From Candidatus Melainabacteria bacterium (GTDB lineage Bacteria > Cyanobacteriota > Vampirovibrionia > Obscuribacterales > Obscuribacteraceae), in contig PLXC01000159.1 of the NCBI GenBank assembly GCA_003151275.1, positions 211,904 through 275,903 of the forward strand: a stretch of 64,000 nt of DNA. The letters are read 5' to 3'. Positions 1 through 64,000 of the stretch are shown one piece after another. Within the stretch, counting starts at the first letter, position 1; each line of letters begins with the position of its first letter. The translations under genes were made by a program, and so were the position numbers. The notes below the pieces were generated by a model. It was not told the origin of the DNA, did no database searches, and saw only the letters and a list, made by a program, of their open reading frames with translations.

Positions 1-65
1 ACAGTGATGGCGCCACTGGCAGCACCTTTTGGATTAGATTGCCCGCATCGCCCTCGCTCCAATAA
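1..65 (+). CDS. histidine kinase, C-terminal end (partial)
   Basis: Frame 3 reads into the window and stops with TAA at 63-65. The last residues, SDGATGSTFWIRLP followed by ASPSLQ, match the G2-box end of a HATPase_c domain (GSTFWxxLP); the histidine kinase at 23781-25226 ends almost identically. The response regulator starts 52 bp downstream on the same strand, so this is very probably its sensor kinase. Only the tail is visible, so sensor domain and signal cannot be named. Confidence 0.75.
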   Translation, partial: SDGATGSTFWIRLPASPSLQ

Positions 66-117
66 AACCTGCGATATACTCGATGGTCTGAATTGAAACA
101 GAGGGTTTGGGCGGCAA

Positions 118-795
118 GTGGCCAAAATAATCATAGTTGATGACGATGTCGCGCTCTGTGGAGTTGTAGAGGATTGGCTCAATTCGCAGGGACACACCAT
201 TGAAAAGGTCTACACCGGGCGCGATGCCGAAGATTTCCTGACGACTTACAAGTATGATTTGATCATCCTTGACTGGAGTTTGCCTGATTTAGCGGGCATA
301 GATATCTGTCACAAATTGAGGAAAACAGGCGTGCAAACGCCTATATTAATGCTCACCGGAAAGACAAACATCGATGACAAAGAAGCCGGCTTAGATGCGG
401 GCGCCGATGACTATCTAACCAAACCATTCGATCTAAAAGAATTGTCGGCGCGCGTCAGGGCGATATTGCGCAGACCCGAACAAGTAACAGGCAATCTCAT
501 TGTTCGTGGTGCCTTGCGCCTCGATACTTCTTCGCGAAAAGCGATGGTCAACGAACACGAACTGAAACTCTATCCAAGGGACTTTGCCCTTCTGGAATTT
601 TTTATGCGACATCCAAATCAGGTTTTTGCTTCGGAGACTCTCGTTAATCGCGTCTGGTCAGCAGAAACGGCAGTCGGAAGCGACACAGTGCGAACAGCTA
701 TTAAACGGCTTCGACAGCAGCTCGAGTCAGCCGGATTAAAAGATGCCATTAGCACCGTATACGGTGTCGGCTATCAACTGATCTGTTTAGATTGA
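118..795 (+). CDS. OmpR/PhoB-family response regulator
   Basis: A 225-residue two-domain transcription factor. The receiver has the acidic cluster D8-D10, phospho-acceptor D52 (IILDWSLPD), T80 and K102 (YLTKPF). The C-terminal part (about 125-225) is a winged helix of the Trans_reg_C type, with a PRDFALLEFFMRHP segment and a VRTAIKRLRQQL recognition helix. The start is GTG; the product begins MAKIII, as in the paralogue at 16022. It follows the kinase end at 1-65, so it is probably phosphorylated by that kinase. The SGNH hydrolase starts 3 bp after its stop and is likely co-transcribed. Target genes are unknown. Confidence 0.93.
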   Translation: MAKIIIVDDDVALCGVVEDWLNSQGHTIEKVYTGRDAEDFLTTYKYDLIILDWSLPDLAGIDICHKLRKTGVQTPILMLTGKTNIDDKEAGLDAGADDYLTKPFDLKELSARVRAILRRPEQVTGNLIVRGALRLDTSSRKAMVNEHELKLYPRDFALLEFFMRHPNQVFASETLVNRVWSAETAVGSDTVRTAIKRLRQQLESAGLKDAISTVYGVGYQLICLD

Positions 796-798
796 CGG

Positions 799-1554
799 AT
801 GCAGTCTGTGGCGATCAAGGCGTTCACATTTGGTCTGTGCACTGTTCTCAGCGTCACTTTATTGCTCACCTTTGAAGCATGGCTGGCCTATCACCGTCCG
901 ATGATTACATCGCACGATCCACCACCCACGCCGATTCACATCAAAGGCAACGGTTCAAAACTGCTCTACGTCGTAATGGGCGACAGCACAGCTGCCGGAA
1001 GAGGAGCAGATGCGGATCGTTCCATCGCGATTGAAACTGCGCGTCACCTGGCAAAATCGCATGATGTGACATTAGTAAATTTAGGCGCATCGGGTGCGCG
1101 CATCAATGATTTAATAACCAAACAACTGACCGAGACCACGGCGCTCAATCCAGACGTAGTACTCCTTTCTGCCGGAGCAAATGACGTAATACGCTTCACA
1201 CCGGACGAGAAAATCAAGACGGATCTCAATTTCATTCTCTCTGCCCTGACCAAAAACAATCCCAATATCGTCATTGTGGTGCCTGGCTCCGGAGATGTCG
1301 GCAGCTGTCCACGCTTTGAACAACCACTCCGATTCATCGGCGGATTGGAGACGAACAGAGTCAATCGTGCCATTGAAACAACTACTAAAAGCTTTCCACA
1401 GGTAACTTGGATTCCATTGGCTGATCGAACAAGTCAGATCTTCAAACAGGAGCCTTCGTTGTTCTCAGAAGACAAGTTTCATCCAAACGATCGTGGCTAC
1501 GCCATATGGGTAGAGGTCTTCAATGAAGGCTTGGATAAAGCACTGTCTCACTAA
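799..1554 (+). CDS. SGNH/GDSL-family hydrolase, membrane-anchored or exported
   Basis: A 251-residue protein with one N-terminal hydrophobic segment (about 8-30), then an SGNH fold. The four conserved blocks are visible: GDS with Ser63 (VVMGDSTAAGRG), NLGASG near 95, GAND with Asn128, and a DxxH pair Asp225/His228 (EDKFHPND). These are the catalytic Ser, oxyanion Gly/Asn and Asp-His of SGNH esterases. It probably works outside the inner membrane on an ester such as an acyl or acetyl group on lipid or glycan, but the substrate cannot be read from sequence. It lies 3 bp downstream of the response regulator, suggesting one operon. Confidence 0.85.
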   Translation: MQSVAIKAFTFGLCTVLSVTLLLTFEAWLAYHRPMITSHDPPPTPIHIKGNGSKLLYVVMGDSTAAGRGADADRSIAIETARHLAKSHDVTLVNLGASGARINDLITKQLTETTALNPDVVLLSAGANDVIRFTPDEKIKTDLNFILSALTKNNPNIVIVVPGSGDVGSCPRFEQPLRFIGGLETNRVNRAIETTTKSFPQVTWIPLADRTSQIFKQEPSLFSEDKFHPNDRGYAIWVEVFNEGLDKALSH

Positions 1555-1609
1555 ATGTAATCAGACTAAACATCAACTCTTTCATCAAAGGTTGATGAAC
1601 TTCAGTGGA

Positions 1610-1867
1610 CTAGTAATTCAAACTAACAAGTTTGGAAGAGCCATCAGGATTTTTCATAAGAACGCATTGGGTACGGCTGTCGAATTTAAATGTAGGACCA
1701 TTTTTGACAGTCATAATAAAGCCGGCTTTATCGTCGAGTTGAGTCATCTTGACGCCGTCACCATAGTCGACATCCTGGCTGCGCTGTTCGGATGCTTGCA
1801 CGGCGGGGGTTGTTGCTACTGTGAGTGTTAGCAAAACAAAGAGGATAGATTTAGTTGCGTTATTCAT
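1610..1867 (-). CDS. small secreted protein of unknown function
   Basis: 85 residues with a clear signal peptide: Lys6, a hydrophobic core (ILFVLLTLTVATT) and an AxA-type cleavage site near residue 25 (PAVQASEQ). The mature part is about 60 residues, polar, with a single Cys and the run FKFDSRTQCVLMKNPDGSSK. I recognise no family. It stands alone, convergent with the SGNH hydrolase and divergent from the gene at 2062. It is preferred to the opposite-strand frame because of the signal peptide. Confidence 0.6.
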   Translation of the reverse strand: MNNATKSILFVLLTLTVATTPAVQASEQRSQDVDYGDGVKMTQLDDKAGFIMTVKNGPTFKFDSRTQCVLMKNPDGSSKLVSLNY

Positions 1868-2061
1868 TTTTCAAGCTCCAAGAATCGAAGGGCGGAATTT
1901 TCAGTTCTTTGGCGTCGGATGTATAGATTAGTAAGTCAAGTCAGGTATTACGCCAGTAATATGGATGTTTGGTTGGCAATCTCCATAGCCAAAATATTAG
2001 ATGCATGGGTGTGAAGTTTCCATGATGCTCACGTGACATTGAACAAAGACGCCAAGTACAA

Positions 2062-2634
2062 ATGAAAACCGTTCCCATTTCTACCTACAAACTATCACAG
2101 CTCTGGGCACGATTACGAAAGCCTACAATCACCATGTTTATTGTTTTCTACATCTACTGCGGTGCACTTTTCCTCTCTCCGCCCACAGAATGGCGACAAA
2201 CTCTTCTATCACCATTTTGGAATTTTATCGAATATGTGGGGCTGTGGCAGTACTACACGGTATTCGTTCCGCCTCGCATTTTCAATCTGTATCTTGAGGG
2301 CAACGTCAAACTAGAGAACGGCGAGCTCTTGGTCTGGAAGTATCCGCGCATGGAGCAACTCGGATTAATTGAGAAGATGCAGAAGGAGCGCTACCGCAAG
2401 CTATACAACGACATTGCCAACAACGCAAGCGATGGTGTCTTATGGCCAGATCTGGCGCGTTATATAGCCAGAAAAGTTTACGTTCAACATGGCAAACGAC
2501 CGATCGAAGTGACTTTGGTGCGCTACTGGTCTGACATACCACCCGCGTCCGGAGATCCGCTACCTCGCTTATCAAATAAATATGACTCGCTAGGCTTCTT
2601 TACCTATCCCATTAGAATTGAGGATTTGCAATGA
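2062..2634 (+). CDS. membrane protein paired with an HTTM protein
   Basis: 190 residues with an N-terminal transmembrane segment (about 24-45, TMFIVFYIYCGALFL) and a mostly soluble remainder rich in Trp, Tyr and Arg, ending with a conserved-looking segment on a Tyr-Asp-Ser-Leu-Gly-Phe-Phe run. No family is recognised with confidence. Its last four bases overlap the start of the HTTM gene (ATGA at 2631-2634), which implies translational coupling and a shared membrane complex. Similar small proteins beside HTTM genes are plausible accessory subunits. Confidence 0.65.
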   Translation: MKTVPISTYKLSQLWARLRKPTITMFIVFYIYCGALFLSPPTEWRQTLLSPFWNFIEYVGLWQYYTVFVPPRIFNLYLEGNVKLENGELLVWKYPRMEQLGLIEKMQKERYRKLYNDIANNASDGVLWPDLARYIARKVYVQHGKRPIEVTLVRYWSDIPPASGDPLPRLSNKYDSLGFFTYPIRIEDLQ

Positions 2635-3575
2635 AGTTTGGTGCGATAGGACGTTGGTGGGATCAATGCTGGTTTGCGGAGAATTCTCCGAGTCCGGTTT
2701 GCCTCTATCGAGTCGTGTACGGATTGTTAGTGCTGGCGACTGGATTGCTTCTTGCTCCAGATTTATTCAACTGGTACGGACACAGCGCTGTGATTTCTCC
2801 GCAAACCGTTCATGATTGGGAAAATTCAGAAGCTCGCTTTAGTGTTTTCTTTCTTCTGCCTGAAACAAACACACTGGTTGTCACAATGTATCTTGTGCTA
2901 ATGCTGTCTGCAGCTTGCTTAACAGTTGGAATATTTTCACGATTAAGCGCACTTCTTGTGTTCATTTGTTTGCTTTCCTTCCAACAAAGAATGGCTTGTA
3001 TCTTTAACGCTGGTGACACTATTTTACGTCATCAGGCTTTTCTGCTAATTTTTTCGCAAGCGGGAGCGCTTTATTCGATTGACCGTATAAGGCGAAACAA
3101 ATCAAATCCAGCAGTTAGCGATCCAGTTCTTTGCAGTCCCTGGGCGCAACGACTAATTCAATTGCAGCTTACCGGAGTTTACTGTCAAACATTCTTTTCT
3201 AAGATGGCGTGCCCTCAGTGGCTCGATGGAACAGCATTGTATTACTGCAGCCGACTAACCGACTTTGGGCGACTGCCCGTGCCGTTTTTATTCGATCACC
3301 TCTGGACATGTCAGCTACTGAGTTGGCTGACGCTCGCCATCGAATTCTCACTATTTACACTGATCTGGGTGAAGAAGTTTCGCTACCCTGTTCTCGCAAT
3401 CGGCACCCTCTTTCACCTAGGCATCGATTGGACGATGAACATTCCTGTGTTCGAGTACATCATGATTGGAAGTTACATAAATTTTCTCCAGCCAGATCAC
3501 GTCAACCGATTTGTCAGCTCCTGCAAGATGTGGATGGGAGCAACTATTCGCAGATTCTCAAATCAGCAAAATTGA
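2631..3575 (+). CDS. HTTM-domain (vitamin K carboxylase-like) membrane protein
   Basis: 314 residues with about six to seven hydrophobic segments. It has the HTTM pattern: an N-terminal LYRVVYGLLVL helix, a FSVFFLLP-type region, and the FNAGDTILRHQAFLLIFSQ segment resembling the (N)GD-hhLR motif of HTTM domains. The fold is shared with vitamin K-dependent gamma-glutamyl carboxylase, but bacterial members mostly have no proven reaction. I do not see enough to claim carboxylase activity. The start overlaps the upstream gene by 4 bp, so the two are probably made in fixed ratio. Confidence 0.75.
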   Translation: MKFGAIGRWWDQCWFAENSPSPVCLYRVVYGLLVLATGLLLAPDLFNWYGHSAVISPQTVHDWENSEARFSVFFLLPETNTLVVTMYLVLMLSAACLTVGIFSRLSALLVFICLLSFQQRMACIFNAGDTILRHQAFLLIFSQAGALYSIDRIRRNKSNPAVSDPVLCSPWAQRLIQLQLTGVYCQTFFSKMACPQWLDGTALYYCSRLTDFGRLPVPFLFDHLWTCQLLSWLTLAIEFSLFTLIWVKKFRYPVLAIGTLFHLGIDWTMNIPVFEYIMIGSYINFLQPDHVNRFVSSCKMWMGATIRRFSNQQN

Positions 3576-3606
3576 TCGTAAAGTTCAAGTCCAGTTGATC
3601 GACCGA

Positions 3607-4077
3607 TTACTGTTCGTACTCCGCCACATAACCAGTGTCGAAGCCCAACGTACTGGCATAGGCTTTTGCGCTTACCTGGCGACGGAATCTAATGTCAACT
3701 GCAGTTCCATTCGTCGTGTAAGTTGGTCTGACACCAGCGGGTCCGACGCGGAACGCCCTATATGTCGTTACAGGTGTCATGGTCTCATTAAAGTCTGATT
3801 GTGATCCCAGCAAAGGGATTGATCCTGCACCTGCTGGAGGCAGTCCATTGCCGGGATTGCCGCCGGTGCCACTAGTGCCGCCTGTGGTGCCGGTGCCGGA
3901 TGTCCCGGAAGTACCAGACGTGCCCGAAGTACCGGAAGTGCCAGATGTACCAGAAGTGCCGGAAGTACCTGATGTACCAGACGTCCCGGAATTACCGTTG
4001 CCATTACAACCACTGGCTTGAAGAGTCAAAGAACAGGCAATGGTGACCAGAATCAATGGTAAACGCTCCACTTTCAT
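3607..4077 (-). CDS. putative lipoprotein with Ser-Gly-Thr tandem repeats
   Basis: 156 residues. The N-terminus is a short signal peptide ending LTLQASGC, an imperfect lipobox (Ala rather than Leu at -3), so Cys24 may be lipidated. Next comes NGNGN and about eleven SGT triplets (residues about 30-62), a Gly/Thr/Pro-rich linker, and an ~80-residue C-terminal domain (DFNETMTPVTTYRAFRVG and following). The SGT tract is probably a flexible stalk. Its start overlaps the stop of the TadG-like gene by 4 bp, so both are likely translated from one message. Function unknown. Confidence 0.65.
   Translation of the reverse strand: MKVERLPLILVTIACSLTLQASGCNGNGNSGTSGTSGTSGTSGTSGTSGTSGTSGTSGTSGTGTTGGTSGTGGNPGNGLPPAGAGSIPLLGSQSDFNETMTPVTTYRAFRVGPAGVRPTYTTNGTAVDIRFRRQVSAKAYASTLGFDTGYVAEYEQ
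3892..3990. repeat. 11 tandem imperfect 9-bp repeats
   Basis: On the + strand eleven consecutive 9-mers fit nGTnCCnGA (for example TGTCCCGGA, AGTACCAGA, AGTGCCGGA). Read on the minus strand they encode the (SGT)n tract of the lipoprotein. The unit is a multiple of three, so copy-number change would lengthen the stalk without a frameshift. Confidence 0.9.
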
Positions 4078-5840
4078 TTAGAGGAACCCTCGTTGATTGC
4101 AGGTACGTTGCCATCGCCTTTCATGCTGACCATGGGCAGAAATTGAAACGCTTTCTTTTTCGATTGGAGAACATGACCAGCGTCCATGGCAACTTGTGTA
4201 TTATCCATAGGTTCACCACCATGCTTCCCGCCAAGATTAGTTCCTGGTTGTCTCACTTCATCTCGAATATAGACATCCCATTTATCCGTGAAGTCGAGCC
4301 TCCCTGGAACGTTACTTACACCTTTTAACACTGGTAGTACAGGTGGGGTGATCGAAAAGGTTCCAACCGCACTTCCCGTGAGGGCATTAAGCTCCTCGGC
4401 GTACATCTGGTTATTGCTCGATACTGAATAGGGATACGGTTTAAGCGGACCACTCTTGTATAAAACATTGCCTGACGGGTCAAACTTGAATATGTGAATA
4501 ATGCCACCGGGAACAGGTCCCAATGGTGTTCCTGTGGTACCGCCAGCGGTGAGGATTGGGGCGAAAATAACAGTAGCTGGATTTGGCGCATTCAGAGGGG
4601 CGTTTACGATCGCTTGCACTTGGTCGATCTGCGCCTTGCACCCACCTCGTCGAATCCAGTCATAGAATGCCCCTCTCCATACAACTGCGATAGGCGGACT
4701 GGAAGCACCATTGATAGGCCATGGCATGGAAGCCATTGTGGCGTTAGGGTAGTCCCAAGGAAAGTCGCCGTTAGCGGAGGTTAGAAGAGTAGACGGCTTG
4801 CCATTGTCATTGAGTTGACCGTTGCTTAAAATATCGGCAAACTTTTTAATTTCAGGAACGGGTCCATCTGGAAAGCTCAATGATAGGGAGCCTGGGGCTG
4901 GCAATGGATCATAGAGACTTGAAGGCACTCCGCAAGCGACCGCATGCACCTGATCCCCGCTCATCGTTGTCGCTATGAACTGATTGGCTTCGGCCTTTAC
5001 GATTGTAGGTATGCAATAGGGGAGTGTGGTGTCGCCTCCGGCAACGAACAGAACCGGATCAGCTAGAGTAGAGCTTCTTCCTACCGAAGCAAAAACAAAG
5101 TCTTGACCCAAAAAAGGAATGTCGGTATCAGACCTGTAAAATCCAGCAGCCTGTTGATTGGCCGGCACAACCGCTAGTGGCTCCGGCTGAGGCACCGGTG
5201 TGTTAGTGGGCCATCCACCAGTGATTGAGCCGAGCGTGAGTTTCATAGAATTTGGAACATAGGACGAATTGCCGGTCATGCGAATGACATTCTGGTTGTA
5301 CGCGTTGACTGCATCTATGTAGGGATAGATCGCCCGGCCGTCTTTATCAGTTCCCTTGCCGCTAGGAGTAATCGCAGCATTCAGGGCAGCTATCAGCGTC
5401 TTTGCTGCCTTTTGCGCATTTTTTGCGTCTAGTAAGGCAAATTGCTGCATTGTCTGGTCGTTTAAAGAATTTGCGATGATCAGGTCAAGCCTGGCTGTTC
5501 CAATGATTGTGTTGATGCTTCGCACCGGCATCGAAAGCTGATCCGGTGCCGTTGTGTTTTGACCGATTGGTGCTGCATCGGACAGCGAAACAAAGCCGAA
5601 CTCGTCGGTATTAACTACGATACCGGCCAAGTCGGTCGCGGCAGCAAGTGCCGCAGATTCGATCGCCTTCTTCTGCTCGGCATTGCTGCCTAACAGTCGC
5701 GTGTAGTTTAGTCCAAAGAATATAAGCGCTATGACTAGCGCCATGAAGGCAACAATCAACGCAATCATGCTGCCTCGATTTTTGCGGTTGTTCGTAGTTA
5801 ATCCGAGTGGCCACAGTTTGTTATGCGGAGGTTTGTCCAT
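4074..5840 (-). CDS. TadG-like protein (Flp-pilus/TadE-TadG type N-terminus)
   Basis: 588 residues. After a short basic leader ending KNRGS there is one hydrophobic helix (MIALIVAFMALVIALIFFGL), directly followed by NYTRLLGSNAEQKKAIESAA and LAAATDL. This is the classic TadE/TadG arrangement: pseudopilin-like helix, then an Ala-rich amphipathic helix. The remaining ~500 residues are extracytoplasmic with no recognised domain and many Pro/Gly/Asn. No tad ATPase, prepilin peptidase or secretin genes are nearby, so the link to a working Flp pilus is inference. It overlaps the downstream lipoprotein gene by 4 bp (ATGA). Confidence 0.7.
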   Translation of the reverse strand: MDKPPHNKLWPLGLTTNNRKNRGSMIALIVAFMALVIALIFFGLNYTRLLGSNAEQKKAIESAALAAATDLAGIVVNTDEFGFVSLSDAAPIGQNTTAPDQLSMPVRSINTIIGTARLDLIIANSLNDQTMQQFALLDAKNAQKAAKTLIAALNAAITPSGKGTDKDGRAIYPYIDAVNAYNQNVIRMTGNSSYVPNSMKLTLGSITGGWPTNTPVPQPEPLAVVPANQQAAGFYRSDTDIPFLGQDFVFASVGRSSTLADPVLFVAGGDTTLPYCIPTIVKAEANQFIATTMSGDQVHAVACGVPSSLYDPLPAPGSLSLSFPDGPVPEIKKFADILSNGQLNDNGKPSTLLTSANGDFPWDYPNATMASMPWPINGASSPPIAVVWRGAFYDWIRRGGCKAQIDQVQAIVNAPLNAPNPATVIFAPILTAGGTTGTPLGPVPGGIIHIFKFDPSGNVLYKSGPLKPYPYSVSSNNQMYAEELNALTGSAVGTFSITPPVLPVLKGVSNVPGRLDFTDKWDVYIRDEVRQPGTNLGGKHGGEPMDNTQVAMDAGHVLQSKKKAFQFLPMVSMKGDGNVPAINEGSSK

Positions 5841-6105
5841 GATTTGGCTCCACTTGACCGCGAGAGTTTAAATGCACTCTCTCTCTACTAATATATTAGC
5901 CGCAACTTATCTGGTTCCATCATAGCCTAACTTCCGTATACGGTTGCCATCAAATCGGGCAAATTTTGCACCGGGTTTAAATAGACACTCAAATAAGCTG
6001 GTTTACAAGTATTGAAAATGGAAACCGTTTCTATTTACACTGTGTTCAACCGAAAAAAAAACGCCTAATTTTAAAAGGCGCATAAACGAATTAATAGGTA
6101 GCCTC

Positions 6106-8952
6106 ATGTTATCGAAGTGGCGGCTGGCGCTTAGCTTGCAATTTTTTATCGCGTCCTCACTATCCGCGGGGACCTACGCGGCTGAGAATGTATCGCTCGG
6201 GACGGTAGCTTCATCCCAAAGCCTGGATTCGAAGATATCGGGCTCTAGCTCCTCCCAGAACATGGAATCGAAGGTATCGGACTCTACCTCCCCAGAATCC
6301 ATAACACTCCCTGTCGATCGCACCCACCTGAGTCGCAAAGCTAGTAACACGCTAAATTCATCGCGTGGCTCGTCCTTTATAAGCCAATCGATTCTTCCAG
6401 CATCGCCCCAAGAAGCTAAAACAGATCAAAAAGGGAAAGGTTCGATTGTTGGAAAAATCACGGATGAGACTCTAAACCATCCAGTGACAGAAGCTCGTGT
6501 CGTGCTGTCAAAAGTCGGTGAAGAGCACAAAAGATACCAAACCGAGACAGGACCTGACGGGACTTACAAATTTGAGCACATCGAGGATGGAGAATATTCG
6601 ATCACTGTGTCGGCAAAGGATTTGCTTTCCGGTAACCAAAGCATCAAACTCGCCAATGGAGAAGTTCGAAATTTAGATTTCAAACTTGAAGATATCGAGC
6701 CGGTGGATGTCCTACGAATCAGCGGCAAACAGACTCTGATTCATCCGGAAAAAATTGGCAGCACCACTAATCTCGATCACAAATTTGTCTATCAATACAA
6801 AACAGGAAATGATCTCCGCGACTTAATAACCAGCACTCCAGGTGTGATGAATGACAGCTATGGAAACATCATCACCCGTGGTGAGCACAACTCGATAAAT
6901 TACATAGTAGATGACGTTGTAATCCCAGAAGCGGCAGGCGTCCTACAGCAGTCACAAGTAATCAATCCACGATCCATTCAGTCAATGAGTGTCGACATTG
7001 GTGGATATCAAGCCAGCGATGGTGGCGGACCGTTGGGTGCAGTCGCGCACATCAAGTCTTTGCCTATCAATAGCAAACCGAATTTCAATATTGGCCAGCA
7101 AATAGGTGGTCCGCTCGCAGGCAGCATTTTCTACAACTCAAGCGGCGCCTTTAGTCAACGACCGGATAGCATCTGGAACCGGCTTCGCTTCGAATCATCG
7201 GGCTCTTTTAGAGGGTCGTCTTACGGCATAGCTCCTCCGGTGAAGGACTATGTGCAGAACGGCCGGGCCGACATCAACTCCTTTACCAAATTGGAGTTTT
7301 TAGCGACACCGCGAGACACATTCAGGCTAACAACATCCATCAATGAAACATCTTTCCAGGTGCCTACATCTGGACGTTCTGCCACAGCCGGCGTTAAAGA
7401 TCACCAACACGATGGACAGGATTACATCATTGCTAGTTACATCCACAAATTCGAAAAGTATCTTGACGAAGTCAATTTGCACCTGCTCAACGGTATTTAC
7501 TATGACCGATTTCGCAGCACTAAGGCGTTCGATCCCGGGGTTCAATTCAACAATGGACAACCGCAAGAATCAATTTCTGCAAACGCGAAACGAATCAATT
7601 ATGTGTTTTCTGCACAGGGAAATGTTCTAAAAACCTACAATAAAACTCATCACTTCAAAGCTGGCTTCTACTCTGAAGTGCGCCCTGTTAGCACACTCTA
7701 CAACGCAACTTACTACAACGCGGATTACCTGGGCAGCGTCCCTTCGGCGACGAACCCGAATCCTACTCCATACGGTGCCGTAATCAGTCCGTTTACAGGT
7801 CAGGCAGGCGGTCCAGGCTTCGACGGAAAAGTAGGAAGGTTTTCTGGATTTAGATATTTGCAAAGCGCATTTTTCCAAGACAAATTTACGCCTCAAAATG
7901 GGTTTTGGCGCCGGTTGACTCTGGATGCGGGTTTGCGCTTTGACATGCAGAGAAGTATTTACGGCAATACTATGACATTGGCGCAAACGATCTTGAACAC
8001 TCCTGGATCGTCACCGTTCTCGCTCCAGCCGTACCAGAAGCAAACGACTACTGATGCTCAAGTTAGCGGAAGATACGGCGCCGCCTTTGTTCTGGATAAG
8101 AAAACTGTTTATCGGGCATCATTTTCTAATTTATTTATGCCGAATCCGGTGGATATTTTTGTCACTCCGTACAACGTGGTGAGCGGACAAAATACACCTG
8201 GAATTTATGACGGAACACCCAAACCATTGCGCGCAACTCGTGGCTACTTAATTGATAGCAGCATAGAGCGCCAGTTTGGTACCCGCTTTGCATGGCGCAC
8301 AAATCTGTTTTATAAATACCTCACGAATTTCGGGGACTCTGGAGTTGTTGGCAATCTGCCTCTTTATAATCGCCTTACGAATAGCGCCCAGGATGCAAGC
8401 GGCGTCGAAACAAGATTAGACCTGAAGCCCAAGCGAGATGGTTATGGCTTTAACGGATTTGTATCCAATACTATGCAAGTGGCATTCTTGCGCGGAACGA
8501 GGACGCCATCCGGTGGTTTCTATCAGACGCCTATTCCTCCTTTCATGAAATATCCAGATCACGACAGGCGAATGTCCACAGTTGCTGGGGTGGGATACAA
8601 GACACCGCAAAACATTTGGTGCCTTTTGACTACACAGGTGCTCAGTGGACTACAAGATGAGCGCGATCCAGCTATTTATGGACCACATCTTAAACGCACT
8701 CCGTTTATAACCGATGTGGCTTTCAATGCTGGTTATCAAATGCCCCATAAGCTAGTTCAAGCTCATCGCTGGCTACCAACTTCATTTGATGTTCGTTGTA
8801 GTAATTTACTAAATCAGCGTCTGCCAATTAATTTGGGCAGCCCCTTCCAAGGAACTAGATTTAGCCTGCCGCTTCGAGTTTTGGCAAGTTGCCAGTGGCA
8901 GCTGGGGCCACAGGAGGCGAAGTTAAGTGGCGCCCCGAAGCCACAGTTGTAG
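6106..8952 (+). CDS. TonB-dependent receptor-like outer-membrane protein with carboxypeptidase-regulatory-like domain
   Basis: 948 residues with a signal peptide ending near AGTYA-AEN. A Ser-rich stretch follows (to about 125), then a carboxypeptidase-regulatory-like beta-sandwich (about 128-195, GSIVGKITDETLNHPVTEAR), then a plug-like domain (DLRDLITSTPGVMNDSYGN, with ITRGEHNSINYIVDDVV). The rest is an aromatic-rich beta-barrel region ending with short Arg/Gln-rich strands. Family knowledge says such receptors import large ligands across the outer membrane using TonB energy. I see no clear TonB box and no tonB/exbBD nearby. The 265-bp upstream gap holds a weak hairpin (about 6061-6080) but no definite promoter. 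Confidence 0.75.
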   Translation: MLSKWRLALSLQFFIASSLSAGTYAAENVSLGTVASSQSLDSKISGSSSSQNMESKVSDSTSPESITLPVDRTHLSRKASNTLNSSRGSSFISQSILPASPQEAKTDQKGKGSIVGKITDETLNHPVTEARVVLSKVGEEHKRYQTETGPDGTYKFEHIEDGEYSITVSAKDLLSGNQSIKLANGEVRNLDFKLEDIEPVDVLRISGKQTLIHPEKIGSTTNLDHKFVYQYKTGNDLRDLITSTPGVMNDSYGNIITRGEHNSINYIVDDVVIPEAAGVLQQSQVINPRSIQSMSVDIGGYQASDGGGPLGAVAHIKSLPINSKPNFNIGQQIGGPLAGSIFYNSSGAFSQRPDSIWNRLRFESSGSFRGSSYGIAPPVKDYVQNGRADINSFTKLEFLATPRDTFRLTTSINETSFQVPTSGRSATAGVKDHQHDGQDYIIASYIHKFEKYLDEVNLHLLNGIYYDRFRSTKAFDPGVQFNNGQPQESISANAKRINYVFSAQGNVLKTYNKTHHFKAGFYSEVRPVSTLYNATYYNADYLGSVPSATNPNPTPYGAVISPFTGQAGGPGFDGKVGRFSGFRYLQSAFFQDKFTPQNGFWRRLTLDAGLRFDMQRSIYGNTMTLAQTILNTPGSSPFSLQPYQKQTTTDAQVSGRYGAAFVLDKKTVYRASFSNLFMPNPVDIFVTPYNVVSGQNTPGIYDGTPKPLRATRGYLIDSSIERQFGTRFAWRTNLFYKYLTNFGDSGVVGNLPLYNRLTNSAQDASGVETRLDLKPKRDGYGFNGFVSNTMQVAFLRGTRTPSGGFYQTPIPPFMKYPDHDRRMSTVAGVGYKTPQNIWCLLTTQVLSGLQDERDPAIYGPHLKRTPFITDVAFNAGYQMPHKLVQAHRWLPTSFDVRCSNLLNQRLPINLGSPFQGTRFSLPLRVLASCQWQLGPQEAKLSGAPKPQL

Positions 8953-9071
8953 ACTCCTCGAGCTGATGACTTGTAACTTATGCGCTATGTAGGTTTCCGA
9001 ATTCATAAGGTCGCGCAACTTTCTGCGACTCGGTTTCGTCCAACTGCAAAACGATTTAGGGGGTACTCCCT

Positions 9072-9647
9072 TTGGACATTCATAATCTTGCATTGCAGTT
9101 TGCGTTCTTGTACGCACCATTTATCCACACGCCCATGGAACAGATAACGCCAACACTGTATCGAGGCTTGGACCCGAAAGTCAAAGACATCCAAGTTCTG
9201 CACGACAAAGGATTTAAGACGATAATCTCCTTGCGAACAAATCCAGAAAAGAAAAAAGAAAGGCTCTGCGATCAACTCGGTATGAAGTGGATCCAGATCA
9301 AAACGGGCGTCTTTAAAGTTCCGACATTTGATCAAATGGATCAGTTTCGCAGCATCGTCAATAATCCTAAAAATCAGCCTGTTTACACGTCCTGCGAAGT
9401 AGACATGGACCGCACCGGCGTGTATATTGCAGCACATCGCATGGTCGATTTACATTGGACCGCGCAGCAAGTCGCCGACGAATTCAAGCAACACCATCAG
9501 AAGACATGGTGGCCACCCTTCAGAAAGTATCAAAGCGCAGTCGAAGCATACGCGGCTAGCAGCGCTACCGCTGCCTCCGCAACTCCAATTTCTGGCTCGT
9601 TCACATCCTCATCGACAACCGTCGTAAAAGGCAAGCGAACGCAGTAG
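9072..9647 (+). CDS. dual-specificity/tyrosine-phosphatase-like protein
   Basis: The CX5R P-loop is present as SCEVDMDRTG, with the catalytic Cys at residue 108 and Arg at 114. It follows a typical DSP N-terminus (PTLYRGLDPKVKDIQVLHD, then GFKTIISLR). The usual His before the Cys is Ser here. The C-terminus is a low-complexity Ser/Thr/Ala tail. Two starts are possible: TTG at 9072, with AGGGGG 8 bp upstream, and ATG at 9135, which lacks a Shine-Dalgarno but fits where the homologous domain begins. The TTG form adds a short hydrophobic N-terminus. Likely a cytosolic phosphatase of unknown substrate. Confidence 0.7.
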   Translation: MDIHNLALQFAFLYAPFIHTPMEQITPTLYRGLDPKVKDIQVLHDKGFKTIISLRTNPEKKKERLCDQLGMKWIQIKTGVFKVPTFDQMDQFRSIVNNPKNQPVYTSCEVDMDRTGVYIAAHRMVDLHWTAQQVADEFKQHHQKTWWPPFRKYQSAVEAYAASSATAASATPISGSFTSSSTTVVKGKRTQ

Positions 9648-9924
9648 AAAAGACACCCAACTGGTATCCTTATTCCCTATGATATTGCGGTAGATCGCTT
9701 GATCCTCTACCCACATCGTTTGTCAAAACTCCGGGCAGAGACCACCGTATAGTGTAGATGATGGGCAGATTATTAGGCACGGCTGCTGATTCCACTATAA
9801 GTCCGACCAAAGTAGTATCATTTGCTCAAAAAATGAAAACCTTGCTACTGACCAAGATATGGTTCGATTGTTGAATAAGCTAAGTTTTGTCCGATTTCTC
9901 TGCTTTGTGTGAGGTGTTGTCTCT

Positions 9925-11571
9925 ATGCGAAAAGATCTATGCGTTTTTGCTCTCCTACTCTCATTCATTGCGAGCAACAATCAGCCTGCCCGAGCCGACG
10001 TGGACTGGAAGAGCTATAAAGAAGGGGTCTATCAGGCAAAATACACAAAGCGGCCGATTTTTGTGATGCTTACAGAAGATCATTGAGGGTTTTGCGCCAA
10101 ACTGGAGCGTGAAACTCTGGTCGATCCGCAAGTACAGCAATATCTGAAAGAGTTCATACCGATACAAGTCAATTACGATCGTGGTGACGAAGAGAAGCAG
10201 ATATATAAAAAATTAAACGGTGCCGGCTTTCCGACCTTAGTATTTCTGGACGCAAACGCAAATGTTGTTCATCAGTTTGCTGGTTACAGAACGCCTGATG
10301 CCTTTGTACAACAATGCAAAGTAGCAATGAACGCGGTTAGGACAGGAAAATTGTTAGAGCAAAAGCCAATTGTTTCGACGCTCGGTTCCCCACCGACAAT
10401 GGCCACGCAATCGGTTCGGACTTACCAAAATCGTCCTGGTGCGATGCAACGGTCCGCAATTTCGCCCAATACAGGTAATCCCAATCCTAACCTTCAATTG
10501 ATCGGCTCTTTTGCAAACCGTAGTGCCGCTCCCGTCATAAACACAGGAAGAGGATCCGTTTTGCTCGCAATTAAATCTGAATTTAACATGGTTCAGCAAA
10601 GACAGGAAGGATTCGATCTATTCATAATCCAGAATGGGCGCTGTTTTCCATACTATTCACGTCCGGCGCGCGACATCAAATCTGCAACTAGCGATAACTA
10701 CGGCAATATTTATTTTGCGGCTGGCAATGAAATATTTCGTCTCGCAAGCGGAAGGGAATCAAAGATCTACACATCGGCATCACAGAGGATCGACTGCCTA
10801 AAATCGAACTCCCGGGGTGAGCTCTTCTTCAGCTCTGGTGCAGTCGGGTCTGTCGGCGTTGGTGTGATCTACAAGCTGGCAGGTAGTGAGCCGAAGGCGG
10901 TGGTGAGGATAGAGCCTTCAACGGTAGATGGATTTTGGTGCGGACAGTTTGCTATCGATCCTCAAGACAACATTTGGTTGAGCAGTGGAATTGAAATGAA
11001 CGGGAACATATACAAACTCATAAATGGCAAACCTGTGAAGATTTACAATGATCCATTTGGATGCCCGGTGGGCTTCGATTTTGAGCGCAATGGAAACTTG
11101 ATTTTTGCGAACGATGACGAAAAACTGTACAGACTGTCTTGGACCCAAAAAGGTATTTTGGCGCAGAATTTGTTCACATTTACCAATTCGCCCCCCAATC
11201 CGCAGATTCTTCCTCGCTTCTGGGACGTCTCGGTTTACAAGGCAGTCGGCAATTCATCTAAGGCAGTGGTGAACGAACATGCCGTAGTAGTGAATGAACA
11301 TGTCAAAGCGCAGCTCCTTCCAGCTCATCCGACTGGCACCGTATGTGATGGCATACTGAAATCCGAGCGTGAACACGTGCTGTTACGCATAGAGCAGTTC
11401 GGGAAGATGGGAGTTGGTATAAGTCCATTCACGGCATTATTTAATACAATGGAAACTCTAGTACCTCGCGGTGATGAAAAACTGATTCAAGAACAATTGA
11501 AACGTCTATCGGACAGCTTAGACGAGCAAGACAAAGCAACCAAAGAATGGCAATCTCGTTCAGTAAATTAG
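9925..11571 (+). CDS. thioredoxin-like protein with in-frame UGA at the active-site Cys; candidate selenoprotein
   Basis: ATG at 9925 has GAGGT about 9 bp upstream and opens with a signal peptide (FALLLSFIASNN, PARA-DVDW). A thioredoxin-like fold follows: RPIFVMLTEDH, then UGA at 10084-10086 (codon 54), then GFCAKLERETL, with the cis-Pro segment GFPTLVFLDAN further on. The UGA stands where homologues have the first Cys of CxxC, giving U-G-F-C. The frame stays open to TAG at 11571 (548 codons). Residues about 190-420 look like a beta-propeller (repeated DNYGNIYFAAGNEIFRL-type strands). Either UGA is decoded as selenocysteine, or the gene carries a Cys-to-stop mutation and only a 53-residue peptide is made. 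Confidence 0.7.
10102..10120 (+). promoter_or_regulatory. candidate bacterial SECIS stem-loop
   Basis: A 6-bp stem (CUGGAG with CUCUGG, two G-U pairs) closes a 7-nt loop CGUGAAA starting 21 nt after the UGA. As I recall the bacterial SECIS consensus, the apical loop lies about 16-37 nt after UGA with a G in its first two positions; this fits. An alternative pairing (about 10090-10114, UUUUGCGC with GCGUGAAA) competes. Short stems are common by chance, so this is supportive only. Confidence 0.4.
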
Positions 11572-11596
11572 AATGTCGGGATGATTCGTGGCTTGT

Positions 11597-13078
11597 TTAC
11601 GTCTGTTTTCTGGGCCTATAATCTTCCGGTTTCATTTCGAAAGTCCATGCAACAGCTTCGCGCGCAGTCGTGATTGTAGGTGGAACGCGTAAGAAATAGG
11701 ACTTGATCGAACCATCCGGCTCCGGAGTGCTGTTGAGCACTTTCACCATTACGATTGGTTCATCGTTAAACAAAGTTTTCTTGTACAGAATTCCGCACTC
11801 ATCTTCGTGTATTTTTTCTGCACCAGAATCAACAATAAATCGGGACATACCATAGCGATCAATCTTGACCCTTCTAACTTCTGCGTTAAGTTCCTTCAAA
11901 ATGCTATCGACATTGATCGCCGACGGATTATCGATGACCTCGCGGGGAACGGTCGTCCCATGCCAGACATGGAGCTGGTAGCCATCCGAAAAGCGCAAAG
12001 CGGGTCCAGACTCAGAGTGAAGTCGTCCATTTTCATCAGTCTTGAACACGAGAGGAGCTTGTGACACCAGCACGACTTTGTCCAAGAACATGCAATTCGT
12101 CACCCCTCTGGCGACATCAAGATAACAGCGCAGTAATCTCTTGTTTGTCGGGCCAACCGGCAACCACGGCAACTCTTCGCAAAGGTATTCGTAGAAGGGC
12201 AACCAATCCACAACCGACGGCACGAATGTCAATGATGCAGTACCAGTTATGGTGGCAATTAAGAAGTGGAAAAGTTTTCGATCCTCCGGCGCATAGGCTT
12301 TGTCAAATTCTGCTTGGGCATTGCCGCGCACCGCCTCAAATCCGAACTTAACTAAGTTCTGCATTGAGAACAATTGTGAAAAATCAGGATGAAATGGAAA
12401 CGATGTCATCGTCATCAAATTGGCGCGCAATTGCGTCGTCGGATTCTCTTGAAGCCGACTGCGGAGTTGAGTTTCGTATTGTTGTTTTAGTTGAGCATAC
12501 TTGGCATTATCAGCCAATCTAATCCCGCATACGCCATGCAATTCTTTTGTCAACTTGATTTGACTTTGAAATATCTTCTGGTTAGAAACAACCATTGATG
12601 AAGGCATTGCCGATAAATCAGGCTCGGCCGACCGTTCCTTTTTGCTAAAAAACGGAACATCATCAAACCAATTTGCTTGTGCTTTTGCCAGTTTTGGTCG
12701 CAGAAATTTCTGACGTACCGCGTCATCTACTTGTATATCAATTTGTCGCCATAGTTTTTCCCAAAGATCATCGATCTCTTTTTGCGTATGATTAGACCCA
12801 GGATTGACATCCAACTTACGACTGTCGGTGCGCGTGAAACCGGTCTGCAAAGCGGCGCACATCGCCACCAGCTGCCACGGGCTTTGACACCACAGGATAG
12901 CTGGTTCCTCTGAATTAGGAGGTGCAACGGCCGCATACAAAGCCTTAATTGCGCGTTCGGCAATATCTTTGTCAGCCGGTGTAGTGGAGTGAACTACGGA
13001 AAGCCACTGATTATTGCGATCCGTCAGTCCAGCGCTTACGCTATCAGCGATTACGGGAGTATCACTAATCGACGACAC
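11597..13078 (-). CDS. DUF6745-family protein
   Basis: 493 residues. The C-terminal ~130 residues carry the DUF6745 signature: DGYQLHVWHGTTVPREVI, NAEVRRVKIDRYGMSRF, DECGILYKKTL, NSTPEPDGSIKSYFLRVPP, and TAREAVAWTF near the end. The N-terminal part is helical with Trp/Phe-rich stretches and no named domain. No reaction is known for the family. It starts with GTG inside the upstream gene (14-bp overlap), so the pair is translationally coupled. Gene pairs of this type recur in diverse bacteria, which suggests the two products act together. Confidence 0.8.
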   Translation of the reverse strand: MSSISDTPVIADSVSAGLTDRNNQWLSVVHSTTPADKDIAERAIKALYAAVAPPNSEEPAILWCQSPWQLVAMCAALQTGFTRTDSRKLDVNPGSNHTQKEIDDLWEKLWRQIDIQVDDAVRQKFLRPKLAKAQANWFDDVPFFSKKERSAEPDLSAMPSSMVVSNQKIFQSQIKLTKELHGVCGIRLADNAKYAQLKQQYETQLRSRLQENPTTQLRANLMTMTSFPFHPDFSQLFSMQNLVKFGFEAVRGNAQAEFDKAYAPEDRKLFHFLIATITGTASLTFVPSVVDWLPFYEYLCEELPWLPVGPTNKRLLRCYLDVARGVTNCMFLDKVVLVSQAPLVFKTDENGRLHSESGPALRFSDGYQLHVWHGTTVPREVIDNPSAINVDSILKELNAEVRRVKIDRYGMSRFIVDSGAEKIHEDECGILYKKTLFNDEPIVMVKVLNSTPEPDGSIKSYFLRVPPTITTAREAVAWTFEMKPEDYRPRKQT

Positions 13079-13379
13079 GTCTAATACGTTCCGGTGTGTA
13101 TTCGCGTTGAATCACTACTTTGTACAAGCCAGGCTTCAGCGCAATGGTGCTGTGTTCCTCGTGAACAAGCTCGCCTGGTTCACGCAGTTCGACCAACTTA
13201 TCTTCTTTCCATGCATACATGGAAAGCCCGTTAATTTTCGTCATCAGCCTATGTGAGTGGCCAGTCACCTCACCATACGCCAAGACGACACTCTCGGCTG
13301 TACTTTCCTTCTGCGCCCCATGTGGCAACGCATCTACTCTGATTAGACAAACATCGCCCTGCCGATAATGTTCATTCAT
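13065..13379 (-). CDS. small conserved protein paired with DUF6745
   Basis: 104 residues with a compact conserved-looking core: QGDVCLIRVDALP, VVLAYGEVTGHSHRL, LVHEEHSTIALKPG, YKVVIQREYTPERIRRVVD. The His-rich GEVTGHSHR and HEEH segments could bind metal, but this is not shown. I know this sequence style as the frequent upstream neighbour of DUF6745 genes, without a named function. The ATG is preceded by AGGAAC. It overlaps the DUF6745 gene by 14 bp. Confidence 0.7.
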   Translation of the reverse strand: MNEHYRQGDVCLIRVDALPHGAQKESTAESVVLAYGEVTGHSHRLMTKINGLSMYAWKEDKLVELREPGELVHEEHSTIALKPGLYKVVIQREYTPERIRRVVD

Positions 13380-13790
13380 GTTTCACGTTCCTGAAGTGCA
13401 GTAATTTTTTTAGCTTCCTAATCCGATTATAGTCCCCAACCCAGCATAAAAGTAATGCACTCTGCCTGAAGAACTAGCTGCTTGCTTGCGCCGCTCAGAA
13501 AAAACAAAGATGACTGCTAAATATAACTGTAATATTTGCCCCTTTAAGCAGGTTAGAAGAACCAGTGGTTCTGCATCCATTGAGTCCCAAATACTCTGAC
13601 TCGATTAATTCACATGGTTACTCGATTGCTGGATATCGAGCGGATGGAAGCGGGGTTACTTGAACTTGAATGGAGTAAAATTTCAGTTGACAAAATTGTG
13701 CAAAAATCAACAGAATCAGTGCGCTCTCTTTTGCCAAGGGACAGCTTCCAATTCGGAAGTACGTCATAACAGTATTAAATATCCATATAA
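13380..13790. other. intergenic, divergent promoters expected
   Basis: A 411-bp gap between the divergent DUF6745 operon and ychJ. It must hold both promoters. The only structure I can support is a 7-bp palindromic hairpin AGAACCA-G-TGGTTCT at 13558-13572. No credible ORF. Confidence 0.4.
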
Positions 13791-14195
13791 ATGAACAAAT
13801 TTGACCGCTGCACTTGCTGCAGCAAACTGCTTTATCACAAATGTTGCCAGGCCTACCATCAGGGAGTGCTTGCACCAGACGCCCTCGCGCTCATGAGGTC
13901 ACGATACTCAGCTTACGAACTCAATCTTCCAGAGTACATAATGGACACAACGCACCCCGAGCATCCAGAGTACACAGTGGATCGAACGCGCTGGAAGGGC
14001 GATCTAGAGACCTTTTCGAAACACACCAGTTTCGACCGACTTAAAATCTTAGAGTTCACTGATGGGGAAGAAACTGCAACTGTTTCATTCACCGCATATT
14101 TAAGACAAGCTGACAAGGACGCCAGTTTCACAGAGAAAAGTACCTTTGCCAAAGTGGATGGAAAATGGTTTTACAAATCCGGCGAAGTAACTTGA
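13791..14195 (+). CDS. ychJ: YchJ-family (UPF0225, SEC-C-like) protein
   Basis: 134 residues. The N-terminus has the Cys cluster CTCCSKLLYHKCCQAYHQG, a SEC-C-like zinc-binding motif, followed by ALMRSRYSAYELNLPEYIMD and THPEHPEY, and the NTF2-like ending EKSTFAKVDGKWFYKSGEV. These are the YchJ family landmarks in order, and the length is close to normal. The ATG at 13791 has no strong Shine-Dalgarno but no better start exists upstream of the Cys motif. Function in the family is not established. It converges with the TPR lipoprotein gene 28 bp away. Confidence 0.85.
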   Translation: MNKFDRCTCCSKLLYHKCCQAYHQGVLAPDALALMRSRYSAYELNLPEYIMDTTHPEHPEYTVDRTRWKGDLETFSKHTSFDRLKILEFTDGEETATVSFTAYLRQADKDASFTEKSTFAKVDGKWFYKSGEVT

Positions 14196-14222
14196 TCATG
14201 GAGCGCCTGGATAGTGCGCGAT

Positions 14223-16007
14223 TCATCTTAACTTCGTAAAAAACGATTCCAGGCTACCCGGCTGCACTCTCAGAACGATTCTACTTAGATTGGGAGTGGT
14301 GCCTTTCTGAGCTGCGTCTACGGCCGCAAGTGCAATCTGGCGCGACTGCTGTTCGCGTAGGCTGGCTGGTTCTGCAATTGCGATCAGGGGGCGAATGTAG
14401 CTTGCCGTAGCGGTCACAGCCTCTCGTTGCGAATGTCTTTGCAAATCGGACAACAAATACGCCAACGATTTCGCAACAAACAAACTTCCCATAGTCCGTT
14501 TAAATGACTTTACTATTTGCATGCCTGTGGCTTCAGTGTCATGGCTTTGAAGGGACTGTCCTTGGCAGTTTTGTAGGGCGGCGATGCGAAAAGTAAGTTC
14601 GGCATCGTTGTATCCAGAACTGCGACGGTAGAATTTATTGCGCTCGATCAAGTGTCGATAGATCTGCTCAGCCTTACCAAATTGTCCCTGGCAAAACAAC
14701 AAATCCCCGACAGCTTGCGTTCCGTAAGCATCAACGCGCTCTTTTCCGTCCGCGTCTTTGCAAATCAGAAATGCGCGTTCGGCGAAATCAGCAGCCTTGG
14801 CATTTTGATTTTGATGATCGCAAACTATAGCCATCAGCAAAAGCGGTTGGGAAGTTCGTTCATCCTGCGCACCGTACAGCTCAATTCTGGAGTTCAACCA
14901 CTGATTCAAAATTGGCTCTGCAACGCTCATCGGCTCGAAGGCCGCTGCTCCAGCCCAACTTTCAAGGAGGGCATCCGTGCCATGGTTCGGCTTCGAATCC
15001 ATAGCAATCCAATTGGTTACAGCAGACTTGTAACTGCTTTGTGCATCGGCTAACTTTCCTTCAAACGAATATACATCACCTAAACCTGCATAAGTTATGG
15101 CAAGCAAGAAGCTACTCTTCATGCGCTTTGCGATTTCAAGGGCGTCTAAATAATGCTTCTCGGCGGAGGAAAGATATCCCGATTTAAGGCAATCAAATCC
15201 TAGTTTACATTGAGCTCTGCATCTGCCCGCTGCAAGCACATCACGCGCTTCCTGTGGCTGCCCAGCCTTGTCTAACGCTGCTGCATAGTGGCGGTTGATA
15301 TCATTCATCACTGAGGGAGCGAATGCTGTGGCTAATCGCGGCGATGATACCAGCGCATAAATTCTTTTCGCTTCATCCGTCTTGTTCTGGTCCACTGCAG
15401 TGTAGAGTGCCGATGCTAGAGTGCCCGCATAGTCGTCTCTCGAAAGCTGATCGATCTTAGGATGTTTATCGTCCGCTTCTAATTGTTGATAGATTGCGAT
15501 CGACTCATTCAATTCTTGTTCGGCCAAGCTGAATTGATGATTCTCTTCATGCAATGCGCCGAGACGACTGAGATTGTAGGCGAGATGTTCGCGTTCAGTG
15601 GTCGAATTCGCATTCGAAGCGTCCTTTAGCAAAGCATCGCGAAGGATGCCTATGGCACGCTGATAGGAGGATTCGGCAGTCTGTTTATCGCCCAGCTTCG
15701 CGGAAGAATTTCCCAGCCGCGCCAGGGTATCGGTTAGCCTCAATGAATTTGGCGCCAATTTTTCTGCATATCCCAAAGAATCGAAATAGTTGACACGTGC
15801 TTGATCGTACTTCTTAGCGAGATCGAAAGTTTCAGCGGCAAGGTAAGCTCTTTCCCATTGCCTGAGGTTGTAAGAATCATCCCAGAAAGTCTGACTGGTG
15901 CAGCCTGAGACGGATGAAGCGACCAAGGCAACCCAAAATGCTCGCGCCAGTATGATTGGAGAGTTCAGTCCTTTGGTATGATTTGTGTGCTTATTACTCT
16001 TCCGCAC
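14223..16007 (-). CDS. TPR-repeat lipoprotein
   Basis: 594 residues. A basic N-terminus and hydrophobic segment end in the lipobox-like SSVSGC (Cys about 36), so the protein is probably a lipoprotein. The rest is tetratricopeptide-like helical pairs, e.g. NSSAKLGDKQTAESSYQRAI, GYLSSAEKHYLDALEIAKRM and GDVYSFEGKLADAQSSYKSA. TPR arrays bind partner proteins; the partner is unknown. The start is GTG at 16007, since no in-frame ATG precedes the signal peptide. Only 14 bp separate this start from the divergent response regulator, so the two promoters must overlap each other's coding ends. Confidence 0.75.
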   Translation of the reverse strand: MRKSNKHTNHTKGLNSPIILARAFWVALVASSVSGCTSQTFWDDSYNLRQWERAYLAAETFDLAKKYDQARVNYFDSLGYAEKLAPNSLRLTDTLARLGNSSAKLGDKQTAESSYQRAIGILRDALLKDASNANSTTEREHLAYNLSRLGALHEENHQFSLAEQELNESIAIYQQLEADDKHPKIDQLSRDDYAGTLASALYTAVDQNKTDEAKRIYALVSSPRLATAFAPSVMNDINRHYAAALDKAGQPQEARDVLAAGRCRAQCKLGFDCLKSGYLSSAEKHYLDALEIAKRMKSSFLLAITYAGLGDVYSFEGKLADAQSSYKSAVTNWIAMDSKPNHGTDALLESWAGAAAFEPMSVAEPILNQWLNSRIELYGAQDERTSQPLLLMAIVCDHQNQNAKAADFAERAFLICKDADGKERVDAYGTQAVGDLLFCQGQFGKAEQIYRHLIERNKFYRRSSGYNDAELTFRIAALQNCQGQSLQSHDTEATGMQIVKSFKRTMGSLFVAKSLAYLLSDLQRHSQREAVTATASYIRPLIAIAEPASLREQQSRQIALAAVDAAQKGTTPNLSRIVLRVQPGSLESFFTKLR

Positions 16008-16021
16008 TATTTTTCAAGGTC

Positions 16022-16696
16022 ATGGCAAAGATACTAATTGTAGAGGATGATCTAGACATCTGCACACAAGTAGTGGGCTGGCTGTCATTCGAAAAACACA
16101 CTGTCGAAGCGGTTCATGATGGCAAGGAAGGCAGTGACAGGCTCAAGTTTTACCAATATGAAGTGATCATATTGGATGTAAACCTGCCGCACATTTCTGG
16201 CTTCGAATTGTGCAAACGATATCGAGAGGCTGGCGGAAACACGCCAATTCTGATGCTGACCGGAAAGACTGAAATTGCCGATAAAGAGGAAGGTTTGGAT
16301 TCAGGTGCTGATGATTACCTGACCAAGCCGTTTCACATGAAGGAATTATCCGCACGAATCCGTGCTTTGCTTCGTCGCTCAACCAAAGCAGTCGGGAACG
16401 TGCTTGAACTCGGTGGCTACTCGCTCGACACCGCCAAGAAACTATTCTCAGTTAACGGCGAGGTTGTCACACTTGCACCAAAAGAATTTGCACTGATGGA
16501 ATTTTTCATGCGCCATCCAGACGAAGTGTTCAGTCAAGAAACGCTCCTAGACCGAGTTTGGAGCAGCGAATCCGACGCCTCAGTTTATTCCGTTTACACC
16601 GCTGTAAAAACATTACGCAAGAAGCTAACGACCGACGGCAAAAAATCCATCCTCAGCACCGTTCACGGAATGGGATACAGACTCGAATCCAAGTAG
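16022..16696 (+). CDS. OmpR/PhoB-family response regulator (paralogue of the one at 118)
   Basis: 224 residues, beginning MAKILIVEDD. The ATG at 16022 is chosen because AAGG precedes it and it matches the paralogue; a longer reading from 15956 would overlap the divergent gene. The receiver has E8-D9-D10, phospho-acceptor D52 (IILDVNLP) and a KPF Lys near 102, then a winged-helix DNA-binding domain (KEFALMEFFMRHP, VYTAVKTLRKKL). It is about as close to the 118-795 regulator as a recent duplicate would be. No kinase gene is adjacent, so it is an orphan here; the partner lies elsewhere or is shared. Confidence 0.92.
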   Translation: MAKILIVEDDLDICTQVVGWLSFEKHTVEAVHDGKEGSDRLKFYQYEVIILDVNLPHISGFELCKRYREAGGNTPILMLTGKTEIADKEEGLDSGADDYLTKPFHMKELSARIRALLRRSTKAVGNVLELGGYSLDTAKKLFSVNGEVVTLAPKEFALMEFFMRHPDEVFSQETLLDRVWSSESDASVYSVYTAVKTLRKKLTTDGKKSILSTVHGMGYRLESK

Positions 16697-16754
16697 AGCG
16701 TGATCGCCTGCTCTTGGCTGGGGCGACACAACACAATATTTAAGAACGTCAGTC

Positions 16755-17033
16755 TCAAGCAACTTTGCGGGCCATCTCTCTTTTGATGGTCCAATGCAGT
16801 GCCAAAGCAGGAGTCAATAGAATGAAGATGATATAGAACTTGACCGCAGAAAAAAAGTAAACCATCAGTGGGCCTAGAATTTCACGGTTTGTGTGAAACC
16901 ACTGCGCTATGAGTCCAGCCCATGTGTCCCACAGCGCAAAAGTGGCAAGCGCCATCAACAAATTAAAAACAAAACTAACAGCCACAGTTCTTAAAAATAT
17001 ATTTCGAAGTAGTCGGAGCGAATCCAATGTCAT
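16755..17033 (-). CDS. small two-helix membrane protein (DUF6868-like, tentative)
   Basis: 92 residues with two hydrophobic helices (about 15-38 and 55-80): VAVSFVFNLLMALATFALW and LMVYFFSAVKFYIIFILLTP. Between them lies the WFHTNREILGPL linker. The layout resembles the DUF6868 small membrane proteins, but I recognise it only weakly. A strong Shine-Dalgarno, AGGAGGG, sits about 7 bp before the ATG. It is a single gene on the minus strand, upstream of and divergent from the duplicated leader region. Confidence 0.6.
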   Translation of the reverse strand: MTLDSLRLLRNIFLRTVAVSFVFNLLMALATFALWDTWAGLIAQWFHTNREILGPLMVYFFSAVKFYIIFILLTPALALHWTIKREMARKVA

Positions 17034-17149
17034 GCCGTGTCCCTCCTATTGAAGAGCCGCAAATGCGATTCCTCCTACTGGGGATTTTACATCTAACAAT
17101 GCAACTGTGCTTTCGCTTGACCCTGCCTTAACGGATAAATCGATTCTTG

Positions 17150-17292
17150 CTCGACCGTCCTCAAAACTTCTTCAAAACTGACCATTATATTGACCACATG
17201 AATCGGTAAAGCGTATCGCGAATCGACTCCAGCCCGAACCAACAAAACACTTACTAAGCGTCTAACTCCACGCCCTTCCGAGGGTTAGACGC
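17150..17292 (+). promoter_or_regulatory. duplicated leader, copy A
   Basis: The core at 17159-17194 (CTCAAAACTTCTTC, then AAACTGACCATTATATTGAC) is nearly identical to 19245-19280. The similarity continues through the CGAATCGA segment to a hairpin with perfect 9-bp arms, GCGTCTAAC and GTTAGACGC (17258-17292), ending just before a GAGGAG ribosome site. It lies in front of the small ORF at 17310 and the VirB6-like gene at 17669. It is probably a shared promoter plus structured 5' leader. Confidence 0.65.
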
Positions 17293-17309
17293 CTGTTGAG
17301 GAGAATACC

Positions 17310-17516
17310 GTGAACAACCCTGAATCAATTCGAGAATTCTTCAGAAAGATGGCCGACGGTACCGTTGTTAAGTCCAATAGCGATCGGCTCGCGGTGTTGC
17401 ACAACTCTCAAACATTTCTGCCGCGCCAGTCCACCGCGAACAATGATTACGTCGAAGCAAACTTCGCCCAAGGAAGAGACTTTGGCATAGGACTGCCACC
17501 ATTAGCGAACCGCTAG
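17310..17516 (+). CDS. small protein of unknown function after the leader hairpin
   Basis: 68 residues from GTG, with GAGGAG 7 bp upstream, directly after the leader hairpin. It begins MNNPESIREFFRKMADG, is soluble and has no Cys, and ends FGIGLPPLANR. The DNA coding for that ending is repeated just downstream (FGVGLPPLANR with stop). No family is recognised. The strong ribosome site and its position, co-oriented before the VirB6-like gene, argue that it is translated, possibly as a leader or partner peptide. Confidence 0.5.
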   Translation: MNNPESIREFFRKMADGTVVKSNSDRLAVLHNSQTFLPRQSTANNDYVEANFAQGRDFGIGLPPLANR

Positions 17517-17631
17517 CTTGGTTTCGATGCTGGCAGGGATGCCGGCGCTCCCAGGGTTTTGGCGTTGGACTGCCGCCATTAGCAAACCGCTAGTTTGGTT
17601 TCGTGCCGGCAGGGATGCCGGCGCTCCCAGG
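17482..17631 (+). repeat. two tandem ~75-bp repeats with a palindromic GC-rich core
   Basis: Unit 1 (about 17482-17557) and unit 2 (about 17558-17631) each contain GGACTGCCNCCATTAGC, AACCGCTAG, TTGGTTTCG and the GC-rich GGCAGGGATGCCGGCGCTCC. That last block is self-complementary in part (GGGA...TCCC, GCCGGC) and looks like a REP element. The first unit includes the 3' end of the small ORF; the second would encode the same peptide end with its own stop. Confidence 0.8.
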
Positions 17632-17668
17632 CGATGCAAGGGAACTCAGTCCAAACACAGGTGTAAGG

Positions 17669-19204
17669 ATGCAATACGGAAGGAACGCAAAAAAACTAGC
17701 GATGATGCTTTTTTTCATTGGATTGGCATGTGTTAGCCCAAGCTGGGCAGAAGAAAAGGAGGCCAAGACTCCGTCGTTTTTTGGAGAAAAGGAAATCTTT
17801 TATCAGTTCGCTCCTCACACCCGCAAAGAGGATCTTTATCCGCGCCATCCAGTCGAGGACGGAACAGACAAATGTGTTACGTACGTTGCCCCCATCCAAT
17901 CAGGCACAACGCTTTCAGGGTCCGCCCCAACCGTTACGACGCCTCTTCCTGAGACGCAAGCGTTGCAAACGCCAGCTGAACAGATCGTTGCGCATCCGTT
18001 TATTCAAAGAGAAATTTCTATATATCCCAATCCGCTCTTGAACAACTGGGGCCCGCCCATACACGGAATTCCATTCCTTCATGTGCTTCCCCATGATCCG
18101 CCACCGAACGGAATGAATCCCGAATCATTCAAAGACCGCCCTTACATGACTGGTGCCACTTTTGCCAGCGATATGGTGCAACATTGTCTCCGGCTAGCGG
18201 CTGCGCAAAGAACAGCAGAAAAGATTCTCGATCCGAACTTGCAATCAGCTGAAGCAGCCTTCCAAGGCTCCACCCAGCAGGCAGCGGATGCATGTTCAGG
18301 AGATGCAACCGGTGCTTTTAAGGCCAATATGTGCACCGCATCCAGTGCCTTGATCAACGTCGCAAACGAAAATGCAGCGACGCCGGCGAAAGGCACTGAT
18401 ACCAATCGCACGGTACCGCAGGCGATTTGGATTGTTCAGCAAATGTACAAAGCATTCTTTCTGCCCCTGGGTTTGCTTTTACTGTTGGTGGGCGCAGTGC
18501 TCACCCAAACAACGAATTACATCAAAGCCTCGTTTATCAATTCATCAGCTTCCCGTCCATTCGAGGGCATTCTTCGCGCTCTGATAGCGGTTTTCCTAAT
18601 TGCTGCGATCCAACTGATGGTGAGCTATTCCATCGACTTTGGCAATGCGATGACTGAGGCCGTTAAGCAAGCAATTGACCTGAGTTCCATTCAACAGTGG
18701 TCGCAAGAAATAACTGACCCGACAAAAAATATGACTGCATCGCAGATTGCAGCGCGAAACAGAAGTGAGTCTACAGCTGCTGCTACGACGCGAATGGTTT
18801 TTGGAACCGCTCAAGCGATATTGAACACAGCGCTCATGGTGCTAACGGTATACCAATTAATTATGGTCTGTTATCTCTACCTATTTGGTCCTATAGCAGC
18901 TGCGATGTATGCCTGGCCGGAAGGCGTAGGCAGCCTTTTCCGTCCTGTATTTTCCAACTGGCTGAATGGACTCTCTGATTTGGTGCTTTGGAGATTTTGG
19001 TGGTGCGTAATTCTTCTGTGCATGGCGACTCGGATTCAGTGGCTGAAAGACATGGGCAGCTACAATCCGAGCAGCGCATGGGAACCGCTTGTATACATCG
19101 CGTTCATGGTCATGCTGACTTACGTTCCTTTCGCAGCCCTGGATTTCAAACCGGGCGATATGGTCGATTCACTGATGGAAAAAGCATCCGCCAGCAAAGG
19201 TTGA
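17669..19204 (+). CDS. VirB6/TrbL-like polytopic membrane protein (type IV secretion type)
   Basis: 511 residues from ATG 17669. The upstream GTG at 17603 lies inside the repeat and is rejected. A signal peptide (LAMMLFFIGLACVSPSWA) is followed by a ~220-residue Pro-rich exported part, then a polytopic domain with about five to six helices: AFFLPLGLLLLLVGAVL, GILRALIAVFLIAAIQLMV, LMVLTVYQLIMVCYLYLFG, and a Trp-rich LVLWRFWWCVILLCM. The GPIAAAMYAWPEG loop and this topology recall VirB6/TrbL channel subunits. It is paralogous to the next gene. No VirB4, VirD4 or other T4SS gene lies in the window, so the assignment is tentative. Confidence 0.6.
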   Translation: MQYGRNAKKLAMMLFFIGLACVSPSWAEEKEAKTPSFFGEKEIFYQFAPHTRKEDLYPRHPVEDGTDKCVTYVAPIQSGTTLSGSAPTVTTPLPETQALQTPAEQIVAHPFIQREISIYPNPLLNNWGPPIHGIPFLHVLPHDPPPNGMNPESFKDRPYMTGATFASDMVQHCLRLAAAQRTAEKILDPNLQSAEAAFQGSTQQAADACSGDATGAFKANMCTASSALINVANENAATPAKGTDTNRTVPQAIWIVQQMYKAFFLPLGLLLLLVGAVLTQTTNYIKASFINSSASRPFEGILRALIAVFLIAAIQLMVSYSIDFGNAMTEAVKQAIDLSSIQQWSQEITDPTKNMTASQIAARNRSESTAAATTRMVFGTAQAILNTALMVLTVYQLIMVCYLYLFGPIAAAMYAWPEGVGSLFRPVFSNWLNGLSDLVLWRFWWCVILLCMATRIQWLKDMGSYNPSSAWEPLVYIAFMVMLTYVPFAALDFKPGDMVDSLMEKASASKG

Positions 19205-19235
19205 TCATGAGCGAGCTGAATTAAACCAGTTCTGC

Positions 19236-19378
19236 TCGTTCGATCCTCAAAACTTCTTCAAAACTGGCCATTATATTGATCCTGTAAATCGATTAGCGAC
19301 TGCGAATCGAACAACAGCCCTAACAAAGAAATCACCCTCTGGGCGTTCTAACCATACGCCCGTCCGAGAGTTAGGTGC
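19236..19378 (+). promoter_or_regulatory. duplicated leader, copy B
   Basis: Second copy of the leader at 17150-17292. The core at 19245-19280 differs from copy A at only a few bases. The 3' hairpin is weaker: CTAAC/GTTAG arms around CATACGCCCGTCCGAGA, with a competing GGGCG/CGCCC pairing. It ends about 30 bp before the start of the 1342-residue gene. The conserved 5' core plus a diverging hairpin suggests shared transcriptional control. Confidence 0.65.
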
Positions 19379-19408
19379 ACTAAACAGTGAAATATGGGAG
19401 CAATGTTG

Positions 19409-22400
19409 ATGTCACTTTCCCGAAGAACTTTCGCCTCATCTCTCTGCCTAGCAGTGCTGACTTTGGTGCTTTGTCAGTTAGCCGTCTTTGCAGAACCAGA
19501 TAACAAAGATACAGGCCGGACCTCAATAGATCTGATGGCAGATCAGTATCTGAGAGAACATCCCGAAGTGAAATGGCTGAGGGATTGTGATAAGCGAGAT
19601 GACAAAAACAATCCAATCCCCGGTCATGTTGATCCAGCGCTGGTGAAAGGAGCTGGTCCTTACGGCACGTTGTATCCACCAACTGCGGCTTCGGCGATGG
19701 GTTTTGATACCGAAAGCAAGCTGTATGAGGGCATGTACTACGCTGGTCTGAACCAACTTGGCGGTTTCAACGGACAAGTCAATTCCGATCTGAAAAGCTA
19801 TACGCAAGAATTACAAGCCGGCGACTTCATGGCGCGGACCCTGCAATATCCGCCGAATGTAGCAAACCAAGCTAAAGCGCAAGCGATTGGTCAGTCGCAA
19901 GCCTTGTCGAACGCCATGGGTGATATCGCCAAGTCTCAGTCAGCAAGCGCAATTTCATATTGCTCTAGTTTTCTACAAAACTTCACGACAGATGAAGGAA
20001 ACAGATGGAATAAAATCCGCAACGGCCTGTTCATGCCAATTGCTATTCTTCTCCTGTTGCCAGGCGCAGTTATGACGCAAGTAAAAGCTATGGCAGTGTC
20101 TGGGAATCCTGTGCTTTCAGATTCGCAATCGGGTGAATCCAATCCGTTAGAAGGCATCCTGCGTTCAGTGGTGGCAATATTCCTCATTCCTGCGACTTAT
20201 CTGGTGGTCAATTACGGCATCGACTTTTCAAATTGCATCATCGACTCAATTGCCGGGACTTACAAAAATGTCATGGGTACCAATATGTATCAGGATGCGC
20301 TCAGCAACGAGGTGCGCGCATTTCCTGTCAGAACGCCGCGAGAAAATCAAAATGCGGGAACTCCGCGAGTTTGGCCTACGACAACTATTAACAGCGTAGA
20401 AGATTTCGAAAAGAACTACCTAATCAACAAAGTAGAAGACCCTAGCGAAAAGAAATACGAAGTTCCAAAAAACAAAACTGACGAAGCAATGCCATCTGGT
20501 GCAGTTGCCGCCCGTCAGCTTTCGTTCGGCGCCAATGCAGCATTAACAGCAGCTTGGAACGTTCTTTGCGCATTCCAAATGGCATATCTCTCCTATCTGT
20601 TTTTTGTTGGTCCCATTGCCGCAGCATTATGGGTGTGGCCAATGAAGCATTTTAGAAACGCGCTGCCAAATTGGATCGAAGGAGTGGTGACACTCTGCTT
20701 CTGGAGTCTTTTTTGGAACACTGCGATCTTGCTGATGGCTTGCTTTAATGGCGTCAATGAAAGCAGCACAATGATCACCAGTGCTCTCAATTTTCTAGCC
20801 ACTTCATCCGTTAAATTCGCATTCGACTTCGCCGGTCTGGTCAGAGCAGCTGGCCAAGAAGCTGCTAAGAAAGCAACGGAAAGAGCGGGTGCTGCGGGCA
20901 AATCAGGCGGCTCCGGTAATGATGGCAAAGGTGCACAAAAGCAGGAGAAGAAGGACACTGCCTTAACTAATGCAGTCGCATCAGAAAGTGCAACAAACGC
21001 CGTTACGACCAAAGACTCTGGTACTGTCGTGACAAACAACGACTCTACAAGCCTGGTGTCAAACACCAAGGCTTCGGATTTGAATAACGCAACGTCAAGT
21101 TTCCTAATCGACGGAATCACACCGCCACCACTGGCGATATCGTCGCAAAATGGCGCGAATTGGATTCAATCGCAGAGCGTGCAGCTAGGCAACTACACGG
21201 TCAGCCGAGGGGTCGACGACCAAGGCAAGCCTCATGATTTGTTGAAAACTTCAAACGGACAAGTCATTGCTGAATTGCCTCCAGACTCAGGGAACGGTCA
21301 TTCATTCACAGCTGATGGCGTCAAGCTCACTTGCAGGAATGACGCAAACGGCTCATCCTACAGCTTGACCGAGGCTTCTGGCGCACTATACACAGCTCAA
21401 CTCCCTTCGCTTGAGGGACGCACGGCCAGCGCCATCGTCGGAGGTTCCCTGAGCCCCGACGGAGATCTATCCAAAGATTCCATCGCCCTTCGATCTACCG
21501 AAGGCACGATGCTCCTCGAAAATGGCGGCAACACGGTACTAATGCCTTGCTCCAACGGCAACGGTTACGATGCATATCGACTCGAGGCAGGCGTTTCCGA
21601 AGGTAATTTCGCACTCATGGATGGGCGTCGACTCTCCCTATCTCAAAATCCTGACGGCAGTCGACAAGTCTCTATAGGTTCAGAAAATGGGGACTCAGAG
21701 TCATTCAACATCAAATCAAATGGAGCTGGTGGCTTTGATATCTCACATGAGCTTGATGGAATGACAGCCAGCTCAAGCAATGTATCAACCGACGGCAACA
21801 CTACTGTCTACTCAAATTATGACGCCAACGGCAAACTGACTGATGTAGACAGAATCACAGGCAGTAACATCGCCAGCACTCTTTACGATCCAGCAACCGA
21901 AAAAGTATTGGGCTTTGTGAATAGCAGCTACGAAGATAACGGAAATTCACAGACAAGCTACTACCAGCCGGACGGCACACTCACAGCCAGCACCAGCCAT
22001 GTATTCAAGGCGGATGGCGGATTCATAGACACAGTCACAGATGGCAGTGGAGACACGGTAAGCATTCAGGAAAAAACTCCAACCCAAGGCGGTGGATACG
22101 CACTTCAATCATCGAGCTTTTATGACGGACAGGTAATAAGCGCGAACATTTCAAATTACGATTCAAATTCAAATCTGATCGCAACATCAGCAGTGGAGCC
22201 AACTACAGTTGCAACCTTTGAGCGAAATTCAAATCTAGTCGTCGACGCCGCAAGTATCGCTCAAGGCATTCCGCAGAGTAATCAGAACGGCACCGTGTAC
22301 GAAGTCGCTCAAGGCGTCACCCAGACTAATCAAAACGGTACTGTATACGAAGCGGCTCAAGTCAACCGTGAGTCGCAGCCAGTCAGTGCGGTCACCGTTG

Positions 22401-23437
22401 TGCCAAATCTGGTGTCCTCGGTAACCATGGATAGTGGGTCCGTCTCAAGTTCGATGGCGCCGGCACTTATCCACGATGGGTTCGTCTCCAGTTGGGTGGC
22501 ACCGGTGAGTATCGAAAGGGCATCAGTGTCAAATTCGCTATCACCAGTGACGATGCAAGCGCAAGAATACGCAGCCACTGCGCAGGCACATCAAGTGCAG
22601 CAGACAACTCAAGCGTTCGAACAAATGATTAGAACGGCGCAGAACTGCTCGGTCGAATCTCAAGTAATTGCCGATCAGAGCTACCATTCGGTATCACCAA
22701 CAGTGCACACATATCAATCAGCTGACATACCGCAACCAATTCAGCAAATACAATCCAGCCGGCACAGTAGCCAAACGCAAAAGGCCTATGAGGACCAAGC
22801 GCATGTAGGGCAAGCGCGACAGATGCAAATCGCAACTACGCTGCATGCTCAGAACACGGTAGTGCCTAGAAGCAGCCGGACAGTGGATAGAAATACTTCC
22901 GCGCCTATTGCCAGCGCATTCAAAGCCCCGATGTTCAGTGCTCAGCCAAAAGACAAGGGACTGGCGGACGTGCCAATGTTTGTGCCGTCGGACCGCGAGC
23001 CACAATATCTCAGCAAAACAGGAGTAGACGAAGAAGACTGCCAGTCCCTCAATCAACAGTCCGACGTCCAGCCAGAATCACTTCAACAACAATTGACGGA
23101 CGCGGGCAACAACGTCCAAAGAGCAAGAACGATAGCAGATATATTACATTGCGCATCCAGCACGAATGACAGATCCGAAGCTTTAGCCAACACCCATGTC
23201 AATTACACGCTTCTGTGTTCCATGCTGCAGAAAGGACTGACGTATCAAGCTCAACAACTCGTCAATGTTGTCGAACGTGACATCCAAACGCTCGCCAAAC
23301 AAGGTGAGGCCGCCCCTCTAATCAATTCATATATCGAGCTGCTGACGCGACATGGCATGTACGACCAAGCCAACAGCTTTCAGACGCATCTCAACTCTGG
23401 AAATTTAGTCTACTCTGGCTACTCGAATCCCTGGTAG
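19409..23437 (+). CDS. VirB6-like membrane domain fused to a long repeat-rich tail
   Basis: 1342 residues. ATG 19409 is chosen because GGGAG lies 8 bp upstream; 19394 is also in frame. A signal peptide (SLCLAVLTLVLCQLAVFA) precedes a polytopic domain to about residue 500 that mirrors the previous gene (PLEGILRSVVAIFLIPATYLV, FVGPIAAALWVWP). Then comes a charged linker (about 500-530), a Ser/Thr/Asn/Gly-rich beta-repeat region resembling YD/RHS-like strands (YSNYDANGKLTDVDR, YYQPDGTLTAS), a Gln/His-rich low-complexity stretch (about 950-1230) and a helical C-terminus. This looks like a channel subunit fused to an exported or effector-like tail. The membrane homology is tentative. Confidence 0.6.
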   Translation: MSLSRRTFASSLCLAVLTLVLCQLAVFAEPDNKDTGRTSIDLMADQYLREHPEVKWLRDCDKRDDKNNPIPGHVDPALVKGAGPYGTLYPPTAASAMGFDTESKLYEGMYYAGLNQLGGFNGQVNSDLKSYTQELQAGDFMARTLQYPPNVANQAKAQAIGQSQALSNAMGDIAKSQSASAISYCSSFLQNFTTDEGNRWNKIRNGLFMPIAILLLLPGAVMTQVKAMAVSGNPVLSDSQSGESNPLEGILRSVVAIFLIPATYLVVNYGIDFSNCIIDSIAGTYKNVMGTNMYQDALSNEVRAFPVRTPRENQNAGTPRVWPTTTINSVEDFEKNYLINKVEDPSEKKYEVPKNKTDEAMPSGAVAARQLSFGANAALTAAWNVLCAFQMAYLSYLFFVGPIAAALWVWPMKHFRNALPNWIEGVVTLCFWSLFWNTAILLMACFNGVNESSTMITSALNFLATSSVKFAFDFAGLVRAAGQEAAKKATERAGAAGKSGGSGNDGKGAQKQEKKDTALTNAVASESATNAVTTKDSGTVVTNNDSTSLVSNTKASDLNNATSSFLIDGITPPPLAISSQNGANWIQSQSVQLGNYTVSRGVDDQGKPHDLLKTSNGQVIAELPPDSGNGHSFTADGVKLTCRNDANGSSYSLTEASGALYTAQLPSLEGRTASAIVGGSLSPDGDLSKDSIALRSTEGTMLLENGGNTVLMPCSNGNGYDAYRLEAGVSEGNFALMDGRRLSLSQNPDGSRQVSIGSENGDSESFNIKSNGAGGFDISHELDGMTASSSNVSTDGNTTVYSNYDANGKLTDVDRITGSNIASTLYDPATEKVLGFVNSSYEDNGNSQTSYYQPDGTLTASTSHVFKADGGFIDTVTDGSGDTVSIQEKTPTQGGGYALQSSSFYDGQVISANISNYDSNSNLIATSAVEPTTVATFERNSNLVVDAASIAQGIPQSNQNGTVYEVAQGVTQTNQNGTVYEAAQVNRESQPVSAVTVVPNLVSSVTMDSGSVSSSMAPALIHDGFVSSWVAPVSIERASVSNSLSPVTMQAQEYAATAQAHQVQQTTQAFEQMIRTAQNCSVESQVIADQSYHSVSPTVHTYQSADIPQPIQQIQSSRHSSQTQKAYEDQAHVGQARQMQIATTLHAQNTVVPRSSRTVDRNTSAPIASAFKAPMFSAQPKDKGLADVPMFVPSDREPQYLSKTGVDEEDCQSLNQQSDVQPESLQQQLTDAGNNVQRARTIADILHCASSTNDRSEALANTHVNYTLLCSMLQKGLTYQAQQLVNVVERDIQTLAKQGEAAPLINSYIELLTRHGMYDQANSFQTHLNSGNLVYSGYSNPW

Positions 23438-23780
23438 CTTGGAAAGAATCCACTGCCACTTGCAGAATCGCTGCCACTTCGCAGAAACATCGCTGGCGCT
23501 CAATAAATGAACCTACATTAAAAGCCGGACTACCTGCCCAAAACATGGTTTCCACATTCACGTAAAGCTATATTACATCAGCGTTTCCAGGCTTTAATGA
23601 TTCCGTAAATACCCGACCAGAAAGACTTTTCAGCATCGCTTAAACCTGCATTTTTTGCTTAACATATTAAACGGTAAAAAAAGATGGGACATACCCCGTA
23701 CCCCATAAACAGTTTTCGAAAAGGCCGGGGGAAATTTTTGCCGATATCGGTAGAAACTCACGAACTACCAGGTGCGCCAT
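23438..23780. other. intergenic, no gene seen
   Basis: 343 bp between convergent genes. It contains only short A-rich runs and a purine-rich GAAAAGGCCGGGGGAAA stretch. No ORF, RNA or clear terminator hairpin can be supported. Confidence 0.4.
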
Positions 23781-25226
23781 CTAACTCGGGATCCGGAACC
23801 AAAACGTGCTGCCTTTATCTTCCTCGGAAGTGACACCAATAGTGCCACCGTGGGCTTCAACAAATGCCTTGCAAATCGCCAAGCCAAGACCAGTGCCGCG
23901 GGCGTTTTGCGCGTCTTCCTTGCGGACCTGCTCGTAACGCTCAAAAATGCTCTTCAAAAAACGCTTCGGAATCCCTCGTCCCTGGTCCGTAACTTTGAAC
24001 TCCACGCCACCATCATAATTCTCCACACTCACCGTGATTGTGGATGAAGCGGGCGAAAACTTGATGGCGTTGGAAATCAGATTGATCAGAACTTGTATCA
24101 GTCGATCTCCATCCGCCGAAATTACCAACTCCGTCGGAACAAATTCTACTTTGAGTTTCTTTTGCTCAGCGAGCAGAGACACCACGTCTTCGACACGCTC
24201 AAACAATTCTTCCACTACAACTTGCGCCTTTTGAATTTGTAGATTGCCGCCTTCCATCTTCTCAAAATCAAGTAGATCGTTGATCAACCGAATCAATCGG
24301 TCAACGTTTCCTTCGGCGATTGAAAGTGTCTTAACGGCACCATCTGAAAGGTCACAAAAGACTCGATTGGAAAGCAAAGTCAGGGATCCCTGCACAGAGG
24401 TTAAAGGCGCGCGCAAGTCGTGACTAACGATGGACAACAGCTCTTGTTTTCGCTGAGATGCCTCAGTCAATGACTCGGACATCTGGTGAAACACTTTATC
24501 TACCGTTGCGATTTCGTCCTTACCGTCTAGTGGTGGCAACAATTCTTTGTTGGCGCCAAGTCGGACTGTGTTGTTTACGAGTACGTCGAACCGACGAGTG
24601 GTGCTCACATTGAAGAAAATCGCTGAGCCAACGGCTATAAATATACTAAACAGAACGCCACCAATTAAGCATTGGGAGATGAGAAAGCGAGCGCGCTCCT
24701 CCGTCTCCGAATCGCCAGGACCCAGCTCTTGCTGCTCCTTGACGAGATCCCTAAGTATGCGGATGAAGTCAGTTGCACTTGATGTCAATTCGGCTCGACT
24801 GGTGAACATTTCCTCTCTGAACGTGTAGCCGGATAGAGAGCGCGCCCTGTGAAGTGCGGCCACAGCTCGATCTGAAGCAGCTTCTAACTTGTTGATGGAT
24901 TCAGAAGGCTTCTTACTTTCTCGAAGAAGAACTTTCAGAGTGCGTATCTGTTCCGGAATTGCGTCGGTCAATCTATTGAAGGTATCAAACGATTCGCTAT
25001 GGTTTGTGGACTTATAGATGGCGAAATTCGAGCCGGCGGTGACAAAGTTTGTGATCAAACTATTGCACTCGTTTGATATGTCTTTATAGTGCCTCTCTCT
25101 CCAGACGGCATCTTCTGCCTTTTTCTGCAGAATTGCCAGCGTTGATACGAACACGAGCATAAAGACGATCGGAATCGTAACCAAGATAAGCACTTTCTGG
25201 GAAAGCTTGAGATCAAGCCGCATCAT
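23781..25226 (-). CDS. membrane sensor histidine kinase
   Basis: 481 residues. The first transmembrane helix (about 11-33) precedes an exported helical sensor (about 34-180, CHASE3-like by length and helix content), a second helix (182-206) and a HAMP-like linker. The HisKA domain has H269 in LSIVSHDLRAPLTS. The HATPase_c domain shows N (LISNAIKFS), G1 (DQGRGIPKRF), F and G2 boxes (ARGTGLGLAICKAF, GSTFWFRIP). It should autophosphorylate on H269 and pass phosphate to a regulator. No regulator is adjacent, so it could partner the orphan at 16022. It is a single-gene unit on the minus strand. Confidence 0.92.
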   Translation of the reverse strand: MMRLDLKLSQKVLILVTIPIVFMLVFVSTLAILQKKAEDAVWRERHYKDISNECNSLITNFVTAGSNFAIYKSTNHSESFDTFNRLTDAIPEQIRTLKVLLRESKKPSESINKLEAASDRAVAALHRARSLSGYTFREEMFTSRAELTSSATDFIRILRDLVKEQQELGPGDSETEERARFLISQCLIGGVLFSIFIAVGSAIFFNVSTTRRFDVLVNNTVRLGANKELLPPLDGKDEIATVDKVFHQMSESLTEASQRKQELLSIVSHDLRAPLTSVQGSLTLLSNRVFCDLSDGAVKTLSIAEGNVDRLIRLINDLLDFEKMEGGNLQIQKAQVVVEELFERVEDVVSLLAEQKKLKVEFVPTELVISADGDRLIQVLINLISNAIKFSPASSTITVSVENYDGGVEFKVTDQGRGIPKRFLKSIFERYEQVRKEDAQNARGTGLGLAICKAFVEAHGGTIGVTSEEDKGSTFWFRIPS

Positions 25227-25440
25227 GCCATCCTATTGAATCAGCCTAAACCGAGGGCGCGGGCGTCATCCGAGCTCAACTCACACCACAGAGCCAAATC
25301 TTAGCAGGTTAGTGGTCGCTCAAAATTCCATCAAAATTGTCCTCCGTATCTCTTGGTACCTATGCTTCTTCCTTTAAAATTTCTGAGCTAGTCCATTGTG
25401 GCTATATAAATCAGAACGCACCGATTTCTTGCAGAACAAA

Positions 25441-25476
25441 ATCAAGTCGTCGTTGTATTTGCAACGACGACTTGAT
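25441..25476 (-). terminator. rho-independent terminator-like hairpin
   Basis: A perfect 15-bp inverted repeat (arms 25441-25455 and 25462-25476, ATCAAGTCGTCGTTG) with a 6-nt loop. On the minus strand it is followed by TTTGTT and lies about 45 bp past the stop of the Cys-repeat gene, so it probably terminates that transcript. On the + strand no T-run follows. Confidence 0.65.
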
Positions 25477-25520
25477 CTGTAATCCCCTAAGTGGACTAAA
25501 AGTTTTTGAGAATTTCTAAA

Positions 25521-26516
25521 TCATCTAAATATACGGCGTGACTTAGGACGGCAACTTCCGCAACTACCGCAGCTTCCATTAGCGCAACTAGGACGCTCAG
25601 GGATAAAATACGAACTACGGGAATTCTGCTCATAGGTATCTTTAACCATCGGCTTTGCCTGGCAATTAGCGCAACTACCATCACTGCAGCTGTTGTGTAC
25701 AGGCGCGAGATGAGTGTTTTTAAGCTGCTCGATCACTGGAACATCTATGGCTGGCTTCGCGCGACAACTGGAGCAACTGCCATTGGTGCAGCCTTGGTGC
25801 TCAGGAAACGAATTGCTCCTAGAACGATCATTGGTTTCGCGATTCTTGGAATCGATCCACACCATCTTGCCGTCAATTAGGTTGTACTGCCGTTCTCCGT
25901 TCGGTCCAACGAGCTGGCCGTTACCAGATTGATCAAATACATAGTGCGATCCATCTCCTGGTGCCTTCAGGTTTGTTGAACGAACTCTCATTTCAACGCC
26001 ATCTATGATTTCAACATCTCGCATGGGATCAGGAGCTAGAAGTTTTGCAAGCTTCTCTGTTTGTACCGCTAGTCTGGCTTCCAGATCTTTGATCTTTGCT
26101 TCGTCGTCATAGCCCGGAGTAGTCCGATCCATCTTTGGCACAACAATCCGCTCGCTAGCTTCACGCCCAATCGTGTCTATCCCACTGAACTCGTGTTCAT
26201 AGTCCGTCTCGCACTTTAGGGACTCTGTTAAAGAGCCACCGCTAAAGCCTTTGCCGCGCAGAGCTGAATTGCCGCCTGTGTATTTTTTATCGTCACCCGT
26301 TGATTCTATAAGCGACAAAGAGAAAAGCAATCCTTTATCTTCCAGTGCTCTCGTGTGTTCCTTCGCGCGGTCAGATCTAAGCGATTCATCACAGGAGTCC
26401 TTATTAGAGCAGTCATTGAACTGGATCAAATCCGGAAAAATCGGATGCGCTTTAGCATAATCTGCTATCGCATTGACTCCGTTGTCATCATTCCTTACTG
26501 GTTTGTAATTACTCAT
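25521..26516 (-). CDS. protein with C-terminal CxxGSCxxC repeats
   Basis: 331 residues from ATG 26516, preceded by AGGGAG; an earlier in-frame start adds 10 residues. The N-terminal ~230 residues are polar with short YVFDQSGNGQLVGPNGERQY beta-repeat-like strands. The C-terminus has three spaced copies of a Cys motif: CTNGSCSSCRAKP, CSDGSCANCQAKP and CANGSCGSCGSC. This Cys spacing suggests metal or cluster binding, or disulfide-rich knots, but no family is recognised. There is no signal peptide, so it may be cytosolic or a secretion substrate. A second minus-strand gene begins 70 bp upstream of its start, so they may be one operon. Confidence 0.6.
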   Translation of the reverse strand: MSNYKPVRNDDNGVNAIADYAKAHPIFPDLIQFNDCSNKDSCDESLRSDRAKEHTRALEDKGLLFSLSLIESTGDDKKYTGGNSALRGKGFSGGSLTESLKCETDYEHEFSGIDTIGREASERIVVPKMDRTTPGYDDEAKIKDLEARLAVQTEKLAKLLAPDPMRDVEIIDGVEMRVRSTNLKAPGDGSHYVFDQSGNGQLVGPNGERQYNLIDGKMVWIDSKNRETNDRSRSNSFPEHQGCTNGSCSSCRAKPAIDVPVIEQLKNTHLAPVHNSCSDGSCANCQAKPMVKDTYEQNSRSSYFIPERPSCANGSCGSCGSCRPKSRRIFR

Positions 26517-26586
26517 CCCTAAATCTCCCTGTGATCGCTCCAGCATTCAAAACTGCGTCGAAAACATAGATGCTGCTACAATCCCA

Positions 26587-28041
26587 CTACCAATCGCCAG
26601 TTCGAGCCGTATTGAGTTTGTTCCAGCGAAAGCTCGGTGGATAACTTAAGTTGTCTCTATCGATCTGCTGATATCCGGGGAATTGAAGCGGTCTCGTTCG
26701 CGCATAGGTTTCACCGTTGTATACGGTCGTGCCATATTTCGCGCTAAGCTCGTCATATTTCGCTGGGTCTGCGTCGTGTGTAACCGCGGGACGTTGTGCA
26801 TACACGGCTCCCTTATCCCCGTTTTGTGGGCGAGTAGTAAACACCCATCCATTGTCGTATTTGTGTTCTATGCTATCTACTTGGCCTTTTGAGTCAAATT
26901 TTTCAAGTGCGCTTGTCTTGTAATTGGGACCTAACGTGTCACCTAACCAAGATGGATTATTGAACTCATATTCTTTTGATACCAGGTCTCCTTTCGCATT
27001 GTGCGTAGGCTTCATGCTTTTGACATTGGGTCCGATCTCGATTTTCTGCTCTAGTTCTTGCGCTAACTTGGCGTCTACCGCTGCCTTCGCTAACTTCGCT
27101 TCTGCAGCCTTCGCTTCTGCTAACTTCGCTTCTGCAACCTTCGCTTCCGCGTTTTTCCTCGCATCATCTTCAGCGACTAATTTCCTCGCCTCTGCCAGCT
27201 TCTTCGCAGGATCGTTTAACTCTGCTTCCTTTTTCTTCGCTTCTGCTTCACGCTTCGTTGCTTCTTCGACTAGTTTCTTCGCCTCCTCCAGCTTCTTAGC
27301 AGGATCGTCCTTCTTCTCTTCTGCTTCCTTCTTCTTCGCTTCTGCTTCCCGCTTCGCTGCTTCTTCGACTAATTTTTTCGCTTCATCCAGCTTCTTAGCA
27401 GGATCGTCCTTCCTCTCTTCTGCTTCCTTCTTCTTCGGTTCTGTTTCTTTGGCACCATCTGTGTTGGGCTTAGTTTTTCCGCTCCTAAAGTCAGCCAATT
27501 CTCGCTCGAGTTCAGCATTCTTTTTTTGCATAGCTTCCATCATTGAAAGCATTCTATTCATTTTAGCTTCCATGGCTTCTGACGGTACATCATTCGATTT
27601 TGGTGCAGCCGACACATCTGCTGGCGACTCTGGCCGCTGATGTTTAGCAGGGTTGATTGTGTCGAATGCATTACCCTCATCAAGTTTTTCAACGATCGCT
27701 TTTTCAATCAATCCATTAGTTTCATAACCAATCCGGAAGTCATTACCAGCATGCATACTCGTGATATCGAATGTCCCTGAAGGTTTTTCGCAATAGTTGA
27801 GATGGCGGTCTTTGTAGCTCTTGGCTAAATCGAATTCGACCACCGGCAGAAAGCCATCTTTTTGCAGTTGCGCAGTCACTGATGCTGCATTTTGGCGTTG
27901 GATCCCGGGATTGGTACTACTATGCTCAATATCCCAATTCTCGCTCGAGAAAGCTTTTGTGCTGTCACCTTTCAAGGCAGCCTGCTCTAGCTTTGCCGCT
28001 TCCGCGTGGACTTGCGTTTGATTCCATACTTCATTCGCCAT
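26587..28041 (-). CDS. coiled-coil protein with Ala/Lys/Glu repeats
   Basis: 484 residues, ATG preceded by AGGAG at 9 bp. The N-terminal ~140 residues are soluble and unassigned. From about 150 to 330 the sequence is a long charged coiled coil with imperfect repeats of KKLVEEAAKREAEAKKKEAE and DDPAKKLDEAKKLVEEA, then (AEAKLAEAKAAEAKLA). The C-terminal ~130 residues form a separate domain with beta-like strands (KGDLVSKEYEFNNPSW, HKYDNGWVFTTRP). No signal peptide. It probably acts as a structural or scaffolding protein. It shares the style, and likely the operon, of the Cys-repeat gene downstream. Confidence 0.6.
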   Translation of the reverse strand: MANEVWNQTQVHAEAAKLEQAALKGDSTKAFSSENWDIEHSSTNPGIQRQNAASVTAQLQKDGFLPVVEFDLAKSYKDRHLNYCEKPSGTFDITSMHAGNDFRIGYETNGLIEKAIVEKLDEGNAFDTINPAKHQRPESPADVSAAPKSNDVPSEAMEAKMNRMLSMMEAMQKKNAELERELADFRSGKTKPNTDGAKETEPKKKEAEERKDDPAKKLDEAKKLVEEAAKREAEAKKKEAEEKKDDPAKKLEEAKKLVEEATKREAEAKKKEAELNDPAKKLAEARKLVAEDDARKNAEAKVAEAKLAEAKAAEAKLAKAAVDAKLAQELEQKIEIGPNVKSMKPTHNAKGDLVSKEYEFNNPSWLGDTLGPNYKTSALEKFDSKGQVDSIEHKYDNGWVFTTRPQNGDKGAVYAQRPAVTHDADPAKYDELSAKYGTTVYNGETYARTRPLQFPGYQQIDRDNLSYPPSFRWNKLNTARTGDW

Positions 28042-28496
28042 TGCTGCATCTCCTATATTCGTCGCTTAAAAACCTTGGTTCCCTTTCGGGTTTAAGTGAG
28101 TTTCAACCGGTCCACTTAGGCTGTCCGATGCGAGAACAATATTCTCCAAATTTGAGGAAACTTTGAGGATGTCCGAACATCCTGTAGTGAGCCAACGTTT
28201 GCACGAGGTGGCGCGAGCATTGTGCTGCTACTTGCGGCAAGCTCTCGTGTCGTCTAACACAACAACACAATGAGGAAAAATTTGCCCACATTGGCACCAT
28301 ATACGGTATCAAAACAACGACGATAATTTGCAGCTAAAGGTTGCCATAGCATAAAGGGTATCTCTGACTGCGCCACATCCAGAGACCAAGGCAACCTATC
28401 CCATTTAATGTGACGACCCTAGTTTGCCCCAATCATCAGTTTAGATAGTCTCACAGACCGGCAGTCCTTTGACCCCTCAACATCCAGGTACTCGTT
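28042..28496. other. intergenic between divergent genes
   Basis: 455 bp that must hold the promoters for both flanking genes. It contains a short near-palindrome (GGATGTCCGAACATCC at about 28158-28173) that could be an operator. No ORF or RNA recognised. Confidence 0.35.
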
Positions 28497-29804
28497 ATGG
28501 CACAACAGGAACGTCTATTTCCGAATGCACTTGAATTACCGTCCGAACGGTATGGCGAGAGCAAGCACCTCTCAAACGCATTGCAGCAGTTAAAGATAGG
28601 AACGGCTCGTCAACCCGAACAGGTTGGCCTAACAGCGGACACTGCCAGTAAGCACCTGCCGTCTATGCATTTGCATTCATCTGCAGCTCGTCGAGATCTT
28701 GTCATGCATGGCAAGAACGGTCGTGAAACTTCCGTAACAGCGATCGACCCCTGCCCGGGTGAGAGTCTAAGCGAATTGCTGAAAAGATTACACCCAGACC
28801 TTTCCGCAAATCAGCTTAGTCGAGAAATCCGTCACACCTTGCAGTACAACAAACAGTTTGGACACGATTTGGGCGACGGCACTCCCCTTGATCCTAATAA
28901 AGCTGTTTTTTTGACAAGCATCAAACACCTTGATGCGGCAGGTCGAACTACCATGATCGAGTCCCCGAATGGCAGAACAACAGAATTTGCCTACGACGAT
29001 AAGGGCCTTACCGGTTACAGAATCACCCTGCCCAACGGCACTATCGAGGAAAACGCCTGCAGAAATGGCAATGGCAGCTGGTCGCTGATCTCAGCCAACG
29101 GATGCCATAAAACGATTGCTTCGGCATCTGTTGACAGTACCGGCGCGATCCTAGCCGTCGACAATTCCGGTAACAGATTGACGCACCTAACCCGCGGTGA
29201 CGATATTTCCACTAGTTTTCAGGATGGCAAAGCGCAAACATCAATTACTACGCGAAATGGGCAGATGCTCAGCCGCAGCAACTATGAATACACAAATGAC
29301 AAAGTCAGCGAATATGCCTACTATGGCGATTCGCCAAACAAACCCGTTTTGCTGAACGAGCACCCTCTTGGCGATGCTTCCGATAACAACGCTATCGATA
29401 TGCCTCGCTCTGAACGCGCCAACAGGATCGTCTCGGCTGCACTTGAAACTGCCGGGAAACTCAATACTTTCACCAACTGTGGCACTGGAGTAGCCAAAGC
29501 GATGCTAGATGCCGGGGTTGGCGATTTCAACGGAGCAACAGCGGTAGAAATTGGAGCAGATATGCAACGCAGTGGTAAGTTCGAGAGAATTCCTGTTGCG
29601 GAAGTACAACCAGGAGACGTGATCGTTCGCAATTGGTCCCAGTCGGTAATCGCGCATTCGAACGGGCACAATTGGGGTGACATCGTCATTGTCTGCGGCA
29701 AAGATTCACAAGGGCAATTACTGGGGGCTAATGATCACAAGGACATCATCCCTCAAGATGGCGGTAGGTACACAGACAGCTACGCTCTTAGGGTCATTGC
29801 CTAG
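28497..29804 (+). CDS. repeat protein with C-terminal cysteine-peptidase-like (CHAP/NlpC-type) domain
   Basis: 435 residues. The ATG has AGGT 8 bp upstream. The N-terminal third is soluble and unassigned; the middle (about 130-300) has YD/RHS-like strands (GRTTEFAYDDKGLTGYRI, LPNGTIEENACRNG). The last ~130 residues resemble a CHAP/NlpC-type fold: an NCGTGVAKAMLD Cys helix, PGDVIVRNWS, and HSNGHNWGDIVIV with the likely His. These could be the Cys-His pair of a peptidoglycan hydrolase or a toxin-like enzyme. No signal peptide is seen, so export would need another route. Candidate effector or cell-wall enzyme; substrate unknown. Confidence 0.55.
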   Translation: MAQQERLFPNALELPSERYGESKHLSNALQQLKIGTARQPEQVGLTADTASKHLPSMHLHSSAARRDLVMHGKNGRETSVTAIDPCPGESLSELLKRLHPDLSANQLSREIRHTLQYNKQFGHDLGDGTPLDPNKAVFLTSIKHLDAAGRTTMIESPNGRTTEFAYDDKGLTGYRITLPNGTIEENACRNGNGSWSLISANGCHKTIASASVDSTGAILAVDNSGNRLTHLTRGDDISTSFQDGKAQTSITTRNGQMLSRSNYEYTNDKVSEYAYYGDSPNKPVLLNEHPLGDASDNNAIDMPRSERANRIVSAALETAGKLNTFTNCGTGVAKAMLDAGVGDFNGATAVEIGADMQRSGKFERIPVAEVQPGDVIVRNWSQSVIAHSNGHNWGDIVIVCGKDSQGQLLGANDHKDIIPQDGGRYTDSYALRVIA

Positions 29805-29953
29805 CATCAGACAAATCTTTCATTCCTGCCTGCCAGCCAACCTTGATTCAAACTGCGGAATTTTGCCGAAGCTATTTCGGAAACATCTGCTTTTTTGAGT
29901 TAAGAAGGACATGGCTTAGGGAAAATCAAAAGATACGGAGAGATTTGCTGAAA

Positions 29954-30940
29954 TTGAACGTTCAATTCGCGGGCACACTTCAATATCAATTGCAGCTGTC
30001 TGAGGTCCTTAGCACGGTCCTGCAAGGCAGTCATGAGGATCTCAGCGCCCTTCTACTGACAGATGTCGAGAATGGGCGCTACGGCACTATTTTTATCTCG
30101 CAATGTCGCTATGTTTGCGGAGCTGATCTAAAGGACGCTGCTGGTACTCAAATTGCCACGGGGTATGAAGCTTTAAAGATTATCTGCGGACTTGTTTCTG
30201 CCAACTTCAAGTACGTTACGGCGCCTGCCGAATACTTTGAGAACGCTGATCTATCGCTGAATATCGAGATGACGAAAATACTCACTTGCTTACCAAGACT
30301 ACCTAATGATTGGTCCGAGCTGCAAAGCGCAGATTCCCTTTTAGATAGGGTGTTTAGCGCGGAAGACAATGCCTCAAAACCTTCCATAGTCAGGCGCGAG
30401 AAGCCAGCTGAAACACCGGCGAAGAAGAGTGACTGGCACTCAGTTCCGGTGCCGCGTAGTACACCAGACAACCCTGAAGAAGATGCTGAAGCGAAATACG
30501 CCACTCTGGAAGAGCGAGCTTTAGCTGAACTCGGTCCACCAGGGTCTAAAATTAAGAAGAAAAAAACGTCATTCATAATGAAGGTGATTAGGCGGATAGG
30601 ATTCTTTTTTTATAGCGCATACAGCGCCCCAGCTCACCTTCTCAAACAGCTCGCCCTACCAGTGATCTTGCCGCTTTTGGCGATCGCCTTGCTTTATCAA
30701 CTAAGCATATTTTTAGCGCCCAAATTCCGCGCACTCAGGTTGCCTCCGACGCCATCAATACGACACTCTATTCCTGAGCGTGCGGTGCGAAGTGCACCCG
30801 TCTATCGAGCGCCGCAACCTCGCAAGGCATTGCCAATTCAATTGCCGCACCCTGCGGCAAATCCAGAGACCACACCGGCATCGGCGCCAGCACCAGGCGC
30901 AATTCAACATCGTCGCGCTTATCAAACCACGCCGCAATAA
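29954..30940 (+). CDS. DUF4388-like protein with one membrane segment and Pro-rich tail
   Basis: About 328 residues if it starts at TTG 29954, preceded by GGAGAG; an upstream TTG at 29843 without a ribosome site would add 37 residues. The N-terminus (NVQFAGTLQYQLQLSEVLST, ALLLTDVENGRYGTIFISQ) matches the short beta-sheet DUF4388 layout. A charged linker and a KIKKKKTSF basic patch follow, then a transmembrane region (LALPVILPLLAIALLYQL) and a Pro/Ala/Gln-rich tail. DUF4388 often appears in regulatory or gliding-type proteins, but the role here is unknown. It follows the previous gene by about 150 bp. Confidence 0.5.
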   Translation: MNVQFAGTLQYQLQLSEVLSTVLQGSHEDLSALLLTDVENGRYGTIFISQCRYVCGADLKDAAGTQIATGYEALKIICGLVSANFKYVTAPAEYFENADLSLNIEMTKILTCLPRLPNDWSELQSADSLLDRVFSAEDNASKPSIVRREKPAETPAKKSDWHSVPVPRSTPDNPEEDAEAKYATLEERALAELGPPGSKIKKKKTSFIMKVIRRIGFFFYSAYSAPAHLLKQLALPVILPLLAIALLYQLSIFLAPKFRALRLPPTPSIRHSIPERAVRSAPVYRAPQPRKALPIQLPHPAANPETTPASAPAPGAIQHRRAYQTTPQ

Positions 30941-30978
30941 AGGGCACCAAATACGGTTACACAATTAAGTTCGGGGGG

Positions 30979-32160
30979 TCAAGGCATGACGATGATTTCG
31001 ACACGACGGTTCTTTTCGCGCCCTTCGTCAGATGTGTTGGGTGCAAGCGGTCGGGTCTTGCCATATCCCTTTGTTTCTATTTTGAGATTGGTCAGTTTTT
31101 CATCCGTGACAAGGAAGTCTTTAACAGCTTCAGCTCGTGCTTCAGACAATTTCTGATTGTACTCATCTCCACCGATCGAGTCAGTATGTCCCTCGATGAT
31201 CAGCTTAGCGTTTGGATGCTGTTTCAAAATTTGGGCAATTTCGTGGAGCTCGTTTCGCGCACCAGCTTTTACCGTTGAATCTTTGTAGTCGAAGACTACC
31301 GAACTTTGCATAGACAATTTAAGTGCCGATCCGATCGCGCCGACGGCGTCGATATCCGCTCCAGGATAGTCGCCTTCACAATGTGAGCGTAGATCTCTCA
31401 AGCGCACGTAGTGAAAAATTTCGCCAGGAATAATATGCGGACCTATGTCCACAGCCGAAGTAGCGCCAGAGATTTTTCCGATGTCAATCCACTTTCTTCC
31501 GTCTTCAGAAATCGAAAGTTCGCACGCTTCTTCATCCTCCCCCACTTCAAAGACATACAAATCAGGACCTTTCACATCGACAAGTGCGTTGTTAGTGAAT
31601 CGGAAAGTAACTTGGCCGCCGCAACCCAGTGTTAGTGCAACAGGGCGGCTGTCGTTGGTGCCATATTTGTAATCAGGAGGACCCAACATATTTTTCGGAT
31701 CCATAAAAGCTGCGGCTGCACCAGGTTCCCCTTTGTCAAACTCGACGATTTCGTCGGCAAAGGAAAGATCACCTTCCGGGAAATGAACCAACTTTCCACG
31801 ACTATCGGGATAATCTTTCGGCTCCATTTCGCTTTTCGATTGAGCGGGAGTGGGCTGTGGGCTTGCTGACTTCAAGCTAGCTGATTGGATCTTAGTCGTA
31901 CTGCTTAAATTCTTGCTGTTGGCCGGAGCCGCGTTACCAGCACCGGCTGGATCGGATGACTGATGGATTGCGGCTGGATCGGGTGACTTATCGGATGACT
32001 TACGGATTGCGGCTGGATCGGATAAATTACTGCTGGAAGAAGAACTTGCCTTGGTAACAACACCCTTATTTACCTGTGCGAACGTGGGAGATGAAAGTGA
32101 CCCCGCTACCAGCCCAATCAGCACGACCGACCACTTCGATGTTTCAATTTTTGATTTCAT
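30979..32160 (-). CDS. OmpA-like protein with N-terminal surface domain
   Basis: 393 residues with a signal peptide (SVVLIGLVAGSLSSPTFA). A Ser/Lys/Asp-rich linker with repeated SSDKSPDPAAI-type units follows. The middle domain (about 120-275) resembles cell-surface discoidin-like domains: LGPPDYKYGTNDSRP, GPDLYVFEVGEDEEACELS, YPGADIDAVGAI. The C-terminal OmpA domain shows SVVFDYKDSTVKAGA, LIIEGHTDSIGGDEYNQKLS, AEAVKDFL and NRRVEIIV, the peptidoglycan-binding motifs. It probably anchors the envelope to peptidoglycan. The start ATG lacks a strong ribosome site. Confidence 0.75.
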   Translation of the reverse strand: MKSKIETSKWSVVLIGLVAGSLSSPTFAQVNKGVVTKASSSSSSNLSDPAAIRKSSDKSPDPAAIHQSSDPAGAGNAAPANSKNLSSTTKIQSASLKSASPQPTPAQSKSEMEPKDYPDSRGKLVHFPEGDLSFADEIVEFDKGEPGAAAAFMDPKNMLGPPDYKYGTNDSRPVALTLGCGGQVTFRFTNNALVDVKGPDLYVFEVGEDEEACELSISEDGRKWIDIGKISGATSAVDIGPHIIPGEIFHYVRLRDLRSHCEGDYPGADIDAVGAIGSALKLSMQSSVVFDYKDSTVKAGARNELHEIAQILKQHPNAKLIIEGHTDSIGGDEYNQKLSEARAEAVKDFLVTDEKLTNLKIETKGYGKTRPLAPNTSDEGREKNRRVEIIVMP

Positions 32161-32322
32161 TTATGTACTCACAAAAAAATGCATATTATCAGAAGGTCGC
32201 CATTTGCCCCGCAGCATATCTTGCCGCGTCGACCATTACTTCAAACAACGGGTCTTGAGACTTCGCGGCTGATGAGCGATGTGAGGGCACAAGCCAGAAT
32301 CGCGACTAAGTGCAGAAGCACA

Positions 32323-34230
32323 CTAAGTGGTGACTAGTTCGGCGCGTTCGTTATCTTTTCTAATCGCGTATGCGGCAGCCCGGCGAGTTGTCTCGAGAGA
32401 GACGAGCAAAACAGATATGTCCGCTGGGCTGACACCACCCATTCGAGCTGCTTGACCAAGAGTTTCAGGTCGAATCTTGTTCAACTTCTCACGCGCTTCT
32501 TTGCAAAGATTTTCGAACGCAAGATAATTGATATCTAGAGGCAGCTTCACGGCGTCATATTTTTCCGTCTGGGCAACATGATTTTTCTGACGCTCGATAT
32601 AACCCGCGTACTTAATTTCAGTTTCCAACTCTAGTGCAAACTGGAATGTTTCAGGAGCCGGATTGACCTTGGCAATGACTGAATAAGGTACTCGGGGACG
32701 CCGCAATAGTTCTTCTAAAGTGACGGATAATTTGAGCTGCTCATCGAATTCCGACAAAGCATCATCCCACTCTTGCGACGGATGAATGCGGGTTTGCTTC
32801 AGTCTCTTGCGCTCTCTTATAATCGAAGCTTGCTTTTCTTCGTAGACTTTCCAACGCTCATCATTAACCATACCGATTTCGCGACCGATTGGAGTTAGCC
32901 TCTCATCAGCATTGTCTTGACGAAGCAGCAAACGATATTCGGAACGCGACGTCATCATCCGATACGGTTCGCCGATTTCCTTGGTCACCAAATCATCGAT
33001 TAGAGTGGCTGTATAACTTGATGAGCGCAAAAGTACAAATGGCTCTTTGCCCTGAACGAAATGTGCAGCGTTGATACCAGCCATGATGCCTTGCGCCGCC
33101 GCTTCCTCATAACCACTAGTGCCGAGCATCTGTCCTGCTGCAAAAAATCCAGGCATATCCTTTGACATGAGGGCGTGCGTGAATTGAATCGCAGGCAAGT
33201 AATCGTATTCAACCGCGTAAGCAGGTCGAACCATAATTGCATTTTCCAATCCAGGCAATGAATGAACAATCTGATGTTGGATCGCTACTGGTAGACTTGT
33301 CGAGCAACCCTGCAAGTAAACTTCGTAAGTCGAGCGACCTTCTGGTTCGAGGAAAAATGCGTGACTTTCCTTGTCGGCAAAACGCACCACTTTGTCTTCA
33401 ACAGATGGACAATAACGGGGGCCGACACCATGAATCATGCCTGAGTACATTGGGGATTCGTGCAGATTATTGCGAATCAACTCATGAGTAACAGCCGTTG
33501 TTCTCGTCTGGTGACAAGGCATCTGCTGGCGCACCGGGCGATTATCCAAGAAGGAAAAGAACTGCAGGCTGTCGTCACCGGGCACGATCGGCAAATTTGT
33601 GTAATCGATCGTTCGCCCATCAAGACGAGGCGGTGTACCTGTTTTCAATCGATCCATCTTGAAACCGAGCGATTTCAGATAAGCGGAAAGGCCCACCGCA
33701 GGGAATTCACCCGCGCGGCCAGCGGGCATCGTTTCTTTGCCAATCCAAATAGTGCCCTCTAAGAAGGTGCCGGCGCAGAGCACTACCGCTCTTGAATAAA
33801 TCCGATCACCAAAGGCGAGTTCCACACCTGAAATTTCGCCATTCTCAGTGAGAAAGCTTTTTACCATGCCCTGACGCAAGGTGACGTTGGGCAAAGACTC
33901 CATATAATTCTTCATCCAAGCGCTATATTCTCGCTTATCCGACTGGGCTCGCAGAGACTGAACGGCTGGTCCCCGGCTCATATTCAGCATGCGCATCTGC
34001 AAGTAGGTGGCATCTGCAGCAATGCCCATGACACCACCGAGCGCATCTATTTCCTTGACGAGGTGTGACTTTCCTGGTCCGCCGACCGCCGGATTACAAG
34101 GCATCGCGCCAATTGTGTCGAGATTAACAGCAAGCAACAAAGTTGTGCAGCCGAGTGCTGCTGTGGCATTAGCAGCTTCGCAGCCACCGTGCCCTCCACC
34201 AATCACAATCACATCGTATCTTTGGGTCAT
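32323..34230 (-). CDS. mnmG: tRNA uridine-5-carboxymethylaminomethyl modification enzyme MnmG
   Basis: 635 residues from ATG 34230 (MTQRYDVIVIGGG); an in-frame start at 34281 adds 17 residues not typical of the family. The FAD-binding Rossmann motif is GGGHGGCEAANAT. Family blocks follow: NPAVGGPGKSHLVKEIDALG, RLKTGTPPRLDGRTIDY, SRSEYRLLLRQDNADERLTP and the C-terminal Leu-rich domain ending LNKIRPETLGQAARMGG. Full length. With MnmE it installs cmnm5U/nm5U at wobble U34 of tRNAs; it uses FAD and methylene-tetrahydrofolate. No mnmE in the window. It is a single gene on the minus strand, divergent from the PCYCGC gene. Confidence 0.97.
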   Translation of the reverse strand: MTQRYDVIVIGGGHGGCEAANATAALGCTTLLLAVNLDTIGAMPCNPAVGGPGKSHLVKEIDALGGVMGIAADATYLQMRMLNMSRGPAVQSLRAQSDKREYSAWMKNYMESLPNVTLRQGMVKSFLTENGEISGVELAFGDRIYSRAVVLCAGTFLEGTIWIGKETMPAGRAGEFPAVGLSAYLKSLGFKMDRLKTGTPPRLDGRTIDYTNLPIVPGDDSLQFFSFLDNRPVRQQMPCHQTRTTAVTHELIRNNLHESPMYSGMIHGVGPRYCPSVEDKVVRFADKESHAFFLEPEGRSTYEVYLQGCSTSLPVAIQHQIVHSLPGLENAIMVRPAYAVEYDYLPAIQFTHALMSKDMPGFFAAGQMLGTSGYEEAAAQGIMAGINAAHFVQGKEPFVLLRSSSYTATLIDDLVTKEIGEPYRMMTSRSEYRLLLRQDNADERLTPIGREIGMVNDERWKVYEEKQASIIRERKRLKQTRIHPSQEWDDALSEFDEQLKLSVTLEELLRRPRVPYSVIAKVNPAPETFQFALELETEIKYAGYIERQKNHVAQTEKYDAVKLPLDINYLAFENLCKEAREKLNKIRPETLGQAARMGGVSPADISVLLVSLETTRRAAAYAIRKDNERAELVTT

Positions 34231-34379
34231 CGGAGTTTCACTTTGTTGAGAGCCGAACACATAATGTGACAGGCACTTCATTGGCGGCAGATGGCTGCGT
34301 AGCCAATTCTAGGATAAGTGTGCCATCATATCAAACATAGTCAGTTGAGCGCCTATTCTAGTTTACATATCAGGGTTAC

Positions 34380-34928
34380 ATGAAGTCTGGAGCGACAACA
34401 ATATTCGGTGGTTTATTCGTTGCTTTGGCTATTGGCTCCGTTTTCGCATGGTCGGAATGGAGCGAAATAACCCAGGCAAGTGAAACAAAGCCCCGACCGG
34501 CGGCTGCAAACGGCGCAGTCAAAAGCGTTTTACCGGCTGGAAAGTTTTTCGGGCAGGCAGCCGTAGGCTATCAGGCCGCGCAGCAATGCCCGGAGGTTAT
34601 AGCCAAACTGTTCTGCTACTGCGGTTGCGACATGACCGACGCTCACACGACGCTATTGGATTGTTTTACTTCTGAACACGGAGCGGACTGTCCGATCTGC
34701 ACTGATGAGGCAGTTATCGCCGCTCAGATGAAGAAACTTGGTAGAACTATCCCGCAGATCCAACAGGCGATCGACAGCAAATACGCCAAGGAATATCCGT
34801 TCCAAGAAGAGAGTCCGGCGCTCAAGAAATACCGACAAATGGCACTCGGAGTCAAATCAACAAATTTGGACAAATCGTCCAACAAACAGCTTAAATCGGG
34901 ACACATCTCCGGAACTTGCTGTAAATAA
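34380..34928 (+). CDS. PCYCGC-type exported Cys-rich protein
   Basis: 182 residues. A short signal or anchor segment (TTIFGGLFVALAIGSVFAW) precedes a domain with AKLFCYCGCDMTDAHTTLLD, CFTSEHGADCPICTDEA. The CYCGC...H...CF...C..C spacing matches the PCYCGC family (PF13798), seen in exported proteins of many bacteria and probably metal-binding. Function unknown. The C-terminus ends in CCK. The ATG at 34380 has AGGG at 5 bp. It is followed by a response regulator 69 bp later. Confidence 0.75.
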   Translation: MKSGATTIFGGLFVALAIGSVFAWSEWSEITQASETKPRPAAANGAVKSVLPAGKFFGQAAVGYQAAQQCPEVIAKLFCYCGCDMTDAHTTLLDCFTSEHGADCPICTDEAVIAAQMKKLGRTIPQIQQAIDSKYAKEYPFQEESPALKKYRQMALGVKSTNLDKSSNKQLKSGHISGTCCK

Positions 34929-34997
34929 CACTGATAGTCGACATTATCCCGGCAAATTGAGTCATAATTATGTGGTTGATAGTCCACTTGGTGTTGC

Positions 34998-35426
34998 ATG
35001 GAAGTTCGGCAGTCAGATGAGGCTAATCCCACTGCGCGCCCAAGGGTGCTCGTAGTTGATGATGACCTCGTCCATCAAAAATTGATGAAGCTGGTCAGCG
35101 ACCATCTTGCTATAGATGTGCAAGTTGCAAGTACTAGCACTGATGCCCTGGCAATTCTGGCAACCGAGAGCTTCGATATCATTCTGATGGACTGGCGCAT
35201 GCCCGTGACCGACGGACTGACCTGCACATTGAAAATTCGTGAGCTGCAAAACGCTCAAGGCAAGCGGATTCCCATTATCGCTGTCACCGCGCATGCCCTC
35301 ACGGGAGATCGCGAGCGCTGTCTGGCTGCCGGCATGGACGATTATTTAGCCAAGCCTTTCACGCTGGAACAGCTGCAAGAAAAAATCCAAGAATGGCTGA
35401 TACAACCAAATAGAAGCCAATTGTAA
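34998..35426 (+). CDS. stand-alone receiver-domain response regulator (CheY-like)
   Basis: 142 residues, all receiver domain: RVLVVDDDLVHQKLMK (D21-D23), phospho-acceptor D65 in FDIILMDWRMPVTDG, an IIAVTAHAL switch Thr and DDYLAKPF Lys. An N-terminal extension of about 14 residues precedes it. With no output domain it should relay signal by binding a partner, as in phosphorelays or hybrid-kinase circuits. Its REC type (MDWRMPxxDG, TAHA) is that of hybrid-kinase receivers. No kinase is adjacent. Confidence 0.88.
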   Translation: MEVRQSDEANPTARPRVLVVDDDLVHQKLMKLVSDHLAIDVQVASTSTDALAILATESFDIILMDWRMPVTDGLTCTLKIRELQNAQGKRIPIIAVTAHALTGDRERCLAAGMDDYLAKPFTLEQLQEKIQEWLIQPNRSQL

Positions 35427-35784
35427 CTGAGCGAGTAAGTGACGATAGATCTGCGTAAAGTCTGAGTGGATCTCAGTGATGTGGGTGGAGCCGAATGATG
35501 ACTTGGATCCATGGTTGAGTGGATCCGAGTTATGAATGATGGATCCGAGCAATGACAATGACACATTGATCTGAGGAACCAGATTCGGTGTCATAGCAGC
35601 TTGCTGTTTCTTGACATCCTGCACGTCATTTTCGTCAACACAACTTTGCTAATGCACAGGCGTAACAGGCGCGCAAACAAGCTAAAAACCATGTGAGGAT
35701 CTAGGGTTTTCCCATATTTAACATCAGTAAAGTTCTGCTAAAATTAAGCAACTTGAAACCTCTTTATGCAGAAAGGTACGCAAC
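35427..35784. other. intergenic, no gene seen
   Basis: 358 bp. It contains several short GGATCC-containing direct repeats (TGGATCCATGG, GTGGATCCGAG, ATGGATCCGAG at about 35504-35550) and an AT-rich promoter-like stretch just before 35785. No ORF or RNA can be supported. Confidence 0.4.
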
Positions 35785-36177
35785 ATGGAACAACTTGCCA
35801 TGCATTGCCAGGAAGCTTATACCTTTAGAATCGTTTGTGATGAACGATGTGCGCTCGTGAGCAAGTTAGCAGCGGTTATCAAGCACTGGGATAGAACTAA
35901 GAAGTTCACGTTTATAGACCGTGAATGTGCCGAAGACAAAGACAGAAATCTACTCAACCAATTCGATTTAAGCCCATGGAGCTTAGTTCTTTTCGATGAT
36001 CTGAACTATCGATGGGAAGGTCCAGAATCCATTCCTATCATTCTGAAGAATCTACCAGGCGGAAAAATAGCTGCGGTCTTCTACTGCCTACCAGGCACAA
36101 TGTGGCTGACCCGGCAGCTTTACTTGCTAGTTTCACGGAATCGCAGACGTTTCGTGCAACAGCACGGCACCACCTAA
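35785..36177 (+). CDS. DCC1-like thiol-disulfide oxidoreductase relative, second Cys missing
   Basis: 130 residues in the size and order of the DCC (DUF393) family: a short N-terminal strand, then CDERCALVSKLAAVIKHWDR, a mid segment with LSPWSLVLFDDLNYRWEGPESIPIILKNL, and the C-terminal YLLVSRNRRRF. In the family the motif is DxxCxxC; here it reads DERCALV, with the second Cys replaced by Val. A dithiol reaction would not be possible with the remaining Cys alone. A role as a monothiol or non-catalytic relative is possible. Family call tentative. Confidence 0.55.
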   Translation: MEQLAMHCQEAYTFRIVCDERCALVSKLAAVIKHWDRTKKFTFIDRECAEDKDRNLLNQFDLSPWSLVLFDDLNYRWEGPESIPIILKNLPGGKIAAVFYCLPGTMWLTRQLYLLVSRNRRRFVQQHGTT

Positions 36178-36198
36178 ACACAGCATAGCGCCCTCTAC

Positions 36199-36276
36199 AC
36201 ACCGCACATCTAAACACCGCACATCTAAACACCGCACATCTAAACACCGCACATCTAAACACCACACCATCTAAAC
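36199..36276. repeat. ~5 copies of a 15-bp tandem repeat
   Basis: The unit CTAAACACCGCACAT recurs about five times, the last copies slightly diverged. It lies between the convergent genes at 35785 and 36271 and touches the 3' end of the latter. No coding role is seen. Confidence 0.85.
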
Positions 36277-36843
36277 AGATCCACTCTTTTTGCTCAAGAT
36301 CTTGCTTAGATGGATGTCTTTCCAGTTGGTGTACGAACGGTAGTAATAAATTGCCACACCGACCGTAGTGCCATCGGCACCAACCATTGTATAGCAGAGA
36401 AAGTTGTCGTCTCCTGTAGCTGTGCCCGAGACTGCGCCCCAATCAAAGCACCACGCTTCCAGTCCTGACTGTTTGCCTTCAATTGGATCGGCCAACGTTC
36501 TTAGCGTTAAATCACAAATTTTCTCATAGAATGCTTGATCAAACTGGTATCGAGTGCGATCAAAAATTCCGGCTTGCCCAGAAATTATGCTTACAGAGTC
36601 TCCGAGCGATATTGTCCAATCAGACAACTCCGGCTCGGCGCCAGAAAAAATAGCAATCAACTTATAAGTATCGACACCGTCGTCTTCGACAAATGCGTGC
36701 CACACGCCTGCTGCGCAATTATCGAAGAATGCATGTCCGAGACCTTCCAGAGTTTTACTGCAAGGATCCGCAGCTGCTATCTTTCCATCAGAGACAGTAA
36801 AATTTCCGATGTGCAAGATTTTTTCAATCTTAGCCGGACACAT
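36271..36843 (-). CDS. DUF4241-like protein (tentative)
   Basis: 190 residues, ATG preceded by GGGAG at 9 bp. Segments such as GKIAAADPC, GVWHAFVEDDG and ISGQAGIFDRTRY resemble DUF4241 proteins (DP-C near the start, then SGQAGxFD), which lack known function. No signal peptide. A related small-domain alternative cannot be ruled out. It is followed downstream by the 15-bp tandem repeat, and upstream lies a MurF-like gene on the same strand (32-bp gap). Confidence 0.5.
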   Translation of the reverse strand: MCPAKIEKILHIGNFTVSDGKIAAADPCSKTLEGLGHAFFDNCAAGVWHAFVEDDGVDTYKLIAIFSGAEPELSDWTISLGDSVSIISGQAGIFDRTRYQFDQAFYEKICDLTLRTLADPIEGKQSGLEAWCFDWGAVSGTATGDDNFLCYTMVGADGTTVGVAIYYYRSYTNWKDIHLSKILSKKSGSV

Positions 36844-36874
36844 GAAGTTTGTCTCCCAAAACGAGATTAGTCCA

Positions 36875-37738
36875 CTAGTCCACTAGTCCACAGGCGGTTC
36901 GACCAGCCCAAATATCAGCATCTTCAGAATCGTCTTCCTCATTGAAGCAAACTTTCTTTCCGTAGAAATCGTCGCTTCGAATCAAAACATCCTGGCCGGT
37001 TGTAGCTATAAGCAAAGTGCACTTGCTTGGATCAAGCTCCGCGAACGACGCCCGCAGACCCTCAGTAAACTCCTGCTGTGAGCAAGACAGGCGAAAGTGA
37101 TCGAAACCATCTTTGGCAACAACCAGAACGTTTGGTTCAAGCGCGGAAAGAGAATTGCGGATGTGCTCAAGACTTGTCGGAGAAATTTCAACGATGACAA
37201 CCTCAGTTGAATCGTTCATATTGAGCACCGCATTCAGTACCGCGCCTGTCGATTCATTAGCCAACCGCCAATATTCTGTTCGGTGCTTTGTCTGTAAATC
37301 GTCATAACAGAACTTGCCTGCCGGGCATCGTTCTTCTGAGCGATTCACCATAACCACGATAACTTTTGGACCGACGCGCTGCCGCCACTTGCGGGCAAGT
37401 TTTGTCAGAGCTTCCAGGGGATCGGCCACAGCGAGCAATGGAAAGTTAGTACTGGCGATGGCGTAACCTGCGCGCTCCCCGACGATGCAACCGATCGCTC
37501 CTTCAGAAAAGGCATCGCCAAGAAAATCGTGTCCGTCATATTTGTTGCCTGGCAGAGCAATGAACCAGGCGCCTTCGGGCAAAGTTCTTGTATCGGTGTG
37601 TACCTCGGCAACTTCATCCCGCATCAATCCAGCGGCAAGTCTAGCCCCGGTTATGTCCATTATTTCTTCTGCAGAATAGAGCGCTGCCAACGACAAATCC
37701 TTTACTTTGGTGCACGAATGCGATAACGAGACTATCAT
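36875..37738 (-). CDS. MurF-like pseudoenzyme, degenerate ATP site and no C-terminal domain
   Basis: 287 residues. The N-terminal domain is clearly MurF-like (DTRTLPEGAWFIALPGNKYDGHDF, FSEGAIGCIVGERAG). The central Mur-ligase domain should carry a GxxGKT/S P-loop, but the aligned place reads VIVVMVNRSEERCPAGK, with no phosphate-binding loop. Degenerate central segments remain (TEVVIVEISPTSLEHIR). The protein stops where the C-terminal domain would begin; MurF is usually ~450 residues. It is thus unlikely to ligate D-Ala-D-Ala to the muropeptide. It may bind substrate or partners. The reading frame is uninterrupted, so it looks maintained rather than freshly broken. Confidence 0.7.
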   Translation of the reverse strand: MIVSLSHSCTKVKDLSLAALYSAEEIMDITGARLAAGLMRDEVAEVHTDTRTLPEGAWFIALPGNKYDGHDFLGDAFSEGAIGCIVGERAGYAIASTNFPLLAVADPLEALTKLARKWRQRVGPKVIVVMVNRSEERCPAGKFCYDDLQTKHRTEYWRLANESTGAVLNAVLNMNDSTEVVIVEISPTSLEHIRNSLSALEPNVLVVAKDGFDHFRLSCSQQEFTEGLRASFAELDPSKCTLLIATTGQDVLIRSDDFYGKKVCFNEEDDSEDADIWAGRTACGLVD

Positions 37739-37747
37739 TTTTCTCGA

Positions 37748-38125
37748 TTAGGTGCAGGACCACTCAAAAAGAATGTCAGGCTCGTGTTCCTCATTATCGG
37801 ATCCATCAGTCTGCTGCACGACCGTAAATCCATGTTTGATGTAAAAATTTTTCGCTGTTTCGTTGCGCTGGAATGCCCATAAATGTAGTGTTCTGCCCTG
37901 CCGCTTGGCTAATTCGAGCAATGAGCCGCCCAAACCTCGCCCAATAACTTCGGGCGCCAAATATAGGTGGCTCACGATCAATTCATTGAATGCGATAAAG
38001 CCCACGATGGATTGATCAAGTCTGTCGCAAGCCACATACACTTGATCATTTTCAAACACAACATCAGAGAAATATTGCGTATCAGTTTTTACGGCTCTTC
38101 TGATTTCGAAACTTGAATTACTCAT
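37748..38125 (-). CDS. GNAT-family N-acetyltransferase
   Basis: 125 residues from ATG 38125; a TTG at 38245 in frame would add 40 residues over the end of the next gene, so the ATG is preferred. The acetyl-CoA motif A is VSHLYLAPEVIGRGLGGSLL (R-G-L-G-G type), followed by GRTLHLWAFQRNETAKNFY and a C-terminal strand. Substrate unknown. No strong ribosome site precedes either start. It lies 10 bp upstream of the MurF-like gene on the same strand. Confidence 0.8.
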   Translation of the reverse strand: MSNSSFEIRRAVKTDTQYFSDVVFENDQVYVACDRLDQSIVGFIAFNELIVSHLYLAPEVIGRGLGGSLLELAKRQGRTLHLWAFQRNETAKNFYIKHGFTVVQQTDGSDNEEHEPDILFEWSCT

Positions 38126-38245
38126 GTGAAAGGGCGCGATGCCGTATATAACCACAGGCTCAGTTCGCGTTAGAAATAACGCCGTTTTTCTAACAACGGC
38201 GACCCTGATTTGGAAGAGTTCGAAAAGACCAGATCGTTGACGCAA

Positions 38246-38425
38246 TTACTTGCTGGAAACTAGTTCTTTTTCTTCTTCTTTAGTTGCAAATTTTTCAGCT
38301 TCAGCTACATTCAGCTTGCTGTCTGCTTTCTTACGATCGTTGAGAACCCGATTCAGCAAGCGGCTCGCATAATTATTAGCAAAACTGTTTCGCTGTATAG
38401 TTCCGGTAGAGTTGTCATTGGACAT
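38246..38425 (-). CDS. small charged protein of unknown function
   Basis: 59 residues from ATG 38425, with GGAGGG 9 bp upstream (an in-frame start 45 bp earlier has none). Polar, no Cys, Ala/Glu/Lys-rich C-terminus with the string AEKFATKEEEKEL. It lies immediately upstream of the acetyltransferase on the same strand. No family is recognised; the good ribosome site supports that it is real. Confidence 0.5.
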   Translation of the reverse strand: MSNDNSTGTIQRNSFANNYASRLLNRVLNDRKKADSKLNVAEAEKFATKEEEKELVSSK

Positions 38426-38645
38426 GGGTGGCAGCCCTCCGCTTGCAGATGTAAACGATTGCAAGCACAATTCTTATGCCCGAATTTGTCAGACACAAGC
38501 GCCATTTATGCTTCCCAACCGCATCAGGAAGATGGTAGTAGAACCGCCATCTGTTGGCAACCCCAAAACGTCCTGCTTAAGCGCAATTAACTGAAGAATG
38601 CCTTATGATACTCACTGACCGAAGCTTAGTTTCGAAGGCTTTTAC

Positions 38646-39695
38646 ATGGCAGATCAGCTCTCAACTGCAGATCCACATTGTTCTGACAAAGAAGGTGGCT
38701 TGCTCATTCCGTGCGATATCCCCGGTGCAGATGCCTGGGCGAAACGACGCCACTTACTGGATACTGCAGATCTAACAGTGGCGGAAATTGAGTGCCTCAT
38801 GGCTCTGGCTGTACGGTGCAAAACATTACACGAGACAACGCGGGCACCAATTTCGGTGCTCAACAATAAAATCGTCGCCAACCTATTCTATGAGAATTCA
38901 ACTCGCACACGCAGCAGTTTTGAATTAGCGGCAAAAAAGCTTGGCGCCTCTGTGCTCAATTTGGATATCAAATCTTCATCCATCACAAAGGGCGAAACTA
39001 TCGAGGACACCGCCTCGACTCTGGTTGCGATGGGTGTCAACGCCGTGATTCAAAGACATTCTTCTTCTGGAGCCGCCCATAAGTTAGCCAAAGCTTTAAA
39101 CGATGAAGTTCATGTCATTAACGCAGGCGATGGATGGAATGCTCACCCAACCCAAGCACTGCTGGATTTATTCAGCATGCTGGAGATTCGCCCCAGCATT
39201 GCCGGATGTAAGATTGCCATCATCGGCGATATCACTCACAGCCGCGTGGCCCGCTCCAACATTTCACTGTTGAAAAAACTTGGCGTCGATATTCATGTGG
39301 CAGGACCGCCCACCCTCATCCCCAAATACCTGGACACCCTAGGCGCCACGGTGCACTCAAGGTTGGAACCAGCAATCGAGAATGCAGACTTTATTATTGC
39401 CTTGCGTTTGCAAATCGAACGTCAGCAACAAGGTCTAATTCCAAGCATCGGTGAATTTCAAAGACTATATCGCATCGATCACACACGCCTCAAACTAGCC
39501 AAGCCCGGCGTGCATCTGTTGCATCCAGGGCCTGTTAATCGCGGCATAGAAATTACCGATGAACTTATGGATGACACCAATGTGTCACTGATTAGTCGAC
39601 AAGTGGCAAGCGGCATCGCGGTTCGCATGGCGTTGTTGTTTTTGTTACTCTCAGAACAAACTCCGCCCAAACAAAGGTTCTCGAACGTTGTCTAA
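38646..39695 (+). CDS. pyrB: aspartate carbamoyltransferase (catalytic)
   Basis: 349 residues with the PyrB motifs: NLFYENSTRTRSSFELAAKK (the STRTR carbamoyl-phosphate site), SITKGETIEDT, HSSSGAAHKLA, INAGDGWNAHPTQALLDLF (HPTQ), and the C-terminal HPGPVNRGIEI. It makes carbamoyl-aspartate from aspartate and carbamoyl phosphate, the first committed pyrimidine step. The N-terminal ~35 residues are an extension. The ATG has AAGG about 8 bp upstream. It overlaps pyrC by 8 bp, an operon with translational coupling. No regulatory subunit gene (pyrI) follows. Confidence 0.95.
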   Translation: MADQLSTADPHCSDKEGGLLIPCDIPGADAWAKRRHLLDTADLTVAEIECLMALAVRCKTLHETTRAPISVLNNKIVANLFYENSTRTRSSFELAAKKLGASVLNLDIKSSSITKGETIEDTASTLVAMGVNAVIQRHSSSGAAHKLAKALNDEVHVINAGDGWNAHPTQALLDLFSMLEIRPSIAGCKIAIIGDITHSRVARSNISLLKKLGVDIHVAGPPTLIPKYLDTLGATVHSRLEPAIENADFIIALRLQIERQQQGLIPSIGEFQRLYRIDHTRLKLAKPGVHLLHPGPVNRGIEITDELMDDTNVSLISRQVASGIAVRMALLFLLLSEQTPPKQRFSNVV

Positions 39696-41007
39696 ATCAT
39701 TGCTGATCAAAAACGGTCTACTTATAGATGGTACGAAAAAACATCGTCTGGATGTTCGCATCGAATCCGGAGTCGTCGCAGATTTAGCAGAACACCTCGA
39801 AAGCGGCAACGATGAAGAGCAAATCGATGCCACAGGGTTGTGGCTGACACCGGGATTCATCGATTTGCATACACACCTGCGCGATTTAGGACAATCAAAC
39901 AAAGAGGATATATTTACGGGTACCCTTTCGGCGGCGTGCGGTGGTTACACAACCGTTGTAGCGATGGCGAACACAGATCCTCCTACGGACAATGTGCTAG
40001 TGATGTCCCGAATCAAGCAATTGATTGCTGAGCGAGCGTGCATCGAAGTTCTGCCGGTCGCTTGCGTTACGAAAGGAATGGCCGGAAACGAACTAACCGA
40101 GATGGTTGCTTTAGCAGATATGGGAGTGGTCGCCTTTTCAGACGATGGACTACCTGTTACGAACTTAGCCGTACTGCGCCGCGCTCTTGAGTATGCGGAG
40201 CTCGCTGAACGATTCATCATCAGCCACGCCGAAGATAGAGATTTAGCGGCTGGAGGCTGCATCAATGAATCTCCAGCGGCGACCAGACTAGGACTTCCTT
40301 CGATCACGCCCGCAGCTGAATCTGCATGCATCGCCAGAGAAATCGAAGTGGTGCGTCAAACTGGCGGGCGGCTCCATTTTGCCCACGTCTCTACTGCCGC
40401 TTCCGTCGCTTTGATTCGTCATGCGAAGGCTAGTAAGCTACGCGTGACCGCGGATGTTACCCCGCATCACCTCGTGCTTTCGGATGAGGACATAAAGGAC
40501 TTCGATACGTCCTTTAAAATGAATCCCCCCTTGCGCTCGAAAGCCGATCAAGAAGAATGTGTGAAGGGCTTGAAAGATGGAACACTTGATGCCATCGCCA
40601 CCGATCACGCCCCGCACAGTCGCTCCGACAAAGCAAAGACTTTCGACGATGCACCCTTTGGGGTAATCGGCTTAGAGACTGCCTTTTCATTAGTTTACGA
40701 ACGCCTGGTTTTATCAGGAGAGATTTCAGAACACGATCTTTTCACCCTGATGATGTCAAACCCAGCCAAGATATTGGCTCGCAAAGGCAGCGTAGAAAAG
40801 GGCGACGCTGCCACTTTCGCGCTGCTCCAGCCAAAATTGTCCTGGATATATAGAACCAAAGAAGGTTTCTCTAAAAGCATCAATTCTCCGTTCAACGAAA
40901 GAAGAATGACTGGAAAAAACTTGCTCACGATCTATCAAGGACAAACTGTCTATCGCGACGAGCAACATCTGCCGAAGCTTACTGTTAGCAAATCGACATC
41001 ACTCTAA
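39688..41007 (+). CDS. pyrC: dihydroorotase
   Basis: 439 residues from TTG 39688, with AAGG 9 bp upstream and overlapping the pyrB stop by 8 bp. Metal ligands are in place: GFIDLHTHLRDLGQSNKEDI (HxH), ACGGYTTVVAMANTDPPTDN, ISHAEDRDLA, RLHFAHVSTAAS and the DHAPHSRSDKAK motif. It closes carbamoyl-aspartate to dihydroorotate, the step after PyrB, in the cytosol. The zinc-bridging Lys position is not obvious in the usual place, so the metal site may differ from the classic carboxylated-Lys type. Full length. Confidence 0.93.
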   Translation: MSKSLLIKNGLLIDGTKKHRLDVRIESGVVADLAEHLESGNDEEQIDATGLWLTPGFIDLHTHLRDLGQSNKEDIFTGTLSAACGGYTTVVAMANTDPPTDNVLVMSRIKQLIAERACIEVLPVACVTKGMAGNELTEMVALADMGVVAFSDDGLPVTNLAVLRRALEYAELAERFIISHAEDRDLAAGGCINESPAATRLGLPSITPAAESACIAREIEVVRQTGGRLHFAHVSTAASVALIRHAKASKLRVTADVTPHHLVLSDEDIKDFDTSFKMNPPLRSKADQEECVKGLKDGTLDAIATDHAPHSRSDKAKTFDDAPFGVIGLETAFSLVYERLVLSGEISEHDLFTLMMSNPAKILARKGSVEKGDAATFALLQPKLSWIYRTKEGFSKSINSPFNERRMTGKNLLTIYQGQTVYRDEQHLPKLTVSKSTSL

Positions 41008-41021
41008 ACCAAGTTACGACA

Positions 41022-41492
41022 ATGAACGGCAACGCTATTTTAAAGAGCTTGTGGAGAAAAACCAGTAAATACAGATTCATCTTAGTCATGAGTGCTGTAG
41101 CGGTGATCGCACTGAGAATGCCGCTGCAGACCTACATGACACTGGGCCGATATCAGCATATCGGCATCGCCATTTTTTTATTCGGGATGGGTTACGTCAT
41201 GCAACTTATTTGGTCATGGCGTAATTATTCAAAGTGGGCGAGGATCAGCAATTGCGCGACCTGCGCCTTCTTTTGCTCAGTGGGTATGTTCTTCTACGCC
41301 AACTCCTGGCTGGATACGAGCATTGCTGCACCAACTGAGGAAAAGATGACGCTCAGGAGTCTTTTTCTAGCCATTTATCTCTTTCTTGCAGTTGTAGTTG
41401 CTGCAATTTGGCTGAAGTGGATTCACGAGGATGGAAAAGCTGTCGCCGTGCAGATCTCCGAGCACGAGCAAAACGAAAGCGCGAAAAAATAG
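41022..41492 (+). CDS. small polytopic membrane protein of unknown function
   Basis: 156 residues with about four hydrophobic segments (FILVMSAVAVIALRMPLQTY, HIGIAIFLFGMGYVMQLIW, FFCSVGMFFYANSW, LFLAIYLFLAVVVAAIWLKW) and a charged C-terminus. No family is recognised. It starts 14 bp after pyrC and may be co-transcribed; the following kinase-like gene also runs on without a gap. Confidence 0.6.
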   Translation: MNGNAILKSLWRKTSKYRFILVMSAVAVIALRMPLQTYMTLGRYQHIGIAIFLFGMGYVMQLIWSWRNYSKWARISNCATCAFFCSVGMFFYANSWLDTSIAAPTEEKMTLRSLFLAIYLFLAVVVAAIWLKWIHEDGKAVAVQISEHEQNESAKK

Positions 41493-41523
41493 TGCAGTAC
41501 CAATACAACAATCGAGGCAACAG

Positions 41524-42018
41524 TTGAAGCGGCTTATATTACTAGTAGGAATACCGGGCGCTGGTAAAAGCACCCTTGCAAAGAAAATAATCGAGAAAGG
41601 TTTCCATTGTTTGAGTGCTGACCCCATTCGCGAAGAGTTGTATGGAGACGCAGCCGAGCAAGGCGATAAGGAACAGGTCTTTAAAATCTTTTTTGAACGA
41701 TTCGATGATGCTCTAGCTAAAGAATTGGACATCATCATCGACAACACCAACCTCAATCCGCGACAAAGAAAACCAATTTTAGAAAAGGCACAGGCGGCCG
41801 GCTATACCGACATTCAACTATGGTTGTTAGATGTACCGCTGGATGTGTGCTTAAAGAGAAACGCGAGCCGTCCCAGAGTTGTTCCTGACGATATAGTGGC
41901 AAACATGTTTATGGAGCTGAACAGGTCTGGCAGACCTCAAAGAACCGAGGGCAAGCTCGTTTTGATCCGACCAGGAAACGACGAGAACGACTTCCGATTT
42001 TTCTTTCCGCAATCTTAG
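41524..42018 (+). CDS. P-loop ATP-binding kinase-like protein (AAA_33 type)
   Basis: 164 residues from TTG 41524, chosen because GAGG lies about 6 bp upstream and the protein then begins KRLILLVGIPGAGKST, a Walker A (GIPGAGKST) at the very N-terminus. A Walker B-like strand is ELDIIIDNTNLNPRQRK. The fold resembles the polynucleotide-kinase/zeta-toxin type of small ATPases (LSADPIREELYGD lid). It probably phosphorylates a nucleic-acid or small-molecule end, but the substrate is unknown. Confidence 0.7.
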   Translation: MKRLILLVGIPGAGKSTLAKKIIEKGFHCLSADPIREELYGDAAEQGDKEQVFKIFFERFDDALAKELDIIIDNTNLNPRQRKPILEKAQAAGYTDIQLWLLDVPLDVCLKRNASRPRVVPDDIVANMFMELNRSGRPQRTEGKLVLIRPGNDENDFRFFFPQS

Positions 42019-42130
42019 TGCTGCTGATTTTACCGCGGTGATCCTCTTGGCGGAATCCAAACTCCACCAGATGCAAACCGGCGTCACACAAAGGCGGACT
42101 ACTCAGCGTTACGCGGGCCCTAGTCAGAAA

Positions 42131-42688
42131 TCAGAAACCTGAATTGTCATAACTCTCGTCAGTATTTTCCAAAAGGTTTTTCACGGCGTAGACCCTTGCC
42201 ACAGGTGCTAGAGTTTCAGTACCAGATAAGCTAAATTCGCTGCCTTTGACAAACTCATCGCCGCCCCATGCAGCGGGCAAGACACTGCCATGTCCAGTGG
42301 TCAACCCTTTACTGCGGTCACCCGTGATGCCCCTTTCGATGCGATGGTCAGGAGTGAATCCAGGCTCGCCAAATGGAGGTAGTCCAACAGTGCCTTCGTC
42401 ACCATATATGGCATCAGCGTCGCCTTTGGCTTGACGCACAAAACTGTCAAGCGTAGTTTCAGGCAGCCCATTCCGTCTATGTTCCCCGCCAAAGACGCCA
42501 GCCAGCTGGCATTGTCCAATCGACTTCTGCTCGGGTCGACCTCTTAATGCCACACGAGAAATACCGAGGTCTCGAGCTTGCATGCCTGTGCGACGAGTAG
42601 TATTGCCGTAGACACCGGGACTAGCTGCGAAAGTTGGATCGCAGTAGAACACGCACCAGGTTAGCGAAATCAATATCAAAAGATGCAT
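42131..42688 (-). CDS. exported protein of unknown function
   Basis: 185 residues, ATG preceded by GGAGAA at 9 bp. A signal peptide (LILISLTWCVFYCDPTFAAS) is clear. The mature part has no recognised domain: many Gly/Arg and a GTVGLPPFGEPGF, ERGITGDRSKGLTTGHG-type low-order segment. Function unknown. It stands alone on the minus strand, convergent with the kinase-like gene. Confidence 0.6.
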   Translation of the reverse strand: MHLLILISLTWCVFYCDPTFAASPGVYGNTTRRTGMQARDLGISRVALRGRPEQKSIGQCQLAGVFGGEHRRNGLPETTLDSFVRQAKGDADAIYGDEGTVGLPPFGEPGFTPDHRIERGITGDRSKGLTTGHGSVLPAAWGGDEFVKGSEFSLSGTETLAPVARVYAVKNLLENTDESYDNSGF

Positions 42689-42925
42689 AGTAAATCTTCT
42701 CCGAGTCGAGACTCAGAACCTACAGTGCAATTTTGAGAAATTTTTGAGGAGCTAAAAGCTCTTCAACTTCAATTAAAAGAGCAGCCGCGCCTTACTCCTC
42801 TGCTCTTACTTCGTATCGCTCCACAGAGCTTGCCGATTAGACTTTATACTAATCTTTATAGTATTAGAGTTAAAAAAGAAAGGCTAACACCACAGATGGT
42901 GCAACCTTCCTAAATCAGGCAAAAA

Positions 42926-42970
42926 AATTGGAGACCAAACGCAGGCGGATTTGCTCTGCGTTTGGTTCCA
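42926..42970 (-). terminator. rho-independent terminator of the GH1 gene
   Basis: Arms ACCAAACGCAG (42934-42944) and CTGCGTTTGGT (42956-42966) form a perfect 11-bp stem around GCGGATTTGCT. On the minus strand the stem is followed by CTCCAATTTTTTTG. It lies about 35 bp past the stop of the beta-glucosidase gene. Confidence 0.8.
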
Positions 42971-43000
42971 TATCCGGTTACTCCTATTGGGGAGTTTGGT

Positions 43001-44395
43001 TTACCGTCGTTTGCCCGATTTTCGCGAGCCGCGGACGTTGAACTTGATCATGTCGCGAAACCAGAGACCACTGTCCTTGATGGTCCGCACCAGTGTGTTG
43101 CGGTCGACATGAACAATACCGAAGGTCATCTTGAAGCCAAGCGACCATTCGAGATTGTCCATCAAGCTCCAAGCGAAGTAGCCGGCAACGTTGACACCCG
43201 CGGCGACTGCGGATTCCAGAGCGCTGAGATGATCGTGAATGTAGGCCATACGACCGACATCACGCACCCGACCTTTGGCAAACGTATCATCGAGCGCCGC
43301 ACCGTTTTCGGTAATGAAGATCGGCGGCAGACGATACTCCTCGTTCATGCTAACCAGCATCCGCGTCAGCGCTGGTGCATGAATTTCCCAGCCCATCAGG
43401 GTTTTCTGGGCACCCGGCATGTCGATGATGCCGCCGTTCTCGTCAACCACGTGGCGCAAATACCAGTTCACACCGAGGTAATCGATGCGCTGAGAGATGA
43501 TCGCCATGTCGCCGGGATGGATGACTGCACCAGTGGCAGCCATTTCCTCCAGCACCACATCCGGATAACGAGCCTTGAAGATCGCCTCCAGATAGATGGC
43601 ATAGTTCTTCAACCAGTGCCGCCGAGCTGCATTCACCGATGCCGGATTGGCAGCGTCCTTGGCTTCTGCGGGCACCAGATTCAGGGTCACACCGATTTTG
43701 AAGTCGGGGTTGATCGAGCGCAACGCCTGAGTAGCCAACCCATGCGCCAGCATGAGATTGTGAGCGACCTTGACGCGCAAGTTGGGGTCGCTGAGACCCG
43801 GAGCGAGCCCGTCCCCGATGTAGCCGGCGACGATCACTTCAGGCTCATTGAGCGTGCCGAAATACTTGACGCGGTCGCCGAGGCGATGCGCAATCAACGC
43901 CGCGAAGTCAGCAAAGGCATATGCCGTATCGCGATTCAGCCAGCCGCCTTCGTCTTCGAGAGCCTGAGGCAGGTCCCAATGGTAGAGCGTGACGTACGGC
44001 TCGATGCCGTTGCGCAGCAGCTCATCCACCAGGCGACTGTAGAATTCAAGCCCTTGCTCGTTGACTTTGCCCTTGCCCAAAGGCAAAACGCGCGACCACG
44101 AGATCGAGAAGCGATAGGCTTTCAGGTTCATGCTCTTCATCATCCGCACGTCTTCTTCCATGCGGTTGTAATGGTCGCAAGCGACCGCGCCGTGATCGAG
44201 ATGCGGGCGTGTTTCGAAGTAGCGCTCCCAGATCGAGGCGCCGCGCCCGGTATCTTCTCCAACACCGCCTTCAATCTGGTACGCCGACGTCGAGGCACCA
44301 AATACGAAGTCAGGGGCAAAAGCGTACTTGTGAATCGGAACGGGGCTGTCCTTGGCTTTCCAGCGGGCAGACCGGTCGTAGTTTGCTTTAGACAT
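43001..44395 (-). CDS. GH1 beta-glucosidase
   Basis: 464 residues from ATG 44395 (AGGAG about 6 bp upstream; a longer in-frame reading exists). GH1 landmarks are present: FVFGASTSAYQIEGG near the start, the acid/base Glu174 in TLNEPE, and nucleophile Glu353 in IFITENGAALDD. It hydrolyses terminal beta-linked glucose. No signal peptide, so it is cytosolic. It is the second gene of an operon with the GH144-like glucanase, separated by about 130 bp. Higher GC than the flanking genes is visible here, suggesting acquisition. Confidence 0.93.
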   Translation of the reverse strand: MSKANYDRSARWKAKDSPVPIHKYAFAPDFVFGASTSAYQIEGGVGEDTGRGASIWERYFETRPHLDHGAVACDHYNRMEEDVRMMKSMNLKAYRFSISWSRVLPLGKGKVNEQGLEFYSRLVDELLRNGIEPYVTLYHWDLPQALEDEGGWLNRDTAYAFADFAALIAHRLGDRVKYFGTLNEPEVIVAGYIGDGLAPGLSDPNLRVKVAHNLMLAHGLATQALRSINPDFKIGVTLNLVPAEAKDAANPASVNAARRHWLKNYAIYLEAIFKARYPDVVLEEMAATGAVIHPGDMAIISQRIDYLGVNWYLRHVVDENGGIIDMPGAQKTLMGWEIHAPALTRMLVSMNEEYRLPPIFITENGAALDDTFAKGRVRDVGRMAYIHDHLSALESAVAAGVNVAGYFAWSLMDNLEWSLGFKMTFGIVHVDRNTLVRTIKDSGLWFRDMIKFNVRGSRKSGKRR

Positions 44396-44527
44396 TTGAG
44401 TTCTCCTGTATCCCGATGTGGGAATGAATGCCAAAGGGCGCAGGCGCACGGAATCATGCGCCTACGCTTCCTGGCCTCTGTTGAAAATCACTGACCTTGC
44501 TTGATAGGCGAGGAGGTTCGGTGCTGC

Positions 44528-45871
44528 TTACGAGAGCCAGCCTCCCTTGAATCCAGCGCCTCGAAGCGCTCGCTTGAGCGAACGGTCCTTGCGCATCACC
44601 TGCCAGACAAAGTCGCTACGATAGTTCTCGATCATGAGAACTATAGGTCCCTGGTCGATGGCCACCCGATCCTCGTCCACCCAGCCAGAAGGCTTGGTGA
44701 CGTCGTAGGTCGGGTTGAACGCGTCAACGAAACCGCTCAGCTCCGAGAAGAGCTCTGGGCGGTGCTTAAGCCAATACCGCATCGTGCGGATGGCTTTACG
44801 GGGTGTGAACGGAACAGCGCTGATGGCAGCTGTGGGCGCGATCGTGCCGTCATCAAAACCACGCGGCGAACCGCGTTCGCTGTAGCCGCGGAAAGTGCGC
44901 TCCTTGCCGTCGACGACCTTGGTGCCGTTACCCGGTCCATCGCACGCAGTCAGCCCCCAGTCGAGCTCGTCGTATCCCCTCCACTGATTGGGATTGTCAA
45001 CGGAGTAACGATGCTGGGCCTTGGTTGCCCGCACACTGTTCTCGAAGTAGTCGAAACCGAGCCGACGATTGGTATCATCAGCGATGCCTCGAAAATCGAT
45101 CCAGCAGTGCGGGTACTGATAGCAGAACAACGGCGTACCCGGCATGGCGATGTATTTCTTGCCACCCAGGCTCTCCGCCTTCACCCCATCAAGCAGCGAA
45201 GTCCAGCATGCACTGGGCGCCGGCTTGCCCTTGGCTGACATAGCCAGCAGGTAGAGGAGCAAGGCTTCGCTGTAACCCTGGTAGACGTAGGGAATCAGTC
45301 CCTGCTCGGGTGTCCAGCCGTGCAAGATCTTGTAGTCGGCGCGCACCAACCAGTTCCAATCCACGCGCTCAAGGAGAGCAGTGCAGAGGTTCCGAATCTC
45401 CTTCTCGACGGCGTTGCGCTTGGTGAAATAAGCGCGGGCGAAACTGACACCGGCCATGAGCAGGGCGGTGTCAATAGAGGAGAGTTCGGAGTCCCAGAAG
45501 GTCGGGGCTGTGGCGCGCAAACCGGTGCGTGGGTCCAGGAAGTGGTAGAAGAATCCGCGATTACCGCTGCAGCCTTCTTTGCCTTCACCCTGAGGGGCGT
45601 TGGCGAGAACGCGCAGCACTTTGACTGCGTAAGCGACAGCCTCATCGCGTGAAATCCAATTGCGGTTGACCGCAACGGGGTAAGCGGTCAGGGCAAACCC
45701 AACACCTGCAATGGTGGCGGGTGAGCCTGGCCTGTTTCGGTCAAAGATCAGACCGGTGTCATGGTTCTGACTGTCGAGAAACCATTGGAAGGTTGCTCGC
45801 TGCACCCGCTCGAGGACGGCTTCGTCACTCAAGCGATGCTTTCTATCTTTCTGCTGTGCGAGTTTTTTCAT
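44528..45871 (-). CDS. GH144-type (COG5368/glycoamylase) beta-1,2-glucanase, probable
   Basis: 447 residues. Signature segments of the Glycoamylase/GH144 family are present: FQWFLDSQNHDTGLIFDRNR, SPATIAGVGFALTAYPVAVN, NRGFFYHFLDPRTGLRA, ELSSIDTALLMAGVSFARAY, and HCWIDFRGIADDTN. GH144 members characterised to date are endo-beta-1,2-glucanases. No signal peptide. It precedes the GH1 beta-glucosidase, so together they could break beta-1,2-glucan to glucose. Its ATG overlaps the stop of the ABC remnant by 4 bp (ATGA), showing that the two were once coupled. Confidence 0.8.
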   Translation of the reverse strand: MKKLAQQKDRKHRLSDEAVLERVQRATFQWFLDSQNHDTGLIFDRNRPGSPATIAGVGFALTAYPVAVNRNWISRDEAVAYAVKVLRVLANAPQGEGKEGCSGNRGFFYHFLDPRTGLRATAPTFWDSELSSIDTALLMAGVSFARAYFTKRNAVEKEIRNLCTALLERVDWNWLVRADYKILHGWTPEQGLIPYVYQGYSEALLLYLLAMSAKGKPAPSACWTSLLDGVKAESLGGKKYIAMPGTPLFCYQYPHCWIDFRGIADDTNRRLGFDYFENSVRATKAQHRYSVDNPNQWRGYDELDWGLTACDGPGNGTKVVDGKERTFRGYSERGSPRGFDDGTIAPTAAISAVPFTPRKAIRTMRYWLKHRPELFSELSGFVDAFNPTYDVTKPSGWVDEDRVAIDQGPIVLMIENYRSDFVWQVMRKDRSLKRALRGAGFKGGWLS

Positions 45872-46600
45872 GGTGAGATCTCGTGGGTTAGCCCATACTT
45901 TGTCGCCGAGTCAATCTTCCAGGAACCATTTCCCAGAAGCTCGAGAACATGCGTATGGTGTTCAACCAGCGCTGGTCTGTGACCGACACTGATGACGGTT
46001 GCTCCGACGCTCTGCAACACTGTGTAGAGCAGCCTTTCATTTTCGGGATCAAGAGCCGAAGTCGCTTCATCGAGAAACGCATACTTCGGCTTGGTCTGGG
46101 AGGCAGACCAGTTTCAGCAAAGCAAGCAATTGAGCATGTTGAAGGGGATCGTGAAGAAGCCAAGATTACAATTGACGCAGGCCATATCGTAAAGATTGGC
46201 CATCGTACGCCGCAAAGCGTCAGTTGATGATCGCAGCTCGCGAGCCTCACCATTGTACAAAGCGATGGACTCGGCATCTCTGCGCACGTCGGTCAGACAA
46301 TGACGCAGATTAGCTTCGAGCGCACTTTGCACAAAGTTCAGGACGATCAGCTTCTTGCCTATCCACAACGAAACGAACGAACCAATCACCGAATATGCCA
46401 CCACAGTAAAACTGAGGGTCGGAGAAATCGACCAGAGCACACCGATGAAAGTGCTGATGTTTACGAGCGCGTCAAGCACCGAGACGAACAATCCAACCGA
46501 CGAATTGCAGAATGTTTCAACATCCTGAGTCATTCGCTGGTCGGGGTTGTCGATGCGCGGGTCGTTGTTGAGCTTGTAGTAAGTGTGACTCCAAGCAGTT
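45868..46600 (-). pseudogene. remnant of SbmA/YddA-type ABC transporter
   Basis: Two pieces in one frame. The upstream piece (46117-46600) has the membrane-domain signature NNDPRIDNPDQRMTQDVETF and LEANLRHCLTDVRRDAES. It runs into a TGA (46114-46116). The downstream piece, in the same frame, has the end of the ATPase: KPKYAFLDEATSALDPENER (Walker B, D-loop) and VISVGHRPALVEHH (H-loop). The Walker A, Q-loop and most of the signature region are gone, and the membrane domain lacks its own N-terminus. Thus a deletion plus truncation, not a readthrough case. The remaining 3' end is still coupled to the GH144 gene. Confidence 0.8.
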
Positions 46601-46740
46601 TTGTCATGTGATTCATGACAAAAGCTCCGGATTTGGGAAAGGGTTAATGCGCTGCGAGCCAACGCTTGCTGGCTGCGAAAACTTCTAATGGGTGCCGCGA
46701 GTGTGATCGTGCCAATGCCCGATGCGCTATGCACCAGAAA

Positions 46741-47348
46741 TTAGAAGACAGAAATAAGCTGAAAGATATAGAGAGCTAAAGAAATGAGTTTAAAGAAAGT
46801 AAAAAACGATATCTTAAGAACTAACGTTTATAACTAGCCAATACAAGCTTCGCGCGTAAAGGAATGTCAAGAGCAGCATGAAGCTGTATTGCGACGCAAA
46901 TAGCAACTTTGTGCATCTGTCGCTGTTGTTGGAGTTATCCGTTGCACTCAACGCAGCTGTGCACAGCGCTCGCACAATGATAAGTTCTCTCAGACTGCAA
47001 TTGCAACGATTGCACTAACCGCACCATCTTGATGTAACGACACTCACTAGGCTGGCGCGAAGAGTGGCCAAAGTGTGTCCGCAAGCTCAGCTTGCTTTTG
47101 CAATCTAGGACATAAGCTGTTCAGATTGCCCAACAAATCTTGGCAAAAGCTAGCTCGGATTATCCAAAAACTATTGGCATTAACTGGTTTAGATTGCTCA
47201 ACAATTCATGGCAAAGCGGCTCGGATTTGTCACGCAAGCGCTGCTTTAAGCCAGACTGTTGGCACCTCATATGGTGCAGCAAATTATCCAAAGTCCCTGC
47301 CATGGACGCATGTTAGAGTGTGTATGCAGTATCAGTAAGGACAGCGCA
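46741..47348. other. intergenic, no gene seen
   Basis: About 600 bp upstream of the acetyltransferase, next to the ABC remnant. It shows AT-rich runs and some repeated AGATTG/CAAAGC-like words, but no ORF of believable composition and no RNA gene. It may include decayed transporter sequence. Confidence 0.4.
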
Positions 47349-47834
47349 ATGCCCAATCCACTCCACATTCGTTTGATGACCAACGACGATCTGCCTGTTT
47401 TGTCTCAAATCTATGTGCGTGCCTTGGACGACACAGACGAGCGATGGAATCAGGAGTCAGCCCAAGCCCTTTTGAGCGACTGGTTGAGGCGCCAACCAGA
47501 ATTAGCATTTACTGCTGAGTACGACAACGAAATAGCCGGCGCCTTCGTTGTCGCCGTTAGACCATGGTGGGACGGCAATCACCTTGTGGATGGTGAATTG
47601 TTTGTCGAACCAAAACTTCAACAGCACGGAATCGCTCGTCATCTGCTGAAAAGAGTCCTTGATGAGGCGATGGAAAAGTATTCTCCTGTTCTCTGGGAGA
47701 GTTACACATTTCGGAATGACACTTTTCCGCTCACCTGGTACAAGCGCCTGGGTTTTCGAGAGATTGAAGAGTGGGTGATGATCAGAGCCGACATAGCTTC
47801 GGTTGCAAAACAATTGTCACTCTTACCTGGCTAA
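47349..47834 (+). CDS. GNAT-family N-acetyltransferase
   Basis: 161 residues from ATG 47349, with AAGGA about 8 bp upstream; an in-frame start at 47259 has none. It shows a GNAT fold: MTNDDLPVLSQIYVRAL, the NEIAGAFVVAVRPWWDG strand, LFVEPKLQQHGIARHLLKRV with the Q-x-x-G-I-A acetyl-CoA loop, and NDTFPLTWYKRLGFREIEEW (the Tyr-Lys-x-x-GF end). Substrate not predictable. It stands alone and convergent with the debranching enzyme. Confidence 0.85.
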   Translation: MPNPLHIRLMTNDDLPVLSQIYVRALDDTDERWNQESAQALLSDWLRRQPELAFTAEYDNEIAGAFVVAVRPWWDGNHLVDGELFVEPKLQQHGIARHLLKRVLDEAMEKYSPVLWESYTFRNDTFPLTWYKRLGFREIEEWVMIRADIASVAKQLSLLPG

Positions 47835-47902
47835 ACGTTTTGTTCACGCAGTTGGATAGGTTCGATAACTGACAACTGCGGATTAATACTCACGACTGCG
47901 GA

Positions 47903-50074
47903 TCAGCGCTGAAGCACACCGTGCTCACTCAATGCCACGGCAGAATTAAAAATCGAAGGGTAATCGTGCACCACTCGTAGTAGCTCGGCAACGGACCAAG
48001 CCTGGGCAATACAGCCTCGGGCAAGGTGCGGCGCATCCCCGTCAAATATCTCAGACACGGAACCTATGCAGCCCTCGTTCAAAATGTGGCTAAAAATTGG
48101 TTGTAGCTGTAGCGAGATCAGTAGCACATTTTCTTGCTCAACTCCAAAGGCGTAGAATCGGCTATCTATCCAAGGTCCAAATAACCAAGGCCAGACAGTT
48201 CCTTGATGGTAAGTAATGTCACGGTCATACTGATTCGCCTGCACTTTGCCGTTGCCGTACGTGCCTTTGTAATTGGGATCATTTGGAGAAAGAGTGCGTA
48301 AACCTTTGGCAGTAAGCAAGTCGCGTTCAACGACGAGTAACATGGACTTGGTTTGTTCTTTTGATGCTACGGGAAAAGTAAGGCTGGCTGCCAACAATTG
48401 GTTTGGTCGAATCGCTGAATCGGCGGAGCCATCCTCCCGAATGAAATCGTAAAAGCAGCCCGAATCTTGATTCCAGAATTTAGCGAAGTTCAACTGAACC
48501 AAATCAGCAATTTCGGCGTAGTATTCGGATTTACGATGGGCGCCAACCAAGCCTGGCTTTCCACGCGGAGTTTCGTGCAAACCAGCGGATCCCGTAGCGC
48601 AGTAAAGAAATTCAATCGTCTTTAAAAAGTTGTACCAAAGTGCGTTTATTTCTACGGCTTTTCCAGTGCGCGGGGTGACCACAAAATCTCCAACCTTTGC
48701 ATCCATCCAGGTCAATTGAACATTGGGATCGCCTGCCGAAATCAAGCCGTCAACAGGGTCCATCCGCAGTCCATGACGCGTGCCCTTCAGATGCCAGGCA
48801 ACGACGCTCTCAAGAAGCGGCAGCTGTTCCCGCACGAACTGCGTGTCAGTAGTCTCCCGGTAATAGCGCAATAGTGCTGACGCCCACCAAAAGGTCGCAT
48901 CGGACGTGTTGTACTCTGGAGCTTGACCGGAGTCAGGAAAAAAGTTGGGCAACATTCCGTCACTTAAATACCGTCCGAAAGTCTCGAGAACGCTGCGCGC
49001 TACCTTCACTCTTCCTGTGGCGATGGCGAGACCAGTCAAACTGATCATTGAATCCCTGCCCCAATCAGAGAACCAGTGATAGCCCGCAATAATCGAACTG
49101 CTTCTCGTCGATTGACGGCTAACAACAAAATCATCTGCTGCCAGTGTCAGTAATTTTTGCTCCACGGGAACGTCTTTCAATTCCGCCCTAGAAAGCAACT
49201 GGCTCCTGCGCGCCCAAGAGATCTTCACAACATCGTCAATGGAGCGGAGCAAGACATCATCCAACGCACCAAATACGGTGACAGATTGCCCTGGACGAAG
49301 ACTAGTCTCGATCACACCGGCGTGAAAACAGTCCTCGCCATCCTCGAGTCCACGCTCTAGTTCACGTGGATAATGGTAACCGTGATACCAATCTGGCTGA
49401 ACATGATAATCGCCGCGATCGTAATAAATATTGAGTGGGTGAGCCTGATCGAACGCCTTGATCCTGACCAGACCTTCCTCAACATGTTGCTCGAACTGCC
49501 AGCTATCCCAGCCTTGTGTGGCGCCATGGAAATGTCGATAATTGACGAGCAGGTGGAGTTTCAGGGCAGCCACGTCTTCTGACTCGTCCCCAACTTGCTT
49601 TGATCTGCGCGGCATGAATGAGCTTTGCCACGTGTAACCCACGGCTACCTGCTGCTTTCCAGGCATCATTGCCACTTGCTTGATCAGCAGCCCATCTCCA
49701 ATTTCGTACAGCCAAGTTGGCACAGGCAAAAGGTAAAACGAGCATATCGTCTTGAAACCCTGCGGTGACACTGCTCCGGATTTCCAGAAATTGGTCGCTA
49801 AATTTGTTTCATGGCCATTGACCGAAATTACTTCATCGATCCGAGAAAACATGACGGTGCGCCGCACCGGTGGCTGCAAGGCAGCGACAAGCAGTCCGTG
49901 ATATCGACGAGTGTTTGCGCCCCAGATATTCGCGGATGCGTAGCTACCGAGTCCATTTGTGACTAGGAACTCACGCGGATCATCGGCCTTTCGGTCGGCC
50001 AGATCAATCTCCGGGAAATCGAGATTTTCGTCTTCAGCTTGGTTGCGCAGCCATGCCTGTGGATGAACAATCAT
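47903..50074 (-). CDS. glycogen-debranching-type enzyme (amylo-alpha-1,6-glucosidase family)
   Basis: 723 residues; ATG 50074 is preferred over GTG 50080 because GGGAGG lies 5 bp before it. The N-terminal bacterial GDE domain shows EFLVTNGLGSYASANIWGAN and TRRYHGLLVAALQPPVRR. The C-terminal (alpha/alpha)6 glucosidase domain has YHWFSDWGRDSMISLTGLAI, LPNFFPDSGQAPEYNTSDAT, NALWYNFLKTIEFL and YHQGTVWPWLFGPWIDSRF. It should remove alpha-1,6 branch glucose from glycogen. No other glycogen genes are adjacent. Its neighbour, the GH1/GH144 group, is a separate unit. Confidence 0.88.
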   Translation of the reverse strand: MIVHPQAWLRNQAEDENLDFPEIDLADRKADDPREFLVTNGLGSYASANIWGANTRRYHGLLVAALQPPVRRTVMFSRIDEVISVNGHETNLATNFWKSGAVSPQGFKTICSFYLLPVPTWLYEIGDGLLIKQVAMMPGKQQVAVGYTWQSSFMPRRSKQVGDESEDVAALKLHLLVNYRHFHGATQGWDSWQFEQHVEEGLVRIKAFDQAHPLNIYYDRGDYHVQPDWYHGYHYPRELERGLEDGEDCFHAGVIETSLRPGQSVTVFGALDDVLLRSIDDVVKISWARRSQLLSRAELKDVPVEQKLLTLAADDFVVSRQSTRSSSIIAGYHWFSDWGRDSMISLTGLAIATGRVKVARSVLETFGRYLSDGMLPNFFPDSGQAPEYNTSDATFWWASALLRYYRETTDTQFVREQLPLLESVVAWHLKGTRHGLRMDPVDGLISAGDPNVQLTWMDAKVGDFVVTPRTGKAVEINALWYNFLKTIEFLYCATGSAGLHETPRGKPGLVGAHRKSEYYAEIADLVQLNFAKFWNQDSGCFYDFIREDGSADSAIRPNQLLAASLTFPVASKEQTKSMLLVVERDLLTAKGLRTLSPNDPNYKGTYGNGKVQANQYDRDITYHQGTVWPWLFGPWIDSRFYAFGVEQENVLLISLQLQPIFSHILNEGCIGSVSEIFDGDAPHLARGCIAQAWSVAELLRVVHDYPSIFNSAVALSEHGVLQR

Positions 50075-50301
50075 CTGCACCTCCCTGCCGTAAGACTTTC
50101 ATCTGAACTTATGCACGGGATCGGCTAATTATAAGCACAGCCCCTAAAGCATCTTATGCCTCAGTAGAAGCAAACTCCCAGATGAATGTTGAAAGCTCAC
50201 AGATGCACGTTGAAGGCTTTTCCTGAGCCCGCACGCAAACTTCCAGCCGGATGCCAAAACAAATTTACTCTTCAGATCGACAATGGCGATGGGAAACGCC
50301 T

Positions 50302-50430
50302 CGAAAATTGCAAAAATATTTCGGAATGATGGATGAAAGCGCACCGACAAAATTGGAACGATTCGAAAGCAGCGAAAATTGCAAAAATATTTCGGAATGA
50401 GTGATGGATGAAAGCGCACCAATAAATTTG
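50302..50430. repeat. direct repeat, two ~55-bp copies
   Basis: GAAAATTGCAAAAATATTTC and the following CGGAATGA, GGATGAAAGCGCACC occur at 50302-50354 and again at 50373-50430, with one short insertion in the second copy. The spacing between copies is about 71 bp. Its role is unknown. Confidence 0.85.
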
Positions 50431-50515
50431 GCTGATTCAAAAAGCTCAAAAAATTCATGAAAAAGCGAGAAAAACGTCAAAAAGATCCAAAAAAAAAGAG
50501 GAAAAGAAAAGCGAC

Positions 50516-50559
50516 GGGAACAGGCAAGCCACCGCTGATGGTGGCTTCGACCTGTCCCC
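50516..50559 (-). terminator. rho-independent terminator-like hairpin
   Basis: Nested arms: outer GGGAACAGG with CCTGTCCCC (one mismatch) and inner AGCCACC with GGTGGCT. On the minus strand a T-rich run (GTCGCTTTTCTTTTCC and a longer T-run) follows. It lies just past the stop of the His-rich gene and probably ends its transcript. Confidence 0.65.
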
Positions 50560-50568
50560 GCCGACAAT

Positions 50569-51738
50569 TCAATCATCGATTTCGACGATGAGAAGAGCAG
50601 TCTTAGCCGCTGGCGGAACGCGTGCGGTGACGACCACGCTGTCGGCGTGCCCGATCACGGCGTCCAAATCCGCACCCGAAGCGACAACAGCCGCCTCTGG
50701 AGCGAGAGAAACAATCCCCTCACTACCGTCAACGCCGGTTTCAATATCGCCATCACCGTCGCCAGCTGGGTCGGGCGCAGGCGGTGGATGACTTTCAGCA
50801 TCATCCTTTCTGCCACGCGACAGATCAGCGTCGTCCTCAGGCGTACCCGGCGCGACACCATCAGGACGATCCTGGTTAGGTGGCAGCGGGTACTTGCGAA
50901 GTATCTCCGCTCTGAAAAGCTTCGCCGCAGGGCTGGGCTCTAACTTGACGAGATATTCGAAAACCTTTTGGCACAACCTCATGGCGGCGCGCTGATGCCT
51001 CTCGAAAGGCTCGCGCTTGTATCCCCATGCGCCAACTGTCTCGTCCCACACGGGCAATGAGCCGACGGTGAGAATGAACTTCGTTTCGTAGTCACCCGTC
51101 TCGAAATAACGCCAGGTGATACTGGTCACCTCGATGAAGGTCATGGCCAGTTTGTCGAACACCGGCGGAGTCTTCGGCGCCCAAAGCGATGGACGCTTGC
51201 CGACCTGCCAGTATTGCCGCAGAATGCGTGTGTGTCCGGTTGCCCCAGGATAGTAGCCCTCGGGCATGTTCACATGCTGATAAGGCTCGCTGAACGCGGT
51301 CCAGTCTGCGATCTCGTATTTCATGATGTCAGCCGAATCGTAATTCGGCCGCATTTGGTCAATGCGCAGCATGTCGCATTGCCGCGCCACCGATTGAATC
51401 ACGCCATTGATTGCGGCTTGACCGTGGTTGGCGACGTGGACAACGAATGTGCGAATCTCACCTGGATGAGTCGCATCTTTGCCCTGCTCGCCAATTTTCG
51501 TATCCTGACGGCCGAGCCCGAGGTGTACCATCTGCATGGAATGCGGTTGGGCGCTGCTGACATGGCTGCCAACCACCGAAAGGTGGCTTGACTGACCATG
51601 ACTAAAAGCGATCATCAGCGCTTCGTGAGTCGCGCTTCCTCCTTGAGCATTGTCGCCTCCATGATGAGCGTGTCCGCCATCATGACTGAAGCTATGGTCG
51701 CCGCCACCATGGCCGCCACCACCATCTAGTCCTGACAT
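50569..51738 (-). CDS. His/Gly-rich protein of unknown function
   Basis: 389 residues with GGAGG 8 bp before the ATG. The first ~55 residues are Gly/His/Asp-rich (GGGGHGGGDHSFSHDGGHAH), a possible metal-binding tract. The middle (about 90-290) is a globular domain with VVHVANHGQAAINGVI, a Trp/Tyr-rich ITWRYFETGDYETKF and the VFEYLVKLEPSPAAK helix. The C-terminal ~90 residues are Asp/Glu/Pro-rich, ending in AVIGHADSVVVTARVPP. No family is recognised and no signal peptide is seen. Confidence 0.6.
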   Translation of the reverse strand: MSGLDGGGGHGGGDHSFSHDGGHAHHGGDNAQGGSATHEALMIAFSHGQSSHLSVVGSHVSSAQPHSMQMVHLGLGRQDTKIGEQGKDATHPGEIRTFVVHVANHGQAAINGVIQSVARQCDMLRIDQMRPNYDSADIMKYEIADWTAFSEPYQHVNMPEGYYPGATGHTRILRQYWQVGKRPSLWAPKTPPVFDKLAMTFIEVTSITWRYFETGDYETKFILTVGSLPVWDETVGAWGYKREPFERHQRAAMRLCQKVFEYLVKLEPSPAAKLFRAEILRKYPLPPNQDRPDGVAPGTPEDDADLSRGRKDDAESHPPPAPDPAGDGDGDIETGVDGSEGIVSLAPEAAVVASGADLDAVIGHADSVVVTARVPPAAKTALLIVEIDD

Positions 51739-51881
51739 ATTAGTGTCCTCCGTATAACTAAAGATCCGAGCTTGCGCTCAGGTAAACCCAGCCGAAAGTG
51801 GTTCGGTTGGTGTGAACTTCCGCCTAGCAATTGAGTTGCAAGGCGGGAGTACAATGAAGAAAGGGATGGACCAACCGACCG

Positions 51882-52871
51882 GTGATTCATTTGAATCAGT
51901 ACGAAGAAGACGAAAGCCTCACACTTCTGGCGCCTGCGCCGGAAGAGAAACTAAACGCCTGGCTGGTAGAGTTCTATGGGAAACCTATTGAAATCTCAAG
52001 CAGGCAAATTTTGCGCCACCGAGATCTGTCTTATGTTGAACGACTCAACATCAACGATGCTTTGCCGTCGTCCCTGATTTACAAGCAAGTTCTGCCTCCG
52101 TGGGATGTGGAGCAAGATTTGCACGAGAAAATCCTCATTCCGTCAATTTCCAATTCCGCTCAGCTGTTTTTAAGTGCGACACATGGTCCGCTCACAGCCT
52201 TGTTCATGGAAGATTTAGGAACGGGATTTTTAGAAACAATGGCCACCCCCGAATTAGCTGGACGTGTCGGAGAAGAGCTGGCCAAGCTGCATCGCTCTTA
52301 TAGCTACCGCACCGACGAACTGATCCACACAGGCGTGTTACGCACACTCTTTCCCATCGACTACGAACAATTTACCGGCAAGATTGTTGGACTGCTTGAA
52401 GAATGGCAGCTCGTCAGTCAAGCTGATTTGCTGTTTCTCGAGCAGCTGGCTTTCTTGCTAGCTCAGAAGTTGGCTGGCGAACCGAATTCCTTGGTGCACG
52501 GCGATTTGTACGCCGAGAATATAATCGTGCGCAGCGAACGTTTGTTCATCATCGATTGGTCGTGGTTCACTGTTCTTGGCGTTCCTCTGATGGACCTTGC
52601 CACTCTGGCAATGACCCATCAAAAAAACGGCAAGTTCAGCAACTTCAAAGACGATTTGATTGACTCATATTGCTATGAATCGGGGCGCGATGTGTTACAT
52701 GTGCGCGCCCTGCTTCCATACGCCGAAACGCTGAGCCGACTGCTCTTCTTGCAATGGCTGGTGGAGCGCAGGCGCAGAGGCATTCTAGGCACAACAGTGG
52801 GACCAGTCGACGGAGTAATCCCAAAAATCGTGCAGGAACTGCGCGATCGCCGCTCCTTGATTCCGGCTTGA
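51882..52871 (+). CDS. aminoglycoside-phosphotransferase-like kinase
   Basis: 329 residues from GTG 51882, with no obvious Shine-Dalgarno. The C-terminal half shows the APH/choline-kinase catalytic motif NSLVHGDLYAENIIV (HGD...N) and the metal-binding FIIDWSWFTVLGVPLMDLAT (IDW...D). The N-terminal half has weaker homology and a Phe/Leu-rich MEDLGTGFLETMAT hinge segment. The fold belongs to the protein-kinase-like antibiotic and small-molecule kinases; the substrate is unknown and resistance is not implied. It stands alone, convergent with the Xaa-Pro peptidase (which begins 1 bp after its stop). Confidence 0.75.
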   Translation: MIHLNQYEEDESLTLLAPAPEEKLNAWLVEFYGKPIEISSRQILRHRDLSYVERLNINDALPSSLIYKQVLPPWDVEQDLHEKILIPSISNSAQLFLSATHGPLTALFMEDLGTGFLETMATPELAGRVGEELAKLHRSYSYRTDELIHTGVLRTLFPIDYEQFTGKIVGLLEEWQLVSQADLLFLEQLAFLLAQKLAGEPNSLVHGDLYAENIIVRSERLFIIDWSWFTVLGVPLMDLATLAMTHQKNGKFSNFKDDLIDSYCYESGRDVLHVRALLPYAETLSRLLFLQWLVERRRRGILGTTVGPVDGVIPKIVQELRDRRSLIPA

Positions 52872-53957
52872 TTAGAACTTCCAGTATGGCGCGTTCGTCA
52901 GGCGCTCGACACCGTCTTTGGTGACGACCAAGTCGTCTTCGATGCGCACACCGCCAAAGCCGTCAATGTAGATTCCAGGCTCATCAGTGACGACCATGCC
53001 GACCTTGAAGGGGTCGTTTTCATAGTCGTACGGATCATGTGCCACCAACCCGAGACTGTGTCCCAGACCGTGGGTGAAGTATTGCCCATAACCACTTTTC
53101 TGAATCAGATCACGGGCCACTTTGTCGAATTCACGATAAGTCATGCCCACCTTGAGCGCCTTGCGAGCCGCCTTGTTGGCAGTGAGCACCACTTCATAAA
53201 TTTCGCGCATCTTCGGGTCAGGCTTCTTGCCAGGAACAAAGGCTGTACGCGTGATGTCCGAGCAATATCCGCCAGGGAACAAGCCGCCGAAATCCATGAT
53301 TACAGGCTCACCAGCTTTGAGTTTGCGCTCGCCTGTAGCATGATGCGGAATGGCAGAATTCGGACCGCTAGCTACAATCGAAGTGAAACTGTTGGTCAAT
53401 GCACCATACTTGCGCAGGCGCATATCCAACTCAAAAGCGACTTGATTCTCGGTCATGCCCGGTTCGATAAGCTCGGCAACCTCGTTATAGACTCGGCTCG
53501 TGACTTTGCAGGCAGTGCGCAAAAGAGCAACTTCTTGCTCGTCTTTGTATTGCCGAAAGCGTTCGACGATGTGAATCGTCGGCACGAGCTTGGCCTTCAA
53601 ATCGCTTTTCCAAATCTTCGCTATTTGCACGGGGATGTGCGCAGCCTCAAAACCAATCTTACTGCCCTTCTTCAACCCGGCAAGAGCGAGCGCTTCGTTG
53701 ATGTGTTCGGTTACTTTCTTGCCGCGGACCACTTTCACGAGCTTGTAGTCGACCGCTTCGGCCGCGGCTCGAGTGTAGTAACGCGCATCGGTAATGATGA
53801 ACGCTTTCTTGGCGGTAATCAGTAACACGCCAGTGCTTCCTCCGAAGGCGCTCAAGTAGGCAATATTCTGATTGTCGCCCTCGTTGGTGCGAACGAGCAA
53901 GCCGTCGATTCCGTGGGTGTCCAGTGACTTCTGGAGCTTTTTTAATCGCTTATTCAT
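52872..53957 (-). CDS. Xaa-Pro peptidase, M24 family
   Basis: 361 residues from ATG 53957 (a longer frame reaches 54005; no good ribosome site for it). The creatinase N-domain (GIDGLLVRTNEGDNQNIAYL) precedes the M24 pita-bread domain. Metal ligands are visible: IMDFGGLFPGGYCSDITRT (two Asp), HGLGHSLGLVAHDPY (His), VTDEPGIYI (Glu), and RIEDDLVVT (Glu). It cleaves Xaa-Pro N-terminal bonds in the cytosol with a two-metal centre. Full length for the PepQ/PepP-like group. It converges directly with the kinase-like gene. Confidence 0.92.
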   Translation of the reverse strand: MNKRLKKLQKSLDTHGIDGLLVRTNEGDNQNIAYLSAFGGSTGVLLITAKKAFIITDARYYTRAAAEAVDYKLVKVVRGKKVTEHINEALALAGLKKGSKIGFEAAHIPVQIAKIWKSDLKAKLVPTIHIVERFRQYKDEQEVALLRTACKVTSRVYNEVAELIEPGMTENQVAFELDMRLRKYGALTNSFTSIVASGPNSAIPHHATGERKLKAGEPVIMDFGGLFPGGYCSDITRTAFVPGKKPDPKMREIYEVVLTANKAARKALKVGMTYREFDKVARDLIQKSGYGQYFTHGLGHSLGLVAHDPYDYENDPFKVGMVVTDEPGIYIDGFGGVRIEDDLVVTKDGVERLTNAPYWKF

Positions 53958-54086
53958 AGCGATAACTCTACCAGACCACACCACGGAATTCATCCGGCTA
54001 GGCACTTGCGGAGTCGCTCCGCTTGACTGCTAGAGACGCGCCTGACCCTCGAGCTGGCGCCGACGCATGGAGTTAAGCAGACGCTG

Positions 54087-54746
54087 TTAAGAGCTCTTGT
54101 CCGCGCTCACAGCTGCCACCGCCGCCTTAAAAACTTTGACCGGTTTGGACCACATGTCCCCATTGGAAACGACGATAGTGCCGTCTTCAGCCTCGATGCT
54201 CGTCTGCACGTAGCTGATAGCCGTAATCTTGCCCTTGACCTGAGTGCCCAAGACCTCGATGGTGTCACCGAGAGTAAAGTGCGGATTGAACGCCAGGAAG
54301 AAGCCGGAAATGGCATCGCGAGCGACGTCCTTAAAGGCGAGAGCGATAGCAGCGCCGAACAAGCTGACCCCAAGGAATACCTTCGAGAGCAAGTCAGGCG
54401 CGATGAATGACAACGAGATGAACGCGGCAACGAACCAGTAGACGAGCCTGAGGCTCTGCGTCACCAAGCTCTTGATGCGTTCGGTGGCGCGGGTGCGATT
54501 CAAGAGTCGTTCGTATTGGGCTTTGAGCAGCGGATGAAGAATCCACGCCACCCAGAAGAACAAGGCACCAGCCATGAAGTTGGCGGCGAATGGTCCAAGC
54601 TTCGTGCCGTATTCCGACAGAGCTTTGGAGAAGTGCTGGTGAACAGTCGAACTGAAGACATCGGTTCCACCAGCGAGATAAGCCAGGCTGAGCAACACGA
54701 TGACGGGAAGGAGCTTGCGAAAGACTCCGGAGAGCGATTTGAACAT
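54087..54746 (-). CDS. MscS-family mechanosensitive channel, short form
   Basis: 219 residues from ATG 54746 with GGAGG 5 bp upstream (an in-frame start at 54773 lacks it). About four transmembrane helices: LLPVIVLLSLAYLAGG, FAANFMAGALFFWVAWIL, VYWFVAAFISLSFIAPDL, and the pore-like LGVSLFGAAIALAFKDVARD AISGFFLAF helix. The MscS beta domain follows (FTLGDTIEVLGTQVKGKITA, GTIVVSNGDMWSKPV). The C-terminal cage domain of MscS is missing, so this is a short channel. It should release solutes under osmotic down-shock. Confidence 0.85.
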   Translation of the reverse strand: MFKSLSGVFRKLLPVIVLLSLAYLAGGTDVFSSTVHQHFSKALSEYGTKLGPFAANFMAGALFFWVAWILHPLLKAQYERLLNRTRATERIKSLVTQSLRLVYWFVAAFISLSFIAPDLLSKVFLGVSLFGAAIALAFKDVARDAISGFFLAFNPHFTLGDTIEVLGTQVKGKITAISYVQTSIEAEDGTIVVSNGDMWSKPVKVFKAAVAAVSADKSS

Positions 54747-55392
54747 AGATACCTCCGCTAAATTTACGCTCACCAGGCAATTTAGATTGCGAGGTTAGCG
54801 GTGAATGGCTCGGCTATGCGAGACAAGTAGCCTGAAGCGGCAGCGTTCAGGCAGCAAAAAACGACCGGAAATATTTCCGTAAAAAAAGCTAGGGCGTTAA
54901 AGCTAAAGGAGAATTGAACGAATAAGACTTTTGAGTAGTTGAAATAAGAAGGAGAACTCTTACCAAACTACTTGAAACTATTACCAAGTAGCAACTGCGC
55001 CATTTAAAGATCTCATTTCAATAAAACTCATGATACTCAAGTAGTAGTCCACCAAAGAAAAAGCCTTCTAGCGCGGATATCGCGAGGGTTTCCGTATGTT
55101 GAGAAGACCAGGGTTTTCAAGATGAAAGTGGTGCCAAATTATAAATGCTCGCGCACCACATGTGGTTGCTTCGTGAGCGGTGGTTAACGTGAGGAAACTG
55201 CGCTAAACATTTCTTTTCGTTGCCAGTGTTGGATTAGCAGTATGCGGTCTGTTAGCCTGAATTGCCTTTATATTTTTTATTTTCAACTTTAATTTCCAAC
55301 AAACACCTTTGCACGACCATTTTCAGCTTCTCTTTCGTATTGACACCCGTCAATGCGATGTTCGCATGATCAACCTCAACCAGAGGACTTCT
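54747..55392. other. intergenic, no gene seen
   Basis: About 650 bp. AT-rich, with repeated TACTTGAAACTATTACCAAG-type words near 54960-55000 and an AT-rich promoter-like stretch at 55265-55300 before the gene at 55393. No ORF or RNA can be supported. Confidence 0.4.
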
Positions 55393-56244
55393 ATGAACCA
55401 AGAACTCACTTCACCAGCAGCTTCCGTCTCAACTGACCAGGCTGCAAACGCTGCTCACTTCGCCATCGCGCTGCGCAATTTCAACGGCTTGCTTCGCACC
55501 AATTCCTTCGCGCAGGCGCTCATTTGGGCACGCCAGACCGAACAACTTGCTGCTGTCACCAACGAGCCTACTATGACTGCTGCGGTACGCGAAGCCTACG
55601 TGGCACTAATTCTCACCGGTGCTGCCAAATTCGAAGCCCTGACGCTCCACTGCGGCAACATCACTTCCACGCAAGGAACTCTCGCCGACATCATCGCCGA
55701 ATCGACTGACTGCCTGGTAGAACATCTGCGCGGTGGCAAGGAGATACCATATGCGGTGGCACTCGCGGTCCAAGGTTTCTCCAAGATTTTGCAGGGTCGC
55801 GTCGCCGCGCACGTCGAGAGCGCCGAGCTCCTCACTTCTGCCGAATTCCTCGCCGAAGTATTCCAGAGTCTCGATCCAATCGTCGAGCACACCAGCTCAC
55901 TAAGCCGGTCGCCTGAATTGTTCGAACTTTCGCTCGACGAGAAGCTTGCATTCGCCGCCACGGCAATGTCGAACGCTGGCTACGAGCTGAACTGGCTGCT
56001 GCCTTCGGACTGGGACAAGGCAAGCTTCTACTGCAAGCGGGTCCAGCTTCTTCTCACCGAGAAGGCGCTGACACTCGCTGGTCAGGACCTTCAGACCGCG
56101 CCGCCTAAAGCCATCCATCCCCGGCTGCAAGGCGTCGTCGATGCTCTGCCCGCCGTCCTCATCTCTCTCACGGACAGACAGTACCGCCAGAGCAAGCGTC
56201 GCCTCAAGGCAATCACGACCGCCCTTCAGGCAATCGTCACCTGA
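55393..56244 (+). CDS. helical protein of unknown function
   Basis: 283 residues from ATG 55393, chosen because GAGG lies 7 bp upstream; an in-frame start at 55309 has none. Almost all helical, Ala/Leu-rich, e.g. FAQALIWARQTEQLAAVTN, VREAYVALILTGAAKFEAL, AYALAVQGFSK-like segments. It could be a helical-repeat protein, but no repeat is certain and no family is recognised. No signal peptide. It is a single transcription unit ended by the hairpin at 56362-56399. Codon choice is GC-rich like its neighbours. Confidence 0.6.
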   Translation: MNQELTSPAASVSTDQAANAAHFAIALRNFNGLLRTNSFAQALIWARQTEQLAAVTNEPTMTAAVREAYVALILTGAAKFEALTLHCGNITSTQGTLADIIAESTDCLVEHLRGGKEIPYAVALAVQGFSKILQGRVAAHVESAELLTSAEFLAEVFQSLDPIVEHTSSLSRSPELFELSLDEKLAFAATAMSNAGYELNWLLPSDWDKASFYCKRVQLLLTEKALTLAGQDLQTAPPKAIHPRLQGVVDALPAVLISLTDRQYRQSKRRLKAITTALQAIVT

Positions 56245-56361
56245 GAACGCCGCACAAGAACACGACAAGCTGGGACCACAGCAATTGCATTATTCCCCTG
56301 AAATGAAGCGCAATGTGCTTGTGGTCCCAGCCGAAATAATCAAACCTGATAACTGAAGAAT

Positions 56362-56399
56362 GGCGCCATTCCTGGTTCTCACCAGGCGCCTTCTTCTTT
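56362..56399 (+). terminator. rho-independent terminator
   Basis: CCTGGT (56371-56376) and ACCAGG (56381-56386) close a TCTC loop, with GGCG/CGCC outer arms and then TTCTTCTTTA. It lies about 120 bp past the stop at 56244. Confidence 0.7.
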
Positions 56400-56501
56400 A
56401 AATCTATGCTCTATAAGCCATAGTATGACCTTACAAAATCCGCACAAATCGGTCTGTACAGCGCATGGGTTGTGGCTCTTGATTAATTGCGCCCGGAGAA
56501 G

Positions 56502-56924
56502 CTAAGCCGCCGGTTTCAAAAATGCCACCGCACACGGTGCTTTGGTGACAAGCTTTGCCGCACGAACGGAACGGTAAGGGCAATCACAAATTACGAGCAG
56601 ATCGGCTTTATCCGCGTTTGCTGCTGAAATCGCCACATCGGCAAAATCACCAACAACAGCCCTGTATTGCACGTCCATAGGCGAGCTTACTAGCTCCTTG
56701 GCTGATTGACAGTCTTGCTCGAGCGAAGTCTCGGCGCTGAAGATACGGTCGGTCATAATTTCGCGAGACCTGGTTTTGCCAACGAAGGAGAGCGTCATAT
56801 CAACGACTGTCGAAGGCTCTACGACACTTACCAATGTGAGATGGATCGGATCTTTTTCCTGGTTACGAACTAGTTCGTAAGCTGCATGTGGGATCTGACC
56901 GATGGAGACTATAACGATGTTCAT
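56502..56924 (-). CDS. universal-stress-protein-like protein
   Basis: 140 residues with an AGGAGG ribosome site at 7 bp. The fold runs MNIVIVSIGQIPHAAYEL to LTLVSVVEPSTVVDMTL, then a central helix region, and ends AISAANADKADLLVICDCPY, KAPCAVAFL. The alternating strand/helix pattern and the last-strand CPY/APC layout resemble UspA-like domains, although the ATP-binding G-x-x-G-x(9)-G motif is not clear. It is divergent from the DeoR gene, with the operator-like repeat between them. Confidence 0.55.
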   Translation of the reverse strand: MNIVIVSIGQIPHAAYELVRNQEKDPIHLTLVSVVEPSTVVDMTLSFVGKTRSREIMTDRIFSAETSLEQDCQSAKELVSSPMDVQYRAVVGDFADVAISAANADKADLLVICDCPYRSVRAAKLVTKAPCAVAFLKPAA

Positions 56925-56967
56925 TTCAGGGACCTCCTGTGGTTCCTAATTTCATACTAACGCAATC

Positions 56968-57003
56968 CTGCAAAATACCGCAAAATTCGGTACAATACTG
57001 CAA
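56968..57003. promoter_or_regulatory. operator-like inverted repeat between USP-like and DeoR genes
   Basis: TGCAAAATACCGCAAAATTC and the following GGTACAATACTGCA contain the inverted pair TACCG/CGGTA and outer TGCA-type ends. A TACAAT (-10-like) at 56991-56996 lies within it. DeoR repressors often bind such inverted repeats near their own promoters, so the element probably controls the regulator and perhaps the divergent USP-like gene. Confidence 0.45.
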
Positions 57004-57034
57004 GAAACAATACAAACCTTGACATAAGTGGGCT

Positions 57035-57784
57035 ATGCTGGCTGAAGAAAGACGCAAGTTGATGCGAAACAAACTATCCCGAGATGGGCAGCTGCTTTCC
57101 GCTGAGCTGATTCGAGAGTTCAAGGTTTCCGAAGACACCATACGAAGGGACCTAAAAGAGCTTGCGGATGAAGGACTGCTGCGGAAAGTTCACGGGGGAG
57201 CAATGGCTGTTACCACTGTGCCCATCGAATATGCGGCCAGGCACGAAATGAACGTGGAAGCCAAATCCGCAATGGCACTACGGGCGGTGTCTCTGGTGCG
57301 ACCCGGGATGCTCATTTTTGTCGATGGCGCCACCACTACCGCTCTCATTGCAGATCACCTACCCTCCACTCTCCAAGCGACTTTTGTCACTAACAGCGTG
57401 GCTACGGCTACAGCCCTATCTGTTTTACCTGGTTGTGAAATAATTTTGCTCGGCGGCAAACTTATCCGAAATCTACTGATTACGACAGGACCAGAGCTTA
57501 TTCAGGATGCTGAATCGTTCAGACCAGACCTGTCAATTATAGGGGTGCATGGTCTAACCATCACAGCCGGAGCGACAGTTGAAAATTATGACGACGCTTT
57601 GATCAAACAACGTTTTGTCCAAAACAGCGGCGAAGTCGCTGTTCTTGCTGGTCACGAAAAATTGGGGTTCATAGCCTCTTACTTCGTGGCTAAGTTATCT
57701 GAAATGTCGTATTTGGTTTGTGACGCACCGCACAGCAGCTTGAGCGAATATGCCGAAGCCGGAATAACAGTCTGGAAAGTTTGA
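57035..57784 (+). CDS. DeoR-family transcriptional repressor
   Basis: 249 residues. The N-terminal winged-helix has the DeoR signature LAEERRKLMRNKLSR, EFKVSEDTIRRDLKELADEG, LLRKVHGGAM. The C-terminal sugar-phosphate-sensing domain shows LRAVSLVRPGMLIFVDGATT, FVTNSVATATALS, LLGGKLIRN and VIGVHGL-like strands, with GHEKLG. It should repress a sugar or nucleoside pathway and be released by a phosphosugar. The target genes are not obvious here; the divergent USP-like gene is a candidate. A 54-residue frame overlaps its stop by 3 bp. Confidence 0.93.
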   Translation: MLAEERRKLMRNKLSRDGQLLSAELIREFKVSEDTIRRDLKELADEGLLRKVHGGAMAVTTVPIEYAARHEMNVEAKSAMALRAVSLVRPGMLIFVDGATTTALIADHLPSTLQATFVTNSVATATALSVLPGCEIILLGGKLIRNLLITTGPELIQDAESFRPDLSIIGVHGLTITAGATVENYDDALIKQRFVQNSGEVAVLAGHEKLGFIASYFVAKLSEMSYLVCDAPHSSLSEYAEAGITVWKV

Positions 57785-57945
57785 ACAATCAAACTCTGCT
57801 GACCGGCGTGCAAATATTCGAGATTGCTGAGCTGCTATCAGAACCTCGCGATTTGCTGCTAGAGCTGAGCATCCGACAGGCGGGTTTTACTCGAAGATTT
57901 TCGTTGGAAAAGTGCCGCCAGAGTGTCGTGGCTGCCAGCCCGTAA
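57781..57945 (+). CDS. possible small coupled ORF
   Basis: TTG at 57781 overlaps the DeoR stop (TTGA), opening a 54-residue frame (ending KCRQSVVAASP) with an amphipathic look (VQIFEIAELLSEPRDLLLEL). Only the overlap argues for it; no ribosome site, no family. Confidence 0.2.
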   Translation: MNNQTLLTGVQIFEIAELLSEPRDLLLELSIRQAGFTRRFSLEKCRQSVVAASP

Positions 57946-58235
57946 CCCCGAGAGGCGGTAGTCAAGCGGATTGCGCTTAATAATTCGACAAACAAGGCCA
58001 TAGGTAACGATGATCGATACGCCCTAAAGCATTGGAAAACGGGCGTTTCCGGCTTGGAGATACATATGTTACTGGGCTACGTTGGGATATCACCTTCACC
58101 CTCTTCTTAACCCAAGTCACCAACCACAAACTTTACTTCCCCGCACAATCTCTCCCTTTTTGTCACCGCATTTGGTGCCTTGAGGTGGTTCGGATTCGTG
58201 TCAACACAAACAAATCAGATTGGAAGGAGCGCATC
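57946..58235. other. intergenic before patatin
   Basis: About 290 bp. No structure other than an AGGAG-type ribosome site at 58222-58229 for the next gene. A longer frame from 58032 exists but begins without a ribosome site. Confidence 0.4.
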
Positions 58236-59237
58236 ATGAACGCATCATCAAACATCAGCGCGCCGCACCTCTCCAATCTTCACCTTGTGTGTGGAAGCGG
58301 AGGTACGCGAGCGTTTCTCACCGGTGCCGGCGCCATTCTGGCGTGTGACACTGCAGGAATTACCAACTGGGAGTCAATCGGCGGAGTCAGCGGTGGATCA
58401 ATCATCAGTGCGCTTTACGCCGGTGGCATGCCAGCTCCACAACTCGTTGAAGAGGTGATCGGATACGACTTCGCAACGCTGTTCAAGAAGACCAACACCC
58501 TCCGCAACCTGATCCGAAGCAACCTGCCCCGGCGCCCCAAGACTCTTGAACGCCACGCAATCCGCGAGGGCATCATGAGTTCCGAGGGCCTTGGTGCTGT
58601 GATCGACAAACATGTGGCGACCTGGCCGGAGAACTTCTGGACGATTGCTGTCACAGGCAAATTCCACATCCTGTTCACAGCGCACGGAGTCTTCCAGATT
58701 CACAACGGACGTTCTCTGCGCATCAGTGAGACGCCTGCTCCACTCGGTCTTGCCATTCGAGCAAGCTGTGCGGTGCCTGGCATTCTCGAGTCGATTGAAT
58801 ACCTCGGTCGACACCTCTTCGATGGCGCGCTCAGCGATTACGGCGATTGCCCGACTGGGGTTGTCCGCCATCACTTCCAAGCACCATCGAACAAGATTGT
58901 CGCTTGCGACGTCTCCGGTGGCATGACTCGTCAACGACGGGCCATCTTCGCGCTTGGAAGGCTTATCACTGGGCGGATTTCGCAGAAGCTGCACGTCAAC
59001 TCCCGAGCCGATGAGATCTTCATCGCACCAAAGGTTCAGGGGCTGGGCGGTTCGCTTGAGTTTTCGCTGACACGCGACCAGAAGGAAGCCGCCGTGCTTT
59101 CAGGCTTCAGCGCTGCTGTAGTCGAGTTGTCGCGGAGGGGCGTTTTGACCGGCGACAAGCTGATTCTTTGCCAGGAGGCAATGAAGTCGTACAGCGATAT
59201 GCACCGGATTCTCATCGCCGGGCAGCGAAACGAGTGA
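58236..59237 (+). CDS. patatin-like phospholipase
   Basis: 333 residues from ATG 58236, with AAGGAG at 7-8 bp. The patatin dyad is Ser52 in GGVSGGS (GxSxG) and Asp196 in LFDGALSDYG (DG-A), with the oxyanion loop GSGGTRAF at residues 20-27. It should hydrolyse acyl esters of lipids. No signal peptide; cytosolic or effector-like. It ends 2 bp before a strong terminator, so it is a single gene. Confidence 0.88.
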   Translation: MNASSNISAPHLSNLHLVCGSGGTRAFLTGAGAILACDTAGITNWESIGGVSGGSIISALYAGGMPAPQLVEEVIGYDFATLFKKTNTLRNLIRSNLPRRPKTLERHAIREGIMSSEGLGAVIDKHVATWPENFWTIAVTGKFHILFTAHGVFQIHNGRSLRISETPAPLGLAIRASCAVPGILESIEYLGRHLFDGALSDYGDCPTGVVRHHFQAPSNKIVACDVSGGMTRQRRAIFALGRLITGRISQKLHVNSRADEIFIAPKVQGLGGSLEFSLTRDQKEAAVLSGFSAAVVELSRRGVLTGDKLILCQEAMKSYSDMHRILIAGQRNE

Positions 59238-59238
59238 G

Positions 59239-59277
59239 GGTGACAGTTCTGCGTTAAAAACGCAGAATTCTGTCACC
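59239..59277 (+). terminator. rho-independent terminator
   Basis: GGTGACAG and CTGTCACC (outer 8 bp) plus TTCTGCGTT and AACGCAGAA (inner 9 bp) form a long stem with a tiny loop, then TTTCACTT. It starts 2 bp past the patatin stop. Confidence 0.85.
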
Positions 59278-59301
59278 TTTCACTTGACGCTGTTCAACTA
59301 T

Positions 59302-59505
59302 CTAATATAAAAGAAAAATGTAAAAAGAAGAGACAGCGGGCCAAGGCCCGCCGCGCTCTTCTTCCGGCCATTGAAGTGACCTTAAGCAAGAGCGCGGCGC
59401 GAGCCGTTCCAATGCAGTGCTGCGAGCTTTCAAAAGCGGTCCTCCTAGTTTGGATGCGCGCGTGAGAGTCCGGTAACCGGGCTTCATACGTTCAGCCACC
59501 CTGGA
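59302..59505 (-). other. structured region downstream of the AAA+ gene
   Basis: It contains a perfect 12-bp inverted repeat (CGCCGCGCTCTT at 59349-59360 with AAGAGCGCGGCG at 59388-59399), and GCGGGC/GCCCGC arms (about 59336-59351) followed on the minus strand by a T-rich run. It may terminate the AAA+ transcript or hold a small RNA. A minus-strand frame with GTG 59499 has no recognisable product. Confidence 0.5.
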
Positions 59506-60954
59506 TTAGCCTTTGCGCTCCTTCTTCACCACTTCAGCCTCCGGGAACTTCTCCCCGATCAACTGAGCCACATCTGACGTGGTGCGGATGGTAACCGAAG
59601 CGATGAAAGGCGCTTCGGACATCTGGATGAACTGGTTCACGATCTTCAACTCGTAAACCTTGGTCAGGTCGTGCTGCATCGCGATCATCGCCTTGCCGAG
59701 CGCCTTTTCGGACGCGCAGGTGAGCGTGACAGCGTAGTAAGCCAGCTCCTCGCCCTTCGTCACAGTGCTCAGAGCCTTGTGCAGACGGCGCTGGAAGATA
59801 GCCTGATCGCCCGTGCTGTGGTTCTCACCACGCTGAGCCATCCGGTCCACTTCAGCTACGTCGCCTTCGCCCTCGAGCAGCCCGAAGTCGAGCTTCTTGG
59901 CGCCCTCCGAGTGGAGGACCACAACCTTATCCCCGCCGCAGATGGCGTGGTTGTTCATCAGACGGCTGAGCGGAGTAACGAGGTGCTTCTCGAGCACTCG
60001 CTTCAGCTCGGCAACACTGCCGCCGTCTGCCATCGAAGTGTCGAGCAAGAACGTCTTCGCTGAGGTTTGCACCTCGAGCTCGAACGCTTCACCCGTCACC
60101 AGAGCCGACTCCATGCGAGCATGGAGAATCGCCAGCTCGGTGTCGACGATGCCCAGGAGGTCTTCCCGCGTGTGCATCTTGAACACCACGACGGCGTCCA
60201 GACGGTTGCGGAACTCCTTCTTGTAGAGCTGCTTCATGCTCTTGGTGACGATGCCCTCGATCTCCTCAGGAGTCGCCTTGTGAGCACGGCTGATGAAACC
60301 GATGCCACCTTCCTCCAGCCGCTCCACCTCGTCCATGCCCAAGTTCATGGTCAGGATGAAGATGGTGTTGCTGAAGTCCACGATCTCACTGTCGCCCAGG
60401 ACTGCGCATCCGTTGTCGAATACGCCCATCCAGAACTTGTAGAAATCGTAGTGCGCCTTCTCGAACTCGTTGATGATCACGACGTTGACTTCGCTCTTCG
60501 AGTTCAGACGCACGCGCCGAAGGTTGTGGTTGCTGATCCGCGAGCGCGGGTCGGTGTCCTCAGGCTTGAGTTCAGCCTTCTCCTTGGCGGAGAGACCGCC
60601 GACGTATGTCGGAGGAGCACCCTTGAGGTCGAGCACCTGATGCTTCTCGACGTAGTCCGAGCCCTCGATCACGGTCACGGCGTCGGCGTCATTGTGGATG
60701 AACTCGGCAATCACCTTACCGGAGTAAGACTTGCCGGTACGCGAAGGTCCGATGGCAACGCAGACAGCGATCGGCTGTTTCTTGTTGCGGATCTTGCTGT
60801 TGGCACGTTCGAAGACCATCTGGGCCATCTCGTTCGCCTTCGGCTGACCGATGACGCGAGCGCCGAAGAACTTCATGAAGGCTTCGCTGTGATGATCGAC
60901 CTGGTCGGTATCGAGCAGGATCATCTGACGTTTGATTTTCTTGGTAGTAGACAT
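59506..60954 (-). CDS. single AAA+ domain ClpB/ClpA-D2-like ATPase with altered Walker B
   Basis: 482 residues, AAGGAG at 7 bp before the ATG. A short N-terminus leads to an AAA_2-type domain: Walker A GPSRTGKS (69-76), Walker B VVIINEFEKA (Asn162 where Asp is usual; Glu163 kept), sensor-1 FILTMNLG and the arginine-finger EFRNRLDAVVVF. The C-terminal D2-small domain follows (about 270-340), then an extra ~130-residue domain. There is no N-domain or D1 ring. It resembles a lone D2 of ClpB. With Asn in Walker B, magnesium handling may be altered. Codon use is GC-rich, unlike the 20-40 kb genes. Confidence 0.8.
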   Translation of the reverse strand: MSTTKKIKRQMILLDTDQVDHHSEAFMKFFGARVIGQPKANEMAQMVFERANSKIRNKKQPIAVCVAIGPSRTGKSYSGKVIAEFIHNDADAVTVIEGSDYVEKHQVLDLKGAPPTYVGGLSAKEKAELKPEDTDPRSRISNHNLRRVRLNSKSEVNVVIINEFEKAHYDFYKFWMGVFDNGCAVLGDSEIVDFSNTIFILTMNLGMDEVERLEEGGIGFISRAHKATPEEIEGIVTKSMKQLYKKEFRNRLDAVVVFKMHTREDLLGIVDTELAILHARMESALVTGEAFELEVQTSAKTFLLDTSMADGGSVAELKRVLEKHLVTPLSRLMNNHAICGGDKVVVLHSEGAKKLDFGLLEGEGDVAEVDRMAQRGENHSTGDQAIFQRRLHKALSTVTKGEELAYYAVTLTCASEKALGKAMIAMQHDLTKVYELKIVNQFIQMSEAPFIASVTIRTTSDVAQLIGEKFPEAEVVKKERKG

Positions 60955-61106
60955 AACAGACTCCTTTTTCTGCCGGTTTGATCCGGCGTTTGAAAAGTCA
61001 GCAACGCAGGGCGTCGCCTAAGGCCTTTGTGGCCATGAAACATTGAAGCCACCATCACTGGTGACCTCTTGAATGGCGACACCTAGCCGCCGTTAGAAAC
61101 TGTGGT

Positions 61107-61787
61107 TCAAAGCGTGGAGCGCTTCAGCATCTCCTGGTAGGAAAGCTGAACGAACGCACGCTCGTCACCAAGCAAACTGGACGCCAACGAACCGATCTGC
61201 TGCCTTGCGGCTTGCACATCGCCGTTGACCGGGACCAGGAGCTCGATTTCCATGTAGTGACCGGAGTACTCTCCAAGTCCTTCCGCGGTATCGAGCGCTA
61301 CAACGATGTTGTGATGTTCATCCTCAGCAAGGCGCACGTAAAGGTCGCGGTCTTTGCTGAACGAGGGGAGTGGACCACCTGCAAAACGCTCGCCGATTTC
61401 CAGCAAGCAGCCTGCAGCCAGTTCATTTGTCTCCGTCTCCGTCTCTTCACGTTCACGATCGCCACCAACAACAACCCACTTTTTGCGAGTGAGAATGTGT
61501 TTGGTTTTGTCGTTCATGGTTTCGACGCGGATGCGCATCATGTCGCCTTCAGTGATAACCGGCAGAAACGTGTCCGTCATGAACACCTGACCGGTCAACT
61601 GAAAGCCTGAAGCGAGAAGACGAGCAGGAAGTGCACGGAACTCTTCCTTGGAAATCGCAAACTTGCGTTCGACTTCCAGGTGAGATTTCTTGCAATCCTG
61701 ACAATTCCTTCCGAAAACTCGCCTCAAAATTTTGGGGAGCTGGCGGAAAGCTGAACGAAAAACCAGGCTAACACGCCTTTTAGTCAT
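61107..61787 (-). CDS. CYTH-domain protein
   Basis: 226 residues from ATG 61787 with AAAGGAG just upstream (a frame start at 61829 lacks a ribosome site). After a basic N-terminus, the CYTH signature LEVERKF sits at residues 37-43 (the ExExK motif). Later blocks are FMTDTFLPV, GDMMRIRVET, HILTRKKWVV, ALDTAEGLGEYSGHYMEIEL. CYTH proteins bind triphosphate-containing ligands in a beta-tunnel (thiamine triphosphatase or adenylate cyclase type); the reaction here is unknown. It is upstream on the same strand as the AAA+ gene, about 150 bp away. Confidence 0.75.
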   Translation of the reverse strand: MTKRRVSLVFRSAFRQLPKILRRVFGRNCQDCKKSHLEVERKFAISKEEFRALPARLLASGFQLTGQVFMTDTFLPVITEGDMMRIRVETMNDKTKHILTRKKWVVVGGDREREETETETNELAAGCLLEIGERFAGGPLPSFSKDRDLYVRLAEDEHHNIVVALDTAEGLGEYSGHYMEIELLVPVNGDVQAARQQIGSLASSLLGDERAFVQLSYQEMLKRSTL

Positions 61788-62616
61788 GACTAGCTCCTTT
61801 CTTGAGACGAGTGAATTGTCGTTAATCACTGGCGTCTGTTCAAGATTACGTTAGCTAACAGAATGCAGCAATCATACGGTCGTTCAGATTCCTTCCCTGG
61901 GGGGAGAGGTTCTGGCGTATGAGGGAAGATTGGGGGAAAAGCTGCCTAGTTAGTTACGAAATCTCTGAGTTGAGTTGGTTGAATGGATATTTAGACCATA
62001 CACAACAAGTTCTTGGAAAGCCAAAGAAGCTCTAGTCAGGTCTTGAAATGCGCGTTTCTCTTGATCACTGATCTAAGTTCAATAGGCTAATGGTCTGGCA
62101 CCCTGGCGGATTGACACTCTGCGCGTATTTTTATGGGGTAGACGTTGGGTTATAGGCGATACGCTTTAGAACCCCACGAGCGCCGGATTAGCAGAATCAT
62201 AAGGAAATCATAAATAGCGACGTTCGCGCCAGGTGTGATGCGCCTAATACATTCCAAGATTGATGTCAAGTTAGCTAGCGCCCGCGAAGTGTCACGAACT
62301 TGGTGCCTTCATGATCCCGCGACCACGCGCTGTACCGCTGCCAGTCACGATTTGCGCAGCTATCGCCCACTGATTATTATCGGCGTCTAATGCTGCCCCT
62401 AGTCAAGGAGAGGCTTTCCACACACTGACATCGTATGTGGTGCCAAGAGGGGTTTTCGCGTTTAGCCCCAAATGTCAGTAGGGCATGTCACTAACAAGCG
62501 AGTCCCAATCAAACTTTTTTCAGCAAATTTGTTAACGTCGGCAACCAAACAGAAACATCAATCGCTCGACCATGTTTTACGAACCCTTGCACCACCCCAT
62601 AGGAGATCTTCCAGCC
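61788..62616. other. intergenic, no gene seen
   Basis: About 830 bp, the largest gap. I find no supported ORF, RNA gene or terminator. It must contain the promoters of the CYTH gene (minus) and of the gene at 62617. AT-rich near 62500-62580. Confidence 0.4.
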
Positions 62617-63156
62617 ATGAATCAATATCCGGAATTGAAGGCGACTGAGAAATCACGCAACACACCATTCGCCTGGGATTTCCGCGCAAAATCAGATTTC
62701 GCACTTGACGACACTTGTGGGCAAAGCGATTTTGACTGGCCGGCATTGGACGAAGAATCTTATAGAATGCCCGTGCCATCACAATCAGTGAAAGTTTGGA
62801 GCATAGCGAGCAGCAGTTCTCGAATTCCAGCACAAACTGTCAAAGCAAAAAAATCGGCTGCAGACGCCGAGTCCTTGCGCGAGTTGTTGGATGAAGCAAT
62901 GGAGCGAGAAGCGCAACGAATAACCGCTCGCATGAAAGCTTTCCGTCCTGAATCTGAAGATCAGTCAACCGACGACCACATCAGTGTCATCACAGCAGTG
63001 CAGACGATTTGCACCAAACTCCAGACGCAGTGCCAATCGTTGTCCGGAATTGCCATGCATATTTACCGGATGCTGCTAAATCACAAATCATCGCTGTTGG
63101 TTAAACAGCACGATTATGCCGAGCAGCTTGCGGAGTCGGGCAGCTTCGCTGCATAG
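62617..63156 (+). CDS. helical protein of unknown function
   Basis: 179 residues from ATG 62617, with AGGAG about 11 bp upstream (an ATG at 62572 is in frame without one). The N-terminal half is polar (WDFRAKSDFALDDTCGQSDF). The C-terminal half is helical: ADAESLRELLDEAMEREAQR and VITAVQTICTKLQTQCQSLS. No family, no signal peptide. It stands alone and is followed by a ~390-bp gap with two hairpins. Confidence 0.5.
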   Translation: MNQYPELKATEKSRNTPFAWDFRAKSDFALDDTCGQSDFDWPALDEESYRMPVPSQSVKVWSIASSSSRIPAQTVKAKKSAADAESLRELLDEAMEREAQRITARMKAFRPESEDQSTDDHISVITAVQTICTKLQTQCQSLSGIAMHIYRMLLNHKSSLLVKQHDYAEQLAESGSFAA

Positions 63157-63416
63157 ACCCCACTAGTGTGCATAGGCTATCCTCGGATTAATCTTGGTAA
63201 AAGTCCAGTTTTGAAAGGAAAGGTATAGATTTAGTCCGACCTCTTAAACCTTTCCAGACACCACCCGCGATGTCAGAACCTCGTTTGCCAACAAAGCAGG
63301 GCAAACTCGAAGCTTGGATAACGCGCTGGTTTTTACAAGCGCAAAAACCGCATTGGAGTAATGACTTTAGGCGCTCGGCGTCGTGGAGACTTTGAAATTC
63401 TGGCTGGCGTCAGAAA

Positions 63417-63539
63417 CGAAATAAAGGACAGAGAACGGCAAGTCTCTGTCCTTTTATTTCGCCTGCAAGTCACCGGATAGCGCTAATACGATAAAGGAGA
63501 CAGAGAACGGCGATGATCTCTGCCCCCTTTTATTATCGT
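63417..63539. terminator. two tandem related hairpins
   Basis: Hairpin 1 (63417-63461): CGAAATAAAGGACAGAGA pairs with TCTCTGTCCTTTTATTTCG (18-bp stem, one bulge), loop ACGGCAAG. Hairpin 2 (63488-63539): ACGATAAAGGAGACAGAGA pairs with TCTCTGCCCCC-TTTTATTATCGT with bulges. Both share ACAGAGAACGGC and are T-rich on one arm. They sit between convergent ends (gene at 62617 on +, LysM gene on -) and probably act as bidirectional terminators. Confidence 0.75.
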
Positions 63540-63548
63540 CATCAAAAA

Positions 63549-64000
63549 CTACGACATAACTATTTCCAGACCAGGCAGCAAAGCTTCGCCGTGATTGGTT
63601 GCTTGTAAGTGTTGAGATCTGGCCGAGATTGCCGCTTTAGTACCACCCTGTGCAGCCGCGATGCTCCAATAACTTTCGCCTGATTTGACTTTGTGATGAC
63701 TATGATCGGCGCCGGCAGCCACTGGTGGTCTAGCTTCAGAGGGATTTTCGGCAGTGGTAAGGTGGTGCGGTGGTGCGGTTCTATCCTCGTTGGCCATGCC
63801 CCCGCGAGCTAGTCCATCTATCATGCCAACCACCGGTCCCTCTGCAGCTGCCGTAAGCGGTCTGTCCCGGTAATGATCGCCAATTCGATTGACACCAGCT
63901 TGCGCGGTGCGGGAAACACTGTCAGCGGCTTGACCGATCACTCTGCCTTCTCTATCTACTTCTTGGTGCACCGCGTGAGCTGCACCGGCAACCTGGTCTC
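63549..64000 (-). CDS. LysM-domain protein (5' end outside window)
   Basis: The frame is open through the window edge, so the start lies beyond 64000; a GTG at 63971 is internal. The visible C-terminal ~150 residues have a polar region (VDREGRVIGQAADS, GMIDGLARGGMANEDRT) and end with a LysM-like module HHKVKSGESYWSIAAAQGG, QATNHGEALLPGLEIVMS. LysM binds peptidoglycan or chitin. With the two hairpins immediately after its stop, transcription probably ends there. Confidence 0.65.
   Translation of the reverse strand, partial: DQVAGAAHAVHQEVDREGRVIGQAADSVSRTAQAGVNRIGDHYRDRPLTAAAEGPVVGMIDGLARGGMANEDRTAPPHHLTTAENPSEARPPVAAGADHSHHKVKSGESYWSIAAAQGGTKAAISARSQHLQATNHGEALLPGLEIVMS

Follow-up and report, generated by a model that had tools for sequence, protein, structure and literature searches.

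A probable selenoprotein joining a thioredoxin-like domain to a propeller-like domain in the Obscuribacterales

The locus considered here raises a simple question: does a UGA codon in the middle of a thioredoxin-like gene end the protein, or does it specify selenocysteine (Sec) at the active site? The window, by which we mean the whole 64,000-nucleotide stretch of DNA that was analysed, carries at 9925-11571 (plus strand) a gene whose sequence and ORF translation give a single frame of 548 codons and a TAG stop, with a TGA at 10084-10086 as its sole interruption. This TGA is codon 54 and replaces the first cysteine of a thioredoxin-like CxxC motif, leaving U-G-F-C. The proposed resolving cysteine, Cys57 (TGC, 10093-10095), and the proposed cis-proline, Pro103 within the motif GFPT (10231-10233), are both invariant in alignment A1. 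Beyond the UGA the frame stays open for 494 codons, an outcome with a chance probability of about 6e-13 at the local base composition, and by its score this downstream frame is coding in character. A ribosome-binding-site-like GAGGTG (9911-9916) lies 8 nt 5' of the ATG, and the N-terminus (residues 1-24, 9925-9996) resembles a signal peptide by eye, with a helix at residues 3-15 in the structural model. The start, the TGA, the resulting U-G-F-C, the GFPT proline and the 494 open codons are all as the initial annotation, which proposed a candidate selenoprotein, had described them. We consider it very probable that the gene encodes a genuine selenoprotein, a reading supported by the homologues' cysteine at the UGA column, by the selenocysteine machinery of the nearest genome, and by the recurrence of UGA in at least five relatives.

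The alignment of codon 54 with a redox cysteine is the first line of evidence. With cysteine substituted at the TGA, the protein matches the Pfam families Thioredoxin_2 (54.4 bits), Thioredoxin_7 (51.8 bits) and Thioredox_DsbH (31.2 bits), each above its cut-off and each spanning the TGA codon; a match to PF00085 falls below its cut-off. A search of 1.24 Mb of sequence from relatives returned 37 homologue rows that span the UGA column, a few of them overlapping stretches of one gene, and all 37 have cysteine there, as do 23 of 23 under a stricter filter. The in-frame UGA is therefore aligned with the redox cysteine, with similarity on both sides, and relatives do carry the cysteine that the initial annotation had proposed looking for. 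A UGA scan of 1.24 Mb with a coding filter left 137 candidates; among the matches listed, only the window gene and one other (L139) have several homologue rows that all carry cysteine. The window gene itself is known as a single sequence version, with no diverged orthologues. A protein search returned no full-length orthologue besides the gene's own downstream piece, none was found in a genome-contig scan or in 53 genomes of the order, and residues 1-142 searched alone gave no match at 1e-6.

The second line of evidence concerns the capacity to decode UGA. The window encodes a 724-aa protein, amylo-glucosidase-like by eye, that shares 91% identity with a protein of genome G001 (L001, Candidatus Melainabacteria bacterium isolate palsa_1080) and 50-54% with proteins in five other records, of which two bear the title Candidatus Obscuribacterales; because its relatives fall among the 53 genomes of the order to which G001 belongs, the window is placed in the Obscuribacterales. 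G001 is the nearest relative found, and it carries the full set of selA, selB, selC and selD, with scores above cut-off for tRNA-Sec (73.5 bits), SelB (304.6), SelA (532.7) and SelD (365.4). Across the order, 42 of 53 genomes have a tRNA-Sec above the Rfam cut-off (controls, 5 of 14); SelB exceeds its cut-off in 40 of 53 (controls, 2 of 14), SelD in 45 of 53 (controls, 2 of 14), and SelA in 9 of the 12 genomes tested (controls, 1 of 14). The three genomes without SelA (G029, G034 and G041) likewise have neither tRNA-Sec nor SelB above cut-off. ARAGORN recovers a tRNA-Sec with anticodon tca in all 10 loci given to it. In an even sample of the phylum comprising 386 genomes, tRNA-Sec passes in only eight, namely G001 and seven others (G383, G387, G393, G399, G401, G411 and G417, which are absent from the class sample); set against 42 of 53, this indicates a trait that is common in the order and sporadic across the rest of the phylum. 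We infer that selenocysteine insertion also operates in the window's own organism.

A third line of evidence comes from genes elsewhere in the order. In at least five of the 53 genomes there is a thioredoxin-like gene, shorter than that of the window, whose UGA falls in the column of the window gene's UGA and stands for the first active-site cysteine: NW-U-GPC in G047, DW-U-GWC in G031, and PT-U-LQC in G007, G008 and G009. These genes emerged from the UGA scan and from searching the order with the gene that the scan had picked out. Each of these five genomes has tRNA-Sec, SelB and SelD above cut-off, and SelA is present in G047, the one among them tested for it. When 382 genomes of the class were searched, no further true UGA case appeared among the matches listed; at most ten candidates were scored per genome, so that the numbers of Sec thioredoxins given here are minimum values. 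In the three closest genes (G007, G008 and G009), the only ones similar enough for this comparison, dN/dS is 0.12, 0.18 and 0.42 after the UGA versus 0.41-0.70 before it, which indicates that the stretch 3' of the UGA is translated in these genes. The initial annotation had named a UGA confined to this strain, with decay downstream, as one result that would undo it; the UGA at the same column in sister genes of at least five other genomes, and purifying selection after it in three of these genes, speak against that outcome.

The short Sec genes resemble the window gene in the position of the UGA, the CxxC-type partner cysteine, a hydrophobic N-terminus and a hairpin at a similar distance. They differ from it in length (about 144-150 aa), in having no propeller, in sharing only 19-25% identity with it, and in falling on other branches of the tree. 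In that tree of 59 domains (6 Sec and 53 Cys), the Sec genes occupy four branches, and four changes are required to explain the Sec label, no fewer than three of which are forced by well-supported branches. The Sec genes of G007-G009 have a Cys gene of G009 as their sister, a position that points to duplication followed by replacement. The window-gene domain sits on a long branch (2.0) and its placement is unsure. In G031, a thioredoxin-like gene without CxxC (L255, 5858-6322) directly follows the Sec thioredoxin gene; the two are a tandem pair in which one copy is degenerate.

Other families in which selenocysteine might be sought gave no further candidates. TGA occurs in none of 70 Thioredoxin_7 rows over six genomes, and in none of the nine rows within G001; that G001 itself showed no Sec thioredoxin weighs against the selenoprotein reading. 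Molybdopterin domains (PF00384) have no internal stop in 21 rows over 10 genomes, and their open frames run on; the Sec site of formate dehydrogenase lies largely outside this domain. Across 53 genomes no glutathione peroxidase has an in-frame TGA among the matches listed, SelD has none in rows above cut-off, and the selB neighbourhoods of 20 genomes contain no selenoprotein that we could find. Three further TGA leads were rejected, those in G049 and G015 because the stops fall after the domain (one stop in G049, several in G015) and that in G021 because the stops precede the start codon. Among the 53 genomes, then, tRNA-Sec, SelB and SelD are kept in most, and Sec thioredoxins are seen in at least five.

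Decoding of UGA as selenocysteine would be expected to involve a SECIS element, and a SECIS-like hairpin is found at 10093-10130 (plus strand), its upper stem pairing 10101-10107 with 10115-10121 around the loop CGUGAAA (10108-10114). The upper stem has 7 bp and lies 21 nt from the UGA, and with the lower stem the structure reaches -9.4 kcal/mol. The hairpin satisfies all four constraints of the published bacterial SECIS model, as they are given in PMC13188914. The same constraints are passed by 13 of 53 Cys homologues, yet by only two of the six Sec genes, and the hairpin is therefore moderate support: the SECIS scan suggested by the initial annotation does return a structure of the published form, but about a quarter of the Cys homologues would return one too. 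These 53 homologues served as hairpin controls and were selected for CxxC, so that they are no evidence on the conservation of the cysteine.

In all six Sec genes a hairpin forms at roughly equal distance from the UGA, and at +15..+36, a region picked after the folds were seen, each of the six is lower in energy than 96-100% of the 53 Cys homologues. Over +1..+45, the genes of G007-G009 fold no better than Cys homologues, 62-79% of which fold as well. Synonymous shuffles, combined by Fisher's method over four lineages, give p 0.0036 at +15..+36 and p 0.0073 at +1..+45; taken singly, the window gene gives p 0.099, which is not significant, and that of G031 gives 0.21. The most stable hairpin of the window gene lies nearer the UGA than the published spacing allows, and 12 of 200 shuffles fold as well. 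Whatever its exact form, a SECIS is likely present in the window gene.

Several alternative readings of the UGA need to be weighed against this evidence. The one that survives best, although it is unlikely, is that the gene is a recent pseudogene, in which TGA arose from a cysteine codon within this lineage, too recently for the remainder to have decayed. Cysteine codons are a single base from TGA, and some probability has to be left to a nonsense mutation because only one sequence of the window gene is known and diverged orthologues are lacking. Against such an event stands its position: besides codon 54, the gene has 44 codons one base from TGA, eight of them cysteine codons, so a random nonsense mutation would seldom hit the one catalytic codon. 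Nor is there a second lesion anywhere in the 548 codons; the nearest genome, G001, has the machinery for Sec, and at least five relatives have UGA at the same column.

Two further readings are each very improbable. Against a single wrong base in a cysteine codon, introduced during sequencing or assembly, stands the 414-aa piece downstream of the UGA: it occurs as an identical protein in four contigs, the longest of 408 kb, and its start implies the upstream stop in each; we infer that the TGA is present in all four, with the reservation that the contigs may share reads. That same piece (10327-11571, plus strand), which ORF and gene calls report as a shorter ORF without the active site, could instead be taken to mean that the locus yields a short exported peptide, terminated by the UGA, together with an independent protein that begins at 10327; the second product would have no signal sequence and would forgo most of the thioredoxin domain, which Pfam and the structural model both place across the UGA. 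Read-through of the UGA as some other amino acid, or a different genetic code, is scarcely credible: the frame would continue whatever amino acid UGA stood for, but TGA terminates 16 of 44 window genes (chosen from ORF lists) and is thus an ordinary stop in the window, the homologues have cysteine at the column, and the sister genome G001 has a dedicated Sec system.

Taking the gene as a selenoprotein gene, its product can be described in terms of three domains. The AlphaFold2 model has a mean pLDDT of 72 and a pTM of 0.53. Residues 29-140 (10009-10344) form a thioredoxin-like domain with a DsbD-gamma/DsbH-like fold, identified by Pfam and Foldseek and modelled with pLDDT 92-97 for blocks 31-140; its fold, its CxxC-type motif with Sec for the first Cys, and the proline after the central strand are those of the Thioredoxin_7/DsbD-gamma-like group. 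A linker at about residues 148-209, disordered in the model, leads to a beta-propeller-like domain at residues 211-438 (10555-11238), recognized from the model, from relatives P0003-P0009 and by Foldseek, with sequence relatives in caspase-like proteins. A C-terminal helical domain follows at residues 474-547 (11344-11565), seen in the model; segments related to it occur elsewhere among the order's proteins. Both the proposed cis-proline and the propeller-like domain that the initial annotation had noticed after the UGA are recovered, the former as the invariant Pro103 and the latter in the model.

The window protein is probably an envelope thiol-redox enzyme, and the following mechanism may be proposed. 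SelA would charge tRNA-Sec using selenium from the selenophosphate made by SelD, and SelB with tRNA-Sec would decode UGA codon 54 as selenocysteine, assisted by a SECIS hairpin just 3' of the UGA. The product would be exported, with a thioredoxin domain whose redox centre is Sec54-Gly-Phe-Cys57, followed by the propeller and the helical C-terminal domain. Its activity would most likely be that of an envelope thiol-disulfide (or peroxide-linked) reductase, in which Sec54 attacks the substrate and Cys57 resolves the selenenylsulfide, while the propeller might bind substrate or a partner. Export, the redox chemistry, the role of the propeller and the choice of which hairpin is the SECIS are all predictions from sequence and model.

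Just upstream of the Sec gene, on the same strand, lies a tyrosine-phosphatase-like gene (9072-9647; PTP-NADK, Y_phosphatase2), and a gene for a DUF6745 protein (11597-13078, minus strand; 191.6 bits) is convergent with the Sec gene. Two adjoining large ORFs (17603-19204 and 19394-23437) contain several hydrophobic segments and look conjugation-membrane-protein-like by eye, with no Pfam match to either. A 206-aa ORF at 46114-46734 has a partial ABC transporter membrane domain (positions 100-248 of the 269 in the ABC_membrane_2 profile) and may be a gene fragment. In the translation of a minus-strand ORF at 36038-36442, VFRCA is repeated several times, suggestive of a short tandem repeat at the DNA level.

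The mechanism is already known; this member and its architecture appear to be new. In a 2016 survey, the passages on cyanobacteria deal with orphan SelD in Prochlorococcus (PMC5029168), and the main text of a 2026 review of the prokaryotic selenoproteome contains neither "cyanobacteri" nor "melainabacteri" (PMC13188914). Among the matches listed in the open-access literature, no report joins these lineages with selenoproteins or selenocysteine, and none was found of Sec use in the order. On balance, and with considerable reserve, we lean toward a broader reading: that the Obscuribacterales, within the cyanobacterial phylum, make up an order that uses selenium and whose exported thioredoxin-like proteins have gained Sec several times; that the window gene is the founding member of a new selenoprotein family, in which a Sec thioredoxin is fused to a propeller and acts as an envelope redox enzyme; and that most of the order's selenoproteome is hidden behind UGA codons taken for stops. 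If this is true, a large and mostly uncultured order decodes Sec while gene callers shorten its products, and repeated Cys-to-Sec replacement becomes open to study within one family. The claim covers the Obscuribacterales and is not a first for the phylum, since tRNA-Sec also passes in the seven other genomes of the phylum sample.

Among known systems, the likeness in overall layout is to NHLRC2 (6gc1) and to the quenching protein of 7djk, which we take to be SOQ1; in Foldseek comparisons both resemble the window protein in placing a thioredoxin-like domain before a propeller. That order of domains has been described for NHLRC2 (PMC6107167). The resemblance is one of architecture only, for identity is 8-9%, TM 0.25-0.29 and rmsd above 13, and clear homology over thioredoxin and propeller together is not indicated by these values. 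A likeness at the active site is to the bacterial UxxC selenoproteins, among them Sec thioredoxin (PF00085), SaoT and thioredoxins with an HUIPC motif, as listed in PMC13188914. These share with the window gene a Sec that takes the place of the first cysteine in the CxxC of a thioredoxin-like fold. The window gene differs in belonging to the Thioredoxin_7/DsbD-gamma side, in its propeller fusion, and in passing no NCBIfam selenoprotein cut-off (TsoB, 42.3 bits against 805; Trx_VPGUxxT, 19.5 against 275; trx7_PDZ_seleno, 15.9 against 300). The closest solved thioredoxin folds, among the top Foldseek hits for that domain, are DsbD gamma and DsbH (1vrs, 2fwg and 2ju5; 23-27% identity by Foldseek), and the window gene also has weak NCBIfam matches to DsbD and DsbH. 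From these the window protein is set apart by Sec in place of Cys, by the absence of the DsbD membrane domain, and by the additional propeller.
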